64,000 nucleotides of DNA from Exiguobacterium profundum (GTDB lineage Bacteria; Bacillota; Bacilli; Exiguobacteriales; Exiguobacteriaceae): assembly GCF_001909285.1 (NCBI RefSeq), contig NZ_MRSV01000001.1:825331-889330 (forward strand), read 5' to 3'. Position 1 is the first letter of the stretch, and each line of letters starts with the position of its first letter. Position numbers and translations under genes: made by a program. Shown here piece by piece: positions 1 through 64,000 of the stretch. The notes under the pieces are model-generated. The model was not told where the DNA came from and made no database searches. It saw nothing but the letters and a program-made list of their open reading frames with translations.

Positions 1-1
1 A

Positions 2-457
2 GAAGGCATGCGTGTCACGGCACCAGACGAATTGAAGCCGGTTGATGTGAAGACGATGCCACACCCAGGATTCCCGACAGACATGCAGTCACAAATGATG
101 GCACTCGTCTTGAAAGCGGGCGGTACATCTGTCATCACGGAAACGGTGTTTGAGAATCGCTTTATGCACGTCGAAGAGTTCCGTCGTATGAACGCGGACA
201 TTAAGATTGAAGGACGTTCAGCAATTGTCAAAGGTGGCGTACGCCTTCAAGGAGCGGAAGTTGTCGCAACGGACCTTCGTGCCGGAGCAGCACTTATTCT
301 AGCAGGTCTCATCGCGGAAGAAGAGACACGCGTTGGAGATTTATATCATATCGACCGTGGATACGTTGACTTCCACAAGAAACTTCAAGCACTCGGTGCT
401 GACATCGAGCGTATTGAAGGAACTGTCGAAGTTGCTGAAGAAATGGTTCAGAACTAA
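2..457 (+). CDS. murA: UDP-N-acetylglucosamine 1-carboxyvinyltransferase, C-terminal part
   Basis: This is the 3' end of a gene that begins before the window. MurA transfers enolpyruvate from PEP to UDP-GlcNAc, the first committed step of peptidoglycan synthesis in the cytoplasm. The visible part carries the PGFPTDMQ segment, whose Asp is the family's proton-transfer residue, and the [10 protein letters not shown] segment with the substrate-binding Arg near the C-terminus. In Bacillus subtilis murAA lies upstream of spoIID, spoIIQ, spoIIID and mbl; here mbl follows after about 80 bases, with no sporulation genes between. A hairpin with a T run follows the stop codon, so it is probably transcribed apart from mbl. 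Confidence 0.95.
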
Positions 458-473
458 GAAACGAGCACGAATT

Positions 474-505
474 AGAGGGCGAGGAGAGACTCTTCTCGCT
501 CTTTT
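474..505 (+). terminator. Terminator after murA
   Basis: A 14-pair hairpin with three G-U pairs and a 3-base loop, 474-487 pairing with 491-504, runs straight into a short T run. Confidence 0.65.
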
Positions 506-538
506 CAATGAAGAAACGAACGGAGGAACCTATACATC

Positions 539-1525
539 ATGTTTTCAAAAGATATCGGGATTGATTTAGGGACAGCAAACGTTGTCATTCACGTCAAAGG
601 GAAAGGAATCGTCTTAGACGAACCTTCAGTCGTTGCGATAAAACGCTCTACAGGAAAAGTACTAGCAGTCGGTTCAGAAGCGTATGAGATGGTTGGTCGT
701 ACACCTGGTGATATCGTGGCAATCCGTCCTCTTCGTGACGGAGTCATCGCCGATTTCGCCACAACAGAAGAAATGCTCCGTCACTTCATCGAGAAAATTC
801 AAGTCCGAGGCTTCTTCGGAGGCATCCGCATGCTGATTTGTACACCTGCGAACGTCACGCCGGTTGAAGCAAAAGCCATTCGTGAAGCTGCTGAGAAAGC
901 TGGCGCGAAAGAAGTCTTCCTCGCCGTCGAACCAAAAGCTGCGGCAGTCGGTTCAGGCATGGATATTTGGAAGCCGGTTGGTCACATGATCATTGACATC
1001 GGTGGTGGGACGACCGACGTCGCCATTTTATCAATGGGAGACATCGTCTGCGGTGAGACTATCAAGATTGCAGGGGATCGCTTCGATACGGACATCCTTC
1101 GTGCCATCAAAGAGAAGCACAAGCTGATCATCGGAGAACGTACGGCTGAACAAATCAAGAAAGAAATCGCGACGGTCTTCCCAGGAGGGCGTAACGAATC
1201 GATGGATATTCGTGGACGTGACATGGTACGTGGATTGCCTCGTACGGTGACCATTACGTCAGAAGAACTTCGTGAAGCGATGGCTGAATCAGCTAATGAA
1301 ATCGTCGAAGCAGCGAAGCGTGTCCTTGAACAGACACCACCAGAACTTGCAGCGGATATCATCGACCGCGGAATCATCATGACAGGTGGGGGATCACTCC
1401 TTCACGGTCTTGACCAACTCGTCGCAGAGCGTGTCATGTTGCCGGTCATGATGGCCGAGGAGCCGACACTCAGTGTCGCGCACGGAACGGGAATCATGCT
1501 CGAAAACTTAGATCGATTGAAATAA
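539..1525 (+). CDS. mbl: Actin-like cell-shape protein Mbl (MreB family)
   Basis: The 328-residue product is a full-length MreB-family actin homologue. These form short membrane-associated ATP-bound filaments that guide lateral wall synthesis together with elongation enzymes. Visible motifs are the phosphate-1 loop GIDLGTANV near residue 7, the phosphate-2 loop IDIGGGTTD near 160 and the adenosine motif MTGGGSLLHG near 285. The ATG start is preceded by GGAGG. The call as Mbl rather than MreB rests on its place between murA and (further on) flhO-flhP, as in Bacillus, and the absence of mreCD. A strong terminator follows. Confidence 0.9.
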   Translation: MFSKDIGIDLGTANVVIHVKGKGIVLDEPSVVAIKRSTGKVLAVGSEAYEMVGRTPGDIVAIRPLRDGVIADFATTEEMLRHFIEKIQVRGFFGGIRMLICTPANVTPVEAKAIREAAEKAGAKEVFLAVEPKAAAVGSGMDIWKPVGHMIIDIGGGTTDVAILSMGDIVCGETIKIAGDRFDTDILRAIKEKHKLIIGERTAEQIKKEIATVFPGGRNESMDIRGRDMVRGLPRTVTITSEELREAMAESANEIVEAAKRVLEQTPPELAADIIDRGIIMTGGGSLLHGLDQLVAERVMLPVMMAEEPTLSVAHGTGIMLENLDRLK

Positions 1526-1528
1526 ACA

Positions 1529-1560
1529 GACAAGCGACCGCGTGCGGTCGCTTGTCTTTT
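1529..1560 (+). terminator. Terminator after mbl, probably bidirectional
   Basis: A 12-pair GC-rich perfect hairpin (1529-1540 with 1545-1556) is followed by TTTT. It also lies just past the end of the minus-strand gene that stops at 1567. Confidence 0.85.
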
Positions 1561-1566
1561 GTATGT

Positions 1567-1938
1567 TCAACTCAATATTTCGGAGACGAGTGCCAACACG
1601 TTGCCTTCAGAATCTTTGAAGAAACTCATCCACGTTTCTGTCGTCCCCATTTTTGCCACACAGTTTGGTTCATCAATGAAAGTCACTCCTGCATTTTTCA
1701 ACTGAGCATAAGCGTCATCGATGGATGCGATACTCAAATAGAGAATTGGACTTGATTTTGCCAAAACATCATTCTCTGGAGGGGACAACATGAGGCGAAC
1801 GCCCCCACAGTCGAAAAATGCGAGCAATCCTGCTTGAAAGAGAAAGGGTACCTCAAGCGTGTCTCGATAGAATTGAACGGCACGGTCTAACTCTTTGACA
1901 GGGATGTAAATTTGTTTGATTTGTTGAATGAGGCTCAT
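1567..1938 (-). CDS. VOC (glyoxalase/bleomycin-resistance) family protein
   Basis: The 123-residue product has the vicinal-oxygen-chelate fold pattern: a first module starting IKQIYIPVKELDRAVQFY and a second ending FFKDSEGNVLALV, where the terminal acidic residue region normally helps to bind metal. Members are metal-dependent lyases, dioxygenases or resistance proteins; the substrate cannot be told from sequence. The start at 1938 is chosen because AAAGG lies 9 bases upstream; the ATG at 1947 abuts that site and longer versions lack one. It lies 13 bases after the preceding minus-strand gene, so the two are probably co-transcribed. Confidence 0.8.
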   Translation of the reverse strand: MSLIQQIKQIYIPVKELDRAVQFYRDTLEVPFLFQAGLLAFFDCGGVRLMLSPPENDVLAKSSPILYLSIASIDDAYAQLKNAGVTFIDEPNCVAKMGTTETWMSFFKDSEGNVLALVSEILS

Positions 1939-1951
1939 GGGATTCATCCTT

Positions 1952-2458
1952 TCAATATGTATTTGAAACAGGAAGGGGTAACTCTGATTCAAGTTGACGT
2001 TGGAGACGGTTGGTAAGTCTTGTTGGGTGAGACATTAAGCCGATAGAAATATGTAATGGGAATAGGGTATGTAAGTCGCTAGGATAATATGAGCCATCTC
2101 GAGGTAACGTATGATTGACAATCCGAGAGACTCCTGAGGAATGGTCAATGTGTAAGACGATTGGAGCAGATATTCCGGTCCCTCGCTCAAGTTGTTGATG
2201 GTTAGGATAATATTCTTGTAGAAGCACCCATACATACACTTCCTGTCGAGTCGTACTCGTCCCGAGGATTTGATAGCTGGCATAAACATCCCCACCGAAA
2301 TTAGGAGACATGACTTGAGTTGTCAAGTAGCGCTCCAACACGTTCTGATTGACGTCGACGGATTGGGTAAGCGTGACAAATGATTCATCCGTCAAGGCAG
2401 CATAGAGCAAAGCACTCAATATCCATGTACAAAATGTCGTTATGATCAACTTTTTCAA
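1952..2458 (-). CDS. Exported or membrane-anchored protein of unknown function
   Basis: The 168-residue product starts with KK and then one hydrophobic stretch (about residues 4-21) that would serve as signal peptide or anchor. The rest is soluble-looking, with no Cys lipobox and no motif I recognise. I place the start at a TTG (2458) because GGGAGG lies 8 bases before it; the upstream TTG at 2473 overlaps that site. It is followed closely by the VOC gene on the same strand. Confidence 0.6.
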   Translation of the reverse strand: MKKLIITTFCTWILSALLYAALTDESFVTLTQSVDVNQNVLERYLTTQVMSPNFGGDVYASYQILGTSTTRQEVYVWVLLQEYYPNHQQLERGTGISAPIVLHIDHSSGVSRIVNHTLPRDGSYYPSDLHTLFPLHISIGLMSHPTRLTNRLQRQLESELPLPVSNTY

Positions 2459-2552
2459 GTAAGCGCCTCCCAATACCGATGTGATGAATCATATATGTCC
2501 ATCATATCTAAAGAGGATACGAATATATAGGTCATTCGTGGAAAAAATTGTA

Positions 2553-2558
2553 TATAAT
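2553..2558 (+). promoter_or_regulatory. -10 box upstream of the SDR gene
   Basis: A perfect TATAAT lies about 90 bases before the start codon of the SDR gene. No convincing -35 box sits at the right distance. Confidence 0.35.
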
Positions 2559-2646
2559 GAAATCATTAATCAATGAGAGGGGAATCATGATGGCACCGAT
2601 TCACTAATAGACTGAACAGAATAATCAAATAGAATCGGAGGACATC

Positions 2647-3408
2647 ATGAACAAACCACTTACACTCATTACTGGCGTCAGTCGCAATCAAGGCATCGGT
2701 GCTGCGATTGCGCGAAAACTTGCTTCTGAAGGACATGACTTGTACTTGACGCACTGGAGTCCGTTTGACGCTAAAGAAGGAATCGGGGAAGAAATTGGCT
2801 TCATCGAACGATTGGTTCAAGAACTGACTGAAGAAGGGACCCGTGTCGAGCATGAGGCATACGATTTGGCTTCAGGAGACGAGGTCGGATTACTTGATCG
2901 AATGGAAGCTAAACTTGGTATACCGAGCAGGCTAATCCATAACGCGACCTATGAGCGACATGTCAACGTTGAGAACTTTACAATCGACGTATTGAGAAAA
3001 CATTACCTGGTGAATAACGAAGGGACACTCGGACTCACCTTTGCGTTTATTGAGCGCTATAAACAAGCGGGACATCAAGATGGGCGAATCCTGTTCTTCG
3101 TATCGGGGGGACCGGATGCGAATAACCTGGCCTACATCGCAACGAAAGGTGCATTGATTGCCATCACACCTGCGTTGGCGAATGGATTAGGAGAATACGG
3201 CATTTCGGTGAATGCGTTCGATCCGGGACCGACGGATACGGGTTGGATCAATGACGAACTTCGCGAACACTTGCTACCATTATTTCCTTACAAGCGAATG
3301 GGGACGCCTGAAGATACGGCTCGCTTCGTCGCTTTCTTGATGGGCCCGGACGGCGCATGGGTGAATGGCCAACATCTTCACGTTGACGGAGGGTTTACTG
3401 GGCGCTAA
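2647..3408 (+). CDS. Short-chain dehydrogenase/reductase (FabG-like)
   Basis: The 253-residue product is a classical SDR. The nucleotide-binding motif appears as TGVSRNQGIG at residues 9-18, the NNAG-like position reads HNAT near 99, and the catalytic pair is YIATK near residue 159 preceded by a Ser in FFVSGG. The tail GQHLHVDGGFTG is typical. Such enzymes use NAD(P)H to reduce ketones; the family is often annotated 3-ketoacyl-ACP reductase, but the weak NNAG motif and isolated position argue against a role in fatty acid synthesis. GGAGG lies 6 bases before the ATG. It appears monocistronic. Confidence 0.85.
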   Translation: MNKPLTLITGVSRNQGIGAAIARKLASEGHDLYLTHWSPFDAKEGIGEEIGFIERLVQELTEEGTRVEHEAYDLASGDEVGLLDRMEAKLGIPSRLIHNATYERHVNVENFTIDVLRKHYLVNNEGTLGLTFAFIERYKQAGHQDGRILFFVSGGPDANNLAYIATKGALIAITPALANGLGEYGISVNAFDPGPTDTGWINDELREHLLPLFPYKRMGTPEDTARFVAFLMGPDGAWVNGQHLHVDGGFTGR

Positions 3409-3435
3409 TAGAGAACGTTCGATGGATACAATAAA

Positions 3436-3473
3436 AAAAAGACATCTCACTTTAAGTGTGAGATGTCTTTTTT
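3436..3473 (+). terminator. Bidirectional terminator between SDR and response regulator
   Basis: An 11-pair perfect hairpin (3440-3450 with 3458-3468) is flanked by A8 on one side and a T run on the other, so it works for both converging genes. Confidence 0.85.
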
Positions 3474-4252
3474 CAATGCCATGTATAGTCTTTATCAACA
3501 AATAAACGATTTTTTAAGTCTTTTTTAGAAATTGAAGGATTTGGTGCATCAAGCCAATCGTAATAATCACAGGCACAGGAATCACCAAGTTCGATAGAAT
3601 AGCCATTATTTATTGTATTAACAGTTATATCGAGTTCATGTTCAGCTAACGTCTTTTTCAATCGATAAATCGTGTTGTATACGTTGTGTAAGGCGCGTTG
3701 TGGTTCATCGATGTCCGGGTAAAGGGTTTCGGCAAGCACCCACTTATTAATGACCTGCTTACGATGAAAAACTAAGTAGGCAAATAACTCCTCTGTTTTT
3801 TGTTTTTTTCACTTCACAAGATTTCCATCTTGTGTTCGTACCGAAAAACGATCTAGAAATTGTATGCGACAAGATTGATTGAGATTCTTTTGTTGAATCG
3901 CCTCATAGCGCTGGATGATACGCGGAATGACGTTATGAATCATCTGCTCTGTGATGGGCTTCAACAAGTAATGCGTGGCATGCAAATTGAACGCTTCAAC
4001 GGCATACTGTTGATGGGCGGTCGTGAAGACGACTTGTGTCCGTTCCGGCAAATAGGTCGCCAATTCGAGCCCCGTCATTTCAGGCATCTCGATATCTAAA
4101 AAGACAAGGTCTACCGGGTGCTCTTGAATAAAAGTGAGAGCTTGAACCGGACTTTGGAATGAACCAATCCACTCAAGAGACGGCTCCTCTTTTACAATCC
4201 GCTCCATCATCCCTAAAATATGATGTTCATCTTCAATTAAAATCGTACGCAT
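3473..4252 (-). pseudogene. Response regulator (receiver plus winged-helix output) split by an in-frame TGA
   Basis: Reading on the minus strand, 4252-3812 encodes a receiver domain with the acidic pair (IEDE), phospho-acceptor Asp in VFLDIEMPE and the conserved Lys in LLKPI. The frame then meets TGA at 3809-3811 and continues open as KKQKTEELFAYLVFHRKQ, then LAETLYPD and IYRLKK, which is a winged-helix transcription-activator domain of the type joined to SARP/BTAD-like regulators. In that family a Trp normally sits at the interrupted position, so a TGG-to-TGA change explains it. The start overlaps the upstream kinase gene by 20 bases, making them a kinase/regulator pair. If the stop is real the DNA-binding part is lost unless read through. 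Confidence 0.8.
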
Positions 4253-6014
4253 CTAGATGATTCGTCCTTTCCTGTTTTGGTAAACGCAGGTGAATGGTGG
4301 TGCCTTTTTTCAAAGTGGTTGCTAAGTCAAACGTTGCACCATGAAGGTGTTCGATTCGACTTTTAATATTGCAAATCCCAATCCCAGATGTTTTGTTTGA
4401 TACGTTTGGATCAAAACCACTCCCTGTATCTTGAACATAAATCTCAATCATTCCGTTTCGTTCCTGGATAGAAAGTGTCAATCGCTTTTGTCCTGGGTGT
4501 CGATAGAGACCATGTCGCACGGCATTTTCAACGAGTGGTTGAATTAATAAAGGTGGAATCGAACAGTCGAGAAGAGATTCATCAATTTCTTTCTCGACGT
4601 AGAACGAATCACGGAATCGCGTCTGTTCAATGGCGAGATACGAGTCGATCATATCGACTTCTTGGCGAATCGATATCTCGTTTTCGGTTCGACCATTTTC
4701 AAAAATGAAGCGGACGTAAGTGCTCAAGTGACTGAGTAGACGAGCCGCATCGGGTGGAGACGTGTAACAGAGTGCAATCACATTTCCAAACGTATTGTAA
4801 AGGAAGTGAGGCTTGATTTGAGCGTTAAAGAAGGACATCTCGTGCTGAGAGGCCAACGCTTCAACTTGTTGTTTTTTTCTTTTTTTTTTAGACAGGTGAA
4901 TCGGTAGAAGCAAAAACATCAATAGGAAATAGATGATGGTAAACGTATTGGCGTATAATTGCTGATTGGGCGAGACGATGAACGTCGACGTCATGATTCC
5001 GATATACCCGACGAGTTGGGCGAGTGTGAAAGTTAGTAACTCGAGCGGATTGCCTGTCTTGTACTTTTCAAGAAGCCATCCAATATTCAATCCGACCCAG
5101 AAGAACGTGATAAATAAAACGATCATCCATACAAAGTATTCATACACTTCGTAAACGGAAGAGGGCAGGAAGATGGCTAGTACAGTCAATCCATATAGTG
5201 GATATCTCGAAATGGCCAAAAACCGGTCAAATGACACACGTTCCAAACATCGCGAAAACTCGATTAACATGATGATACTCAGTATGGCTAAACTTAACGT
5301 CAACTTATCACTACCCGAGATCCACATGCCGTCTCGGGACATGATTGAAAAACTCGTCAACAAAAAGAAAGCTGTTCCGAAACCATACAACCGTTCATTT
5401 CGGTGAAAGAGATAGACGATGGCATAGAACATGGCAATCAAAAGTGAAATGAGCAACATGAAAAATTCGTAGCCGGCATAAGCGTTTTGAGTGGTCATGA
5501 TGGCATGTAACGGTCCGACTAATATACTTTCTTCGATGGGTGCGAAATTACCTGCCTGTCGTTCATGTTGAATCGTCAGTCGGAATTGTTTTGTCTCATC
5601 ATCGAGCAAGAGCAGAGACGGCTGCTCGACGAGACGATTGTTTCCAATTTGTATCGTTTCAACCATTTTCCCATCTATCAAAATCGTAGAGGAGGATAGG
5701 GACTTTGGAATGAGCAAGGCATACGTACCGGTTGGCAACGCGATATCGAGTTCATAGGTAGATTCACGATAAGGGGTTGTAAACGGAATGGTTCGATAGG
5801 AGCGGCGATCAACTTGGGTGACAATCCCTGACTCATAGCGCCATGAGCCGTCTAGTCGCAAAATCTCTTCGTCGACAGTAGAAGAGAGAAGAGAAGCTTC
5901 GCCCTTGTTAACGGTGACGATCGGATTGATTGACTGATGTCGAATCAATAAAGTGAGACTGACGCCAACCAACATCACAAGGATGAGGATAAACGTCATT
6001 CGATTACGCGTCAT
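4233..6014 (-). CDS. Membrane sensor histidine kinase, 7TM-DISM / LytS-type
   Basis: The 593-residue product has an N-terminal membrane segment, an extracellular beta-rich region to about residue 170, then about seven membrane helices (roughly 180-370), a Lys-rich linker coded by a T7CT10 tract (4872-4889), and a kinase core of the His_kinase/LytS type: the phospho-His motif AQIKPHFLYN near residue 402, the N box ENAVRHG and a GIGICNIKSR G box. It autophosphorylates and would signal to the adjoining response regulator, which is interrupted. AAGGGA lies 8 bases before the chosen ATG at 6014; the GTG at 6020 is too close to it. The ligand is unknown. Confidence 0.85.
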   Translation of the reverse strand: MTRNRMTFILILVMLVGVSLTLLIRHQSINPIVTVNKGEASLLSSTVDEEILRLDGSWRYESGIVTQVDRRSYRTIPFTTPYRESTYELDIALPTGTYALLIPKSLSSSTILIDGKMVETIQIGNNRLVEQPSLLLLDDETKQFRLTIQHERQAGNFAPIEESILVGPLHAIMTTQNAYAGYEFFMLLISLLIAMFYAIVYLFHRNERLYGFGTAFFLLTSFSIMSRDGMWISGSDKLTLSLAILSIIMLIEFSRCLERVSFDRFLAISRYPLYGLTVLAIFLPSSVYEVYEYFVWMIVLFITFFWVGLNIGWLLEKYKTGNPLELLTFTLAQLVGYIGIMTSTFIVSPNQQLYANTFTIIYFLLMFLLLPIHLSKKKRKKQQVEALASQHEMSFFNAQIKPHFLYNTFGNVIALCYTSPPDAARLLSHLSTYVRFIFENGRTENEISIRQEVDMIDSYLAIEQTRFRDSFYVEKEIDESLLDCSIPPLLIQPLVENAVRHGLYRHPGQKRLTLSIQERNGMIEIYVQDTGSGFDPNVSNKTSGIGICNIKSRIEHLHGATFDLATTLKKGTTIHLRLPKQERTNHLDAYDFN

Positions 6015-6200
6015 GAACACATTCCCTTCAATCTTTGTGAGTTTTTTGTGAGGTCATTCCGTTATTCTTTCTAATAGGTGAATGAATTTTTGAAGTGACT
6101 CTCCGTCTCATCATCGTACCCGAACTTTTTTTGTTTGTTTTTAAAAAGTCATTCACCGTACGAAGTGAGGCATTCTAAGAGTGAAGGAAGAAGGCATTCC

Positions 6201-8156
6201 ATGAAACGTTGGATTGAACAACGCATTAGTCGACAAGTTATGACGATTTTCTATATATTGATTGCCTTAGTGACACTCACATCGATTGGGACCTATTTTT
6301 ATACACAGCAATCGATTCAAGAGACGACCGTAAAATTAGAACGAATCAGTGAGCAACGTGCACGGGCGACAGACCTGTTTGAAACGTGGCAATCGATGCA
6401 ATATGAATTACGAGGGCACGTCCTGTTAGGAGAACGTGCGCTATTAGAAGAAGTAAGAACGGCTCAAACGAACATCGACGAGCAAACGACATGGTTCGAA
6501 GAACAGGCAAGAAACGCGGAAGAAGTACAGTTCGCAGAAGATGCAAGACTTCTCTTCTCGATCTATACGACACGCGTCATGCCGGCACTTGAACAATATG
6601 TGGTTGCGAAGCAGGCAGGAGAAATCGATGAATCGTTCCTGCAGATGCGCACCGTAGGGCAATTCATGCAAAAAAATGAAACATCGACTCAGACGCGATT
6701 TAAACTGAACTCAAGTAGTGCTGCCGATATGAGTGCGAGCATCGTCGATATGGAGTCGGTCTTTACCGACTATCGACAAAATCTTGATTTTCAAGAAAGT
6801 GAATTGCGAGATGCGCTATCAAAACAGTTAGTGAAAGCCCAATGGATTTGGCTTTTGATTCTACTCGGGGCATTGTTCATATTGTTTGTCGGGTTGCAGC
6901 CATATATTTTAAGGTTGACCAATCAACTGCAGACGCTGATGGTAAACAGTGAGCGTCTCGCGAGCAACCCGAGCGCGACACTCATCCCGATTAAACCGCT
7001 ACAAAACGAAGTCGGACAGTTGTCGAAAGCGTTTAATGAGATGGCGACCTCACTTCGGACCCAACAAGATCAAGTCGATCTCGAACGTGAGAAGACCGCT
7101 CGAATTTTGCACACGATGCGCGATTCTATCGTCTATACGGAACTCAAAACGAATGAACGCTTTGGTAACAGTGCGCTCTTTGACTTATATGAACATCCGA
7201 TTCCGACTACAGAACGGGGCAGTCTATACCCAATTGCGATGTACTATCCGATGTTCATGAACCAGATTGATGATCAAGAGGGATTGAACGGTTTCACGAA
7301 GCGTGCTAAAGAAGAAGGCATGTTCGACGAAACGTTCACCTATACGATGCAAGAGGGTCAGAAAACGATCCGCATGTACGCCGAACCGATTGATCTTCAA
7401 AATGAACGTGTGGGTGTCATCTTCGTCTCACGAGATATTACCCAGGAAACAGAAGTCAATCGCTTGAAGACAGAACTTGTGGCGACAGTATCCCATGAGC
7501 TTCGGACGCCCCTTACCTCGATTCTCGGTTTTTCAGAACTGCTCAAAAGTCGTCAATTGGAAAACACGAAGCGAGAGCGCTATTTAGACATGATTGCGAG
7601 TGAGACAAAGCGGCTCGAACGACTCGTGAGTGACTTGCAAAAAATTCAAAAAATGGAGGCGGGTATGAGCGTACCTGACTTTAAAGTAGAGAGTCTATAC
7701 GATTTATTATCAGATCTCCTCGAAATCCACGCAGGGTCGACAGAGCATCATTTCTTCCACTTTGATTGTGAAGAATCGCTATTTGTCGCGGGAGATCCGG
7801 CCCAATTACGTCAAGTCTTCTCGAACATCTTGAACAATGCCATCAAGTATTCTCCAAGAGGTGGGAATGTGACAGTCGATGTCACGTGTGAAGATGACAC
7901 GATTCAAATCGGGATCACGGATGAAGGGTTAGGACTTTCGGAAGAAGATGCAGCACGAATCTTTGATAAATTTTATCGTTCGGCATCAGAAGAAAGTAAA
8001 CGGATTGGTGGAACCGGATTAGGTTTAGCAATCTGTAAAGAAATCGTTCAACTGCACGGTGGTACCATCTCTGTTCAATCTCAACTAGGAGAAGGAACGA
8101 CGATGATTGTCGAGTTACCGATGGTCGACCATGTCAATGAAGAGAGTTCATCCTAA
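6201..8156 (+). CDS. Membrane histidine kinase with HAMP linker, no adjacent regulator
   Basis: The 651-residue product has a first membrane segment (about residues 14-34), a helical extracellular sensor of about 180 residues resembling four-helix CHASE3-like domains, a second membrane segment, a HAMP linker, a PAS-like region, then HisKA with phospho-His in VSHELRTPLTS near residue 432 and an HATPase_c domain with NAIKYSPRGG (N box), DEGLG (G1) and GTGLGLAI (G2). AAGAAGG is 6 bases before the ATG at 6201; a longer TTG-started version has no ribosome binding site. No response regulator gene is next to it, so its partner is elsewhere. It is followed by a terminator overlapping the stop codon. 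Confidence 0.85.
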   Translation: MKRWIEQRISRQVMTIFYILIALVTLTSIGTYFYTQQSIQETTVKLERISEQRARATDLFETWQSMQYELRGHVLLGERALLEEVRTAQTNIDEQTTWFEEQARNAEEVQFAEDARLLFSIYTTRVMPALEQYVVAKQAGEIDESFLQMRTVGQFMQKNETSTQTRFKLNSSSAADMSASIVDMESVFTDYRQNLDFQESELRDALSKQLVKAQWIWLLILLGALFILFVGLQPYILRLTNQLQTLMVNSERLASNPSATLIPIKPLQNEVGQLSKAFNEMATSLRTQQDQVDLEREKTARILHTMRDSIVYTELKTNERFGNSALFDLYEHPIPTTERGSLYPIAMYYPMFMNQIDDQEGLNGFTKRAKEEGMFDETFTYTMQEGQKTIRMYAEPIDLQNERVGVIFVSRDITQETEVNRLKTELVATVSHELRTPLTSILGFSELLKSRQLENTKRERYLDMIASETKRLERLVSDLQKIQKMEAGMSVPDFKVESLYDLLSDLLEIHAGSTEHHFFHFDCEESLFVAGDPAQLRQVFSNILNNAIKYSPRGGNVTVDVTCEDDTIQIGITDEGLGLSEEDAARIFDKFYRSASEESKRIGGTGLGLAICKEIVQLHGGTISVQSQLGEGTTMIVELPMVDHVNEESSS

Positions 8157-8178
8157 TTTATGGGATGAACTTTTTTTG
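8145..8178 (+). terminator. Terminator overlapping the kinase stop codon
   Basis: A 9-pair hairpin, 8145-8153 with 8163-8171, runs into a T7 tract; the 5' arm lies inside the end of the kinase gene. Confidence 0.8.
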
Positions 8179-8186
8179 AAAAAACG

Positions 8187-8216
8187 TTGAATGTCACGCT
8201 CGTTTGGTACGATATA
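8187..8216 (+). promoter_or_regulatory. Possible flhO-flhP promoter
   Basis: TTGAAT and GATATA are 18 bases apart, an acceptable SigA match. The same -10 region reads CGATAT, the core of a SigD (flagellar) -10 box, but the SigD -35 TAAA is not present. In Bacillus flhO-flhP belong to the SigD regulon. Confidence 0.35.
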
Positions 8217-8254
8217 GAGAGTGAATCATGTTATAGGATGAAAGGAAGACGATT

Positions 8255-9028
8255 ATGCTACGCGGATTATATACAGCAGCGGGAGCGATGAATGCCCTGC
8301 AGCGCCAACAAGAGATTTTGAGCAACAACCTTGGTAACGTGAGAACACCAGGCTTCAAAGCGTCTGATGGCGTGGTACGTTCGTTTCCGGAGATGCTTCT
8401 TGCACAAGTCAGCAATCCGGATAACGCGAAATCGCGCGTGAAGGGAGAAGTAGGTACCCTATCAATGGGCGTCTATCTTCAAGAAACAATGCCCCGTTTC
8501 TCAGCTGGAAGTATCACAGAATCCGGTAGCCCGACCGACTTGTATTTAAAGGCACCTACTGATTTTGCGGGAGCCCCGATGTTTGCAGTCGAACAAGGCG
8601 GCGAGACGTTGTATACGACAAATGGACGCTTCTCGATCGATGAGGCGCTCTTCCTTCGTTCTGCGGACGGCGGATATATCCTTTCTGATGAAGGGGAACG
8701 AATCCAACTGCCATCGAGCGAGTTTCAAGTAGGGAAAGATGGTGTCATCACATCGCTTGGACAAAACGTGGCGACTCTTGGTGCCTACCAAATCGATGAC
8801 TTGACGACTCTTGAACAAGTCGGCAATGACTGGCGTGTGACGGGTGATGCCCCGGCGCCGGCCCAGGTCGAAGTACTACAAGGATTTATTGAAGAAGCGA
8901 ACGTCAACCTCGACCAGACGATGGCAGACTTGATGATGACGTATCGTCAGTTTGAGGCGAATCAAAAGGTCGTCCAAGCGTATGATAAAAGTGCCGAGCG
9001 AGCAATCGAAATCGCTCGTATTCGTTAA
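8255..9028 (+). CDS. flhO: Flagellar hook-basal body rod protein FlhO
   Basis: The 257-residue product belongs to the FlgF/FlgG family of proximal and distal rod proteins. It has the N-terminal motif LSNNLGNVRTPGFKA and the C-terminal heptad-rich segment (ANVNLDQTMADLMMTYRQFEANQKVVQ), which together form the coiled-coil D0 domain. Export through the flagellar type III apparatus follows from the family. AAAGGAAG precedes the ATG. flhP follows after 11 bases in the same operon. Confidence 0.9.
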   Translation: MLRGLYTAAGAMNALQRQQEILSNNLGNVRTPGFKASDGVVRSFPEMLLAQVSNPDNAKSRVKGEVGTLSMGVYLQETMPRFSAGSITESGSPTDLYLKAPTDFAGAPMFAVEQGGETLYTTNGRFSIDEALFLRSADGGYILSDEGERIQLPSSEFQVGKDGVITSLGQNVATLGAYQIDDLTTLEQVGNDWRVTGDAPAPAQVEVLQGFIEEANVNLDQTMADLMMTYRQFEANQKVVQAYDKSAERAIEIARIR

Positions 9029-9039
9029 GGAGGAACACC

Positions 9040-9822
9040 ATGCAGTCCATTTATAACTCGGTCAACTCTCTGTCTCAACTTCAGCGTCAATTAGATGTGA
9101 CAGGTCACAATATCGCAAACGTCGATACGGTCGGCTTTAAGCGTCAACAGGGGCATTTTGCTTCGCTATTGTCGCAGGCGTATAACAACCAACCGCGTCC
9201 CGAATTCGAAGTCGGTCGAGACACACCGAACGGGATTCGGATTGGAGTCGGGGGACATGTCGCCGATATTACACAGCAGTTCAATATCGGACAAGTACGT
9301 ACGACAGATCGTGGATTGGACGTCTTTTTAAAGGCGAGCCGTCAATTTTTTGTCTTGGTTACGCCGAACGGTGTCGGGGTGACTCGAAGTGGAAACATGC
9401 AATTGTCAGTCGGTGACGAGACGACGCTCGTTGATGTGAACGGGAATCCGCTTCTTGGAGATGACGGTAATCCAATCACGATGCCGAACGATGCGACGAA
9501 TCAGCGCATTCGTCAAGACGGTGTGGTCGTTGCGAGTGTGAATGGCGTTGAACAAGAATTCGGACGTCTCGACATCGTAGAAGTCCGCAATACGTCGGAA
9601 TTACGTCCGCTCGGAGATAACGTGTTCGCAGCGGATTTGGAGACCGAAGTCGATCGTCCACTCGGAAATCTATTGATTGAAGGGACACTCGAGTCATCGA
9701 ACGTTGATTTGACGAAAGAGATGACTGATATGACAATCACACAACGAGCATATCAAATGAACTCACGGGCGATGTCAATGAGCGATCAGATGATGGGGCT
9801 TGTCACGGCGTTACGTCCATAA
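9040..9822 (+). CDS. flhP: Flagellar hook-basal body rod protein FlhP
   Basis: The 260-residue product is the paralogue of FlhO, with the FlgF/FlgG signature TGHNIANVDTVGFKR at the N-terminus and the SSNVDLTKEMTDMTITQRAYQMNSR segment at the C-terminus. With FlhO it would build part of the rod of the flagellar basal body. AGGAGG lies 6 bases before the ATG. A strong terminator ends the two-gene operon. Confidence 0.9.
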   Translation: MQSIYNSVNSLSQLQRQLDVTGHNIANVDTVGFKRQQGHFASLLSQAYNNQPRPEFEVGRDTPNGIRIGVGGHVADITQQFNIGQVRTTDRGLDVFLKASRQFFVLVTPNGVGVTRSGNMQLSVGDETTLVDVNGNPLLGDDGNPITMPNDATNQRIRQDGVVVASVNGVEQEFGRLDIVEVRNTSELRPLGDNVFAADLETEVDRPLGNLLIEGTLESSNVDLTKEMTDMTITQRAYQMNSRAMSMSDQMMGLVTALRP

Positions 9823-9827
9823 CGCAT

Positions 9828-9858
9828 ACCGCTTCTCGAGCCGAGAAGCGGTTTTTTT
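9828..9858 (+). terminator. Terminator after flhP
   Basis: An 11-pair perfect hairpin (9828-9838 with 9842-9852) is followed by a T7 run. Confidence 0.9.
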
Positions 9859-9882
9859 ATAGACAAAGGGGGAGAAGCATCA

Positions 9883-10986
9883 ATGCGGATTGTAGTCGCG
9901 ATGGATTCATTCAAAGGCTCACTTTCGAGTATGGAAGCAAATCAAGCGGTCCTTCGTGCGCTTGAAGGGCATGAGGTCACCATCATACCGATCTCTGACG
10001 GAGGAGAAGGTTTTTTGGATGCTTGGATTGCGACACATGCAGAAGGAACCATTATAGAAGAAAATGTCGTGTGCTTGGATGGAATACAGCGCGTTGCACG
10101 TTTTGGTTTCGAGCCGTCAACGAGGCACGCGGTAATCGAAGTGGCGGAAACAGCAGGATTGACACTCCTCGCTCATGTCGATCCGTGGCGCTACAGTTCA
10201 GTCGGAGTCGGTCAACAGATCGTTCAAGCGCTAGAGCGTGGGGCGAAGATCATCACCATCGGGCTCGGAGGGAGCGGAACTATGGATGGTGGGAAAGGAT
10301 TGCTTGAGGCGTTGGGTGTTCGTTTTCTTGATGCGAACGGTGCTGTGTTATCGACCATTCCCCATCGACTAGAAGAAGTGGCATCAATTGATTGGTCCGG
10401 TCTTCATCCGCGTGCGCGCGAGGTCGTATGGAGAATGTCTTCCGATGTACAGAACCCATTGATTGGTGGAAGCGGAGCAGCCTATGTGTTCGGACCCCAG
10501 AAAGGATTGGCGGCAGATGTAGTGAAGCGATATGACCGGATCCTCGATCACTACGCGAACTGTTTTGAAGTGGATAGAAGAGCACTTCCTGGAGCAGGGG
10601 CGGCTGGCGGCATCGGCTTTGCACTATTGCAGCTTGGTGCAACCTACGTGAGTGGCATCGAAGAAGTGGTCAGTTGGTCTAAGCTCGAAGAACAGTTAGA
10701 AAAAGCAGATTGGCTGATTACAGGAGAGGGTAAATTTGACGCGCAAAGCTTTGAGGGAAAGGCACCGTATGGGTTGGCGCGCCTTGCACATACGCGCGGG
10801 GTCCCGACCCTCGTCTTCACCGGACAGTCCGATTACACATCGCATATGGAGTCCGGCATCGTCGCCATTTTTCCGATCGTGTCTCGGATCATGACGTTAG
10901 AAGAAGCGATTTGGGAAGCAGCTCCACTATTGAGGAATGCGGTCCAACGCGTGCGTCATGTCATTGAAAAGGCGCCACGACAGTAG
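9883..10986 (+). CDS. glxK: Glycerate kinase, type II (GK1 family)
   Basis: The 367-residue product is full length for the GarK/GlxK family, which phosphorylates D-glycerate with ATP. Recognisable segments are the start RIVVAMDSFKGSLSS, SDGGEGFLDA, the Gly-rich GLGGSGTMDGGKG and the late TGEGKFDAQSFEGKAP. AGGGGGAG lies before the ATG. It appears to be a single gene; the hairpin at its 3' end points to the opposite-strand mscL. Whether the product is 2- or 3-phosphoglycerate cannot be told from sequence. Confidence 0.9.
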   Translation: MRIVVAMDSFKGSLSSMEANQAVLRALEGHEVTIIPISDGGEGFLDAWIATHAEGTIIEENVVCLDGIQRVARFGFEPSTRHAVIEVAETAGLTLLAHVDPWRYSSVGVGQQIVQALERGAKIITIGLGGSGTMDGGKGLLEALGVRFLDANGAVLSTIPHRLEEVASIDWSGLHPRAREVVWRMSSDVQNPLIGGSGAAYVFGPQKGLAADVVKRYDRILDHYANCFEVDRRALPGAGAAGGIGFALLQLGATYVSGIEEVVSWSKLEEQLEKADWLITGEGKFDAQSFEGKAPYGLARLAHTRGVPTLVFTGQSDYTSHMESGIVAIFPIVSRIMTLEEAIWEAAPLLRNAVQRVRHVIEKAPRQ

Positions 10987-10997
10987 TCGGGCGCCTT
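10966..10997 (-). terminator. Terminator of mscL inside the end of the glycerate kinase gene
   Basis: An 8-pair GC-rich hairpin, 10969-10976 with 10990-10997, is followed by TTTT only when read on the minus strand, so it serves mscL although it overlaps the glycerate kinase stop codon. Confidence 0.65.
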
Positions 10998-11002
10998 CGC
11001 AT

Positions 11003-11383
11003 TCATAAAGAACGATCTTTTAGCAGATCACGAATCTCTGTCAACAGTTGCTCTTCTTTCGTTGGGGTCGGAATAGCAGCTTCCTCCACTTCTTTTTCAC
11101 GCTGTAAACGATTGATGACTTTGACAATCAAGAAGAGGGCGATGGCGATCAAGAAGAAGGACACAATCTGTTGAATAAAATTGCCATATAACACGTCCAC
11201 TCCGAGTACACTTGCTTTTAAGCTAAAAAAATCGATTCCTCCAATAATGATTCCGAGAAGCGGCATAAAGATATCATTGACGAGTGAGTTCACGATTGCA
11301 GTGAACGCTGCACCAAGTACGACAGCAATCGCCAAGTCGATGACGTTCCCCCGCATTGCGAATTTTTTAAATTCATTCCACAT
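11003..11383 (-). CDS. mscL: Large-conductance mechanosensitive channel MscL
   Basis: The 126-residue product matches MscL in length and layout: N-terminal amphipathic helix MWNEFKKFAMRGNVIDLA, first membrane helix with the gate-lining AVVLGAAFTAIVNSLV, a periplasmic loop, a second helix, and a charged C-terminal bundle helix. It is a homopentameric pore that opens on membrane tension and releases solutes on osmotic downshock. The start at 11383 has AGGAGG 7 bases upstream. mscL is near flhP and fabZ in Bacillus too. Confidence 0.95.
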   Translation of the reverse strand: MWNEFKKFAMRGNVIDLAIAVVLGAAFTAIVNSLVNDIFMPLLGIIIGGIDFFSLKASVLGVDVLYGNFIQQIVSFFLIAIALFLIVKVINRLQREKEVEEAAIPTPTKEEQLLTEIRDLLKDRSL

Positions 11384-11542
11384 AGACAAACCTCCTGACG
11401 TTGAATAGTCTAAGCGTAGCATATTTGAAAGGGAAGAAATAAATCGTTCGACTTCTATCAGGGAAGGATGCTTGTTCGACTTTTCTGCATAGGGTACACT
11501 AAAAAGGTAGCAATTTACGCATTTTAATACCAGGTACTAATA

Positions 11543-11551
11543 TGATATAAT
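11543..11551 (+). promoter_or_regulatory. Extended -10 promoter for the epuA-like/fabZ operon
   Basis: TGATATAAT gives a TG-extended perfect TATAAT at 11546-11551, 27 bases before the GTG start. The -35 region (TTTAAT at 11523) is weak, as often with extended -10 promoters. Confidence 0.6.
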
Positions 11552-11577
11552 CATTTTAGCTGAAAGGATGGTTGGAC

Positions 11578-11838
11578 GTGGCGAACGATGAACAGACGAG
11601 TTCGGAAGAACAAAAAGGTTCACCAGAACAAGAGACGAAGCAGAAAAAGCAATCGCGATTATCGAATCATCGTCGATTCCCGATTTTACTGCGCGTGCTC
11701 GTTGTTTTAGTGTTGGCAATCGCGATGCTCGCCCTCGGAGCGGTCATCGGATATAGCGTCATTGGCGGAGGCGATTGGAAAGATGTATTTGACATCGAGA
11801 CCTGGCGCCATATCACCGATTTTTGGCTAACCTCTTAA
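11578..11838 (+). CDS. Small EpuA-like membrane protein (often named DNA-directed RNA polymerase subunit beta)
   Basis: The 86-residue product has a charged, Gln/Lys-rich cytoplasmic N-terminus, the motif [20 protein letters not shown] leading into one membrane helix, and a short outside tail [16 protein letters not shown]. This matches the EpuA family, which is widely annotated as RNA polymerase beta subunit because of a small similarity, but which is a short membrane protein of unknown role usually next to fabZ. The GTG at 11578 is preferred because AAAGGA is 9 bases upstream. fabZ starts 13 bases later. Confidence 0.75.
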
Positions 11839-11851
11839 AGGCGGTGGATGG

Positions 11852-12274
11852 ATGTATACAATTGAGCAAATCAAAGAAGTAATCCCACACAGATACCCGT
11901 TTCTGTTAATTGATCGAATTATCGAAGTCGAGGAAAAGAAGCGTGCTGTTGGATTAAAAAATGTCACGGCGAATGAAGAGTTCTTTAACGGGCATTTCCC
12001 AGACTATAATGTCATGCCAGGTGTCTTGATTGTTGAAGCACTCGCACAAGTCGGTGCTTTTGCAATGTTGAAAGACGAATCGAATCGAGGCAAGCTCGCC
12101 TTTTTTGCAGGGATTGACAACTGCCGTTTCAAACGCCAAGTCGTCCCGGGTGATCAACTTCGCCTCGAGGTAGAAATCATGAAAATTCGTGGACCAATTG
12201 GTAAAGGACGTGCCGTGGCCACGGTCGACGGAGAAGTTGCTTGTGAAGCAGAACTCACTTTCGCCTTGAAGTAA
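11852..12274 (+). CDS. fabZ: 3-hydroxyacyl-[acyl-carrier-protein] dehydratase FabZ
   Basis: The 140-residue hot-dog-fold enzyme removes water from 3-hydroxyacyl-ACP in fatty acid elongation. The catalytic His48 ([13 protein letters not shown]) and Glu62 ([10 protein letters not shown]) are present, as is the N-terminal [10 protein letters not shown]. Length is normal. The ATG has a purine-rich site (GGTGG) upstream. It sits between the EpuA-like gene and a lipoprotein gene, likely in one transcript from the 11543 promoter to the terminator at 12743. Confidence 0.95.
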
Positions 12275-12285
12275 GGAGAAATGGG

Positions 12286-12741
12286 ATGCGTGCTTTAGTC
12301 ATTGTATTATTAGTTGGCTTGATGACGATTGTGGGTTGTCAGCAGCTCCAGACAGAAGAGTCGAGTGAAGAGAACGTCGTTTACGAACAAAATGTGGATG
12401 AAACGATGATTGATAAACGTGCAGGACAGTCCGATGCAATCGCCGTTTCTCTTGAGCGAACGAATAACACGACGATGCTCTTCACGATTCGAATGCTCGA
12501 AAATCGTCGTCTTGATCCGACGACGGTCATGAGTTATGAGGTCGAAGGCGAACGCGTTGCGATTCCGTTTGGTGAACTGATTGCAGAGCGTGAAGAGGAT
12601 ATTCGGACGTATGAGTATCAGACGGACGTAGACCCGGATCTGTTCGTATCAGAGACACTTCCACTCTTCCATCTCGTTGAAGAAGGTGAATCGGAAATCA
12701 CGATACCACTCGAAGTCATTAATTCGACAAATGGTGAATAA
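12286..12741 (+). CDS. Lipoprotein of unknown function
   Basis: The 151-residue product has a lipoprotein signal peptide with lipobox TIVGC (Cys18) and then an acidic, Glu-rich linker and a small beta-rich domain. I recognise no enzyme motif. AAGGAG precedes the ATG. It follows fabZ by 11 bases and ends the operon. Confidence 0.7.
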
Positions 12742-12742
12742 G

Positions 12743-12778
12743 AAACAGGCGATGTTGTCGAAAATCGCCTGTTTTTTT
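12743..12778 (+). terminator. Terminator of the fabZ operon
   Basis: An 11-pair perfect hairpin (12743-12753 with 12763-12773) runs into T7. Confidence 0.9.
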
Positions 12779-12838
12779 GTGGAGATAAGTCTATTCTATC
12801 CGATAAAAAGAGTAAGGAGAGAATGGAGGAATTTTGAG

Positions 12839-14575
12839 ATGAAACAGAAATCAGAGTCGTTACAGACGCGCATTCTAGCATCAATGTTGGTCTTCGTCAC
12901 GTTGCTCATCATTTTGTTTGGAGTAGTGCAATACTTCAGTACGAAGCATTCCGTACTCAGTACGTTACATGCGACGTTAATTGAAGATGGTGAACGGATT
13001 AGTGAATCATTGGATGTCGATGCCTATGCATCCTTCGTAGCGAATCCGTCAAAAAATGAGCAGTATGAGCAGTTTCGTGAATATTTAGATGCATATCGTC
13101 AGCAAATTGGAGCGATGTATGTATACACGATCGCCACAGAGGGTGAGGAAGTTCGAATGATCGTGGACGGATTGAGCGAAGCGGATGCCGCAGAAATCGG
13201 GTCTCCGACTACAGCGATGACGTATGAAGGAGCATCGCCCGCATTCCAAGGTGAGACCGTCGCAACCGATGTCATCGATGATCCGGAGTACGGGAAGTAT
13301 GTGACGGTGCTCGTCCCGATTAAACAAGGGAACGAGGTAGTTGGGGTACTCGGAATTGATAAAGCTGCTACTGAGGTCTCCGCGATTACAGGAGATGTCT
13401 TAAAAGAGAGTTTAGTTCCAATCTTAATCGGTTTACTCGTGCTCCTTGTCGTTTCGGGAATCATCATCTGGCGTTATCTTGGCTGGAAATTGCGTCCACT
13501 TCAAGCGCTAGAACGTGTGGCCACATCCATTGCTGAAGGTGATTTGGCGACAGCGACGACTGCGGTTGAAGGTATTAAGTTAAAATCTAATGACGAAATC
13601 AAACGTCTGACGGTATCGATGGATAAGATGACACATATGTTAAAAGATTTGATTTCCGGCATTCAAACGTCAGCACAGACGGTACGGGATGAGAGTGGCA
13701 ACGTTTCAGGTATCTCAGAAGAGGTAAATGATGCCTCTCGCCAAATTGCCTATACGATGGAAGAAATCGCAAGCGGTGTTGAGAATCAAAGTGTCTTGAC
13801 GATGCGTCTTTACGGACATATGAATGAATTTTCGACACTTGTCGAGCAAACGACATCAGACGGAGAACAAGTGAGTGAGCAGGCGGAAGTCGTCAGTCGG
13901 GTGACGATGGATGGTCTACGTTACATGGAGAGTGCCGTCAATCAAATGACTCACATTCATGCGCAAGTGAAAACATCACAAGGACAAGTCCGCGACTTTG
14001 AACAACAAGCGGACGAGGTGACGGAACTGGTCACGATGATTCGTCAAATTTCACAACAGACAAACTTGCTTGCACTCAATGCAGCGATTGAAGCGGCTCG
14101 GGCCGGTGAACACGGAAAAGGGTTTGCCGTCGTCGCCTCGGAGATTCGGAAACTTTCGGATAGTGTCGCTGAGTCTGTCAGTGAAATTTCGGAAATCGTC
14201 GGAAGCGTCAAACAAAACTCGATTGCGCTCGGTCAAACCTTTACAGAGAGCATGACGGCTGCAGAGGAAGGGAAAGCGACACTTGAATCAACGAAGCGTG
14301 CGTTCACTGAAATCGAACAGAGCGTTCGTCACATGCAACAATTGACGAGTTCGATGCGTGGCCAACTCGATCGAGTGAAGACGAACCAGGACCACATTCA
14401 ACATGGACTGTCTGAAATTGCTTCGATTTCAGAAGAAAGTACGGCCGGAAATGAGGAAGTGGCTGCTTCGACGGAACAGATGTCGGCGACGAGTGAGACG
14501 ATGAATCGTCTCGTAAAAGATTTGTCGAGCACGGCAGAGGACATGCAACGAATGAGTCAACAGTTCAAGTTATAA
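12839..14575 (+). CDS. Methyl-accepting chemotaxis protein
   Basis: The 578-residue chemoreceptor has a first membrane helix (about residues 15-35), an extracellular sensor of about 160 residues of the Cache-like kind ([18 protein letters not shown]), a second membrane helix near 200-220, a HAMP linker, and a cytoplasmic signalling domain whose hairpin tip is [29 protein letters not shown]. It clusters with CheA/CheW and tunes swimming. GGAGGA lies 8 bases before the ATG at 12839. The ligand cannot be predicted. Confidence 0.9.
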
Positions 14576-14587
14576 ACAGTCTCACTT

Positions 14588-14617
14588 CAGACAGACCTCT
14601 CGTGCGTCCGCTATAAT
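14588..14617 (+). promoter_or_regulatory. Promoter inside the terminator loop, for the Ntn hydrolase gene
   Basis: CAGACA (14588-14593) and a perfect TATAAT (14612-14617) are 18 bases apart. The -10 box lies in the loop of the chemoreceptor terminator and transcription would begin near 14624, inside the 3' arm. Confidence 0.5.
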
Positions 14618-14637
14618 GGGCGCAAGGGAGGTTTTTT
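14595..14637 (+). terminator. Terminator after the chemoreceptor, containing the next gene's ribosome binding site
   Basis: A 12-position stem with one mismatch (14595-14606 with 14621-14632) is followed by T6. The 3' arm contains GGGAGG, which is the ribosome binding site of the gene starting at 14639, only a few bases further. Confidence 0.7.
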
Positions 14638-14638
14638 C

Positions 14639-15688
14639 ATGCAACATTTCTCTAGTGAACTGACACAGTTTCGGGGAAGTCATTATGACTTCGGACGATT
14701 TCAAGGAAAATATATTAAGCGCAGTCAATTGCTCGAAAATCGGACGGATCAGTGGAAACTACGCGTTCCGCGATTTGAGATTGATGCCACTGAGGCAAAG
14801 GCTGCCTTCGATGAATTTGCTCCAAAGATTTGGGAAGAGTTGATTGGGTTACAAGATGAGCTGAAGCTGTCGCTCAATGACACGTTACTTCATTTCGGAC
14901 ATTTTCGAGTCAACAATCCAATCAGCGGCTGTTCGATTTTGACGGGGGATAACTTTCTCGTTCGGAATTACGATTATCACCCGATGACGTATGACGGTCG
15001 ATACAACGTCTTTCAACCGGATGACGGGTATGCGGTCATCGGACCGGTCTCTCGTGTCACCGGACGTATGGACGGAATGAATGAAAAAGGACTTGCCATG
15101 GGCTACAATTTCATCAATCGTCGTCGACCCGGGGACGGGTTTGTCTGTCAAATGATTGGACGAATCATTCTAGAAACATGTGCGACGGTGGAAGAAGCAG
15201 TCGATTTATTAAAAGAGATTCCGCATCGTGGGTCATTCACATACGTCGTCCATGACAAATCATCGAAAACACGTGTAATCGAGGCGACGCCTCGAGACAT
15301 CAAAGTACGGGAATCGAATATCTGTACAAACCATTTTGAACTACTGCAACACGAGAATCGCTATCATCTTGATGATTCGACTCGTCGCATGATGGAAATC
15401 AAAGTCGTGCAACACTTGATTCAAGATGCGGAGAGCGCATTCCGTCTCATGAACGACACCGACAAGGGCGTCTTTTCAGAATTGTACAAGAGTTGGGCGG
15501 GAACGATTCATACGGCTGCTTATTTCCCTGAAACGCTCGAGACCTGGTTTGCGCTCGGTGGAGACCGTGACCCGGTCATCTTCGACTTCCAAAAATGGCT
15601 CGATGGGGAAGATTTCGATCTTCATGCACTTGACGGTGAATTGGCGACAGATATCGAGTTTGCGAATACGGTTCAACTTTGGCGCTGA
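14639..15688 (+). CDS. Ntn hydrolase of the C45 / acyl-CoA:6-APA acyltransferase-like family
   Basis: The 349-residue product resembles the peptidase C45/choloylglycine-hydrolase group: the segment NNPISGCSILTG places Cys98 after Gly, as the N-terminal nucleophile made by self-cleavage in this family, followed by LVRNYDYHP and GRMDGMNEKGLAMGYNF, which are typical. Members hydrolyse amide bonds of acyl amino acids, penicillins or bile salts; the actual substrate is unknown. GGGAGG is 8 bases before the ATG and lies in a hairpin. A terminator overlaps the stop codon. Confidence 0.75.
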   Translation: MQHFSSELTQFRGSHYDFGRFQGKYIKRSQLLENRTDQWKLRVPRFEIDATEAKAAFDEFAPKIWEELIGLQDELKLSLNDTLLHFGHFRVNNPISGCSILTGDNFLVRNYDYHPMTYDGRYNVFQPDDGYAVIGPVSRVTGRMDGMNEKGLAMGYNFINRRRPGDGFVCQMIGRIILETCATVEEAVDLLKEIPHRGSFTYVVHDKSSKTRVIEATPRDIKVRESNICTNHFELLQHENRYHLDDSTRRMMEIKVVQHLIQDAESAFRLMNDTDKGVFSELYKSWAGTIHTAAYFPETLETWFALGGDRDPVIFDFQKWLDGEDFDLHALDGELATDIEFANTVQLWR

Positions 15689-15708
15689 CGTTTGTCAGTG
15701 CTTTTTTT
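15682..15708 (+). terminator. Terminator overlapping the Ntn hydrolase stop codon
   Basis: An 8-pair hairpin with a 4-base loop around the TGA at 15686 is followed by T7. Confidence 0.75.
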
Positions 15709-15746
15709 AGGAGAAACGGGAATACCCATTATAGGAGGGATGAAAG

Positions 15747-16025
15747 ATGAAACGATTTGGAATCATACTCATCATGCTGACACTTGTTACACTACTCGGA
15801 GGTTGTGTTCCGGGTGACGGGACGTACACGACGGATCCGGCAGGTTTTTTCTGGGGTATTTGGCACGGATGGATTGCACCGATCTCACTCATTTTAGGAT
15901 TATTCAATGATACGTATCGTGTGTATGAAGTGAACAATACCGGCTGGTTCTATGATTTAGGATTTTACATCGCTGTCATCAGTGGATTTGGTGGATTGAC
16001 GTTGACGCGGAAAAGTCGAGGGTAA
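15747..16025 (+). CDS. Small membrane lipoprotein of unknown function
   Basis: The 92-residue product has a signal peptide with lipobox LLGGC (Cys20) and then two further hydrophobic segments (about 34-54 and 68-86) ending in a positively charged RKSRG tail. It resembles small Firmicute membrane lipoproteins with no assigned role. GGAGGG precedes the ATG, and its own terminator follows. Confidence 0.65.
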   Translation: MKRFGIILIMLTLVTLLGGCVPGDGTYTTDPAGFFWGIWHGWIAPISLILGLFNDTYRVYEVNNTGWFYDLGFYIAVISGFGGLTLTRKSRG

Positions 16026-16029
16026 TCTG

Positions 16030-16056
16030 GAGTGACCAAACGAGGTCACTCTTTTT
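16030..16056 (+). terminator. Terminator after the small lipoprotein
   Basis: An 8-pair perfect hairpin (16030-16037 with 16044-16051) is followed by T5. Confidence 0.8.
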
Positions 16057-16070
16057 AAAATCTTTTTTAC

Positions 16071-16108
16071 CGTAAACGCTTGCATAAAAATATTTTTCAT
16101 ATTATGAT
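16071..16108 (+). promoter_or_regulatory. Promoter with overlapping cre site for the PTS operon
   Basis: TTGCAT (16080-16085) and TATGAT (16103-16108) are 17 bases apart. The sequence CGTAAACGCTTGCA at 16071-16084 matches the catabolite-responsive element of CcpA in all but about two positions and covers the start of the -35 box, which predicts repression on rich sugars. A short inverted repeat (AAAAT G ATTTT, about 16117-16127) just downstream could be a binding site for the MurR-type regulator. Confidence 0.65.
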
Positions 16109-16141
16109 TCAGGTGAAAATGATTTTAAGGAGGATTTATTC

Positions 16142-17680
16142 ATGTCACGTCTCTTTGAACGAGCGCAACAATTCGGGAAATCGTTCATGTTGCCGATTGC
16201 TGTCTTACCGGCCGCTGGACTACTGTTAGGAATTGGGGGCGCCTTGTCTAACCCGAATACGGTGCAAGCGTACCCGTTCCTCGACATCGACTGGTTGCAA
16301 CATCTATTCACTATTATGGCGGCTGCCGGTTCGATCGTATTCGCGAACTTGGCTGTGTTGTTTGCCATCGGTGTCGCTGTCGGACTCGCGAAGTCTGATA
16401 AAGGAACGGCCGGATTGGCGGCGATGCTTGGGTATTTGATTATGAATGCGACCATCAACGCAATGCTTCAGATTACTGGAGAGTTGATGGAAACGAACTT
16501 AGCGAGTGTCGGTCAAGGAATGGCGCTCGGAATTCAAACGCTTGAAACTGGTGTGTTCGGTGGGATCTTGATTGGGATTGTCACGGCGCTCTTGCATAAC
16601 CGCTACAACAAGCAAGTGCTTCCACAGTTCCTCGGGTTCTTCAGCGGATCACGTTTTGTCCCAATCATCACGTCATTCGTTGCGATTGGTGTAGGGATTG
16701 GGCTCTACTTCATCTGGCCGACGGTGCAGAACGGGATTTTCTCGTTAGGTGGTCTCGTTGAAAAAACAGGATATATCGGAACATTCATTTATGGGTTCGT
16801 CCTTCGGATGCTTGGACCATTTGGATTGCACCATATCTTCTATATTCCGTTTTGGACCACTGGGCTCGGGGGCTCGATGGTCATTGACGGAACATTGATC
16901 GAAGGAACACAAAAGATTTTCTTCGCGCAGTTGGCTGACCCGAACACGACACAATTCTATGAAGGAACAGCACGATTTATGTCGGGTCGATTCATTACGA
17001 TGATGTTTGGTCTTCTCGGTGCGGCGCTTGCCATGTATCACTGTGCAAAGCCGGAGCAAAAGAAAGTCGTGTTCGGGCTCTTGTTCTCGGCAGCACTCAC
17101 CTCATTCTTGACGGGAATCACAGAGCCACTCGAATTCGCATTTTTGTTTGTCGCTCCGGTCCTCTATCTAGTACATGCTATCTTTGATGGACTTGCTTTT
17201 ATGATGGCTCACATCTTTGAGATTACGATTGGTCAAACATTCTCTGGTGGGTTCATTGATTTTATCTTATTCGGGGTCTTACAAGGGAATGACAAGACGA
17301 ACTGGATGCTCGTACCGGTCATCGGTGCCTTCTGGTTCTTGCTCTACTATGTAACGTTCCGTTTCCTCATCACAAAGTTCAATTTCATGACACCTGGACG
17401 ATCGGATGAGACAGTGAAAACAGCAGACGTTGCGGCGTCGGATCGTACGTCAGCCATCATTGCGGCACTAGGTGGCGACGACAATATTGAGACGGTCGAC
17501 TGCTGCGCGACACGCCTCCGCGTCACCGTCAACGACAATCAACATGTCCGCGAAGACTTGTTGAAAGAGACGGGCGCTCACGGGGTGGTTCAAAAAGGGA
17601 ATGGAATTCAAGTAATCTACGGTCCTTCTGTTACAATTATTAAGAATGAAGTCCAAGAGGCGTTAGGCCGGGGCGAATAA
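16142..17680 (+). CDS. PTS EIICB transporter, glucose/N-acetylglucosamine family, likely amino-sugar specific
   Basis: The 512-residue product has an EIIC membrane domain (about residues 1-400) starting FGKSFMLPIAVLPAAGLLLGIGG and containing the ITEPLEFAF motif, joined to an EIIB domain whose phospho-Cys is in VDCCATRLRVTV near residue 455. It imports and phosphorylates a sugar; EIIA must come from elsewhere. The next genes, a MurR/RpiR regulator and nanE, make an amino sugar that yields ManNAc-6-phosphate the likely substrate, which is an inference. AAGGAGG lies before the ATG. Confidence 0.85.
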   Translation: MSRLFERAQQFGKSFMLPIAVLPAAGLLLGIGGALSNPNTVQAYPFLDIDWLQHLFTIMAAAGSIVFANLAVLFAIGVAVGLAKSDKGTAGLAAMLGYLIMNATINAMLQITGELMETNLASVGQGMALGIQTLETGVFGGILIGIVTALLHNRYNKQVLPQFLGFFSGSRFVPIITSFVAIGVGIGLYFIWPTVQNGIFSLGGLVEKTGYIGTFIYGFVLRMLGPFGLHHIFYIPFWTTGLGGSMVIDGTLIEGTQKIFFAQLADPNTTQFYEGTARFMSGRFITMMFGLLGAALAMYHCAKPEQKKVVFGLLFSAALTSFLTGITEPLEFAFLFVAPVLYLVHAIFDGLAFMMAHIFEITIGQTFSGGFIDFILFGVLQGNDKTNWMLVPVIGAFWFLLYYVTFRFLITKFNFMTPGRSDETVKTADVAASDRTSAIIAALGGDDNIETVDCCATRLRVTVNDNQHVREDLLKETGAHGVVQKGNGIQVIYGPSVTIIKNEVQEALGRGE

Positions 17681-17703
17681 CGAATGTGTTGGAGGGAAGA
17701 ACC

Positions 17704-18507
17704 GTGTGGGAGCAAATAAAACACGTGTATTCAGAAATGACGGGCAGTGAAAAAAAGATTGCGGATTATCTGATGGCAAACATGAATGAGGCAATCGAAA
17801 TGAACATTACCGATTTAGCAAATGCGATTGCGACTTCACCAGGGACAATCACGCGGTTTTGCAAAAAAATCGGAGTGGGAAGTTATAGTTCACTGAAGCT
17901 CATGATGCAAAAGACGTTGACGGAAACGAATTTGCCCCAAACGACTTCGCTCGAACCGATGCAGCGGTCATACATTGAATTGATTCAGACGACCGCTCAT
18001 TTAATTGATCAGGATGAACTACTTGCGATTTGTAAAGAGATTACATCGAGCCGATCCGTTCACTTATACGGATTAGGCAACGCCGGACTAGTGGCACAGG
18101 AAATGGAATACAGATTGAGACGGATGGGATTGTTGGCGACTACCGCTTTCGACAGTCACAGCATGGTCATGGACGCATCGATTGTCACGTCAGAAGACGT
18201 AGTCATTGCCTTTTCGAATAGTGGAGAAAGTCGAGAAGTCGTCCAGGCGATGCAACTCGCGAAAGAGTCGGGGTGTACGACAGTTGCATTCGTCGGTTAT
18301 CAACATTCACCACTTGCTGAACTTGTCGACTATCGGTTGTTGACTGCCGGTGCCTCCGGTGAGGCATTCTTGATTAATACACAACTCCCACTTCTCTTCA
18401 CAGCCGACGCGGTGACGAAGACATTGATGGAGACGAATGAAGCATTAAAAGCGCATTATCTACAAACACTTAAAGCGCTTGATCGTTTAAAAGAAAGAAG
18501 TGAATAA
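17704..18507 (+). CDS. MurR/RpiR family transcriptional regulator
   Basis: The 267-residue product has an N-terminal HTH_6 domain ([23 protein letters not shown]) and a SIS sugar-phosphate binding domain ([32 protein letters not shown]). Such regulators sense sugar phosphates and usually control the operon they belong to, here PTS transporter and nanE. The GTG at 17704 is preferred because GGAGGG is 10 bases upstream. Confidence 0.85.
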
Positions 18508-18512
18508 CTATT

Positions 18513-19208
18513 ATGATAACGTTACCGACTGGATTGATTGTTTCGTGCCAGGCTTTAGAAGGTGAACCGCTCCATAGTGAATTCATTATGGGACGGATGG
18601 CTATTGCGGCCGTTCAAGGTGGCGCCAAAGGAATTCGAGCCAATTCAGCGAGGGATATTCAAGAGATAAAAAAACACGTGACTGTTCCGATTATTGGTAT
18701 CGTCAAACGTGACTATGAAGATAGTGACGTGTTCATCACAGCGACCATGAAAGAAATCGAGGAATTGATGGAAGTCGGTGTGGACGTCATCGCGCTCGAC
18801 GCGACAAAGCGTCCTCGTCCGGGAAACCTGTCACTCCAAGAACTGGTTCACGCTATCCGCTCGATTTATCCGAATCAATTGTTGATGGCTGATTGCGCGA
18901 CCCTCGAGGACTGCATTGAGGCGGATCGCCTTGGTTTCGACTATATCTCGACAACTTTGCACGGATATACAGACGAAACGAAAGGATCTCTTCTCTACCA
19001 TGATGATTTCAAGTTTTTAAAAGATGTGTTAGACCACGTGACACAGCCGGTCGTGGCCGAGGGGAATATTTTGACACCTGAGATGGCAAAGCGTTGTATG
19101 GATTTAGGAACGCACGCGGTCGTTGTAGGGGGAGCCATCACCCGTCCGCATCAAATCACGGCACGATTCGATGCAGCGCTCACTTCGAGTGTGAAGAGTC
19201 CGCTGTAA
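18513..19208 (+). CDS. nanE: N-acetylmannosamine-6-phosphate 2-epimerase
   Basis: The 231-residue TIM-barrel enzyme converts ManNAc-6-P to GlcNAc-6-P. Family segments seen are [16 protein letters not shown] at the start, [36 protein letters not shown] and [12 protein letters not shown]; the Lys in IVKRDY is the expected catalytic residue. It follows the regulator by 5 bases with only a weak ribosome binding site, suggesting translational coupling. No other sialic acid genes (nanA, nanK) are in the window. Confidence 0.9.
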
Positions 19209-19233
19209 GAATGGATCAATCAGGACGCTATTC

Positions 19234-19274
19234 AATACCTCACGACGCGATGGACGTCGTGAGGTATTTTTTAT
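19234..19274 (+). terminator. Terminator of the PTS-murR-nanE operon
   Basis: A 14-pair perfect hairpin (19234-19247 with 19255-19268) ends in a T run. Confidence 0.9.
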
Positions 19275-19345
19275 ATATCGGTACAGGGAAAGACCAAACT
19301 GTTCGATATAATGAGTGTGGATGATTTTTAGCGTGGAGGTGCCAT

Positions 19346-20284
19346 ATGCACTCATATGAGTTTCAAATGTATCGGAATTTCGATGAGCTAGCGATTGACT
19401 TGATTGAGTTAGCAAAAGAAATAGTACCAGATAAACTAGTCTATCTCACGTCAATTGAGAATGACACCCAACATATACTCAAACTGTCCTCACAAGATTC
19501 TCCTATCCTACTTGAAGAAGGCATGTCCTTTGATTTGAAGGATACGGTATGTAATCGAATCGATTTCAATCAACGAGAAGTTTTGATGTATGAAGACATC
19601 GAATCGCAGATTGAATCGACGCGACTTCAGGCATTACTGCGCGAAGTGAACATCAAGTCGTATTTGGGAATCCCGATTCTGACGAAGAACGGGGATATTT
19701 TCGGTACGCTCTGTGTCGCCAATCATAAAAGCGCCCAGTACGATTAAAAAAGTGTCCGCTTGTTGAAGCGCGTGGTTCGTATGTTCAGTTACTATTTAGA
19801 ACTCGAACGTCGTGCCTCACGGGATGAATTGACGGATCTTTATAACCGACATTACTTGAATAACTATTTTGAGACGAATCCGAATCAAGGTGGGGCACTG
19901 TTCTTGATTGATTTAGATGGGTTCAAATGGGTGAATGACACATTCGGTCATGATGAAGGGGACCTTGTCCTAAAAGAAGTGGCGCTTCGTCTGAGACGTT
20001 TGATGGAGCCGATACCTGATTCGAGAGTGTATCGTTTAGGTGGGGATGAATTCCTTATTAAAATCGCACATGCGTTATCAAAAGAGACTGTCATTGGGTA
20101 TGCTGAACAAATCTTGTCTGTATTGAAAGAATGGGACGACCATCTCCCGTTATCAGCGAGCATCGGCATCGCTCAATATGATTCCGACGAACAGGCGGAC
20201 CTCGGTCGATTATTGAAAGAGGCAGACATTGCACTGTATCAATCTAAATCGAGCGGGAAAAACACGTACAAGTTTTATAAATAA
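19346..20284 (+). pseudogene. GAF-GGDEF diguanylate cyclase split by an in-frame TAA
   Basis: From the ATG at 19346 (GGAGG 6 bases upstream) runs a GAF domain that ends at ANHKSAQYD; TAA follows at 19745-19747. The same frame continues open as KSVRLLKRVVRMFSYYLELER and then a complete GGDEF domain (DELTDLYNRHYL, LIDLDGFKWVNDTFGH, RLGGDEFLI), ending at 20284. In relatives of this architecture the join is continuous, so a sense codon such as GAA changed to TAA is the simplest reading. The downstream part has no convincing ribosome binding site (only a TTG at 19760). The RxxD inhibitory site is not present. The catalytic motif itself is intact. Confidence 0.8.
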
Positions 20285-20287
20285 CGT

Positions 20288-20333
20288 CAGAAGGCTAAAC
20301 CGATGGATTACGATTGGTTTAGCCTTCTGTTTT
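20288..20333 (+). terminator. Terminator after the GGDEF gene
   Basis: A 14-pair perfect hairpin, 20288-20301 with 20316-20329, is followed by TTTT. Confidence 0.85.
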
Positions 20334-20392
20334 CGCATTCAGCACCAACGAACCGATTGGCGTGAAAGGATCGAATAAAAAACGGGTAGTGA

Positions 20393-21022
20393 TTAAGAGT
20401 TCGGTTTGCATCCCATAACGGCGACCGTATGATAATCACGGGAGTCCGGTCCACGTTGTACTGATACGTCCTTGAATCCGAGACTCACCGCTGCGGGGAT
20501 AAATTGATTCCGAATCATATCGGAGATGTCGTTCCATTCGACATCACCTTTCCCGTCACAGTAGGTGATGACAAATGTGCCATTCGGTTTCAAGACGCGT
20601 TCGATTTCAGACAGAACGGTCGTGACATCTCTCCAGAAATATAGTGTGTGAACGCTGAACACGTGATTGACGAATGCGTCCATCATCTTAAATTGATGCA
20701 TATCTCCTTGAATCAACTTCGCCCGTTTTGTTTGCATCGAAGCATGATTACGCTGTCGTGCTGAATCGAGAATCGTCTTCGAACGGTCGAGACCCATGAC
20801 ATGTACGTCAGGATGTCGTTGAAGGATGGTCGCCATCGCATCGCCGGCCCCGCACCCGAGCTCTAGAACGGTTGTACCAGGTTGAATGTCTAACTGTTCA
20901 ATCGTCCATTCGACTTCGACCCGGTGTTGGCGTACCATCTTTTCCCCGATATACTTTCCGACGGGACCCCTTGGATTCTCGTATTGACTGTCAATCCATT
21001 TCAGTAGCACTTGTGGTAACAC
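20393..21022 (-). CDS. Class I SAM-dependent methyltransferase
   Basis: The 209-residue product has the SAM-binding motif I VLELGCGAGDA near residue 54, followed by an acidic residue in VMGLDRS and motif III-like RVLKPNGTFVITY. The substrate is unknown; the family contains small-molecule and quinone methylases. I keep the GTG start at 21022 because GAGGTG lies 5 bases before it. It is divergent from the photolyase gene, with 64 bases between, so they may share regulation. Confidence 0.75.
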   Translation of the reverse strand: MLPQVLLKWIDSQYENPRGPVGKYIGEKMVRQHRVEVEWTIEQLDIQPGTTVLELGCGAGDAMATILQRHPDVHVMGLDRSKTILDSARQRNHASMQTKRAKLIQGDMHQFKMMDAFVNHVFSVHTLYFWRDVTTVLSEIERVLKPNGTFVITYCDGKGDVEWNDISDMIRNQFIPAAVSLGFKDVSVQRGPDSRDYHTVAVMGCKPNS

Positions 21023-21086
21023 ATCATCACCTCACTTCGAAAGTAGCTCGATTGTAGCACATCGATGAGACAAAGGAGTCAACAAC

Positions 21087-22568
21087 ATGCGTTCATTTTG
21101 GATACTCGGCAACCAACTCTCGCACGAACTTGCGATGTTGAAGGATATGAAAGAAGATGACGTCATCGTCATGATTGAGGCGACATCACGCGCATCGTGG
21201 CGTCCGTACCATAAACAAAAGCTCGTCCTGATCTTCTCTGCGATGCGCCACTTTGCGGAAGAATTGCGTGATAAAGGATATACCGTAGATTACCACGAAG
21301 CGGATTCGTTCCAAGAGGCGTGGGACAACCATGTGAAACAGTACAATCCGGACGAAATTCATATCACCGCCGTCACGGACGAACCGATGGCGAAAAAACT
21401 GAAACAGTTCGGTAAGAAACATCACCTTGTCGAACATACGGATGTCCCGCTCTTCTACTTATCAAAAAAGGAAGCGACCGAGACGCTCGGAAATGAACCG
21501 TGGCGGATGGATCGTTTTTATCGTTACATGCGTAAGCGATTCGACGTATTACTCGAAGACGGGAAGCCTCGCGGTGGAAAATGGTCATTTGATACGGATA
21601 ACCGAAAACCACCGAAAGAAGGACTATCGTTTCCATCTGCCATCCATTTCCGTCCAGATTCGATCACGAAAGACGTCATCGAAAAAGTCGAGTCAACGTT
21701 CTCGGAGCATCCAGGAGAGGTGACCCCGTTCCATTGGCTGGTCACACATCATGAGGCGAGACGTGCGCTAAAACGGTTCGTAGAAGAGCGTCTTGAGACG
21801 TTCGGCCCGTATCAAGATGCGATGATGACGGATGAACCCGAGATGTCGCACAGCCTGTTGTCAGCTGCCATCAATATCGGTCTACTGACACCGCGAGAAG
21901 TCGTTGATGCGGCATGTCAGGCGGATGCACCGCTATCATCGATTGAAGGATTCGTCCGGCAAATCCTCGGTTGGCGGGAATATATGCGCGCCGTCTATCT
22001 CGCTGTCATGCCCGGTTATGAAGACGTGAACACGTTCAAGCATGAACGCGACTTACCGTCCTTCTTCTGGGATGCGAAGACGGATTTGAACTGTCTGCAT
22101 CAAAGTTTGAAACCGGTCGTCGCGCATGCCCACAATCATCATATCCAGCGACTGATGGTGCTCGGAAACTATGCGACATTGTTCGAGATTTCACCGCAAC
22201 AGACGAGCGACTGGTTCAACGAGATGTACATCGATGCCTATGACTGGGTCGTCTTACCGAACGTTCTTGGGATGGCCCTTCATGCGGACGGTGGAAAGCT
22301 CGCCACAAAACCGTATGTCGCTTCCGGAAAATATATCGACCGGATGAGTGACTACTGTCGAGATTGTCCATACAACCCGAAACATACGACAGAAGACGAC
22401 GCCTGTCCGTTCAACGCCCTCTATTGGCGGTTCATCGATCGTCACGAGGAACGATTCTCGAAAAACCAGCGGATGAAGATGATGGTCCGCAATTGGCAAG
22501 GACGGGATGATGATGTGAAATCCGATATCTTAGCGAAAGCCGAACAGACGTTGACCGATTCCCCGTGA
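21087..22568 (+). CDS. Iron-sulfur bacterial cryptochrome/(6-4) photolyase family protein
   Basis: The 493-residue product starts SFWILGNQLSHE, has the LGWREYMRAVY helix and ends with a Cys-rich C-terminal part (YCRDCPYNP then DACPF), together with Cys in LNCLHQS giving the four ligands expected for the 4Fe-4S cluster of the FeS-BCP class. This group uses FAD and blue light to repair (6-4) photoproducts. Length is normal (about 500). AAAGGAG precedes the ATG. It stands alone with its own terminator. Confidence 0.85.
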   Translation: MRSFWILGNQLSHELAMLKDMKEDDVIVMIEATSRASWRPYHKQKLVLIFSAMRHFAEELRDKGYTVDYHEADSFQEAWDNHVKQYNPDEIHITAVTDEPMAKKLKQFGKKHHLVEHTDVPLFYLSKKEATETLGNEPWRMDRFYRYMRKRFDVLLEDGKPRGGKWSFDTDNRKPPKEGLSFPSAIHFRPDSITKDVIEKVESTFSEHPGEVTPFHWLVTHHEARRALKRFVEERLETFGPYQDAMMTDEPEMSHSLLSAAINIGLLTPREVVDAACQADAPLSSIEGFVRQILGWREYMRAVYLAVMPGYEDVNTFKHERDLPSFFWDAKTDLNCLHQSLKPVVAHAHNHHIQRLMVLGNYATLFEISPQQTSDWFNEMYIDAYDWVVLPNVLGMALHADGGKLATKPYVASGKYIDRMSDYCRDCPYNPKHTTEDDACPFNALYWRFIDRHEERFSKNQRMKMMVRNWQGRDDDVKSDILAKAEQTLTDSP

Positions 22569-22581
22569 ATCGGTTTTTTTT
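22554..22581 (+). terminator. Terminator after the photolyase gene
   Basis: An 8-pair perfect hairpin with 5-base loop spans the stop codon region and ends in T8; its T run touches the first repeat of the candidate Pho box. Confidence 0.85.
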
Positions 22582-22642
22582 ACGTTCTCTTCATGAAACT
22601 TTGCGATTTCTTTATCGTGTCTTTACAATCGTTCGTTACGAT
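22579..22642 (+). promoter_or_regulatory. Candidate PhoP box array and promoter of glpP-ugp
   Basis: Hexamers beginning TT recur every 11 bases: TTTACG (22579), TTCATG (22590), TTGCGA (22601), TTATCG (22612) and TTACAA (22623, or TTTACA one base earlier). This resembles Bacillus PhoP sites, direct repeats of TT(A/T/C)A(C/T)A with about 5 bases between. TACGAT at 22637-22642 would be the -10 box, which puts the repeats upstream of about -20 as expected for activation. Confidence 0.5.
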
Positions 22643-22698
22643 AGGAGCTGTGAGACCCCCTCACTCCAAGTGAATAGTTACCGGTAGAACCTTTGAGA

Positions 22699-22751
22699 GA
22701 CCAACAGAAGCCCGTACGTCGATGACGTGTCGTTTCTGTTGGTCCTTTTTT
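22699..22751 (+). promoter_or_regulatory. Leader terminator, probable GlpP antitermination target
   Basis: An 11-pair stem (22699-22709 with 22734-22744) with an internal small hairpin is followed by T6, and lies in the leader just before glpP. In Bacillus, GlpP bound to glycerol-3-phosphate prevents termination in leaders of glp genes; here the target would be upstream of glpP itself. Confidence 0.7.
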
Positions 22752-22769
22752 GAAGAGAGGTTGATTCAA

Positions 22770-23357
22770 GTGAATGAAGCGATTGCACGAATCGGACAAG
22801 AACGGATGATTGCCTCCATCAAAAGTCCAAAACAAATCGAGGCGTTTTTACGGACAGATGTGACGACGACGTTTCTCATGATGGGAACGCTCAGTACACT
22901 CGACCGCTATGTGGCGCACTTAAAACGAGAAAATCGAACGGTCTTCCTCCACGCTGAGCGAATCAATGGCATCAGCCTCGACCGGGACGGGATCGATTAC
23001 CTCGCCAAACGTGTCGGCGCCGATGGGATTGTCACGACGAAAGCATCCGTGCTCCAGCATGCGAAGCGAGCGGGGCTCTTGACGGTACAACGACTCTTTC
23101 TCGTCGACTCGGACGCGGTCACGAGCGGGCTCAAGCTCGCCGAGGCGCAACAACCGGATGCGATTGAACTCATGCCTGGTCTGATTCCGAGCGTCGTCGA
23201 GAAGATTTCTCGGGACGTCTCCTTTCCGATTGTGACAGGTGGCATGATTCGTCAACCGATTGACGTGCATCGCGCCCTCGATCATGGGGCATTCGCCGTA
23301 TCGACCGGGGATGAACGACTTTGGCACGTACAAAGTCAGAAGGAGGAATTAGCATGA
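22770..23357 (+). CDS. glpP: Glycerol-3-phosphate-responsive antiterminator GlpP
   Basis: The 195-residue product matches GlpP: MASIKSP-like start region, FLMMGTLSTLDRYVAHLK, FLHAERINGISLDRDGIDYLAKRVGADGIVTTKASVL, and IELMPGLIPSVVEKI followed by PIVTGGMI. It is a TIM-barrel RNA-binding protein that needs glycerol-3-phosphate. The GTG at 22770 is chosen because AGAGAGG lies 9 bases upstream. It overlaps ugpC by 4 bases (ATGA), so it is the first gene of the uptake operon. Confidence 0.9.
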   Translation: MNEAIARIGQERMIASIKSPKQIEAFLRTDVTTTFLMMGTLSTLDRYVAHLKRENRTVFLHAERINGISLDRDGIDYLAKRVGADGIVTTKASVLQHAKRAGLLTVQRLFLVDSDAVTSGLKLAEAQQPDAIELMPGLIPSVVEKISRDVSFPIVTGGMIRQPIDVHRALDHGAFAVSTGDERLWHVQSQKEELA

Positions 23358-24445
23358 AATCGATACAACTACAACAACTGGCGAAATCATTCGGGGAGAC
23401 GGAAATCATTCGAGGGATTGACGTGACGATTGAAGCAGGGGAGTTCTTCGCACTCGTCGGTCCGTCCGGCTGCGGGAAGAGTACGATGCTTCGGATGATA
23501 GCCGGGCTCGAATCCATCACAAGCGGAACGCTTCGCATCGACGGAGTGGCAGCAAACGGGATGAAGCCGAGTGAGCGTCACTTGTCGATGGTGTTCCAAA
23601 ACTATGCCCTTTACCCACATATGACGGTTGAGAAAAATATCACGTTCGGTCTACATACGAAAGGACTGACGAAGCTTGAACAGCGGGAGCGTTGCCTACA
23701 GGCGGCGGAGACACTCGGGCTCACCGATTACTTAAAACGGAAACCGCGCGAACTCTCCGGTGGTCAGCGACAGCGTGTCGCCTTGGCACGTGCCATCGTG
23801 ACCGAGGCACCCATTTGCCTGATGGATGAGCCGCTTTCGAACTTGGATGCGAAACTACGGGCAAAGATGCGTTCAGAGATTCGCCAGTTACAGCGAAAAC
23901 TCGGACTGACGATGATTTATGTCACCCACGACCAAGTCGAGGCGATGACGATGGCGGACCGCATCATGCTCCTCAATGAGGGGGAAGTGCAACAAGTCGG
24001 GAAGCCGCTCGACTTATACAATAAACCGGCGAATACATTCGTCGCTTCTTTCATCGGATCACCTCCGATGAATCTAGTCGACGTGACACGACAAGAAAAA
24101 GGCTGGATGGCATCAGACGGGCGAATGTTTGATCCGAACACATTGACGGAGATGTCACAGGCGACACTCGGTGTCCGTCCTGAGCAAATAAAGCCGGCGG
24201 ATGAAGATGTGACGTTTTACGCAGAACTGAAGAATATTGAAGTGCTCGGGACCGAGACAATTCTCGCTTTTGACATCGGGGGGAATGAATGGTTGGCAAA
24301 ATGGCCGGGACAATGGCCGCTTACGGTCGGTAAAAAAGTGGCGTGTTATGTGGATCCGAAACAGATGTCGCTATTTGATACGAACGGACAGCGCATAGAG
24401 CCACGACAACCGAAACTGTTTGAGGCGTTGGAGGTGTTCCAATGA
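23354..24445 (+). CDS. ugpC: Glycerol-3-phosphate ABC transporter ATPase
   Basis: The 363-residue product is a sugar-type (CUT1) ABC ATPase: Walker A GPSGCGKST, signature LSGGQRQRVALARA, Walker B CLMDEPLSNLDAK, and a C-terminal TOBE regulatory domain. AAGGAGG is upstream of the ATG at 23354. The sugar or phosphate specificity comes from its neighbours: glpP before and ugpA, ugpE, ugpB, ugpQ after. Confidence 0.9.
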   Translation: MKSIQLQQLAKSFGETEIIRGIDVTIEAGEFFALVGPSGCGKSTMLRMIAGLESITSGTLRIDGVAANGMKPSERHLSMVFQNYALYPHMTVEKNITFGLHTKGLTKLEQRERCLQAAETLGLTDYLKRKPRELSGGQRQRVALARAIVTEAPICLMDEPLSNLDAKLRAKMRSEIRQLQRKLGLTMIYVTHDQVEAMTMADRIMLLNEGEVQQVGKPLDLYNKPANTFVASFIGSPPMNLVDVTRQEKGWMASDGRMFDPNTLTEMSQATLGVRPEQIKPADEDVTFYAELKNIEVLGTETILAFDIGGNEWLAKWPGQWPLTVGKKVACYVDPKQMSLFDTNGQRIEPRQPKLFEALEVFQ

Positions 24446-25347
24446 CGGTCGCCTTACCGAGAGAGAAAGTCCGGACGCGGCTATCTGACGCAGCGAGCGG
24501 ATTGTTGTACTTGTCTCCGTCTATCATCTTGTTTGGTGTCTTCCTCGTCTATCCACTGTTGCGAACGATTTATTTAAGCTTTTTCCGGACCGACTCACAG
24601 GGGACACCACTCGACTTTGTCGGAGTCGGGCACTATAGCAATTTGTTCACGAGTGCGGCATTTTGGCAAAGCATTCAGGCGACAGTCGGATTCGTCCTTT
24701 TGACGGTCCCGCTCACGATTTTGATTGCGCTCGGTCTCGCACTCCTCGCCAATGAGAAACTGAAAGGGATCGGTATTTTTCGGACGGTTTTCTCGGCGAC
24801 GATGGGGATGAGCGTCGCGGCGTCATCGGTCATCTGGATGTTTATGTACAATCCGTCGATTGGTATCTTCAACCGGTTCCTCGAGGCTGTGGGGGCAAGT
24901 GGTGTACAGTGGCTCCTCGATCCACAATATGCGCTCCTTTCCGTGTCACTTGCGACCGTTTGGATGAATATCGGCTTCACCTTCTTGATTCTACTCGGCG
25001 GTCTGCAGAACATCGATCGGACGTTGTATGAGAGTGCGGACATTGCCGGGACGAGTTATTGGACGCAACTTCGGGCCATCACCATCCCGATGTTGTCACC
25101 GACACTTTTCTTCGTCGGGATCATCTCGCTGATCAACGCCTTCCAGACGTTTGGACAGATTGATTTATTGACGAAAGGTGGACCGACGAATGCGACGAAT
25201 GTCATCGTCTATGCCATCTACAAAGATGCGTTTATCAATTATAACGTCGGCAGTGCCAGTGCCCAGGCCGTGCTCTTATTCATCGCCGTCCTTCTGTTGA
25301 CGTGGCTCCAGTTCAAACTGGTCGAAAGGAAGGTGCATTACCAATGA
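24442..25347 (+). CDS. ugpA: Glycerol-3-phosphate ABC transporter permease
   Basis: The 301-residue membrane protein has six predicted helices and the EAA loop (ESADIAGTSYWTQLRAITIPML) that contacts the ATPase. It overlaps ugpC by 4 bases and ugpE by 4 bases, showing translational coupling. Confidence 0.88.
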   Translation: MTVALPREKVRTRLSDAASGLLYLSPSIILFGVFLVYPLLRTIYLSFFRTDSQGTPLDFVGVGHYSNLFTSAAFWQSIQATVGFVLLTVPLTILIALGLALLANEKLKGIGIFRTVFSATMGMSVAASSVIWMFMYNPSIGIFNRFLEAVGASGVQWLLDPQYALLSVSLATVWMNIGFTFLILLGGLQNIDRTLYESADIAGTSYWTQLRAITIPMLSPTLFFVGIISLINAFQTFGQIDLLTKGGPTNATNVIVYAIYKDAFINYNVGSASAQAVLLFIAVLLLTWLQFKLVERKVHYQ

Positions 25348-26153
25348 GATTACGGAATATAGGCGTCTATGTCTTACTCATCCTGAGTGCCGTCGTCATG
25401 CTGTTTCCAATCGCCTATGCGTTTTCGATCAGTCTGATGGACGGGAAGGAAGTGCTCCAGGGACATCTCCTTCCACGTGAACCTTCATTGGAAAACTATG
25501 TGGCCGCGTTCGAACGCATCCCGATGATGACGTACCTGCTCAACAGTTTGATTGTCGCGCTCCTCGTGATGGTTGGACAGGTCGTATTATCGAGTCTTGC
25601 AGCATTCGCGTTCGTCTTCATCGACTTTAAAGGAAAAGGGCTCATCTTTATGCTTTTCCTGGCGACGATGATGGTGCCATGGGAAGCGACGATGGTCCCG
25701 AACTTTTTGACAATCCAGTCGCTCGGTTGGCTGAATAGTGTTTGGGGACTGTCTGTGCCGTTCTTCGCACTCGCATTCGGGACGTTTTTACTTCGGCAAC
25801 AGTTCAAAACGATTCCGTATGAAATGTACGAGGCTTCCCAAATTGCCGGTATCAGTCGCTTCCGATTCTTTTGGAACGTCGTCTTGCCGGTATCGAAGAC
25901 ACCGCTCGTCACATTGTCGGTGTATAGCTTTTTGACGACTTGGAATATGTACTTATGGCCGCTTCTCGTCACGAACACGGAACAGGCGCGGACAGTCCAA
26001 ATCGGCATCAAACAGATGCAGTCGAACGAAGTCGCCTCGGATTGGGGCGTCGTCATGGCAGCAGTCATCTTGATTATCATTCCGACACTTGTATTGTTGT
26101 TCGCAGGACAAAAGCACTTGCAAGAAGGATTGACGCAAGGCGCTATCAAATAA
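25344..26153 (+). CDS. ugpE: Glycerol-3-phosphate ABC transporter permease
   Basis: The 269-residue protein is the second CUT1 permease, with six helices and the EAA loop (YEASQIAGISRFRFFWNVVLPV). AAGGAAGG lies upstream of the ATG at 25344, which overlaps the ugpA stop. Confidence 0.88.
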   Translation: MRLRNIGVYVLLILSAVVMLFPIAYAFSISLMDGKEVLQGHLLPREPSLENYVAAFERIPMMTYLLNSLIVALLVMVGQVVLSSLAAFAFVFIDFKGKGLIFMLFLATMMVPWEATMVPNFLTIQSLGWLNSVWGLSVPFFALAFGTFLLRQQFKTIPYEMYEASQIAGISRFRFFWNVVLPVSKTPLVTLSVYSFLTTWNMYLWPLLVTNTEQARTVQIGIKQMQSNEVASDWGVVMAAVILIIIPTLVLLFAGQKHLQEGLTQGAIK

Positions 26154-26169
26154 TAGGGGGATATGACAA

Positions 26170-27477
26170 ATGAAAAAGTTAGGATTATTCGCAGGGTTGG
26201 CAAGTTCGGTGTTATTACTCGGGGCATGTGGCAGTGAAGAAGCGGCACCAGTCGCGGCGACGACAGAAGACGGAAAGACAGAGGTCGTCTTTTGGCATGC
26301 GATGAGTGGGGACTTGGAGACGGCTTTAAACAGTCAAGTCGACGCGTTCAACGCTTCGCAAGACGACTATGAAGTCAAACCTGTCTTCCAAGGAACATAT
26401 GAGGAAGCGTTGACGAAATTCAATGCGGTCGCCGGTTCGGAAGACGCGCCAGCCATCATGCAGACGTTCGAGGTCGGGACGAAATACATGATCGATTCGA
26501 ACAAAATCACACCAGTTCAAGAGTTCATCGACAAAGAGGATTTTGACACGAGCGTATGGGAAGAGAACATCTTGAGTTATTATCAGGTCGATGGGAAGCA
26601 ATACTCGATGCCGTTCAACTCCTCGACACCGATCCTCATCTATAACAAAGAGGCGTTTGAAAAAGCAGGGCTCGATCCAGAGAAAGCACCACGCACATAT
26701 GACGAGTTGAAAGAGGCGGCGAAGAAGTTGACAACGGACGGTCAGACCGGCTTCACGATGCTCAACTACGGTTGGTTCTTTGAACAGCTCTTGGCCGCAC
26801 AAGGTGGACTGTATGTCGACAATGACAATGGACGAAGCGGAGACCCGACGAAAGCCGTGTTTGATGGCGAAGAAGGACAGAACGCGTTCAATCTCATCAA
26901 AGAGATGTACGATGAGAAGACATTCCTAAACGTCGGTCAAAACTGGGACGACATGCGCGCGGCATTCCAATCTGGGAAAGTTGCCATGTACCTTGATTCG
27001 TCAGCAGGAATCCGTACGGTAGCAGACAACGCGGACTTTGAAATCGGCGCATCGTACTTACCGGTACCGAATGAAGCGGAGCGTCAAGGCGTCGTCATCG
27101 GCGGGGCATCGCTCTGGATGGGTGATGGCATTGCCGAAGAGACGAAAGAAGGCGCATGGGAGTTCATGAAGTATGTCGCTTCAACGGAAGCGCAAGCACA
27201 GTGGCATGTTGACACAGGCTACTTCGCCATCAATCCGGAAGCATACAATGAACCGATCGTAAAAGAAATGTGGGCGAAATATCCACAACTGAAAGTGACG
27301 GTCGACCAACTCAGTGAGACGAAACCATCACCGGCGACACAAGGAGCGCTCATCTCGACGTTCCCGCAATCACGTCAAAGTGTCGTCAACGCGATGGAAA
27401 GTTTGTATCAAGGGGTGTCGGTCGAAGAAGCATTGAAGCGTGCGGCCGATGAGACGACTTCCACCTTGGGGCAGTGA
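26170..27477 (+). CDS. ugpB: Glycerol-3-phosphate ABC transporter substrate-binding lipoprotein
   Basis: The 435-residue product has a lipoprotein signal peptide with lipobox LLGAC (Cys17) and a family-1 extracellular solute-binding fold (VVFWHAMSGDLETALNSQVDAFNAS, TEAQAQWHVDTGYFAINPEA). It captures glycerol-3-phosphate or glycerophosphodiesters at the outer face; the substrate assignment is by context with glpP and ugpQ. GGGGGA precedes the ATG. Confidence 0.88.
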   Translation: MKKLGLFAGLASSVLLLGACGSEEAAPVAATTEDGKTEVVFWHAMSGDLETALNSQVDAFNASQDDYEVKPVFQGTYEEALTKFNAVAGSEDAPAIMQTFEVGTKYMIDSNKITPVQEFIDKEDFDTSVWEENILSYYQVDGKQYSMPFNSSTPILIYNKEAFEKAGLDPEKAPRTYDELKEAAKKLTTDGQTGFTMLNYGWFFEQLLAAQGGLYVDNDNGRSGDPTKAVFDGEEGQNAFNLIKEMYDEKTFLNVGQNWDDMRAAFQSGKVAMYLDSSAGIRTVADNADFEIGASYLPVPNEAERQGVVIGGASLWMGDGIAEETKEGAWEFMKYVASTEAQAQWHVDTGYFAINPEAYNEPIVKEMWAKYPQLKVTVDQLSETKPSPATQGALISTFPQSRQSVVNAMESLYQGVSVEEALKRAADETTSTLGQ

Positions 27478-27478
27478 C

Positions 27479-28153
27479 ATGTTGATTTACGCACATCGCG
27501 GCTATAGCGCCAATTACCCGGAAAATACATTGTCCGCGTTCGAGGCAGCTCTTCCCTATGTGGACGGGATCGAGCTGGACGTACAGCTATCGAAGGACGG
27601 GCGTCTCGTCGTCATTCATGACGAAACCGTCGACCGGACGACAAATGGAACGGGATGGGTGAAAGACATGACGCTTCAGGAGTTGCGCCAGTTGAAGATT
27701 GACGGCTATGAACGCATCCCAACGTTAGAAGAGGTGCTCGGACTGATTGAACGAAGCAACGTCACCCTGAACATCGAATTGAAGACGGATCAATATGCGT
27801 ATCCAGGGATTGAACGTCTCGCTTGGTTTGCTGTCAACGAGTTTGAACTCGGTGACCGTGTCGTGTTCTCCTCATTCAATCGTGAAACGCTCGTCCGAAT
27901 GCGAGATGTGGCACCAGTCGCCCGGCTTGCGGTGTTGACACTCACGGGTGAGTCGGACACCGTCTCGTTCGCTGAAACGATTCGGGCCGAGGCGATTCAC
28001 GCCCAGCCTGCATTTATCGGTTCGAAAGCATGGGATCAGATACAACAGACGACGCTCGAGACACGGCTCTACACGATCAACGACGTGAAGGACCTTCCCC
28101 CGATAACAGTTTCGGCCATCATGACAGATGAGGTTGAACGGTTTACAAAATGA
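27479..28153 (+). CDS. ugpQ: Glycerophosphodiester phosphodiesterase
   Basis: The 224-residue enzyme has the GDPD motifs AHRGYSANYPENT and IELDVQLSKDGRLVVIHDETVDRTTNG, including the catalytic His pair and metal-binding Glu/Asp. It has no signal peptide, so it acts in the cytoplasm on imported glycerophosphodiesters, releasing glycerol-3-phosphate, which would also activate GlpP. It starts right after the ugpB stop. Confidence 0.92.
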   Translation: MLIYAHRGYSANYPENTLSAFEAALPYVDGIELDVQLSKDGRLVVIHDETVDRTTNGTGWVKDMTLQELRQLKIDGYERIPTLEEVLGLIERSNVTLNIELKTDQYAYPGIERLAWFAVNEFELGDRVVFSSFNRETLVRMRDVAPVARLAVLTLTGESDTVSFAETIRAEAIHAQPAFIGSKAWDQIQQTTLETRLYTINDVKDLPPITVSAIMTDEVERFTK

Positions 28154-28156
28154 GTA

Positions 28157-28194
28157 GACTAAACCCCGCTCCTGAGAAGGAGCGGGGTTTAGTC
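28157..28194. terminator. Strong hairpin between convergent ugpQ and a GGDEF gene
   Basis: A 17-pair perfect hairpin (28157-28173 with 28178-28194) with a 4-base loop lies between the two converging stop codons. No T run follows on either strand, so termination is likely but not certain. Confidence 0.55.
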
Positions 28195-29278
28195 ATGTCA
28201 TGATCGGTTCTGGTGTGTCATAGGTTGAGATGACAACTTGATTACGCCCTTCGTTTTTCGCTTGATAGTTCGCCGAATCAGCGAGATCTACCATCCGCTT
28301 GATGGGAAGCGAGGTCCCGTGTGCGACCCCGACGGACGTCGTGATTTGAATCGGTGGAAAATCGTTCAAGTGGAATAGTTCAGCAGCAATCCGTTCTCGT
28401 ATCCGGTTGGCCACTTTGTCTACCTTCTCTGGCGTCAAGTCGTACATCAAGATGACGAATTCTTCGCCACCGATTCGTGCGACAGTGTCATGGGCACGCG
28501 TCTCGACTTTTAAGATGTTGGCGAACTGTTGTAAGACGAGATCACCGTTTCCGTGACCATATGTATCGTTCACATGTTTAAAATGATCGATATCGAGCGC
28601 GAGTACATTGTACGTCCGATTCTCTTGCCCGATGGAAGCCGTATATCGATCCCACACACGTCGATTGTATAGACCGGTCAAATGGTCTCGTTCAGACGAC
28701 TGTTTGTACTCGATGGCACGGCGGGTCGTTTGTTCAAGGTCGATGGTGAGGATGCTCGAGAGTAGACCGACGAGCATGCCAATCATCCAAATGGACAAGA
28801 CGAGGGATACATAGGCTGTGCTCCAACCCATATTGATATAGACGGCAATCGAAATAATGAAGAGCGCCCATACGTTCAAAAAGATACTCTGTAAGAAGAG
28901 TCGCTCCCGAAGCAGCCGATGAATCCAGAGCATCCCGATGCTGACGATGAACGTCGCGATAAATGCAATCATGGCCTGCTCGGTCATTCCGAACAAGAAT
29001 CGTGTACTGGCGATGACAAGTGTCGCAATAAATAAAGGAAAACGAGCACCATAAAAAGCAAGCAACACGAGCGGTAAGTGACGTAAATCCACACGGACCA
29101 TATCGTTAGCTTCTACGGCGTTATACATCAAAAACAGACCGAGTGCACCGGCGAGTATTCCAATCACAGAACTACGAAGACGGTACGAATTAAAAAGCGA
29201 AGAATGATAAATCTTCGAGATGATATAAAATCCGGTGAATGCGACACAAGCATTGAGCAACAAGACGGTGAGCGTCAT
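28193..29278 (-). CDS. Membrane diguanylate cyclase (five-helix sensor plus GGDEF)
   Basis: The 361-residue product has a LytS-like five-to-six-helix membrane sensor (residues 1-180) and a GGDEF domain with LALDIDHFKHVNDTYGHGNGD, the active loop as GGEEF in ARIGGEEFVIL, and an RxxD product-inhibition site (RAHD) at the usual distance before it. It should make cyclic di-GMP. The start of another gene at 63372 encodes a clear paralogue. Confidence 0.88.
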   Translation of the reverse strand: MTLTVLLLNACVAFTGFYIISKIYHSSLFNSYRLRSSVIGILAGALGLFLMYNAVEANDMVRVDLRHLPLVLLAFYGARFPLFIATLVIASTRFLFGMTEQAMIAFIATFIVSIGMLWIHRLLRERLFLQSIFLNVWALFIISIAVYINMGWSTAYVSLVLSIWMIGMLVGLLSSILTIDLEQTTRRAIEYKQSSERDHLTGLYNRRVWDRYTASIGQENRTYNVLALDIDHFKHVNDTYGHGNGDLVLQQFANILKVETRAHDTVARIGGEEFVILMYDLTPEKVDKVANRIRERIAAELFHLNDFPPIQITTSVGVAHGTSLPIKRMVDLADSANYQAKNEGRNQVVISTYDTPEPIMT

Positions 29279-29369
29279 TCCTTCACGACCTTTTTCATAG
29301 ACTATACATTAACGGTAGCAGTCTTCAAATAATTGTCAATCTGAAGGTGTGTAAATGTTCATTATCTTT

Positions 29370-29513
29370 TCACGCTTTCTTCTTTGTTCCTCGAAACGCA
29401 AAAAACATAGCGATGCCAATTCCAATGCCGAGCCACCAATTATCGAGGGTGAGCCCGAAAACGACGGCGAATACGACCGCGACGGGAATCGATAAGTAGC
29501 CACGTTGTTTCAT
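29370..29513 (-). CDS. Small membrane protein of unknown function
   Basis: The 47-residue product is two hydrophobic segments (about 8-23 and 26-40) around an NWW turn, ending in a basic FRGTKKKA tail. AGGAGG lies 8 bases before the ATG at 29513, which supports translation of this short version. No motif is recognised. Confidence 0.6.
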   Translation of the reverse strand: MKQRGYLSIPVAVVFAVVFGLTLDNWWLGIGIGIAMFFAFRGTKKKA

Positions 29514-29586
29514 CTTCATTTCCTCCTCTCTTCGACACTTCTTTATTCCCAAAACGAATGCGCTTCATTCTTGAATCGAAACAAAT

Positions 29587-29621
29587 AAAAAAAACGTTCA
29601 ACCGATTAAATCAGTCGAACG
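29587..29621 (-). terminator. Terminator after the soluble histidine kinase
   Basis: A hairpin of about 12 pairs (29595-29621), overlapping the end of the kinase gene, is followed on the minus strand by T8. Confidence 0.7.
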
Positions 29622-30756
29622 AAACCAAATGTTTAGGTGATGATTGCAATGAACAACTCTGTCTGGTGTGGAGCTCGATCGTAAAGGTGGTGCCTTCTCC
29701 GTATACCGAGTCCGCATGAATTCCCCAACCATGGGCTTCAGCGATTCGTTTACAGATTCGTAGACCGAGACCGGTTCCTTTGATCGATTGGTGGGCAGCG
29801 GATTCGACACGGTAATATTCATCAAATACGTATGGAAGTGCTTCTTCCGGAATCCCGATGCCGGTATCGGATACAGATAAGATGATTGTGCCAGCACATT
29901 CAAATACTCTCGTATGGACCGTACCGCCGTCAGGAGAGTACTTGATGGCGTTACTAATGAGGTTATGGAGCAATTGCCGTAACTTTTCTTCATCTGCTTG
30001 AATCGAGACATCATTCGTTTCAAATGTCACTGTATGAAGCGGGGAGGTCGTCTGATAGCTCGACATGACATCCTCTAAAAGAGGACGGAGTGCGAACGTC
30101 GTCACGGTCAGTTGGTCAGCCGTGTAGCGCTCTTTTTGATAATCGAGGAAATTATCGACGAGCCGCTCCAGCCGTTCCGATTCTTGTTTGACTTGTGTTA
30201 GCATCTGATACGACTTTTCCGAACCTTGATGGCGTGTCATGAGTAACTCCGTATAGCCATGGATGGCAGTCAATGGCGTGCGGAAATCATGAGACAGTTC
30301 GGCAAGGAAACTGTCTTTACGTTCTTCAAAGCGGACAGCTTCTGTTTGGTCGCGCCACATGATGAAAACGCCACGTGGTGTGCGCGTGAAGTTGAAAATC
30401 AAATGTAGCGTCTTGTCATTAAAGCGCAGACGACGTGAGGTCATCCTTGGATCCGTTTCAGTCGCACATTCGAGCAATTCCTGGATGAGGTGCATGACTT
30501 GTGCGGAATCCGCCCCATGCTGTTCCAACGTGGCATATAAATAACGAGTCAATGTTTCCAATGTGTCAAAAGATTGTGTTGTCATCGAAGGGTACCATTG
30601 CCGAAGAGAATCATTCGAATACAGACGACATCTTGAGAAATCGATATAACACATCGCATCCTGTACTTCTTCCACGATGGAAACGATGGAGAACGTGTGG
30701 CGTTGCTGTTTTTGACGAGCGGATCGTTTCTGCCTAATCCTATGGAATCGGCGCAT
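29611..30756 (-). CDS. Soluble PAS-type sensor histidine kinase
   Basis: The 381-residue product lacks membrane helices. After a basic N-terminus comes a PAS-like region (SIVEEVQDAMCYIDFSRCRLYSND), then HisKA with phospho-His in ELSHDFRTPLTAIHGY and HATPase_c with NAIKYSPDGG, SDTGIGI and GTGLGLRI. GAGGAGG precedes the ATG at 30756. No response regulator is adjacent. It could sense a cytoplasmic signal. Confidence 0.82.
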   Translation of the reverse strand: MRRFHRIRQKRSARQKQQRHTFSIVSIVEEVQDAMCYIDFSRCRLYSNDSLRQWYPSMTTQSFDTLETLTRYLYATLEQHGADSAQVMHLIQELLECATETDPRMTSRRLRFNDKTLHLIFNFTRTPRGVFIMWRDQTEAVRFEERKDSFLAELSHDFRTPLTAIHGYTELLMTRHQGSEKSYQMLTQVKQESERLERLVDNFLDYQKERYTADQLTVTTFALRPLLEDVMSSYQTTSPLHTVTFETNDVSIQADEEKLRQLLHNLISNAIKYSPDGGTVHTRVFECAGTIILSVSDTGIGIPEEALPYVFDEYYRVESAAHQSIKGTGLGLRICKRIAEAHGWGIHADSVYGEGTTFTIELHTRQSCSLQSSPKHLVSFD

Positions 30757-30873
30757 GGACCTACCTCCTCGCGAACATTTGTACATGCATTCACAATAAG
30801 TATACGACATTCGAGAAGGAATCCCTATACAGGCAATAGTCCTAGCAGAAACGTATCGAAATCGGGACGGATA

Positions 30874-30908
30874 CAAAACACCTCTCCGCTGATAGAACAG
30901 AGAGGTGT
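30874..30908 (-). terminator. Terminator after the multicopper oxidase
   Basis: A 9-pair hairpin (30878-30886 with 30900-30908) is followed by TTTT on the minus strand. Confidence 0.75.
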
Positions 30909-30911
30909 CGG

Positions 30912-32390
30912 TCATTCGGTCACTTTTACTTGTCCCATCATCCCATTTTCTTCATGCTCGAGGATGTGGCAATGATACATAAATGTGCCGGTTTTCGTGA
31001 AGGTGATTTCAATCTTTACTCGTTCATCTGGAGCGACGGCTACTGTATCTTTCCACCCTTTTTCCTGATCGTATGTTGGGTTGCCGTCTCGACTAATGAC
31101 TCGGAACTGGACGCCATGGATGTGGAAGGGATGTGTCATCCCACCCATCATATCTGGTTTATTTTCAATTTCCCATACCTCGGTGTCTCCGCGTTTCGCT
31201 TCGATGTCGATACGCTCCGGATCATAGGTCTTTCCGTTGATTGAAACCATGTTACCAAATCCAAAAAGGGTGAGCCGTCGATCTGCCGTCTTATCTGTCG
31301 AGCGCTCCATCGTCTCGGTCACCGGAATCTTAATGGACGCCTTGTCGAGTTCACCGACACGAAACGTAGTGAATGTCACTCCGTCCGCTTTTAAGGCGGC
31401 GACATCTTCAACTTGTGAAAAATCTATCAGCACTTCGGCCCGTTCACCTGGTGTCAACGTGATGGTTCTTAAGGGAATCGGGCGCTCTAACGGTCCTCCC
31501 TCTGTCGCAATCTGCGTCATCTCGGCCTCGTTAGATAACGTAAAATCAAAATCGCGCGCATTCGAACCGTTGACTAGTCGCACACGTAACGTCTCGGTTT
31601 GAACGTCGAACGTCGTGTTGATGGCTCCATTCGCAAGAATTGTATCCCCGGTCGTTCCGTCAACGTTCATATGGGCATCATAATCTAACCCACCGTTAGG
31701 AGTGAAGCGTCGATCTTGTACAATGAGCGGGATGTCGTCGACTCCATATTCATTCGGGAGACCATTCGGTGTATCGTTAGTCACATAAAGAAGACCGGCA
31801 AGCCCTTTATAAACTTGTTCAGCTGTCGAACCCATCGGATGGGGGTGAAACCACAGCGTACTAGGTTCTTGGTCGATGTCGAGTCGAACTTGTGCCCGTT
31901 CACCTGGTGCGACGGTCTGATGAGGTCCCCCGTCCATGTCGGCAGGAATGACGAGTCCGTGCCAGTGGAACGTTGTCGGTTCATCCAATCGATTGATGGT
32001 ATCGATTACGACTGTTTTTCCTTTCGGTTACTCGATCATTGGTCCGAGTAAGTCTCCATTATAACCGAATGTTTCCGATTTCTTGCCGTCTTTGAAAAAT
32101 TGTGACGTGCCTTTAGTTGCTTCCACCGTATAGTAGACCGTGTCTTCCGTGACACGATCTGGCTGTAAGGCGGTCGGAATCGGAAGCGGCTGTGTCGGTT
32201 CATCCGATGCTTGGAGCTCTTGCCTCGCTCCGTGTCCCATCTGACCCGTTGCCGAATCGTTTCCCATCATATGATTTTGGTCCATATTGTTGTTATGGTT
32301 CCATGTCCCGTTGAAGAGGACGACTAGTAAAACGAAGATGCCCCCAATTAAAATCCCCGTCAACAGAAACCACATTCCTTTCGATTTCAT
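30912..32390 (-). pseudogene. Membrane-anchored multicopper oxidase split by an in-frame TAA
   Basis: The first part (32390-32031) has an N-terminal membrane anchor, a Met/His-rich linker (NNNMDQNHMMGN) and the start of the first cupredoxin domain ending at YNGDLLGPMIE. TAA stands at 32028-32030, then the same frame continues PKGKTVVIDTINRLDEPTTFHWHGL and holds all four copper motifs: HWHG, HPHPMG, HPFHIHG and HCHILEHEENGMM. The enzyme would oxidise Cu(I) or other substrates outside the cell as a copper-tolerance step. GGAG is 9 bases before the ATG at 32390. The sense codon replaced is unknown (Leu TTA or Tyr would need one change). It is divergent from copB and shares its operator. Confidence 0.8.
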
Positions 32391-32473
32391 TCTATAACAC
32401 TCCTTCATTGTTCAGTCCTCACTTTGTTGTACCACCTAATTGTGAAAGAAACATGAAAGTCCAAATCTGTTTA

Positions 32474-32498
32474 ATTATATACCATATGGGGGTATACA
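32474..32498. promoter_or_regulatory. CsoR-like copper operator between divergent copB and oxidase promoters
   Basis: TATACC and GGTATA (32478-32483, 32491-32496) flank a G-rich centre, giving ACC-ATAT-GGGGGT, close to the Bacillus CsoR site ACCCTACGGGGGT. It overlaps the minus-strand -10 box TATAAT (32474-32479 on the other strand) and the plus-strand -10 box TATACA (32493-32498, with TTTAAT 17 bases upstream). Confidence 0.6.
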
Positions 32499-32520
32499 AT
32501 TCGTGTAAAGGAGAGGATGA

Positions 32521-34533
32521 ATGATGGAACATGCACACGATCAACATCATGAATATCATAAGGGAAGTCACGAGTCTCATCATGGCGGACACGGACACGA
32601 GCATATGATTGATGATTTCAAACGACGTTTCTTCATATCGCTCGGACTAATGATTCCGATTTTATTGTTATCGGACATGATTCAAGAATGGCTGCGGTTT
32701 GAACTCGATTTTCCGCTTGAAAAGACAATCTTATTTGTATTGGCGACGATTGTATATGTATACGGCGGATGGCCGTTCTTAAAAGGAAGTGTGGAAGAGC
32801 TACGAGAGCGTAGCCCGGGCATGATGATGCTCATTGGCTTGGCGATTAGCGTCGCTTACTTTTATAGCGCAGCTGTCGTCTTTGGATACGGAAGTGGGCA
32901 TGACTTCTTTTGGGAACTCGCTTCACTGATTGTGATCATGCTACTCGGTCACTGGATTGAGATGCGTTCGGTCATGGGGGCATCACATGCGTTAGAACAA
33001 CTCGTACAACTGCTCCCGAACGAGGCGCATCGCATCAATGGGGAAGAAACGGAAGACGTTCCCATCTCTGAACTGAAGGAAGGAGACCGAATCCTCGTCA
33101 AACCGGGGGAGCAGGTACCCGTGGACGGGAAAATCATCAAAGGACGAACGACCATCGACGAGTCGATGTTGACCGGCGAATCGGTACCGGTCGAAAAAAC
33201 AGAAGGTGAAGATGTCATTGCGGGTTCGATCAACCAAGAAGGGAGCTTGACGATTGAAACGATTGGTACGGGAGAAAGAACGTACTTGTCAAAAGTGATT
33301 GAATTGGTGAGTGAGGCACAAAAATCGAAGTCACGGGCTCAAAATTTGGCGAATCGGGCGGCAAAATATTTGTTCTATATCGCAATTGCCGCTGGAGTCA
33401 TCACGTTCACGGTTTGGTTCATGCTCGGATATTCGGTCGGGACGGCGGTTGAACGGATGGTAACGGTCATGGTCATCTCATGTCCCCATGCACTTGGACT
33501 GGCGACACCTCTTGTTGTCGCTGTTTCGACAGCATTATCGGCGAAACAAGGTCTTCTCATCCGCAATCGGACTCAATTTGAAGAGGCGCGTCGACTCGAT
33601 GCCGTCATTTTCGATAAGACCGGTACGCTGACGGAAGGGAATTTCGGAGTCACAGACATACAGGCGAGCTCGTCTTATAAGGAAGAAGACGTGTTGCAAC
33701 TCGCAGGAGCAGTTGAGCGTGAGTCGCAACATCCTCTCGCGCAAGGGATTTTAAGAGAAGCCGAGAGACGGGAATTGAAACTGGCGGCTGTCGACGACTT
33801 CGGTTCGATGACAGGTGTCGGATTGGAAGGAACGGTTGACGGTGCGCGTGTTCAAGTCGTCAGTCCGCGACATATCCGCGATCAACACATTCAAATTGAT
33901 GAGGAGACGTTTGCACGACTCTCGGAAGAAGGAAAGACCGTCGTCTTTGTTTTGAAAGACGGAGAATGGGTCGGGATGATTGCGATGGCCGATCTGGTGA
34001 GGGAAGAAGCGAAGGAGACCGTCGAGGCACTTCATAAAAAAGGCATTCGCTCGATCATGTTGACGGGTGACAACGAGAAGGTCGCGCATTGGGTCGCGGG
34101 TCAGCTCGGTATCGATGACGTGTATGCCGAAGTATTACCGGACGACAAGGCAAACCAAGTGAAAGACGTCCAAAAAGATGGCAGCAAAGTAGCGATGGTC
34201 GGAGATGGAATCAATGATGCACCTGCCTTAGCACAAGCGGATGTCGGCATCGCAATCGGGAGCGGGACAGACGTTGCCGTCGAAACGGCAGATATTGTCC
34301 TCGTCCGCAGTAATCCGAAAGATGTCCTATCGATTTTGGAGCTTTCACAGAACACGTATCGTAAGATGATTCAAAACTTGTGGTGGGCAGCCGGGTATAA
34401 CATCGTCGCCATCCCGCTTGCTGCAGGCGTGCTGGCTCCGATTGGAATCATCTTGTCCCCAGCCATCGGTGCCGTCTTGATGAGTTTAAGCACAGTTATT
34501 GTCGCAATCAACGCTCGACTTTTGAAGATTTAA
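32521..34533 (+). CDS. copB: Copper-translocating P1B-type ATPase CopB
   Basis: The 670-residue pump starts with a His-rich metal-binding tail (HAHDQHHEYHKGSHESHHGGHGHEH) instead of CXXC domains, then has eight membrane helices with the transport motif SCPHALGLATP (CPH, the CopB subgroup), the TGES actuator loop, phosphorylation motif DKTGTLTEG and hinge [16 protein letters not shown]. It exports copper from the cytoplasm. AAAGGAG lies 7 bases before the first of two adjacent ATG codons. A CsoR-like operator lies in the promoter. Confidence 0.92.
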   Translation: MMEHAHDQHHEYHKGSHESHHGGHGHEHMIDDFKRRFFISLGLMIPILLLSDMIQEWLRFELDFPLEKTILFVLATIVYVYGGWPFLKGSVEELRERSPGMMMLIGLAISVAYFYSAAVVFGYGSGHDFFWELASLIVIMLLGHWIEMRSVMGASHALEQLVQLLPNEAHRINGEETEDVPISELKEGDRILVKPGEQVPVDGKIIKGRTTIDESMLTGESVPVEKTEGEDVIAGSINQEGSLTIETIGTGERTYLSKVIELVSEAQKSKSRAQNLANRAAKYLFYIAIAAGVITFTVWFMLGYSVGTAVERMVTVMVISCPHALGLATPLVVAVSTALSAKQGLLIRNRTQFEEARRLDAVIFDKTGTLTEGNFGVTDIQASSSYKEEDVLQLAGAVERESQHPLAQGILREAERRELKLAAVDDFGSMTGVGLEGTVDGARVQVVSPRHIRDQHIQIDEETFARLSEEGKTVVFVLKDGEWVGMIAMADLVREEAKETVEALHKKGIRSIMLTGDNEKVAHWVAGQLGIDDVYAEVLPDDKANQVKDVQKDGSKVAMVGDGINDAPALAQADVGIAIGSGTDVAVETADIVLVRSNPKDVLSILELSQNTYRKMIQNLWWAAGYNIVAIPLAAGVLAPIGIILSPAIGAVLMSLSTVIVAINARLLKI

Positions 34534-34591
34534 CATTTCTTTCACCTTTAGTCAGTATGCTAGATGGGATGCTAATGATGGAGGGATCGAG

Positions 34592-35536
34592 ATGAAACGA
34601 ACGTTAATGCTATCACTATTCCTGACTCCACTGCTCCTGTCGGCGTGTGGAACAGAAGACGCACCGTCGGACACGAGTCAATCCGAGAATGTGACGACAA
34701 CTACAAAAGACGAGTGGCAACGTGTGGGATCCGATGAAACGGTCTCCCACATCCACGGAGCTGGATTTTGGCAAGACGACGAACGTCTTGTCATCGCGAC
34801 GCATGCCGGATTGATGGAATATCGAGAAGATGGTTGGTATACGCTGCCGACAAATCGCCATGACTACATGGGATTTGAAGTCGTCGAGGATGGATTTTAT
34901 GCGAGCGGTCACCCCGATCGTCGGACAGATTTCAAAAATCCACTTGGGGTCATGCATGGAAAAAATCATGGGGCGGTACTCGAGAGTCGGTCGCTTGAAG
35001 GCGAGGCAGATTTCCACTATATGAGTGCCGGTTATGCCACAGGTACACTCTACGTTTATTTGGAGGAAGCGACCTCGGAGCTAGAGCCGGGATTTTATCT
35101 TTCCATCGATGGTGGGAAATCATTTGAACCGATGCAGGTACAAGGGATAGAGGAAGCGCAAGTGGCAGGAATCGTCGCCGATGCGACGGATGCGGAGCGC
35201 GTCTTCTTGTACGGTCCGTCCGGCATCCTCGTTTCGAATGACTCTGGAGATTCGTTCGAGCCACTTGTTGAAGCAGAACAAGTTGTCACGGTCGGAGCGG
35301 ATGAGGGGCAGCTGGCATACGTACGACAGACAGATGGTTCTTTCGAAGGGGTTCGTTTCAACTTAGACGATGAGTCGACAGAGACGTTCAATCTTCCAGA
35401 GTTTCAAGCGGACGTTGTGCCAATCGAATTGGCAGTCAACGAGGAGCGCATGTTGCTTGTCACATCGGATAACAGCGTATATGAGTTTACAGACGGGGAA
35501 TGGGAGATGCGCCTCGACAAAGGTGAGCTCAATTGA
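34592..35536 (+). CDS. Beta-propeller (BNR-type) lipoprotein near copper genes
   Basis: The 314-residue product has a lipobox LLSAC (Cys19) and a repeated sheet pattern with BNR-like segments (GFYLSIDGGKSFEP, GILVSNDSGDSFEP) and HIHGAGF near the start. It matches a propeller group annotated as F510_1955-family glycosylhydrolase, often found next to copper genes, but no hydrolase residues are evident. It follows copB by 58 bases and ends at a bidirectional terminator. Confidence 0.7.
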   Translation: MKRTLMLSLFLTPLLLSACGTEDAPSDTSQSENVTTTTKDEWQRVGSDETVSHIHGAGFWQDDERLVIATHAGLMEYREDGWYTLPTNRHDYMGFEVVEDGFYASGHPDRRTDFKNPLGVMHGKNHGAVLESRSLEGEADFHYMSAGYATGTLYVYLEEATSELEPGFYLSIDGGKSFEPMQVQGIEEAQVAGIVADATDAERVFLYGPSGILVSNDSGDSFEPLVEAEQVVTVGADEGQLAYVRQTDGSFEGVRFNLDDESTETFNLPEFQADVVPIELAVNEERMLLVTSDNSVYEFTDGEWEMRLDKGELN

Positions 35537-35538
35537 TT

Positions 35539-35575
35539 AAAAGACGCCTTTCCATTATAGGATAGGCGTCTTTTT
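35539..35575. terminator. Bidirectional terminator
   Basis: An 11-pair hairpin (AAAAGACGCCT at 35539-35549 with its complement ending at 35574) is flanked by A and T runs and separates the convergent propeller and kinase genes. Confidence 0.8.
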
Positions 35576-36964
35576 GTCGAGTGGAATCGTGACGGTGAAA
35601 GAAGTGCCCGATACATCAGACGTGACTGTCAATTCTCCACCGTGACGGTTGACGATTTGGTCAGCGATGGCGAGTCCGAGGCCGCTCCCACCAGTCTGTC
35701 GGGACCGTGATTTTTCCACACGATACAGGCGGACAAAAATGTGCGGTAAATCTTCTTCGGGAATGCCTTTCCCATTGTCTGTAATGGTCAGGATCAGGTG
35801 AGTGTCCGTGACATTTGAACGCAGGGAGACATGTGAGGCCTCACTATGCTCAATCGCATTATGGGCGATTGAGCGGAAGACTTGGAGCATCCGGTGCCGA
35901 TCCAATGTAAGAGCGATGTCTTGTTGTCCCGCGTTCGACGAAGCATCGAAGCGAATCGTCGTCATCCGGAACATTGTATCGAGCATTCGACGTAAGTCCG
36001 CACAAAACGTTGTGACGGTCACTTCTTCTCGATGCAATAAGAACGTGTTCTCATCGAGCTGTGCCAGTTGAAACGCATTTTCGACGAGTTCTGTGAGCGA
36101 CCGGCTTTCATCTAAGATTGTCTGAATCGATTGCTTGCGTAACGATTCGGGCGTACTTTCTTTCGAAGCGATTTCGGCGTAACCCCTCAAGTACGTGAGA
36201 GGGGTCTTGATTTCATGCGATAGGTCGGATAAGAACTGACGACGTTCCCGCCGTAGTCTGGATAGTTCCACTGACATCGATTCGATGGCACGCGCTAATT
36301 CACCGATTTCGTCGACACGATTGGTCGGTAACTGTAAATCGTCTGGGTTTGTCAATACATTCTCCGTTGCTTGTTTTAATGATTGGATCGGTTTTGAAAT
36401 CAATCGACTCAAGAGGATGAACGTCAAGACGGTCGTCACGAGCGCGATCGCTGTGATATATAGGAATCGCCACTGGAGCCGATGGCTAATGCCATGAATG
36501 ATTTCAGTCGGTAAAAACATATAGACGTATCCATACCGTCTGTCGGTATCATCTGTGATTGGCGTACGAACGATCAAATACGGTTCGTTTTCCCAGTCGT
36601 TCTCTAGGACAGTCGTGTCGTCGAAGGAGCCAGTTTGTTTTTTCGAATCGACTGTATCGGCAAGGACTTGGGGAAAGAAGCGTGAAGTCTGAAGAAGATG
36701 ATGCGTGGGATCAGTGATGGCGACTTTCGTATCGGTCTCACTTTCCATAGTCGCTACATGATCAATCGTCTCTTCGGAAAAATTCATTGCTAATACGCTC
36801 GCATGGCTCTCAGCCCGAGATTCAAGGCGATTGATTTCTTCTACAACACGTTCACCGAGAAGCGTGTGATAGAGGAGAAGAAACAACACACCTTCAATCA
36901 ATAGGGTGGATAGAAGAAAGACGAGGCTGATGCGAAACGGTAGACTGTTACGACCTCGCTTCAT
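35555..36964 (-). CDS. Membrane histidine kinase of an OmpR-type two-component system
   Basis: The 469-residue product has two membrane helices (about 12-32 and 155-175) around an extracellular sensor of about 120 residues, a HAMP linker, HisKA with phospho-His in LSHEIKTPLTYLRGY, and HATPase_c with AHNAIEHSEAS, TDNGKGI and GGSGLGLAI. It overlaps the regulator gene by 4 bases. Its place beside copper genes suggests a CusS-like role, which is only an inference. GAGGAG is upstream of the ATG at 36964. Confidence 0.85.
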   Translation of the reverse strand: MKRGRNSLPFRISLVFLLSTLLIEGVLFLLLYHTLLGERVVEEINRLESRAESHASVLAMNFSEETIDHVATMESETDTKVAITDPTHHLLQTSRFFPQVLADTVDSKKQTGSFDDTTVLENDWENEPYLIVRTPITDDTDRRYGYVYMFLPTEIIHGISHRLQWRFLYITAIALVTTVLTFILLSRLISKPIQSLKQATENVLTNPDDLQLPTNRVDEIGELARAIESMSVELSRLRRERRQFLSDLSHEIKTPLTYLRGYAEIASKESTPESLRKQSIQTILDESRSLTELVENAFQLAQLDENTFLLHREEVTVTTFCADLRRMLDTMFRMTTIRFDASSNAGQQDIALTLDRHRMLQVFRSIAHNAIEHSEASHVSLRSNVTDTHLILTITDNGKGIPEEDLPHIFVRLYRVEKSRSRQTGGSGLGLAIADQIVNRHGGELTVTSDVSGTSFTVTIPLDKKTPIL

Positions 36965-37635
36965 CCGGAACGCTCCTCGGTCCATCGATAGCCACGTCCC
37001 CATACCGTCTTTAAATAATCATCAATCGGGAATCCTGCATCGCCTAACTTTTCTCGAATCATACGAATATGCGCATCAACGGTGCGTGGGTCGGATTCTG
37101 CAGAATAGGGCCAGACAAGGTCAAACAAATCTAGGCGGTTGAAGAGGCGATTCGGGTGCTGAAGGAACAATTTTAAGATGGCCGTCGCTTTTGGTGTGAG
37201 GACAATCTCTTGTTCTTCATACAAAACGCGTCCGCTCTCCTCATCGTAACGTAGTGGTCCGTATTGGATGTTGACGACACGGGTCCGGCGCAAGACGGCA
37301 CGAATACGAGCGAGGAGCACGTTCCCATCGAACGGTTTGGTGACGTAATCATCCGCTCCAGCATCTAATCCTTGGATGGTCGTCTCATTGTCTGAACGTG
37401 CCGTCAACAAGACGACAGGTAATGCCGGATCCATCGTCTTTAACTGACGACAAAGTGAGATCCCATCTACTTCTGGCATCATAATATCTAAAAGGACGAG
37501 ATCCGGTCGCTCTTCGATTTTGTCGAGTGCGGAACGGGCATCGCTCGCCTCGATGCAAAAGTAGCCGTCACTTTCAAGAAACAAACGAATCAAATGTCTC
37601 ATTTTTTCTTCTTTTTTTACGATGAGAATCTTCAT
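36961..37635 (-). CDS. OmpR-family response regulator with altered acidic pocket
   Basis: The 224-residue product has a receiver domain with phospho-acceptor Asp50 (LVLLDIMMPE), the conserved Thr in LLTARSD and Lys in YVTKPF, and a winged-helix DNA-binding domain (TPKATAILKLFLQHPNRLF, TVDAHIRMIREKLG, WGRGYRW). The acidic pair that normally follows ILIV is replaced: ILIVKKEEK gives Lys7-Lys8 where Asp-Asp or Asp-Glu is nearly universal for Mg2+ binding. It may be phosphorylated poorly or work without it. It is followed by its kinase. Confidence 0.85.
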   Translation of the reverse strand: MKILIVKKEEKMRHLIRLFLESDGYFCIEASDARSALDKIEERPDLVLLDIMMPEVDGISLCRQLKTMDPALPVVLLTARSDNETTIQGLDAGADDYVTKPFDGNVLLARIRAVLRRTRVVNIQYGPLRYDEESGRVLYEEQEIVLTPKATAILKLFLQHPNRLFNRLDLFDLVWPYSAESDPRTVDAHIRMIREKLGDAGFPIDDYLKTVWGRGYRWTEERSG

Positions 37636-37660
37636 CTTGCATTCCTCCTTCCTCTTATTA

Positions 37661-37999
37661 TTATCGTTCCGTGTGCTTTACGTGATTTCCTTCCATGGCG
37701 AAAAGAGTCTGTAGTTGTTCACGTGCGCGTTCGACGTCTCGACAGTAAATGACGGGTACTCTCGCGTCAATCGGTCGATCCGTGACGATGGCTACTGCAC
37801 CATTTCGGATGGCGGCCCTCACTAAATCGACGCCACGTTCATTGATTGGGCGCTTGCATATATATAAAAACATTTTATTTATTTTTTCTGGTGTCGTTCC
37901 GATTCCGCGAATTGTCATTTCTTCCGGGTGATCGAGATAGGACCAAGATAAAACAGAATCAAGTGTTGCCAGTACGTCACGCAATGTCCGCTCTTGCAT
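37661..37999 (-). CDS. Stand-alone MurE N-terminal-like domain
   Basis: The 112-residue product resembles the UDP-binding N-terminal domain of Mur ligases: the stretch PEKINKMFLYICKRPINERGVDLVRAAIRNGAVAIVTDRPI parallels the GxLFVAxxG...DGxxFIxxAIxxGAVAVV pattern. The ATP-binding and C-terminal ligase domains are absent. AGGAG is 7 bases before the ATG at 37999. It could bind UDP-MurNAc peptides or be a relic; no function is assigned. Confidence 0.6.
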   Translation of the reverse strand: MQERTLRDVLATLDSVLSWSYLDHPEEMTIRGIGTTPEKINKMFLYICKRPINERGVDLVRAAIRNGAVAIVTDRPIDARVPVIYCRDVERAREQLQTLFAMEGNHVKHTER

Positions 38000-38167
38000 C
38001 ATCGTTCTCCTTCCTTGCATGAACTCAATTTCACTAGTGTACCCGATGTTTGTGAAAAAGAAGTGAAAAGCGTTAAGAGTACGAATAGACGGAGAAATAG
38101 GCGGGTTTGAGTATAGAACAAAAAAAAAAAAGAGTTTTTATACGCACAATAAGAAAGGATGAATAAG

Positions 38168-38644
38168 ATGAAACAGTACGGTAAATTTGGAATCATGATT
38201 GCGGTCTCGACATTCATTATGTATTGGCTCATGTATTTGAACGTGTTTCAGTTCAATCATATCTTCTTTAGTCAGACAAGGTTGTACATGGCACTCATCA
38301 TGGGATCGGTCATGGCGTTCGTCATGCTTCTCTTCATGTGGGGGATGTATAAGAACAAAACAGTTAACTTTATCATCCTAGGGGTCAGTGCTCTCGTCTT
38401 CAGTGCTTCGCTTTGGCTCGTACGTAGCCAGACGACCGTCGATGATGTCAGTTGGATGAAAGCGATGATCCCTCACCACTCGATTGCCATTTTGACAAGT
38501 GAACGCGCTGAAATTGAAGACCCACGCGTGAAAGAATTGTCTGAAGAAATCATCAAGGCACAGCGCCGTGAAATTGAAGAAATGAAGCGATTGATTGAAG
38601 ATTTAGAGGATGAAGAGGAGAACGCCGAGGAAAATCGTGAGTAA
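38168..38644 (+). CDS. DUF305 family membrane protein
   Basis: The 158-residue product has three membrane helices and then a DUF305 four-helix-type domain marked by MIPHHSIAILTSERAEIEDPRVKELSEEIIKAQ. DUF305 proteins are frequent in copper and metal resistance loci, which fits the copper genes before it, but no reaction is known. AAAGGA is 9 bases before the ATG at 38168. An A12 tract (38120-38131) lies in the upstream region. Confidence 0.8.
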   Translation: MKQYGKFGIMIAVSTFIMYWLMYLNVFQFNHIFFSQTRLYMALIMGSVMAFVMLLFMWGMYKNKTVNFIILGVSALVFSASLWLVRSQTTVDDVSWMKAMIPHHSIAILTSERAEIEDPRVKELSEEIIKAQRREIEEMKRLIEDLEDEEENAEENRE

Positions 38645-38649
38645 CAGAC

Positions 38650-38681
38650 ATGCACAGTCGAAAACGGCTGTGCATTTTTTG
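38650..38681 (+). terminator. Terminator after the DUF305 gene
   Basis: An 11-pair hairpin with an AAAA loop (38650-38660 with 38665-38675) is followed by a T run. Confidence 0.85.
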
Positions 38682-38843
38682 TATGTTGATAAGGAAAAAT
38701 AAAGAAAGTAAGTTATAATTTGTTTTCCTTTATTTGAAATATAAATGACATATTTGTCGGTTCGTTTTGGTGGTAAAATTTTTTCAGTTAGATAATATAA
38801 AAAATAAAAATTTAAATACATAATTGAAAGGATTTACCACATC

Positions 38844-39560
38844 ATGAAACGAAAGATGCTCTCTCTCTTCTGTGCCGTTCTTCTCACAGTCGGAATCTTC
38901 ACTCCGACAGGTACCCCGGCTGAAGCTGCTACCACGTATTATGTCAAAGTCACGACTAACAGTTTAAACGTCCGTTCGGGCCCGGGCACGACGTATGCAA
39001 TCGTCGGCAGTGCGAAGTTGGGACAATCCTTCAAATATCTCGGCGTGAGCGGGGGATGAACAAAAATCAATTTCAACGGGACATCCCGCTACGTATCCAG
39101 TACATATGTGAAGAAGTACAGTGTCTCCACGCTTTCAACCACATCGACTGCGAAAATGATCATCCCGACAAAAGGGACGTTGACACAAAAGTATGGTCCG
39201 GCGAGCGGGCAGTACGGTTATACGTTCCATAACGGTATCGACTTGGCTGCTCCAAGAGGAACACCGGTCGTGTCAGCCGCTTATGGAAAAGTCATCGTTT
39301 CTCGGAACTATGGGGCTTACGGTAACCACATCATGATGAGCCATCAGTTGAATGGACAAACATATATTACTGTATACGCACACCTTGATCGCCTCAATGT
39401 CGTTACAGGACAAACGTTAGCAAAAGGAGCAACGATTGGAACGGTCGGGAATACCGGTAACTCGTTCGGGAATCATCTCCACTTCGAAGTGCATCGGAAC
39501 AGCTATGTGTATAGCAGTTCATCTCCTGCTAACAGTATCAATCCGTATACAATGTTTTGA
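38844..39560 (+). pseudogene. Secreted SH3-M23 peptidoglycan hydrolase split by an in-frame TGA
   Basis: The gene encodes a signal peptide (residues 1-28, ending PAEAA), a bacterial SH3 domain (YYVKVTTNSLNVRSGPGTTYAIVG) and an M23 zinc peptidase domain with all ligands (HNGIDLAAPRGTPVVSA, HLHFEV), 238 codons in all. TGA at 39057-39059 cuts the SH3 domain after GVSGG, and the same frame then continues TKINFNGTSRYVSSTYVKK. SH3_3 domains have Trp here (GGW-like), so TGG to TGA is the likely change. Without readthrough only a secreted SH3 fragment is made. The start has GAAAGGA 11 bases upstream. Confidence 0.82.
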
Positions 39561-39563
39561 CAT

Positions 39564-39604
39564 AAAAGCACGCGCTCTCAAACAATGGGAGCGCGTGCTT
39601 TTTG
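39564..39604 (+). terminator. Terminator after the SH3-M23 gene
   Basis: A GC-rich perfect 12-pair hairpin (39566-39577 with 39589-39600) is followed by T5. Confidence 0.85.
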
Positions 39605-39605
39605 G

Positions 39606-39767
39606 TTAATGCCATGTTGTTTGTTTGTTTCGTTCGATTTGGTTGGCGGCGATGAAGCTGACACCAAGGACGATACCGAACACCAATCCGAATAGATTAT
39701 TGAAAAGTAACATAAGGATGATCCCGAAGACGAGACCGATACTCATGAGGCCAATTCGATCAAACAT
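39606..39767 (-). CDS. Small membrane protein of unknown function, 53 residues
   Basis: An ATG at 39767 with AAGGGGA 6 bases upstream opens a 53-codon frame, starting MFDRIGLMSIGLVFGIIL and containing one long or two short hydrophobic helices, ending in a polar NQIERNKQTTWH tail. The strong ribosome binding site and hydrophobic pattern support it as real. No homology is recognised. Confidence 0.6.
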   Translation of the reverse strand: MFDRIGLMSIGLVFGIILMLLFNNLFGLVFGIVLGVSFIAANQIERNKQTTWH

Positions 39768-39854
39768 ATTGAATCCCCTTTTCTGTAGTTGTGCACCTCA
39801 ATGATTACCCGATTTTCAAAGAAAGAACACCGACGAAATGGACTGATTGATTCA

Positions 39855-40772
39855 TTATACGTGTTTAGACGAACCAGGTTTCGTTTTGTAGAAACTATAG
39901 AGGACGCTAATCAGGATGACGAGAACGATGGTTCCAAGAGACATCCAAATCGGCATCTTGTACACATCACCGAAAATCATCTTCGCCCCGATGAAGACGA
40001 GCATGAAGCTGAGACCGTGTTTCAAATAGTAGAAGCGGTCGATCAAGTTGGCGAGGACGAAGTAGAGGCTACGAAGTCCGAGAATCGCCATGATGTTCGC
40101 ATAGAAGATGATATACGGGTCACGTGAATACGCGAAACTTGCAGCGACCGAATCGACAGCGAAGACGATATCCGACAATTCGATAAAGATGAGCGCGATG
40201 AAGAGTGGCGTGAAGAACAACTTCCCATTGATGCGCTTCGTGAACTTCCCGGATGAGATATCTTGTGTGATGGGGAGGCGTCGCTCGAGCCAACGAATCG
40301 TCTTGTTTTCTTCAAGTGACTCGTCTTTCCCGATATTCTTATACATCATCCACCCTGTATAAACGAGAAACGCTCCGAACACGTAGTAGACCCAACCGAA
40401 GTTTTCTAAAAGGGATACGCCAGCGACGATGAAGACAGCGCGGAAGAAAATCGCTCCGAGAATCCCCCAGAACAGTACCTTGTGTTGATACTTGAGTGGG
40501 ATGGCGAAATAAACAAAAACAAGTGAGAAGACGAAGACATTATCAATGGCAAGTGCCTTTTCGATAAAGTAGACGCTCGCATATTCCGTTGCGGCTGTAC
40601 TTCCTTGCGTGAAGAACAACCATCCTCCGAATGCGATGGCAATCCCAATCCAGACAAACGTCCATGTCCATGCTTCGCGGAGCGAGACTTCGTGCGCTTT
40701 ACGGTGGAACACCCCGAGGTCAAGTGCGAGCATGAAGATGACGATGAGTAAGAACCCGATGAGTAGGGTCAA
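39855..40772 (-). CDS. TerC/Alx family membrane protein
   Basis: The 305-residue product has about nine membrane helices and the TerC signatures EKALAIDNVFVFSLVF and IELSDIVFAVDSVAASFA with conserved acidic residues inside the membrane. Relatives export manganese or help load metal onto secreted enzymes. Three TTG codons stand in a row (40778-40770); AGGAGG is 8 bases before the third, which I take as start. No yybP-ykoY manganese riboswitch is seen upstream; instead there is a repeated operator-like motif. Confidence 0.85.
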   Translation of the reverse strand: MTLLIGFLLIVIFMLALDLGVFHRKAHEVSLREAWTWTFVWIGIAIAFGGWLFFTQGSTAATEYASVYFIEKALAIDNVFVFSLVFVYFAIPLKYQHKVLFWGILGAIFFRAVFIVAGVSLLENFGWVYYVFGAFLVYTGWMMYKNIGKDESLEENKTIRWLERRLPITQDISSGKFTKRINGKLFFTPLFIALIFIELSDIVFAVDSVAASFAYSRDPYIIFYANIMAILGLRSLYFVLANLIDRFYYLKHGLSFMLVFIGAKMIFGDVYKMPIWMSLGTIVLVILISVLYSFYKTKPGSSKHV

Positions 40773-40791
40773 CAACAATTCCTCCTTTTAA

Positions 40792-40844
40792 GGTCATATG
40801 AACTTCTATATATTTAATTTAAGTTCATAAGAACTCAAAGTCAA
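40792..40844 (-). promoter_or_regulatory. terC promoter with two operator-like repeats
   Basis: On the minus strand TTGACT (40844-40839) and TAAATT (40821-40816) are 17 bases apart. The spacer is filled by the inverted repeat AGTTCTTATGAACT (40835-40822), and a near copy AAGTTCATATGACC (40805-40792) lies before the start codon. Confidence 0.55.
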
Positions 40845-40852
40845 GCAAAAAA

Positions 40853-40879
40853 ATAAAAAACCACTCGAAAAGGAGTGGT
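40853..40879 (-). terminator. Terminator after dedA
   Basis: A 7-pair hairpin (40860-40866 with 40873-40879), overlapping the end of the gene, is followed by T6 on the minus strand. Confidence 0.75.
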
Positions 40880-41499
40880 CAATGTGTAGAGCGTCTTCTT
40901 AACACTATGCGAGCCGTCCAACCGACAACAGCGATTATTGTGAATCCTAAAAACATATACATCACATGTGAATACATTTCGATATACCCTAACCAAACTT
41001 GCCAATTCTCGCCGACTACAACACCAATAAAAATGAGTACCGTGTTCCAAATGAGCGTCCCGCATGTCGTCAACACGATAAATTGAAGGAACGGCATATT
41101 CGACATACCGGCTGGAATCGAAATCAAACTGCGTACGACGGGAACGAACCGACCGAAGAATACTAATTTTGGACCGAATCGATCAAACCAGCGATCAGCC
41201 ATTCGAACATCTTCTATTTTCAGATAAATTCTTTTGCCGTAACGGGTGATGAATGACTCGAGACGTTCTCGGTCCAGTAAAAGTCCAATCCCATAAAGGA
41301 CGACGGCACCTAGGAGTGCTCCGACTGTTGCCACAACAATCATCCAAATAGGATTGAGTGTGGTTGTAGTTGTGAAAAAACCGCCAAAAATTAAGATTAA
41401 TTCGGATGGGATTGGGGGGAACACATTCTCAATAAAAATGAGAAACATGACTCCGAAATAACCAAACTGTTCAATGACTTGTTGAATCCATTGCTCCAT
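40879..41499 (-). CDS. DedA family membrane protein
   Basis: The 206-residue product matches DedA: ENVFPPIPSELILIFGGFF near the start, GRFVPVVRSLISIPAGMSNM in the middle (with the conserved basic and Gly residues) and several membrane helices. DedA proteins are implicated in lipid carrier (undecaprenyl phosphate) or phospholipid flipping and membrane-potential homeostasis. GGAG lies 11 bases before the ATG. Confidence 0.88.
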   Translation of the reverse strand: MEQWIQQVIEQFGYFGVMFLIFIENVFPPIPSELILIFGGFFTTTTTLNPIWMIVVATVGALLGAVVLYGIGLLLDRERLESFITRYGKRIYLKIEDVRMADRWFDRFGPKLVFFGRFVPVVRSLISIPAGMSNMPFLQFIVLTTCGTLIWNTVLIFIGVVVGENWQVWLGYIEMYSHVMYMFLGFTIIAVVGWTARIVLRRRSTH

Positions 41500-41838
41500 A
41501 CCGTGATCGTCTCCTACCTAATTCATATTCTCCATCAACAATAAGTCGAATGACGACGATTTGGACATCCATCCTAAGATGTAAAGTGTTTTTAAACGAT
41601 TTTTTGATGTCACTTAAGAGTAATTTCAAGGTCAAACTCACTTGAAAGTGATTATTCTTACATATATCGCAGAAGTGACCACAAATATACGGAGTGACTT
41701 CGATGCGTGATTTTCTGAACTGCAAATTAAGTATGAAGAAACTAGGAAAAAAAAAATTTATGAATAATCATATTCATTTCACAAAAAGCATTCGGATAAA
41801 TCTGACAATTTAAGTTAAAAAAATTTTTATGAAAAGTT
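41500..41838. other. AT-rich intergenic region without a recognised gene
   Basis: This stretch between divergent dedA and kdp holds an A10 run (41747-41756) and no open frame with a good ribosome binding site. I see no clear promoter for dedA. Confidence 0.5.
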
Positions 41839-41839
41839 A

Positions 41840-41868
41840 TTTACAGTCATTTTGAATCGGCGTAACAT
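41840..41868 (+). promoter_or_regulatory. kdp promoter
   Basis: TTTACA (41840-41845) and TAACAT (41863-41868) are 17 bases apart, placing the transcript start shortly before the riboswitch. Confidence 0.6.
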
Positions 41869-41894
41869 CCATCTCATCAACTTCATACGTATTG

Positions 41895-42056
41895 TTGAAA
41901 TCTTTTCGCCGAGTTCCGGAGACGGAAGCGGGGGACCCACCGTCCAATCTGGACTGGGGTGAATCCTCAAGTGAGGTAGGGCCAACCTAGGCAAGCCCGA
42001 ATCCGACAGCTAACCTCGTAGGCGTTATTAGGGGGATCCGACTCATGCAGTGATAT
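41895..42056 (+). promoter_or_regulatory. c-di-AMP riboswitch (ydaO/yuaA class)
   Basis: The conserved blocks of this class are present in order: GCCGAG at 41908, GGGTGAATCC at about 41957, GGTAGGGCC at about 41975, and the long conserved 3' block CCGAATCCGACAGCTAACC then CTCGTAGGCG (41998-42024), followed by AGGGGGAT. In Bacillus, c-di-AMP binding turns off potassium uptake genes; an intrinsic terminator follows directly here. Confidence 0.92.
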
Positions 42057-42057
42057 G

Positions 42058-42091
42058 CCACTGGAGCCGTTTCTTGCTCCTGTGGTTTTTT
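42058..42091 (+). terminator. Riboswitch expression-platform terminator
   Basis: A 10-position stem with one mismatch (42058-42067 with 42076-42085) is followed by T6. It should form when c-di-AMP is bound. Confidence 0.85.
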
Positions 42092-42144
42092 GTTCGTTTC
42101 TAATGTTAAATTAAGTTAAAAAAATAAAAAAAGAGGTTGTTAAA

Positions 42145-42246
42145 ATGACTGATTTATTCGCAATCGCTTTACTGATTGGTTTAGTGGCGTCTATGAATGT
42201 GATGATTCGCTCGATTGATCGGATGCACTGGAATGAACAGGGGTGA
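42145..42246 (+). CDS. Small membrane protein upstream of kdpF, 33 residues
   Basis: An ATG at 42145, preceded by AGAGG about 8 bases upstream, opens a 33-codon frame beginning MTDLFAIALLIGLVASMNV, one hydrophobic helix followed by a charged tail ending NEQG. Its stop lies 4 bases before the kdpF start. It could be a leader peptide or an extra small Kdp subunit; no homology is recognised. Confidence 0.55.
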   Translation: MTDLFAIALLIGLVASMNVMIRSIDRMHWNEQG

Positions 42247-42250
42247 CGAC

Positions 42251-42331
42251 ATGTATATCGTGCTTTTGGCAATTGGAATTGGGTATCTCGCTTACTTGAC
42301 CGTTGCATTACTAAAACCAGAAAAATTTTAA
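42251..42331 (+). CDS. kdpF: Potassium-transporting ATPase small subunit KdpF
   Basis: The 26-residue peptide starts MYIVLLAIGIGYLAYL and ends ALLKPEKF, matching KdpF, the single-helix subunit that stabilises the KdpABC complex; the Y-L-x-x-L-L-x-P-E-x-F pattern is diagnostic. AGGGGTG is 6 bases before the ATG. kdpA follows. Confidence 0.85.
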   Translation: MYIVLLAIGIGYLAYLTVALLKPEKF

Positions 42332-42353
42332 GGATAGAGGAGAATGACGAAAG

Positions 42354-43991
42354 ATGTGGGTTACATTCATCATCACATTGAGTCTGCTCATCACAATCAC
42401 GATGACAGCCAGTGCCATGTTAGGTGGCTATATTGGACGGCGGTTTGTACCGATTCAAGAACGACCAAACTATGTCGGGAAAGCGCTCGAGACAAGAATT
42501 ACACGTCGTCTTCGAATAAATGAGCGTGAAAAGCAAACATGGTTTGGCTATGCAAAAGATTTTTTGACACTCAATTTACTATTTTTATTGATTGGTTATG
42601 TGTTGCTTCGCTTTCAAGGAGTGTTGCCCTTCAATCCGAATGGGGCCGTCAACTTAGACTGGCATCTAGCCTTCCATACGGTCATCAGTTTTATGACCAA
42701 TACAGACCAACAGCACTATTCAGGTGAGGCGCTCTCTCACTTATCACAGATGTTCGTCTTATCGACACTCATGTTCGTGGCGCCAACGATGGCATTGACG
42801 ATGGCGCTGGCTTTCATTCGAGCGATTCTTGGAAAGCAGATTGGTCAGTTCTATTTCGACTTTGTACGCGTCATCGTGTACGTGCTCTTACCAATCAGCT
42901 TATTTTTCGGTATGTTTTTGATTGCGTTTGGTGTCCCACAAACCCTTAGTCCGAATGCTGTCGTCACAACGCTCGAAGGGGCGAGCCAAACGATTCAACG
43001 AGGACCGATCGCATCATTTGAGGTCATCAAACAGCTCGGGAATAACGGTGGGGGCTACTATGCGGTAAATGGTGCGCATCCATTTGAAAACCCAAGCAAG
43101 TGGACGAATTACATCCATCTTTTCTTGATGCTCTTATTACCGATGTCATTGCCGTTCATCTACGGGTCGATGGCGAAGAAACGAAAACAAGGATTCCTTT
43201 ACTTTGGTGTCATGCTTTTCTTGTTCGTCATTGGAACAGTGGCCATGTACGCCACTTTGTACTCGAACCCCTCTTTACATGGACAAGAGATGCGCTTCGG
43301 GGCAATTGGTACAGCGCTTTACGGTGCGGTGACGACAGCTGCTGAGACTGGCGCAGTCAATGCGATGCACGACTCGCTTCCATCTCTTAGCGGCATCATC
43401 TTGATGGGAAACATGATGTTGAACGTTGTCTTTGGTGGGGTCGGTGCCGGGTTTATGAATTTGATGATGTATGTAATCATCACCATTTTTGTCGCAGCTT
43501 TCTTGATTGGACAGACGCCAACCGTGCTCGGGAAGAAAATCGAGGGACGCGAGATGAAGCTTGTCGCATTAACGCTTCTTGTTTCCCCACTCCTTATTTT
43601 AGGATTTACGGCTTTGGCGCTCGTTGTACAGCCAGGACAGGACGCCATCACGAATGCGGGACCTCATGGGATTTCACAAATCTTGTATGAGTATACATCC
43701 GCTGTCGCCAACAACGGATCCGGATTCGAAGGTTTATTGGATGCGACGCCGTTTTGGAATATCACGGCAGGCTTTGCGATGTTCTTCGGTCGATATATTC
43801 CGCTTTTATTAATGGTGGCGATGGCAGGTAGCCTTCAAATGAAACCACGTGTCACGGACGATGGGGCACTTCGGACCGACACGCCGCTATTTACATCACT
43901 TCTGTTCGGTGTGATTGTCACTGTCGGTGCCTTGACCTTTTTACCAGTGTTGTTGCTTGGACCATTCGCCGAATGGCTCATGATACGTTGA
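42354..43991 (+). CDS. kdpA: Potassium-transporting ATPase subunit KdpA
   Basis: The 545-residue channel-like subunit has the four pore loops of the SKT superfamily, seen as SFMTNTDQQHY, LGNNGGGYY, TAAETGAVN and ANNGSGFEG, which form the K+ selectivity filter. Length is close to the usual 557. A ribosome binding site (GAGGAG) lies about 12 bases before the ATG. Confidence 0.95.
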   Translation: MWVTFIITLSLLITITMTASAMLGGYIGRRFVPIQERPNYVGKALETRITRRLRINEREKQTWFGYAKDFLTLNLLFLLIGYVLLRFQGVLPFNPNGAVNLDWHLAFHTVISFMTNTDQQHYSGEALSHLSQMFVLSTLMFVAPTMALTMALAFIRAILGKQIGQFYFDFVRVIVYVLLPISLFFGMFLIAFGVPQTLSPNAVVTTLEGASQTIQRGPIASFEVIKQLGNNGGGYYAVNGAHPFENPSKWTNYIHLFLMLLLPMSLPFIYGSMAKKRKQGFLYFGVMLFLFVIGTVAMYATLYSNPSLHGQEMRFGAIGTALYGAVTTAAETGAVNAMHDSLPSLSGIILMGNMMLNVVFGGVGAGFMNLMMYVIITIFVAAFLIGQTPTVLGKKIEGREMKLVALTLLVSPLLILGFTALALVVQPGQDAITNAGPHGISQILYEYTSAVANNGSGFEGLLDATPFWNITAGFAMFFGRYIPLLLMVAMAGSLQMKPRVTDDGALRTDTPLFTSLLFGVIVTVGALTFLPVLLLGPFAEWLMIR

Positions 43992-44010
43992 ACATAGGAG
44001 AGAATAGAAG

Positions 44011-46032
44011 ATGAATGAACTAGAAAAACAGACACGCCGCTTTGACACGAGCTTAATTGTTGCTGCCATGTGGGACGGAGTCAAAAAACTAGATCCACGG
44101 ACGATGGTGAAACAACCGGTCATGTTCCTCGTATGGGGCGGATTCTTATTATCGCTCGTTTATACGATGCTGTCAGACGAGATGCGAGGATTTCACTTGG
44201 CAGTGACGCTCATTTTGCTCGTCACGTTATGGTTCGCCAATTTTGCCGAAGCGATTGCAGAAGGACGAGGGAAGGCGCAGGCAGCTACCCTTCGAGCATC
44301 TAAAAATGATGTGATGGCACGTCGAATTGTGAAAGATGGGATTGAAGAAGTCGCTTCGTCGCTCCTTCGAAAAGGAGATATCGTCGAAGTGCGCGCCGGA
44401 GACTACCTGCCGGGAGACGGCGAAATTATCGCCGGGCTTGCTTCGATTGATGAATCTGCGATTACAGGGGAATCGGCGCCAGTGATTAAAGAGTCTGGCG
44501 GAGACTTCTCTTCCGTCATCGGGGGAACGCTTGTCGTCAGTGACCGGATTGAGGTCGAGATTACAAGCAACCCAGGTGAATCGTTCCTTGACCAGATGAT
44601 TACCCTTGTCGAGGGCTCGAAACGTCAAAAAACACCGAATGAGATTGCCTTGTCCCTGCTTCTTGTTTCGCTCAGTATGATTTTCTTACTCGTCGTTTTG
44701 ACACTCCCTGCGTTTACGAACTATCTCGGCTTCCAATTGTCACCACCCATTTTAATTGCACTTCTCGTTTGTCTCATTCCGACAACGATTGGTGGACTCT
44801 TATCCGCCATCGGGATTGCCGGAATGGACCGGGTCACGCGATTCAATGTCATTGCGATGAGCGGGAAAGCCGTTGAGGCGGCTGGAGACATTCGAACCAT
44901 CATTTTAGATAAGACGGGGACCATCACGTTCGGAAACCGGATGGCATTTGAAGTCCTTCCAGTAGAAGGAATCACAGCTTCGCAAGCGCTTGGAGTCGCC
45001 GTCTTGACGTCTTTGGAAGACGAGACACCAGAGGGGCGCTCTGTATTGACGCTTGCAAAAGAACGTTGGGGAGAATTAGATGAGTCACCGAAACAAGATG
45101 CGGTGATCATTCCATTCAAAGCAGAAACACGTATGTCGGGACTCGACTTGGCAGACGGTCGACGTGTCCGAAAAGGTGCGGCGTCCGCCGTCATTGACTG
45201 GGTGAGTGCTCAAGGTGGGATGATTCCGAGCGACTTACAGGATCAAGTCGATGCGATTTCGAAAGAAGGCGGCACACCGCTCGTCATCTCAGAAGATGCA
45301 CGGATTGTCGGCGTGATTCACTTGAAAGATACGGTGAAACCGGGTATGCGTGAACGCTTCGATCGCTTGCGTCAGATGGGAATCAAGACCATCATGTGCA
45401 CGGGAGATAATCCGTTGACGGCCGCGACGATTGCACGCGAAGCTGGTGTCGATGAATTCGTAGCGGAATGTAAACCAGAAGATAAGATTCGTGTCATCAA
45501 AGCAGAACAAAAAGCAGGTCATCTTGTCGCAATGACGGGGGACGGTACGAATGATGCCCCGGCGCTCGCACAGGCAGACGTCGGTCTCGCCATGAACTCG
45601 GGGACACAGGCCGCGAAAGAAGCGGCGAATATGATTGATTTAGATTCGGATCCGACCAAAATCATTGAAGTGGTCGAAATCGGTAAGCAGTTACTGATGA
45701 CACGCGGGGCTTTGACGACGTTCTCGATTGCGAACGATGTGGCCAAATACTTCGCCATCTTGCCGGCTATGTTCGTTGCATTTATCCCAGAGATGGATTG
45801 GTTGAACGTGATGCGTCTCGGCTCACCTGAGTCAGCCATCTTGGCCGCACTTTTGTTCAATGCCTTGATCATCCCACTTCTCATTCCAGTTGCGATGAAA
45901 GGGGTTCGTTACGACCCGGTCGGTCCCGAGAAGTTGTTACGTCGAAATTTACTCGTTTATGGTGTCGGTGGTGTGATTGTCCCGTTTTTGGGAATCAAAT
46001 CGCTCGACATCGTCTTAAACTTATTCATGTGA
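44011..46032 (+). CDS. kdpB: Potassium-transporting ATPase subunit KdpB
   Basis: The 673-residue catalytic P-type ATPase subunit has the actuator TGES (AITGESAPV), the phosphorylation motif [11 protein letters not shown], and [16 protein letters not shown]. It couples ATP hydrolysis to K+ uptake with KdpA and KdpC. AGGAGAG precedes the ATG. kdpC follows after 10 bases. Confidence 0.96.
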
Positions 46033-46042
46033 GGTGGACCGA

Positions 46043-46534
46043 ATGTCTTCTATAAAACAAGCAGGTATCGTCGTCAGTTTGACGATGATCTTATGCGGTG
46101 TGGCTTATCCACTCGCTTTAACAGTGGCAGGTCAGGCACTATTTCCGAGTCAAGCTGAAGGTAGTTTGATTGAACGCGATGGTGAACAGATTGGATCAAA
46201 GTGGATCGCACAACCTTTCGTTTCGGAAGGTTACTTCCACGGCCGACCAACAGCAGTCGATCAACTCACTGGTCAATCGGGCGGCGATAACATGGCAGAA
46301 AGTAATCCGGACCGTCCGAAACACGATCCCGAACTTGCGGGAGCGATTGAGACATCCGGATCTGGACTTGATCCGCATATCTCGATAGAACATGCGATGT
46401 CACAAGTCGATCGTATCAGCGACGCACGTTCGATGGCGACGGCTGAAGTCGAAGGCGTCATTCAAGACACGGCTGAGGGTGAATCGTACGTCAATGTCTT
46501 GATGATGAATCTTGCACTAGATGAGTTGAACTGA
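46043..46534 (+). CDS. kdpC: Potassium-transporting ATPase subunit KdpC
   Basis: The 163-residue subunit has one N-terminal membrane helix and an outside domain with GSKWIAQPFVSEGYFHGRPTA and ASGSGLDPHIS-like ETSGSGLDPHISIEHA segments typical of KdpC. The ATG at 46043 has GAGGTGG upstream; the GTG at 46034 is inside that site. The stop overlaps the next start (TGATG). Confidence 0.94.
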   Translation: MSSIKQAGIVVSLTMILCGVAYPLALTVAGQALFPSQAEGSLIERDGEQIGSKWIAQPFVSEGYFHGRPTAVDQLTGQSGGDNMAESNPDRPKHDPELAGAIETSGSGLDPHISIEHAMSQVDRISDARSMATAEVEGVIQDTAEGESYVNVLMMNLALDELN

Positions 46535-47613
46535 TGCGAGGCAAACTTCGACTTTATATCGGAGCCGCACCGGGTGTAGGCAAAACGTATAAAATGTTGG
46601 CAGATGCACGGGCTCGTCAGCAAGAAGGGGTCTCGGTCATGATTGGATTGATTGAGACACATGGACGAAACGAAACAGAGGCGATGATTGGCGATTTGCC
46701 AATCGTCCCTCTTCTTTCGCTATTTTATAAAGGACACGAACTGAAAGAGTTAGACGTCGAGACCATCTTATCGTTTCATCCTGATATCGTCCTCGTTGAT
46801 GAGTTGGCTCATACGAATGCCCCAGGCTCAGTGCGGGCAAAGCGATACCAGGACGTGCAGGTGTTGTTAGAGAACGGAATCGATGTATATGCGGCCGTTA
46901 ATATTCAGCATTTTGAGAGTCTACTGTTGACCGTGAAAGGCATCACAGGCGTAGAGGTAAGAGAACGGATTCCAGATCTGTTCCTCAATCAGGCTGATGA
47001 GATTCTGCTCGTCGATGTGACGCCGCAGACGTTACAAGAGCGGATGAGACAAGGGAAGATTTATCGACCGGACAAAATTGAACAAAGTCTGTCGTCATTT
47101 TTTACGCTGACCAATCTATCGAGTCTGCGTGAGATTGCGCTTCGACAAGTAGCGGATGAAGTCGATGATCAAGTCTATAAAAAAAAAAAAAATGTGGTGT
47201 CTGATCCGACGCTCCTCCAAGAGAGGATCATGGTCTGTATTCAGCTCAATGACAATGCGAGACATTTGATCTATCGAGGATTTCGCATGGCGAGTCGACT
47301 CAAAGCGAAACTTTATATCTTGTCTGTCCTCCATGGTGAGGAGAGAAAATTGACACCTGAGCAGACTGCCATTCTAAAAGAAGTTCGAGAGCAAGGTGCA
47401 TCATTCCAGGCAGAAGTGATTGTCTTGAATGTACCGAGGAAAGAACTAACGAAGAGTTTAACGACTACGGCACGAGAAAAACGCATTACCCAATTGATTC
47501 TTGGACAATCAGCAAGGACACGCTGGCAAGAAGTCATGCGCGGGTCGATTGTGAATGTCATCATGCGGGAATTGAAGCAGGTGGACATCCATATCGTCTC
47601 GGATCAAACGTGA
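46534..47613 (+). CDS. kdpD: KdpD N-terminal sensor protein without kinase domain
   Basis: The 359-residue product contains only the N-terminal part of KdpD: the KdpD domain with Walker A GAAPGVGKT (residues 10-18) and the Walker-B-like segment IVLVDELAHTNAPG, then a universal-stress-protein-like domain (about 230-355) ending VDIHIVS. The four membrane helices, HisKA and HATPase domains are missing and no kdpE follows. Short KdpD proteins of this kind are known from some cyanobacteria and Firmicutes. An A14 run (47179-47192) codes for the KKKK linker between the two domains. Confidence 0.9.
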   Translation: MRGKLRLYIGAAPGVGKTYKMLADARARQQEGVSVMIGLIETHGRNETEAMIGDLPIVPLLSLFYKGHELKELDVETILSFHPDIVLVDELAHTNAPGSVRAKRYQDVQVLLENGIDVYAAVNIQHFESLLLTVKGITGVEVRERIPDLFLNQADEILLVDVTPQTLQERMRQGKIYRPDKIEQSLSSFFTLTNLSSLREIALRQVADEVDDQVYKKKKNVVSDPTLLQERIMVCIQLNDNARHLIYRGFRMASRLKAKLYILSVLHGEERKLTPEQTAILKEVREQGASFQAEVIVLNVPRKELTKSLTTTAREKRITQLILGQSARTRWQEVMRGSIVNVIMRELKQVDIHIVSDQT

Positions 47614-47672
47614 CAGGTGTGACGGGTCGTATGAACGGGAAGAGTGAATCATGCGAACAAAGGAGGGGTTTT

Positions 47673-48530
47673 ATGAAATATTTAGTCACAGGAGCAACGG
47701 GGAAACTCGGCTCGAAAATTGTAGAGGAACTACTCAAATCGATTGATGCGAGTGAGCTCGCTGTAAGTGTACGGAATCCGGAGAAGGCGGCGTCTCTTAA
47801 AGAGCGTGGCGTTGATGTGCGACACGGTGATTTTGATCAGCCAGACACACTCGATGAAGCGTTCAAAGGAGTTGAGCGTCTCTTGATCATCTCGGCAGAT
47901 GGCGATAACGATACGCGGATTCGTCAACATACGAACGCGGTCGAGGCGGCGAAACGGGCAGGTGTCTCATTCATTGCCTACACGAGTCTCGCCGATGCGA
48001 CAGACAGTGAAAACTTGATGGCACCCCCACATGTCGTCACAGAGGAAGCGATTGTCGAGTCCGGTATTCCGTATGCATTCTTACGGAACAACTGGTACTT
48101 AGAGAACGAGTTATCAAGCATTCAAGCGGTGATTGACGGGGCACCATGGATCACGGCGGCTCGAGATGGGAAAGTCGGATGGGCACTGCAACAAGATTAC
48201 GCGGAAGCCGCATCGAATGTTCTGTTAAAAGAACAACAGGACAATGCGGTCTACGAGCTATCAGGACCACTTCATACCCAGCAAGATCTTGTAGACGCGC
48301 TCAGTGAAGTGTTAGGTCGTGAAGTGATGATGCAGGAGTTGAGTCTCGAGGCATACGAAGAGACGATGCGCGGGGCTGGATTGCCAGAGGAAGTCGTTGC
48401 GATTCTTGCGGGGATTCAGCGAAGCATTCGTCAAGGAACGCTCGAAATTCATGAGAGTGACTTCGAACCGGTTCTCGGACGCCCGGTCACACCTCTTCAA
48501 GAAGGAATTCGTCAATTGCTCGACCGATAA
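47673..48530 (+). CDS. NmrA-type NAD(P)-binding protein (quinone oxidoreductase QorB-like)
   Basis: The 285-residue product has the atypical SDR NADP motif VTGATGKLG at residues 4-12 and the QorB/NmrA pattern (AVSVRNPEKAASLKERGVDVRHGDFDQPDTL, YTSLADA, LRNNWYLEN). It likely reduces quinones or senses NADPH; not provable from sequence. GGAGGGG precedes the ATG at 47673. Confidence 0.8.
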   Translation: MKYLVTGATGKLGSKIVEELLKSIDASELAVSVRNPEKAASLKERGVDVRHGDFDQPDTLDEAFKGVERLLIISADGDNDTRIRQHTNAVEAAKRAGVSFIAYTSLADATDSENLMAPPHVVTEEAIVESGIPYAFLRNNWYLENELSSIQAVIDGAPWITAARDGKVGWALQQDYAEAASNVLLKEQQDNAVYELSGPLHTQQDLVDALSEVLGREVMMQELSLEAYEETMRGAGLPEEVVAILAGIQRSIRQGTLEIHESDFEPVLGRPVTPLQEGIRQLLDR

Positions 48531-48533
48531 GTA

Positions 48534-48566
48534 AAATGCCCTCGACCACTTGGTCGAGGGCATTTG
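48534..48566. terminator. Bidirectional terminator
   Basis: A nearly gapless 15-pair hairpin (48534-48548 with 48551-48565) between convergent genes has A and T flanks on both strands. Confidence 0.8.
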
Positions 48567-48568
48567 TG

Positions 48569-50101
48569 TTAGGCGCGAGTGGCGTGATCCTCGAGTTGAG
48601 TCGTCACGTCTTCAAGCGAATTCGCGGTTAGAGCGAGTCGGTCCGACATCGAGCTGAGTTCTTTTTGAATGGCGACTTGCTCTTCCGTTGCTGCGGCAAC
48701 ATGGTGAATCTGTTGTTGAAGTTCATTCGCCGCATATTTCGTCGATTCAAGTCGTGTTTCGAGTGCTTCCATCTGTGTCGTGACCCGCTGGCGTGTCTCT
48801 TGAATCGAAGCAATTTGTTCGTCGATTTCTGATACATCTTCTGTAAGACGGCCAAAGACAGCCGTCACATCGTTCGTGACCGTTTGACAGTTTTCGGTCG
48901 CTTGTTTGAAGAGGTGAGCGGACTTCGAGACGACAGTCGTATCTTCCATCAATCCACCGAGGACTCGGGTCATCTCGGATGCATATTCACGCGATTGGAC
49001 AGCGAGTTTCCCGACTTCGGAGGCGACAACGGCGAATCCTCGTCCAGCCTCACCGGCACGAGCCGCTTCAATAGATGCATTCAAGGCGAGCATGTTCGTC
49101 TGTTCACTGATCGAACCGACTTGTTGCAAGATTCCTTGGATTTCATTTGAACGATTCGACATCGTCGCAACAATCCGGTCGAGTTGTTCTGATTCGGTAA
49201 TGATTTCTTGTACTTTTGTTTCCATTAGTCGCATGTCTTTGTTCCCAGCAAGGGCATCTTTAGCGATGCGCGAGGATGCTGCGGCCGTTTGAGCCATTCG
49301 TTCTTGAATGAGCGCTGTCAAAGACCGAATCGAGTGAATTTCATCTGCCCCTTGCACCATGGAGGTTTGTTGGGATGAAGCATGCGCGACAATCGGGTCG
49401 ACCGTGACAGCGATTTGCTCACCAGATTCAAGAGACTGGTTAGCGGCAGATTCAAGCTCTTCGGCGTGACTGTTTAACGATTGAACGAGGGCGCTGACAT
49501 CATGAATCGCTTGTTGTAACAACTGTCGTGTTTCTTGCTCCTGTGCCTCGGCATGTTGCGTCTCGTTATTACGGAAGTGGATTTGGGCGACAAGCACAAC
49601 ACTCAGAAGAATCAAGTACACGGCATGGACGAGTAGTAAACTGAACGGATAGTCGCTTGTTCCACAAATCATCTCAGGGATTAAAAAGTATCCGACTAGA
49701 TGTTGCACAGCAAAGATTCCGGCACTATACAAAATCAAGTCGATGCGACGCATAAACGACAAAATCGCCAAAAAAACAAAAATGGAGAAGTGATATTCAA
49801 CAAGTCCTTGTCCTCCAGCAACGGTCGAGATGCTTGCGAAGGTGAGTGTCAGCATCATCCAATAAGGAAATGCTACGGATTCTCGCTTAGCGGTGACGAT
49901 CATCATTCCAAAGAAGATGATTGGAAGGGCGAACAAGACCCATGTTACTCCAGAGTACACGTAACCGTCCGCACCGTTTCGCAGAATCGTATACGCATAG
50001 GCAAAGTCCGTGAAACGATGTAGCAAATGGACAACAACCGACGTCATCACAATCAATAACGTCGTCAACAACATCAACTGATTTCTTTTAATCAAACTCA
50101 T
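48569..50101 (-). CDS. Chemoreceptor with polytopic membrane domain
   Basis: The 510-residue product has about six membrane helices in the first 190 residues, with short loops and no large extracellular sensor and no HAMP, then a coiled-coil signalling domain with tip [28 protein letters not shown]. It would sense something in or near the membrane, such as energy state or a hydrophobic ligand. The second of two adjacent ATG codons is chosen from the GAGG spacing. A SigD promoter lies upstream. Confidence 0.85.
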
Positions 50102-50146
50102 CATTCTTTCCTCACATTCTCGTGTTCATTTGTTGTAGCTCTATAC

Positions 50147-50173
50147 ATATCGGATGAATAGTATAGAAGTTTA
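50147..50173 (-). promoter_or_regulatory. SigD (flagellar sigma) promoter
   Basis: On the minus strand TAAA (50173-50170), 16 bases and CCGATAT (50153-50147) match the SigD consensus TAAA-N15-NCCGATAT in every fixed position. It is about 45 bases before the chemoreceptor start. Confidence 0.8.
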
Positions 50174-50230
50174 TACGGATTACATGTTCAATACACAAAA
50201 AAAGAGCATAAAGCTCTCCATCATAAAATT

Positions 50231-50872
50231 TCAATTCAATCCAAGCCATTTTTTAACCGTTTTTCGGAAGATGTACGTCACGACAATCAAGCCGACGAAG
50301 ACGAGCGCGGCAATGAAAATCGTGGTGACATTGCCTGAGGCGAGGCTAGCCCCGAGGAAGCTGTAGGCGAACGTACCTGGGATCATGCCGAGCACGGTCG
50401 CCGGTACGAAGGCGCGGAAGCGAACACGTGAGATTCCACCGGCATAACTAAGTAAGTCGAAACTGACGAGCGGGATGAGCCGGAGGACAAAAAAATATAA
50501 AAAGCCACGACGCTCCATTTGTGTGAACAGTTTCTCTGACCATGGATAGCGGTCGACGTTGATGACTGAGCGTCAAAAAAAACGCCCCATCACATAACCG
50601 GTCGTCGCAGCAGCAGTTGCACCAATAATGATATAGAGGACACCTGGCCATACGCCGAACGCGAGTCCGGCTCCGAGCGAGAGGACGGATGTCGGTAAAA
50701 ATGCGACCGGACCGATGGCATAAAGAAAAATAAAGAAGAGTGGACCCCAAAATCCGAATGACAAGACGATGTCCCGGATGTCAGACGGACGCAACTCATA
50801 GTGGAAATGGGTGATATAGAACAAAGATCCAAACACGAGAAGAAAGAGTGTGAGTTTGAGTGGTCGTGACAA
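50231..50872 (-). pseudogene. TVP38/TMEM64 family membrane protein split by an in-frame TGA
   Basis: From a TTG at 50872 (AAAGGAG 8 bases upstream) the frame encodes the first membrane helices of a TVP38/TMEM64 protein, including the FLPTSVLSLGAGLAFG motif, up to GYVMGRFF. TGA at 50573-50575 follows, and the same frame continues RSVINVDRYPWSEKLFTQMERRGF and the rest of the VTT domain (LRLIPLVSFDLLSYAGG). Full length would be 213 codons, normal for the family. A Gly GGA-to-TGA change is the simplest cause. The T7 just before the stop does not change the frame. The family is related to DedA and thought to act in lipid transport. Confidence 0.8.
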
Positions 50873-51090
50873 GTTGTCCGCTCCTTTCGTAACCGAATGT
50901 ATCTGATGTTAGTATACTGCATCTCCATGCAACATAAATGCGAGCCGGCTTACAAAAGGTGTAACGAGGTGGAGCAAAGGGGTAGCTATCCGAATCGAAA
51001 CTTAGGTCAATGCTTTCTAAACATTGCTTCATTTTTCACAAATTCGACATGATAAATAGAATGGGAGGGAAAAAAAAAAAAAATTTAAGC

Positions 51091-52785
51091 ATGTCTAAGA
51101 AGTTTACAGTATTGATTTCATTATTCGTTGTGACACTCGTCATGATTTCAATGTTAAGCCATGTGTTGATTGGAAGAATGGCTGATGCCGGAGAAAAGAT
51201 ATACGAAGAGAGATTGATTCCGATTCGTGCCATTGGACAGTTGAGAACCGATAATCGTGCAATCGACAGTCACTTGTTAGAACTAATGTTGACGACCGAA
51301 AGTGCTCGAAATGAAGAAAAACAAAAAAATATTGAAGAGCGTCGGGAGAGTATGGTTACCGATCTCGAAGTATTTAATGATTCGATTTCGACAGAAGATC
51401 CTGAATTAATGAGTCGAATCGAAAAGTTGAATGAGGAGACGAACGCATATTTGGAAAGCATAGACGTCGTATTGCAACCTGCATTACGAAATGAAAATGA
51501 ATCTGCTTACCGACAATATGGAACAGAATTACGACCAATTCGACTTGCGCTTGTTGAGACAGCGAAAGAAGTTATGGATCAGTTGAATGTGGATGCGGAA
51601 ACGGCCAGTGATACGATGCGGTCTGATCGAGAGCGTGCTGTGTTTATCTTTTGGGGTCTTGTCATTTTGGGAGCTACGCTTTCAATTGGATTAGGCGTCT
51701 ACATCACGCGCCTTGTGGTTGGTCCGGTGAAAGAATTGAACGTATTGATGAGTCGTGCCGGTGAAGGGGATTTGACAGTCAATAGCACATACACATCACG
51801 CGATGAAATCGGGGCGCTCGCACAGTCATTCAATCAGATGAAAGAAAGTTTACGAGAGTTGATTGGTGGAGTGACTTCGACTGCTGGGCGTGTGGCGACT
51901 TCATCGGACGATTTGAAAAATAACGTAGAAGAAACGACAAAAGCGACAGAGATGGTAGCTGTGACGATGGAAGAAATCGCTTCGGGTTCACTCCATCAGT
52001 TGAAACGGGTCAAGTCTTCAAATGGTACCCTTTCAGAATTGACGAATGGCATTCACCAAGTCTCTGATCGTGCTCAACAGATGACTGTATTATCGGAAGG
52101 GGCATTGGACAAAGTACAATCAGGGAATGAGCTAATCGAAACGCTTGAACATCAGCTTGAAGCGATGAATGAAAAAGTGAAGACGTTGCAACAAGTCATT
52201 GAGCAGCTTAATACTCGTTCTCAAGAGATTGGTACAATCAGTGGGACCATTTCAGGAATTGCAGAGCAAACGAACTTACTTGCATTAAATGCAGCAATCG
52301 AGGCAGCTCGCGCAGGAGATCAGGGACGTGGGTTTGCAGTCGTTGCTGCAGAAGTACGAAAACTTGCGGAAGAATCAGCCGATGCGACCAAACAAATTTC
52401 CTCTCTAATTCATCACACACAGACAGAAACAAAGCATGCCGTAGAGACGATGCATGTCGTAGAAGGTGATATGGGACAGAGTGTGACGAACGTGCGGCAG
52501 ACAGGTGTTGCGTTTGATGAAATTAAAGTGGCCATTGAAGAAGTCGGGCAACAAATAGAAGAAGTGTCCAGTGCTGTACAAGAAATGGCGGCGGGAGCGA
52601 CAGAAGTGTTGAACTCTGTGAATGAGATTCAAGGAATTACTGAATCGACTGCCACAGAAACAGAGAACACATCAGCAGCTACTGAAGAACAGATGGCATC
52701 AATGGAAGAAATTACGGCAGCCGCTCAAGAATTATCGAATATGGCGGATGAGATGCGAGAGATGACGAATCGATTTACTGTGTAA
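51091..52785 (+). CDS. Methyl-accepting chemotaxis protein with four-helix sensor
   Basis: The 564-residue chemoreceptor has two membrane helices (about 9-30 and 185-205), an all-helical outside sensor of the 4HB_MCP type, a HAMP linker and a signalling domain with tip [26 protein letters not shown]. The ATG at 51091 starts the typical [15 protein letters not shown] segment, but the ribosome binding site GGGAGGG (51063-51069) is separated from it by an A14 run plus TTTAAGC, 21 bases in all, far more than usual. An ATG at 51062 in frame would read through the A run as KKKK but has no ribosome binding site. Confidence 0.82.
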
Positions 52786-52789
52786 ATGA

Positions 52790-52820
52790 AAAGAGTCCGA
52801 AAATTAGTCGGACTCTTTTT
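52790..52820. terminator. Bidirectional terminator
   Basis: An 11-pair hairpin with a 7-base loop lies between convergent genes and has A and T runs on its flanks. Confidence 0.85.
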
Positions 52821-53253
52821 TATTTTTTTGTTGTCCTTCGTAGTGCTGAATCCATTCCTCGACAGTCATCTTCTCGACGAGTTCTCCGACCAAGTCAAAC
52901 GGGATTCGCTTCACGTTATTGAAACGGATACAGCTTTTCCCCATATCAAGTTTCGTCGGGACACGACTCGCATACTCCCGTTCGAACCAAGCGAGTAATT
53001 CAGGGTCGGCGTAAATGCCCATGTGATACAGTCCGACATGGCGCTTTTGCGCGATTACACTGATAAACGGTAGTGGCGTCCCCGGTGTGACATGATACCC
53101 GGACGGATATCGATCGAGTGGAACGACGTAATGGACACCATGTCCGTCCGTCGTTTTTTCAAATCCGCTTGGTAAATGATCATCGATGACCTCGAGCAGA
53201 TGAATAAATGAATCGAGCCGTGCCTCGTCGACGAGTGCCGTCACATCCATCAT
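52804..53253 (-). CDS. DUF1801 domain protein
   Basis: The 149-residue product matches DUF1801 (YdhG-like): a helical start, then [17 protein letters not shown]..., GLYHMGIYA and the tail [21 protein letters not shown]. The function of the family is unknown. GGAGG precedes the ATG at 53253, which overlaps the preceding DUF2200 gene by 4 bases. Confidence 0.8.
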
Positions 53254-53606
53254 GATTCGCCTCCTCGTAAGATCTTCTCCATTTTCTTCCCTTTTGCCAA
53301 CTCATCGATGAGTTTGTCCAAATAACGGATCTCACGCATGAGTGGTTCTTCAACGTTCTCGACACGAACCCCACAGACGACACCTTTGATGAGGGCGCGG
53401 TCTTCATTCAGACGAGGTGCTGAAGCGAAAAACGTATCAAAATCGACTTGATTGGCTATCTGACGTTCGAGTCCGGTCTCATCGTAACCGGTCAACCATT
53501 CGATGATGGTGTCGACTTCTTCCTTCGTCCGTCCTTTGCGTTCGGCTTTGGCGACGTAGAGTGGATAAACGCTCGCGAAACTCGTGGTATAGATTCGGTG
53601 ACCCAT
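53250..53606 (-). CDS. DUF2200 domain protein
   Basis: The 118-residue product matches DUF2200: [30 protein letters not shown] then ITWLTGYD-like [13 protein letters not shown] and [33 protein letters not shown]. Function is unknown. GAAGGAGA lies upstream of the ATG. It is divergent from the marR gene and may be controlled by the palindrome between them. Confidence 0.85.
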
Positions 53607-53681
53607 CTTTCATTCATCTCCTTCTTAGCGAAAATTCTTACTTCCATTCTCTCACAAATTACGATACGCTTATATAAAGTA

Positions 53682-53703
53682 TTTTGTTGCATTTGCAACA
53701 AAA
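53682..53703. promoter_or_regulatory. Perfect 22-base palindrome, likely MarR operator
   Basis: TTTTGTTGCA and TGCAACAAAA form a perfect 10-base inverted repeat with a TT spacer, 17 bases before the marR start. TTGCAA within it, with TATAAG 18 bases further on the minus strand, could be a promoter for the divergent DUF2200 gene. Confidence 0.7.
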
Positions 53704-53720
53704 AGCAGAGGTGTCTAATG

Positions 53721-54173
53721 ATGCATGACCATTTACGCGAGATCGGGATGATTGCGCGTGCCCTCGATTCAATCAGCAACATTGAATTCAAGGCACTCGG
53801 TTTAAAAAAAGGGAAGTACTTGTACATCGTTAGGATTTTTGAACACCCAGGTATCATTCAAGAACGGCTAGCAGAGTTGATTAAGGTAGACAGGACGACC
53901 GCCGCACGTGCCATCAAGAAACTGGAGCAAGAAGGATGGATTGAGAGGCGACCAGATCTTGATAATCAGAAAATCAGACGTTTATACGTGACGGAGAAAG
54001 GAGAGGTATTGTACCCGCTCATCATTCGCGAACACGAATATTCTACATCGGTCGCATTATCAGGATTCGACGAGAAAGAAAGTGAGGAGTTGTTACGCCT
54101 TTTGAAAAAAGTACGACGTAATGTTGAAACAGATTGGACCGAAGTGAAGAAAGGCAAGTATCGAGAATACTGA
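53721..54173 (+). CDS. MarR family transcriptional regulator
   Basis: The 150-residue product has the MarR winged helix (ERLAELIKVDRTTAARAIKKLEQEGWIERRPDLDNQKIRRLYVTEKG) with the DxR wing motif as DNQKIRR. The second ATG at 53721 is preferred because AGAGGTG is about 8 bases upstream. It is probably self-regulated through the palindrome just upstream and may be co-transcribed with the acetyltransferase gene that follows after 13 bases. Confidence 0.88.
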   Translation: MHDHLREIGMIARALDSISNIEFKALGLKKGKYLYIVRIFEHPGIIQERLAELIKVDRTTAARAIKKLEQEGWIERRPDLDNQKIRRLYVTEKGEVLYPLIIREHEYSTSVALSGFDEKESEELLRLLKKVRRNVETDWTEVKKGKYREY

Positions 54174-54186
54174 GAGGAGCGAGAAC

Positions 54187-54699
54187 ATGATTGAAATCTC
54201 AAAAGTGACAGACGTAGAAGCCTTACGTCACATTAGCATCCAGACATTTACGGAGACGTTCGCACGTCACAACACAGAAGAACATTTGAACGCTTACTTA
54301 GAAAAAGCGTATGCGCCTGAGCAGTTGCAGCATGAGTTGGCACATCCCGATTCTTATTTTTATTTTGCACATGTAAAAGGTGAGTTGGCAGGCTATTTGA
54401 AAGTGAACGTACGCGATGCTCAATCTGAACCGATGGGCGAAGATGCGATTGAAATCGAACGAATCTACGTATTAGAAGCGTTTCAAGGTCAAGGGGTGGG
54501 GAAAGCGTTATTTACTCAAGCAACCGAATTGACGAAGGAACTACACAAACGAAAGATGTGGCTCGGCGTATGGGAACACAATGAAAGAGCGATTCAATTT
54601 TATCGACGAAACGGGTTCGGACAAACGGGTGTCCACACATTCTTTATGGGAGAGGATGCACAAAACGACCTCATTTTCATGAGGCCGTTCACGGACTAA
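54187..54699 (+). CDS. GNAT family N-acetyltransferase
   Basis: The 170-residue product has the GNAT acetyl-CoA motif ERIYVLEAFQGQGVGKALFTQA (V-x-x-x-x-Q-x-x-G-x-A) and the late WLGVWEHNERAIQFYRRNGF. This form resembles PaiA-like spermine/spermidine acetyltransferases, and a PaiB-like gene lies nearby at 55433. GAGAGGAG precedes the ATG. Its stop overlaps the stop of the converging HAD gene by 3 bases. Confidence 0.85.
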   Translation: MIEISKVTDVEALRHISIQTFTETFARHNTEEHLNAYLEKAYAPEQLQHELAHPDSYFYFAHVKGELAGYLKVNVRDAQSEPMGEDAIEIERIYVLEAFQGQGVGKALFTQATELTKELHKRKMWLGVWEHNERAIQFYRRNGFGQTGVHTFFMGEDAQNDLIFMRPFTD

Positions 54700-55361
54700 A
54701 GCCATTCTGACAAGTTGTTCAAGTTCGGATAGATGGCATCTGGTTCTATATCAAATGCTTCAAATGGTAAGTCATTCCGATTGATCCAGACCGCATGGAA
54801 GCCAAAGTTTTTCGCCCCGGCGATGTCCCATCCGTTCGACGATAAGAAGAGCACCTCGTCACGACGAAGACCAGACGTTTTGAACCAATTCATGTAGGCG
54901 GCAGGCGTCGGTTTAGGTTGTTTGATGCCGTCGACGCTGACAACCTCATCAAAGTAATCGGTGAGACCGGCGTTGTGAAGCAATGCCTTAAGCATCTCGT
55001 CCGTCCCGTTTGAGAGAATGACGGTCTTCACGTCATGCATCTCTTTTAGGACCGATTCGATCTCCTTATACGGGGTGAGGTGCGCATACGATGCAGTCAG
55101 ACGTTGTTCGATTTCCTTTGTGAATGGTGCGTCATGCACGGCTAATGCGTAACGGAGTGCGTCCCGGGTCACTGTATCGAAATCTTCATAGCGTCCCATC
55201 ATGTGCCGCCAAAAGAAATACTCAAGTTGTTTCGTCCGCCACACTTGGCTGATGGCTGCTCCCTTTTCAGGGAACTCTTGTTCACAGGCATCCTTTACCG
55301 AATGGACGTCGAATAAGGTGCCGTATACGTCAAAGACGATGGCTTTAATCGTTGGTTTCAT
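54696..55361 (-). CDS. Haloacid dehalogenase, type II family
   Basis: The 221-residue product has the HAD motifs FDVYGTLFDVHSV (Asp nucleophile near residue 11), VILSNGTDEML, KPTPAAYMNW and FLSSNGWDIAGAKNFGFHAVWINR, which is the (S)-2-haloacid dehalogenase pattern. It may be a dehalogenase or a phosphatase. AGGAGGG is 9 bases before the ATG at 55361. Confidence 0.85.
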   Translation of the reverse strand: MKPTIKAIVFDVYGTLFDVHSVKDACEQEFPEKGAAISQVWRTKQLEYFFWRHMMGRYEDFDTVTRDALRYALAVHDAPFTKEIEQRLTASYAHLTPYKEIESVLKEMHDVKTVILSNGTDEMLKALLHNAGLTDYFDEVVSVDGIKQPKPTPAAYMNWFKTSGLRRDEVLFLSSNGWDIAGAKNFGFHAVWINRNDLPFEAFDIEPDAIYPNLNNLSEWL

Positions 55362-55432
55362 AAATAACATCCCTCCTTCTGTGTCGTTATACCCGTCTTG
55401 TTCAGAATATAATAGGAGAAAGGGGGTTCGAC

Positions 55433-56026
55433 ATGTATATTCCAAAACAATATTCCGTCACAGAACGAGCAGAGATTTATACATTTCTTCATGCCAATCC
55501 GTTCGGCACGATTGTGACGCATGACGGGGATAAGCCGATTGCGACGCACGTCCCGTTACGATTCGATGAGGCGAACGGTCAACTGACGACCCATGTCGCA
55601 AAAGCGAATCCGCAGTGGCGAACAATTGAAGATCAAACCGTTCTTGTCATCTTTCAAGGACCAAGTGCTTACGTGTCAGCGTCATGGTATGGCCATGAGG
55701 ACGTCTCGACATGGAACTATCAAGCCATACACATGTATGGACGTGCGACGATTCTCAATGAAAGCGAGTTGGTTGAGGAACTAGCCGGATTACTTCACGA
55801 GCATGAAGGCGAACGTGAGCATGCGGTGCGTTGGGATGCATTATCCGAACCGGTGAAACGACAAATGAACGGTGTCGTCGGGTTTCGGATCGACATCACC
55901 GATATGCAGGCGACGTTCAAGTTAAGCCAAAACCGAAACGACGTGGACCATGAACGGATCGTATCGGAGCTTGAAAAACAAGATGAACCGATCGCGGACG
56001 TCATGCGACAACATCGAAAGTCCTGA
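55433..56026 (+). CDS. paiB: PaiB family FMN-binding regulator-like protein
   Basis: The 197-residue product starts MYIPKQYSVTERAEIYTFLHANPFGTIVTH and contains ANPQWR, YVSASWYGHEDVSTWNYQAIHMYG and GFRIDITDMQATFKLSQNR, all typical of PaiB, an FMN-binding split-barrel protein linked to degradative enzyme control. A GNAT gene of PaiA kind is about 750 bases before. GGGGG lies upstream of the ATG, and a terminator follows. Confidence 0.85.
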   Translation: MYIPKQYSVTERAEIYTFLHANPFGTIVTHDGDKPIATHVPLRFDEANGQLTTHVAKANPQWRTIEDQTVLVIFQGPSAYVSASWYGHEDVSTWNYQAIHMYGRATILNESELVEELAGLLHEHEGEREHAVRWDALSEPVKRQMNGVVGFRIDITDMQATFKLSQNRNDVDHERIVSELEKQDEPIADVMRQHRKS

Positions 56027-56027
56027 T

Positions 56028-56057
56028 AAACCTGTCCTAAAACGACAGGTTTTTTCA
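56028..56057 (+). terminator. Terminator after paiB
   Basis: A 9-pair perfect hairpin (56028-56036 with 56044-56052) is followed by a T run. Confidence 0.85.
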
Positions 56058-56078
56058 TTTTTCTTTATCGAATAGCAG

Positions 56079-56128
56079 TTGACACGAAGGAATAGCAAGT
56101 CTATACTCATAACTGATAATGATTATCA
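56079..56128 (+). promoter_or_regulatory. Strong promoter with Fur box for the siderophore operon
   Basis: A perfect TTGACA (56079-56084) and TATACT (56102-56107) are 17 bases apart. TGATAATGATTATCA at 56114-56128 is a perfect 7-1-7 Fur box at the transcription start, predicting repression when iron is plentiful. Confidence 0.93.
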
Positions 56129-56169
56129 GTATCGAGAAAATAGAGAAGTAGAAAAAGGAGAAGAAACAC

Positions 56170-57213
56170 GTGAACAAGACAATGAAGAAGTGGTTACATA
56201 TGTTTATTTTTGCTTCAGCTTTTGCACTCATCTTAGCCGGCTGTGGCTCGGAAGAAGCTGAGAACGCTTCCACGAACGAAGGGACGGAAGAGTCAGCAGA
56301 AGGATATCCAATCACAATCGAGCATGCGTTCGGTGAGACTGTCATCGAAGAAAAACCAGAGCGTGTCGCAACGATTTCGTGGGGAAACCATGACGTCGCA
56401 CTTGCACTCGATGTCGTACCGGTCGGATTTTCAGCTGCGAACTACGGTGTCCAAGATGATAGCGGGATGCTCCCATGGACAGCAGAGAAGTTGACAGCGC
56501 TTGGCGAAGAGAACCCGAACATCTATCAAGACACGGACGGATTAGACTTTGAAGCAATCGCAGATTCAAATCCCGATGTCATCTTGGCCGCCTACTCAGG
56601 CATCACGCAAGAAGACTATGACACGCTTAGCCAAATCGCACCGGTCGTGGCATATCAAGAAACACCTTGGGTCACCTCATGGCAAGACATGGTTCGTTAT
56701 GACTCACTCGCAATGGGACTTGGTGAAGAAGGCGAACAGTTAATCAAAGACACGGAGCAGTTGATTACTGACAAAGCGACAGCCGTTCCTGAGATTGCTG
56801 GAAAGAAAGCCGCTTTCGTCTCGATGAGCGCAGAAGATCTTTCAAAATTCTATATCTATACAACAGGTGATCCTCGTGGTGCCTTCATCGAAGAACTCGG
56901 CATGGAGTACCCACAAAACATTGTCGACGAAGATGAAAAAGCAAATAGCTTCTATCTCGAGCTCAGCAAAGAGAACGCCGACATTTTGAACGACGTCGAC
57001 ATCTTCGTCACATACGGAAATGAAGACACGTTGAAGGCGCTTCAAGCAGACCCGCTCTACAGTAAAGTACCAGCCATCGAACGCGGATCGGTCGTATTGA
57101 TTGAAGACAATACGCCACTCGCAGCGGCTGGAACACCGACGCCACTCTCGATTGAATATACGATTGATGAGTACGTTTCACGCGTATCGGATGCCCTTGC
57201 GAAAGTAAAATGA
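56170..57213 (+). CDS. Siderophore ABC transporter substrate-binding lipoprotein
   Basis: The 347-residue product has a lipobox LAGC and the class III binding-protein fold (PERVATISWGNHDVALALDVVPVG, GTPTPLSIEYTIDEYV). It captures an iron-siderophore complex at the cell surface; hydroxamate or catecholate type is not decidable. The GTG at 56170 is about 8 bases after GGAGAAG. It overlaps the permease start by 4 bases. Confidence 0.9.
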   Translation: MNKTMKKWLHMFIFASAFALILAGCGSEEAENASTNEGTEESAEGYPITIEHAFGETVIEEKPERVATISWGNHDVALALDVVPVGFSAANYGVQDDSGMLPWTAEKLTALGEENPNIYQDTDGLDFEAIADSNPDVILAAYSGITQEDYDTLSQIAPVVAYQETPWVTSWQDMVRYDSLAMGLGEEGEQLIKDTEQLITDKATAVPEIAGKKAAFVSMSAEDLSKFYIYTTGDPRGAFIEELGMEYPQNIVDEDEKANSFYLELSKENADILNDVDIFVTYGNEDTLKALQADPLYSKVPAIERGSVVLIEDNTPLAAAGTPTPLSIEYTIDEYVSRVSDALAKVK

Positions 57214-58235
57214 TGCAAAATCAGGTGAAACAGATGCATACCCCGAAGTACTTCCCGCTCCTGTTAGTTGGGACGCTCGTACTGACGGTGCTATGCATCG
57301 TGGCATCCCTTGCCTTCGGCTCTCGAACAGTCGGGTGGAATGAACTGCTGGACGGTTTATTCCGTCCGGCTGTTCAGTCGTATGAGGCAGATATTGTCCG
57401 GGAGCGGGTCGTCCGGACAATTTTCAGTTTTATGTGTGGCGCAGCACTCGGTGTGGCGGGTGCACTCATGCAGTCGGTGACGCGTAACCCAATCGCTGAC
57501 CCGAGTATTCTTGGGGTCAACACGGGAGCAGCGCTCGCCGTCGTCATCGGCATCGCATTCTTCAACATCGCGACGGCGAGTGCGTTCATCTGGTTTGCGC
57601 TCGTTGGGGCGCTATTGACGGCCATTTTCGTTTTCGGCATCGGTTCACTCGGAAGGGGAGGGGCGACCCCGCTCAAACTCGTCTTGGCGGGAGCGGCGAC
57701 AAGTGCAGCATTATCGTCGCTCGTCATGGCTCTTATGATTCCACGCTCAAACGTCATGGACCAGTTCCGCTTTTGGCAAGTAGGGAGTGTCGGTGCGGGA
57801 AATCTGGATTCGATTTTTACATTTTTACCGTTTCTTCTAATCGGTCTCGTGATTGCGGTAGTGACCGCACCTTCCTTGAACGCACTTGCGCTCGGGGAGG
57901 AGATGGCGAAGAGTCTTGGTGTTCGGACGGGGACATTGAAGTTGACCGCCTCGTTCGCAGGCGTGATTCTGTGTGGGGCTGCGACTGCACTCGCTGGACC
58001 GATTGGGTTTATCGGACTTCTCGCCCCACATTTGATTCGACTCGTGCTCGGTCCTGACCAACGCTACCTCATGCCGATGTCTGCCTTAGCAGGTGCCATC
58101 ATCTTGACCTTCTCGGATGTCATGGGACGTTTGCTTGGAAGTCCGGGTGAACTTGAGGTCGGGATTGTGACGGCGTTCATCGGGGCACCGATCTTGATTC
58201 TATTGACAATGAAAGTGAAAGTAAGAGGACTATGA
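57210..58235 (+). CDS. Siderophore ABC transporter permease (FecCD family)
   Basis: The 341-residue membrane protein has the FecCD signatures RVVRTIFSFMCGAALGVAGALMQ, NPIADPSILGVNTGAAL and GPIGFIGLLAPHLIRLVLG, which is the ATPase coupling loop. Ten helices are usual for the family. Overlaps neighbours on both sides (ATGA). Confidence 0.93.
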   Translation: MMQNQVKQMHTPKYFPLLLVGTLVLTVLCIVASLAFGSRTVGWNELLDGLFRPAVQSYEADIVRERVVRTIFSFMCGAALGVAGALMQSVTRNPIADPSILGVNTGAALAVVIGIAFFNIATASAFIWFALVGALLTAIFVFGIGSLGRGGATPLKLVLAGAATSAALSSLVMALMIPRSNVMDQFRFWQVGSVGAGNLDSIFTFLPFLLIGLVIAVVTAPSLNALALGEEMAKSLGVRTGTLKLTASFAGVILCGAATALAGPIGFIGLLAPHLIRLVLGPDQRYLMPMSALAGAIILTFSDVMGRLLGSPGELEVGIVTAFIGAPILILLTMKVKVRGL

Positions 58236-59263
58236 TGCAACCAGCGATTGAACAAATCAGACAAGGTCGCATGAAGCGACGCCGTCGCTATGTCGGGATG
58301 ACGCTTCTTTTGACCATCATAGCGGTAGCATTGAGCGGGTTGATGCTCATGTTGGGCAATACGATTTATCCGGTTCAGGATGTCATCCGCGTCTTGCTCG
58401 GGGAAGAGGTAAAAGGGGCGACGTTCGCCGTTGAAGTATTGCGTCTACCACGTATGCTCGCTGGTGTCTTTGCCGGTGCAGCATTTGGTGCCGCGGGAAC
58501 GATTTTCCAAACGATGCTTCGAAATCCGCTTGCCAATCCAAATGTCATTGGGATCACAACGGGGTCCAGTGCGGCGGCTGTCTTCTGTATCGTCGTCCTA
58601 CAATCGAGTGAAGCGATAATCTCGATCGCTTCGATTATCGGTGGGCTCGTCACCGTGCTGGTCATCTATTTTCTATCCAAAGGGGCGGCTTTCTCCATCG
58701 GTCGTTTGGTGTTAGTTGGAATTGGGATTCAAGCGATGCTAACAGCCGTCATCAATTATCTATTGCTCATCAGCCGACAAAACGATGTCGCGATGGCGAT
58801 GCGGTGGTTGACAGGAAGTTTAAATGGGGCGAAACTTGAGGAGTTGCCACCTTTAATCATCACGGTACTCATCTGTTTACCGATTGTACTGTTACTTACC
58901 CGTCAGCTTGAAATGCTCGAGCTCGGAGAAATGGCGGCGACAGGGCTTGGAATCAACACGAACCAGACCAGACTTCTACTCATTGTGGCGGCAGTATTCA
59001 TGCTCGCCCTTGCAACAGCGACAACGGGACCGATTGCGTTTATTGCCTTCTTGGCAGGACCGATTGCCAAACGGCTCGTCGGAACGAGCCACGCGGGAAT
59101 CTTGCCGGCAGCGCTTGTCGGCATCATCTTAGTACTAGCGGCCGACCTCGTCGGACAATTCGCCTTCACGGCACGCTATCCGGTCGGTGTCATCACTGGC
59201 ATCATCGGCGCGCCTTATCTCTTATACTTGTTGATTCGGATGAACCAGAAAGGGGACTTCTAA
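58232..59263 (+). CDS. Siderophore ABC transporter permease (FecCD family)
   Basis: The 343-residue second permease has RLPRMLAGVFAGAAFGAAGTIFQ, NPLANPNVIGITTGSSAA and GPIAFIAFLAGPIAKRLVG. With the first permease it forms a heterodimeric channel. It overlaps the first permease by 4 bases and is followed without a gap by the ATPase gene. Confidence 0.93.
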   Translation: MMQPAIEQIRQGRMKRRRRYVGMTLLLTIIAVALSGLMLMLGNTIYPVQDVIRVLLGEEVKGATFAVEVLRLPRMLAGVFAGAAFGAAGTIFQTMLRNPLANPNVIGITTGSSAAAVFCIVVLQSSEAIISIASIIGGLVTVLVIYFLSKGAAFSIGRLVLVGIGIQAMLTAVINYLLLISRQNDVAMAMRWLTGSLNGAKLEELPPLIITVLICLPIVLLLTRQLEMLELGEMAATGLGINTNQTRLLLIVAAVFMLALATATTGPIAFIAFLAGPIAKRLVGTSHAGILPAALVGIILVLAADLVGQFAFTARYPVGVITGIIGAPYLLYLLIRMNQKGDF

Positions 59264-60100
59264 ATGGCATCCATTATGAAAGTGGAACATCTCACCTCAG
59301 GATACGAGGACAAGATGATTTTGAACGATATCAGCCTTGAAATTCCGAGCAATCAAATCAGCATCATCATCGGTGCGAACGGTTGCGGGAAGTCGACACT
59401 CCTGAAGACGATGGCACGCCTCATCAAACCGAGTGCCGGTCAAGTGACGCTTTACGATAAGCCGATTTCGAAAATGGCACCGAAAAAGCTAGCGCGTGTC
59501 CTCGGGATGTTGCCACAGTCCCCGGTCGTACCGGAAGGAATCACGGTCGCCGATCTTGTCGGTCGTGGTCGTTACCCGCATCAATCGTTCTTAAAGGGCT
59601 GGACGAAAGCCGATTACGAAGCTGTCGCCGAGGCGATGGAGATGATGAACATCACGGAGTTCGCGGATCGTCCCATCGACGAGTTGTCAGGCGGACAGCG
59701 CCAACGCGTCTGGATTGCGATGGCACTGGCTCAACAGACGGACGTGCTCTTTTTAGACGAGCCGACGACGTATCTCGATATCACGTATCAGGTCGAGATT
59801 CTCGATTTGTTGACGGACTTGAATCGAAAGTACGGGACGACAATTGTCATGGTGTTGCACGATATCAACTTGTCGGCACGTTATGCGGACTATATCTTCG
59901 CGCTTGACAAAGGGAAGTTGATTGCCGAAGGGAAGCCATCGAACGTCATCACGTGTGATTTGATCCATCGTGTCTTTAACCTCCGCTGTTCGGTCATGTG
60001 TGACCCGGTATCCGGTTCACCTTCCGTTATTCCGATTGGGCGTCATCACGTGCAGACTGAAACGGAAGAGGCGGCTGTCGCGCAGCTTGAATTGGTGTGA
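59264..60100 (+). CDS. Siderophore ABC transporter ATPase
   Basis: The 278-residue ATPase has Walker A GANGCGKSTLL, signature LSGGQRQRVWIAMALAQ, Walker B VLFLDEPTTYLDITYQ and the H-loop VMVLHDINLSARYADY. It completes a full four-gene siderophore importer under one Fur box. Confidence 0.95.
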   Translation: MASIMKVEHLTSGYEDKMILNDISLEIPSNQISIIIGANGCGKSTLLKTMARLIKPSAGQVTLYDKPISKMAPKKLARVLGMLPQSPVVPEGITVADLVGRGRYPHQSFLKGWTKADYEAVAEAMEMMNITEFADRPIDELSGGQRQRVWIAMALAQQTDVLFLDEPTTYLDITYQVEILDLLTDLNRKYGTTIVMVLHDINLSARYADYIFALDKGKLIAEGKPSNVITCDLIHRVFNLRCSVMCDPVSGSPSVIPIGRHHVQTETEEAAVAQLELV

Positions 60101-60116
60101 CCACGTATAGAGAGTC

Positions 60117-60146
60117 AAGAAGGGGCGAGCGCTCCTTCTTTTTTTG
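60117..60146 (+). terminator. Terminator of the siderophore operon
   Basis: A 7-pair hairpin (60117-60123 with 60134-60140) is followed by a T run. Confidence 0.75.
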
Positions 60147-60278
60147 TTTATCCATGAAAGCGTTTGTAAAAAGTCATTGACTTCTCTTTGAGGCGGGTGT
60201 ATGCTATAAATCCTGCCCAAAATGAGAGGCACGGGGACTGGCATCAGTTCATTCGATATTCGAGAGGAATGACTTAAG

Positions 60279-60677
60279 ATGAACCAACAACAATTAGTCG
60301 AGCGCGCACGCCAATTGAAAGACAATGCGTATTCACCATATTCGAAGTTCCGCGTCGGTGCGGCACTTCTCATGAAAGACGGTACGGTCATCGACGGCGT
60401 CAACGTTGAGAACGTCTCGTTCGGAGCAACGAACTGTGCGGAGCGTACGGCCATCTTCACAGCGGTCGCTCAAGGATACAAAAAAGGTGACTTCGAAGCG
60501 GTTGCCGTGTCTGGGGACACGGAAGACTTCTTGCCACCATGTAGCATCTGCCGCCAAGTCATGGTCGAGTTCGGCGATCCTGACTTCAAAGTACTCCTCA
60601 CAAACGGCAACGCCGATGTGAAAGAAGTGACGCTTGGAGAGCTCGTCCCGCTCGCGTTCACTGATTTGGATATGTGA
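60279..60677 (+). CDS. cdd: Cytidine deaminase
   Basis: The 132-residue product is a tetrameric-type zinc cytidine deaminase: Cys53-Ala-Glu55 (TNCAERTAIF) and Cys87/Cys90 (PPCSICRQ) are the three Cys ligands and catalytic Glu. It deaminates cytidine and deoxycytidine in pyrimidine salvage. GAGAGGAA precedes the ATG. It is transcribed alone and ends at a terminator. Confidence 0.96.
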   Translation: MNQQQLVERARQLKDNAYSPYSKFRVGAALLMKDGTVIDGVNVENVSFGATNCAERTAIFTAVAQGYKKGDFEAVAVSGDTEDFLPPCSICRQVMVEFGDPDFKVLLTNGNADVKEVTLGELVPLAFTDLDM

Positions 60678-60684
60678 TGTTGAA

Positions 60685-60709
60685 CCCCCTCAGATTCCTG
60701 AGGGGTTTT
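60685..60709 (+). terminator. Terminator after cdd
   Basis: An 8-pair hairpin with a 4-base loop (60686-60693 with 60698-60705) is followed by TTTT. Confidence 0.8.
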
Positions 60710-60713
60710 CTTA

Positions 60714-61655
60714 TCAAAAAAAAAAAAAAAATAATCGCGGAATGGCCTGTACAACATAAAGGAGCAGTTCTGAAAAATCGAGGGCTGCAATCCCATACGA
60801 CCATCCTTCTTCCTCGCGGGAAGTGACTACTTTTCCACGCATAGGTCGTAATCGACCTTTCCATTGAATCGGGAGGGCGGTCGCGCTGTCCACATCCGGG
60901 TGATTCATGACACGCATATGCAAGCGTGGCTCAGGCGTAATTCCGGAACGCCCACAGCGCCCAATCAACTGTTTGGTTTTGACCGTATCTCCCACATTCA
61001 CGGCAATGGAACCATTCTCAAGATGGGCGAGAAGGCAATATTCATCGTTCGCATGTTGAATGATGACGTGATTACCGAATGGATGATCAGCATCTAGTTC
61101 GTCTGACAACCCATCCACGACTTGATGAATTGTCCCGTGTAATGGAGCAATCACTCGTTCTCCAAACGCATACGAGCCATCCATCCCGATTTTTCTACGA
61201 TTGTTAGGTTGTTGCTCTTGTGTTTTCAAAAAGTCATAGCCATCACGCTTTTTTCTGGTTGGTTCATGATGATAAGTTCCGAGGGTTGTCCCTTCGGAGA
61301 CGACGAACCACTCTTCTTTGAATGGGAGATGGTATTTGTTTTTCGTGAAAGGATTAGTCTCCTTTGAAGAGGATGTGACAGTCATCTGAATGGATGCGAT
61401 CTCATTCGCGTGATTGAATTGGACGTACAATAACTTTTCTTTTCGAGAATCCGACCATAATACATACCGATTCCCGTTCAACACCATTTCATTGAGCAGG
61501 CGATAGCGCCGAATGCCGTGATGGAAAGCGGACGCCTGCCGATGAAAGGCATCCATGGAATACTGAGATTTGAATGAGTCGCTCGTCTGATGATAAATGT
61601 CATCGAACTGACCCGATTTGAATAGTTGGATGAACTGTTTGTACGCGTGACGCAT
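60714..61655 (-). CDS. M23-like protein with DUF3887-like N-terminus and altered active site
   Basis: The 313-residue product has no signal peptide. Residues 1-100 resemble the DUF3887 domain (FKSGQFDDIYHQTSDSFKSQYS). Residues about 165-290 have the M23 peptidase fold: a KIGMDGSYAFGERVIAPLHGTI segment, LLAHLENGSIAVNVGDTVK and GRCGRSGITPEPRLHMRV. Active M23 enzymes have His before the Gly-x-Asp (here Lys) and HxH (here RLH), so two zinc ligands are missing and the protein is probably not a peptidase. The C-terminus reads through a T16 run (60716-60731) and ends LFFFFF. AAGGCGG precedes the ATG. Confidence 0.75.
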   Translation of the reverse strand: MRHAYKQFIQLFKSGQFDDIYHQTSDSFKSQYSMDAFHRQASAFHHGIRRYRLLNEMVLNGNRYVLWSDSRKEKLLYVQFNHANEIASIQMTVTSSSKETNPFTKNKYHLPFKEEWFVVSEGTTLGTYHHEPTRKKRDGYDFLKTQEQQPNNRRKIGMDGSYAFGERVIAPLHGTIHQVVDGLSDELDADHPFGNHVIIQHANDEYCLLAHLENGSIAVNVGDTVKTKQLIGRCGRSGITPEPRLHMRVMNHPDVDSATALPIQWKGRLRPMRGKVVTSREEEGWSYGIAALDFSELLLYVVQAIPRLFFFFF

Positions 61656-61731
61656 ATCTATACCGCCTTTGTTGAGTGTTAGTTATTATACGGACGAAAA
61701 TTTATAAATGTTTCGTGATCATCACCAAAAA

Positions 61732-62622
61732 TTACATATATCGCTGCATCAAGCGTTCCGCATGCTCCTTCATCATCTCCCGCAATGCGCTTGGCGCTTT
61801 GACCTCCACTTCCGCTCCGGCTTTCAATAGCTGCCTCGATAAAAATGACAGCTCTTCTTTCGGGACTTCCCACTCATTCAATTCATCGATATCGGGTAAT
61901 ACATCTTCAAGCAAACGGCGACCGAGTGGGGTGAGGTCGAGTCGAACGGTCACACCGTTTCGTTCATCACTTGTCTGCAATACGCTCATCAAATCCTCGG
62001 ACTCAAACGGTTCCACAAGCACGTGGACCGCCTCGATGCGATCAATCCGATATTGCCGAAGCCCCAGTTCGGAGAGCCCGAAGACGTACCACTTCAAATC
62101 AAGGAGTGCCATACCGACTGGTGCAACGGTGAACGTGCGTTGCCCGTTCGTCGTCCGATAGGTCATCTTCATCTTGTTTCGACGTTCGATCGCCTGATAG
62201 ATTTCTTTCGTGAACGGCGCTTTGGGAATTTGTTTGTTCCCGAGCCACAGGATGTTTCGCTCCAATCGGCTAATCTTCTCTGCGAGGTCGTGCGGCAACT
62301 CGTTCACATACCAGTCGGACAATGTACTTCGTATATCCCCAAATGGCACGTCAGGGATGTGTTCCATCCATTTGAGCGTGAGATAGAGCGCAACGGCTTC
62401 TTGTTCGCGGAGATGGAGCGGGGGCAATAAACGATTCGGCAACATCTCATATCCTCCGCCGATTCCAGGTACGCTCCAAATCGGATAACCGAGCTCTTCG
62501 AGCGATAGCATGTCCCGTTGAATCGTCCGGATGGAGGCGCCTGTCTCCTGAGCCAGTTCTTCAGCCGTGAAGCGTCGTCCATGATTGAGTAGCCGAATCA
62601 ATTGTAAATGTCTTTTTCTCAT
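61732..62622 (-). CDS. WYL-domain transcriptional regulator (YafY/DeoR-like)
   Basis: The 296-residue product has an N-terminal HTH (FTAEELAQETGASIRTIQRDMLSLEELGYPIWS), a middle part, a WYL domain (VAPVGMALLDLKWYVFGLSELGLRQYRIDRIEAV) and a C-terminal extension. Such regulators bind ligands through WYL. The start at 62622 is favoured from GGGA spacing and by comparison with the family; 62640 is possible. It is divergent from the DHFR-like gene with about 75 bases between, so it probably controls it. Confidence 0.82.
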   Translation of the reverse strand: MRKRHLQLIRLLNHGRRFTAEELAQETGASIRTIQRDMLSLEELGYPIWSVPGIGGGYEMLPNRLLPPLHLREQEAVALYLTLKWMEHIPDVPFGDIRSTLSDWYVNELPHDLAEKISRLERNILWLGNKQIPKAPFTKEIYQAIERRNKMKMTYRTTNGQRTFTVAPVGMALLDLKWYVFGLSELGLRQYRIDRIEAVHVLVEPFESEDLMSVLQTSDERNGVTVRLDLTPLGRRLLEDVLPDIDELNEWEVPKEELSFLSRQLLKAGAEVEVKAPSALREMMKEHAERLMQRYM

Positions 62623-62697
62623 TCGTTTCATTCCCGTCATCTTTTGTCGTGTTTATTGATTAAACTGAATGTATCACGAATCAAGGAGGAAAACAGG

Positions 62698-63216
62698 ATG
62701 CCGAATGTAGTGTTATATATTGCGATGAGTTTAGACGGAAAGATTGCTCGGTCAAACGACCAACTCGATTGGTTATTCGCTGTCGAGGGGGATGGGGACA
62801 ACGGCTATGCTGAATTTTTCAAGACCGTTGGTGCTGTCATCATGGGACGGAAGACGTATGAGGAAGTGTTGAAGTTAGAAGAGGGAATGTATCCATACAA
62901 AGACATCCCGAACTACATTTTGACACGTCAGGCTAACCGTGAGGCCGAGCATGTCACATTCACGGACGAACCAATCAAAGAACTCATCAATCGGTTAAAG
63001 CAAGAAGTTGATCAAGATATTTGGCTCATCGGTGGTGGGGAAGTCATCAAAGCCGCGATGGAGCATGACTTGATTGATCGTTATGAGATTGCGATTGCGC
63101 CGGTCGTGTTAGGAGAGGGAATCCCTCTTTTCCCAGAAGGTACTAAAGAGACGAAACTTCGACTGACGAGTCACCACGCCTCCGGTCAATTTGTGATGGT
63201 GATATATGAACGATAA
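62698..63216 (+). CDS. DHFR-like / RibD C-terminal-domain reductase
   Basis: The 172-residue product has the dihydrofolate-reductase-like fold: VVLYIAMSLDGKIARSNDQLDWL, GAVIMGRKTYEEVL, IWLIGGGEVIKAAM and VLGEGIPLFP. The group includes RibD-like reductases and proteins of unknown substrate (YwjB type). It is unlikely to be the housekeeping folA. AAGGAGG is before the ATG at 62698. The divergent WYL regulator likely controls it. Confidence 0.85.
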   Translation: MPNVVLYIAMSLDGKIARSNDQLDWLFAVEGDGDNGYAEFFKTVGAVIMGRKTYEEVLKLEEGMYPYKDIPNYILTRQANREAEHVTFTDEPIKELINRLKQEVDQDIWLIGGGEVIKAAMEHDLIDRYEIAIAPVVLGEGIPLFPEGTKETKLRLTSHHASGQFVMVIYER

Positions 63217-63222
63217 GTGAGC

Positions 63223-63252
63223 ATCGAGTCCACATAAGGGCTCGATTTTTTA
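63223..63252 (+). terminator. Terminator after the DHFR-like gene
   Basis: An 8-pair hairpin (63223-63230 with 63239-63246) leads into a T run. Confidence 0.75.
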
Positions 63253-63371
63253 TAACAAGGAAAAATATTCATTTTGTAGAATTTTTTACACCTTAGCATG
63301 TTAGTTGATGATGGAAATTGGATATATGTAGAGAGTGGAAGTGACATGACAAATGTGAAGGGGACCAACTA

Positions 63372-64000
63372 ATGTTCATGAGTCTAATCGCCAATTCGTG
63401 TATTTCTTTTACTGGCATCTATTTCATCTCGAAGATCATGAACTATCATACGAGACATGTGCACATCCAAAAATTCATCATCGGTGTGCTCTCAGGATGT
63501 TTCGGGATTTTTCTAATCACGCAAAGTATTGAATTTGAGAATGCGGTAAAAATTGATTTTCGTTTTCTCGTCCTCCTTTTACTCGGGTTTTATCGTTTGG
63601 TCTCTCCGTTGTTTATCGCAGCTACAATCATGTCGATTCACCGATTCAGCTACGGTATCGACTTTTACTCGATTGTGGCATGTGTCGCCCTCTTTACGAT
63701 GGTGATCGGGACGATCCTGACATATCGAATCGTCTGGCTACAGAAGCGGCTTTTCCAATTCGGTCTTACGTTGAACGTGTGGACATGTTTAGTTGCAGCA
63801 ATGGGGATTCTTGTTGGAGGCGGTTTTACAGAACGTGCTCTCGATGTCGCGTTGTTGGTTACAATGATCAGTTTCCCAATCGGATTGTTGATCACCATGC
63901 TGAATATTGATTTATATCTCATCCATCACCGTGTGAGAGAGTATAAAGTTTCAGCGGAAACCGACCATTTGACGGGTCTGGCAAACCGCCGAGCATGGGA
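63372..64000 (+). CDS. Membrane diguanylate cyclase, N-terminal part (runs off the window)
   Basis: An ATG at 63372 with AAGGGGA about 7 bases upstream opens a frame that stays open to the window end. It encodes about six membrane helices, starting MSLIANSCISFTGIYFISKIM, then DHLTGLANRRAW, which is the start of a GGDEF domain. The membrane part closely follows the pattern of the protein at 28193-29278 (FTGFYIISKI; DHLTGLYNRRVW), so the two are paralogues. The catalytic loop is outside the window. Confidence 0.85.
   Translation, partial: MFMSLIANSCISFTGIYFISKIMNYHTRHVHIQKFIIGVLSGCFGIFLITQSIEFENAVKIDFRFLVLLLLGFYRLVSPLFIAATIMSIHRFSYGIDFYSIVACVALFTMVIGTILTYRIVWLQKRLFQFGLTLNVWTCLVAAMGILVGGGFTERALDVALLVTMISFPIGLLITMLNIDLYLIHHRVREYKVSAETDHLTGLANRRAW

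Follow-up and report, generated by a model that had tools for sequence, protein, structure and literature searches.

Introduction

Pho boxes and antitermination by GlpP are both textbook subjects, and Bacillus subtilis possesses a single GlpP. In this species glpD and glpF are under GlpP control (PMC9604022), glpTQ has a terminator controlled by the same protein (PMC9604022) and GlpQ is PhoPR-dependent (PMC6232261). B. subtilis glpTQ appears, then, already to combine control by PhoPR and GlpP (PMC6232261, PMC9604022), and because of this precedent the principle of double control is not a new one.

In this work, we analyse a 64 kb stretch of DNA (the window) from a 2.9 Mb Exiguobacterium genome, for which an earlier note had proposed Pho boxes and a GlpP antitermination leader ahead of a glpP-ugp operon. 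Independent comparative tests back both candidate sites and support that reading as largely right: the glpP-ugpCAEBQ operon is very probably subject to two controls in series, a PhoP-dependent promoter and a terminator governed by GlpP and glycerol-3-phosphate (G3P), with a predicted reinforcing loop. Both kinds of lock are known. Their conserved pairing ahead of glpP itself appears to be undescribed; a literature search, conducted mostly outside the subscription journals, found no description of a ugp operon under Pho and GlpP control in Exiguobacterium or other Bacilli.

The operon and its setting

Pfam and NCBIfam models give the gene order glpP-ugpC-ugpA-ugpE-ugpB-ugpQ (22770-28153; Table 1), a single operon holding a Ugp importer set of UgpC, UgpB, the permeases and UgpQ. 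UgpC scores above its cut-off (444 vs 432); UgpB is the best match, yet falls below the equivalog cut-off (264 vs 411). Judging from protein family and from the neighbouring ugpQ and glpP genes, the operon probably imports G3P or glycerophosphodiesters. UgpQ belongs to the glycerophosphodiester phosphodiesterases (GDPDs) and, because it has no evident signal peptide, is consistent with release of G3P inside the cell. The GlpP encoded in the operon matches PF04309 with 194 bits (cut-off 27) and has relatives of solved structure (3kts, 1vkf). Elsewhere in the window, a c-di-AMP riboswitch (ydaO/yuaA leader) is found at 41897-42039 (94 bits).

Table 1. Features of the glpP-ugp locus, in window coordinates
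Feature	Position	Strand	Remarks
Photolyase-related gene	21087-22568	+	Upstream of the operon
Terminator of photolyase-related gene	22553-22580	+	T-run overlaps first Pho hexamer
Pho-box ladder, five boxes (predicted)	22579-22627	+	From scoring and genus alignment; last four are the conserved core
-10 box TACGAT (predicted)	22637-22642	+	9 nt past last Pho box
Small 5' hairpin GTGAG-ACCCC-CTCAC	22650-22664	+	From folding; start of transcript
GlpP box, proposed antiterminator	22666-22702	+	AAGTGAATA at 22668-22676
GlpP-box stem	GGT 22683-22685 / ACC 22700-22702	+	Loop with GAAC 22687-22690 and GAGA 22695-22698
Intrinsic terminator	22699-22751	+	5' arm 22699-22711, inner hairpin, 3' arm 22732-22744
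Terminator T-run TTTTTT	22746-22751	+	
glpP	22770-23357	+	G3P-responsive antiterminator, ugp-associated clade; GTG start
ugpC	23354-24445	+	ABC transporter ATPase
ugpA	24442-25347	+	Permease
ugpE	25344-26153	+	Permease
ugpB	26170-27477	+	Substrate-binding lipoprotein
ugpQ	27482-28153	+	Glycerophosphodiester phosphodiesterase; signal peptide judged by eye

A predicted Pho-box ladder specific to ugp promoters

The five hexamers beginning with TT that had been described at 11-nt steps are indeed present (22579, 22590, 22601, 22612 and 22623), and a better-fitting frame common to the genus reads TTTACG (22579), TTCATG (22590), TTTGCG (22600), TTTATC (22611) and TTTACA (22622). The first hexamer coincides with the T-run that terminates the upstream gene, and not all species have it, so the other four form the robust core. 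Repeats of this kind upstream of a -10 box are the layout of Bacillus-type Pho promoters. The -10 box has no good -35 partner, and transcription would start at about 22649. A second candidate -10, TACAAT at 22624-22629, was preferred by the promoter scanner; it was set aside in favour of TACGAT because it overlaps the last Pho box and because the 9-nt spacing seen in relatives fits TACGAT.

Scored as four boxes against TTHAYA at 11-nt steps (maximum 24), the window ladder reaches 19, a score attained by none of 200 shuffles (15.2 +/- 0.9). When the 64 kb was scanned on both strands for ladder, 9-nt gap and -10 box jointly, the operon site came narrowly top with 23, the runner-up scoring 22. 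Two of the window boxes are imperfect (TTTGCG, TTTATC), and by itself the window ladder is significant but modest. Across the genome, the Pho-hexamer pattern is no commoner than its control, and the ladder was therefore assessed by position and conservation.

Comparison between genomes, rather than the window alone, is decisive for the predicted Pho ladder. The mean ladder z is 3.95 in 26 glpP-ugp or ugp leaders, drawn from several family groups of Bacilli, vs 0.65 in 18 glpD/glpF leaders, most of which have ordinary promoters. When the gap between the last box and the -10 was left free to vary from 4 to 15 nt, 9 nt was picked in 18 of 25 ugp leaders, and the glp leaders scattered. The host pstS promoter, read by eye, carries TTTACA-TTTACG-TTTATT-TTAATA at 11-nt steps, then 9 nt and TAGGAT. 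These comparisons support a predicted PhoP site that is specific to ugp promoters, has a fixed geometry and recurs at pstS. A PhoP homologue and a PnpS-type PhoR are encoded ahead of polA in the host genome; the kinase scores 458 bits against a cut-off of 400, and the response regulator is named PhoP by context because, of the NCBIfam equivalog cut-offs shown, it passed none.

The interval between phoR and polA (L263 1501-1655; C1:1449459-1449613 in the host genome) is of separate interest, since it likely encodes a Pho-driven small RNA. A Pho ladder, a 9-nt gap and a -10 box precede about 100 nt with three hairpins, the last of them a terminator, and no evident ORF. The candidate occurs in every one of 19 Exiguobacterium genomes and its middle stem covaries. 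Its loops CUCUUCAUCAU and CUCAUCUC are rich in pyrimidines, hardly vary and look like anti-Shine-Dalgarno sequences; no Rfam family scored above threshold for it.

The proposed GlpP-box RNA element and the terminator

Alignment of the ugp leaders gives a conserved AAGTgrATA followed by GG..GAGA..GAGA.ACC leading into the terminator. The consensus thus comprises AAGT-rATA, a short stem round two GAGA motifs, and a 3' strand that doubles as the foot of the terminator. The same RNA element, overlapping the terminator foot, is found in several genomes in the leaders of glpD and glpF, host glpD included; unlike many Bacilli, the host has no GlpP box in the leader upstream of glpF (L149).

The stem occurs as GGT/ACC, GGC/GCC, GGG/CCC, AAGGTT/AACCTT, GCTG/CAGC, GTGA/TCAC and TGGTC/GACCA. 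When 3' flanks were swapped between sequences in 10,000 permutations, none paired as well for all 38 sequences (z 6.3) or for the 20 ugp sequences alone, and 10 paired as well for the 18 glp sequences alone; since the stem had been noticed by eye in the same data before the test, and since related sequences overstate significance somewhat, we grade the covarying stem as well supported, not proven. Counting pairs in fixed columns of a MAFFT alignment gives a weaker result, with 74% of cells paired and the covariation score reached by 6 of 500 shuffles. In the window a stem of no more than 3 bp (GGT/ACC) is predicted and the first GAGA is changed to GAAC, which is why a regular pattern (AAGTRRAT..GAGA..GAGR) found no match in the host genome and was dropped for profile models.

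Trained on leaders of ugp, glpD and glpF, model R2 has two confident matches in the host genome, one lying in the leader of glpD (E 3e-4) and the other in that of ugp (E 0.002); its third-best match is noise (E 4.8). Matches occur in 108 of 398 genomes of the class. All 20 that were read from further genomes, taken outside the training loci with one or two near-copies of these among them (e.g. L246), precede a glpD-like gene (17) or glpF (3), in most cases with a terminator behind the element. An Rfam scan of ten GlpP leader loci and the window matched no family for the leader. A further copy of CAAGTGAAT, with which the GlpP box begins at its 5' side, lies over the glpP start codon (22767-22775); this copy is seen in Exiguobacterium, is absent in the other family examined and is probably due to chance.

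Folding bears out the strong terminator that the earlier note had placed just before glpP: a hairpin of -22.4 kcal/mol with a T-run, 18 nt from the GTG at 22770. An intrinsic terminator hence stands between promoter and first gene, as in GlpP-controlled leaders, and the leader as a whole has a folding z of -3.65 against shuffles. The foot of the terminator, GACC (22699-22702), overlaps the GlpP box, and the terminator arms change together across families. If the element is held unpaired in the folding, this GACC included, the upper hairpin remains and lies apart from the T-run. Box, terminator and glpP are kept in all the Exiguobacterium glpP-ugp copies examined.

Two GlpP proteins and two box variants

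Two PF04309 proteins are encoded by the host genome, the second being a canonical GlpP specified elsewhere. In a tree of 67 GlpP proteins, 31 of the 34 associated with leaders fall, with two others, in one clade (support 100/99) that stands apart from the canonical GlpPs. The boxes differ too: read by eye, 26 of 26 ugp boxes have AAGT[G/A] or AAGCG and about 34 of 38 glp boxes have AAGTT. The sole congener without ugp-type glpP (G001) has a glpD box only and no ugp box. In another genome (G272) an intact ugp leader lies directly before ugpC and the only GlpP belongs to another clade, which speaks against strict specificity of GlpP for its box. We suggest, tentatively and as rather less than an even prospect, that a GlpP subfamily dedicated to the phosphate response opens its own Pho-controlled leader by reading AAGTG/A and not AAGTT; if so, two GlpP-RNA pairs would operate in parallel within the same cell. 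Because the box comes in two variants, such paralogue specificity can be tested. L051-L055 represent a separate GlpP-like clade. Four of the five lie beside ugpA, ugpE and ugpB, which were not found in L055; upstream there are Pho-like hexamers and no GlpP box.

The arrangement is present in Exiguobacterium, Aneurinibacillus, Brevibacillus and the families f14, f15, f20, f21 and f22. In G070 and in a second operon of G217, ugp genes with no leading glpP stand behind the same promoter and box. Pho ladder and GlpP box are also kept in ugp leaders that lack an intact glpP: L082 has no glpP, L087 retains a C-terminal piece of it, and in L166 the gene is split. At L180 (G217) and L094 (5150-9632), a GlpP box with the stem GGGC/GCCC and a Pho-like ladder precede genes for a HAD-phosphatase, ugpC, ugpB and ugpA, again with no glpP.

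A model of serial control and its alternatives

In the model that we favour, phosphorylated PhoP (PhoP~P) would bind the 11-nt direct repeats, four or five in number, that immediately precede the -10 box, and transcription would begin only under phosphate starvation. Only where G3P-bound GlpP holds AAGTGAATA...GGT[..GAGA]ACC would the RNA extend past the terminator that precedes glpP. With the 3' strand held, the foot GACC would be withdrawn from the terminator, and the remaining hairpin would still form without abutting the T-run; GlpP would need to hold only the foot, because the upper hairpin that is left no longer adjoins the T-run. The predicted output is that of an AND gate. Once open, the operon would yield GlpP, the importer and UgpQ, which could release G3P inside the cell, so that low phosphate together with substrate would reinforce expression until phosphate recovers.

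The loop need not be closed, however, because the second, canonical GlpP could open the ugp terminator in trans. It may be that Pho control is real, that it is mainly the canonical GlpP that opens the terminator and that the GlpP encoded in the operon has another target or only adds to the dose, an arrangement that we consider rather unlikely. The presence of the second GlpP in the host genome is in its favour, as is G272, whose intact leader and GlpP of another clade suggest action in trans. It fits less well with the co-occurrence of ugp-type GlpP and ugp-type box in Exiguobacterium, both missing together from G001, and with the one-position difference between ugp and glp boxes.

Two further possibilities concern the leader and the promoter. 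PMC9604022 and PMC3997798 cite a paper (Glatz 1996) whose title indicates that GlpP also affects the stability of glpD mRNA in B. subtilis, so that the ugp leader might act chiefly on mRNA stability, or might be a fixed attenuator in which antitermination dependent on G3P plays little part. We think this improbable: the overlap of element and terminator foot is kept while the sequences change, as would be expected of an antiterminator. That the 11-nt ladder might be chance, or a feature of AT-rich promoters, and not a set of PhoP sites is a suspicion raised by the only moderately unusual score of the window and by the genome-wide scan. It becomes very hard to maintain once it is seen that the ladder is common to ugp leaders across families and absent from glpD/glpF promoters, and that the 9-nt spacing is fixed and the layout shared with pstS.

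Comparison with known systems

The locus offers a natural and testable case of an initiation signal and RNA antitermination placed in series in an operon that encodes its own antiterminator. The proposed GlpP target consensus, with its covarying stem, two GAGA motifs and 3' strand within the terminator foot, may also make GlpP regulons readable from genomes.

The B. subtilis glpTQ operon resembles glpP-ugp in joining genes for a G3P transporter and a GDPD behind a GlpP-controlled terminator; it differs in that transport is by GlpT rather than by the Ugp ABC system, GlpQ is extracellular and glpP lies outside the operon. The B. subtilis glpD and glpFK leaders are alike in the element, which (as read in other Bacilli) lies upstream of the terminator and overlaps its foot, whereas glpD/glpF leaders have no Pho ladder, carry the AAGTT box variant and precede catabolic genes. 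E. coli ugpBAECQ is the same uptake operon and likewise combines membership of the Pho regulon with a second signal, but there the second signal is carbon starvation, acting via CRP at a separate promoter and with no RNA antiterminator in series (PMC4415409).
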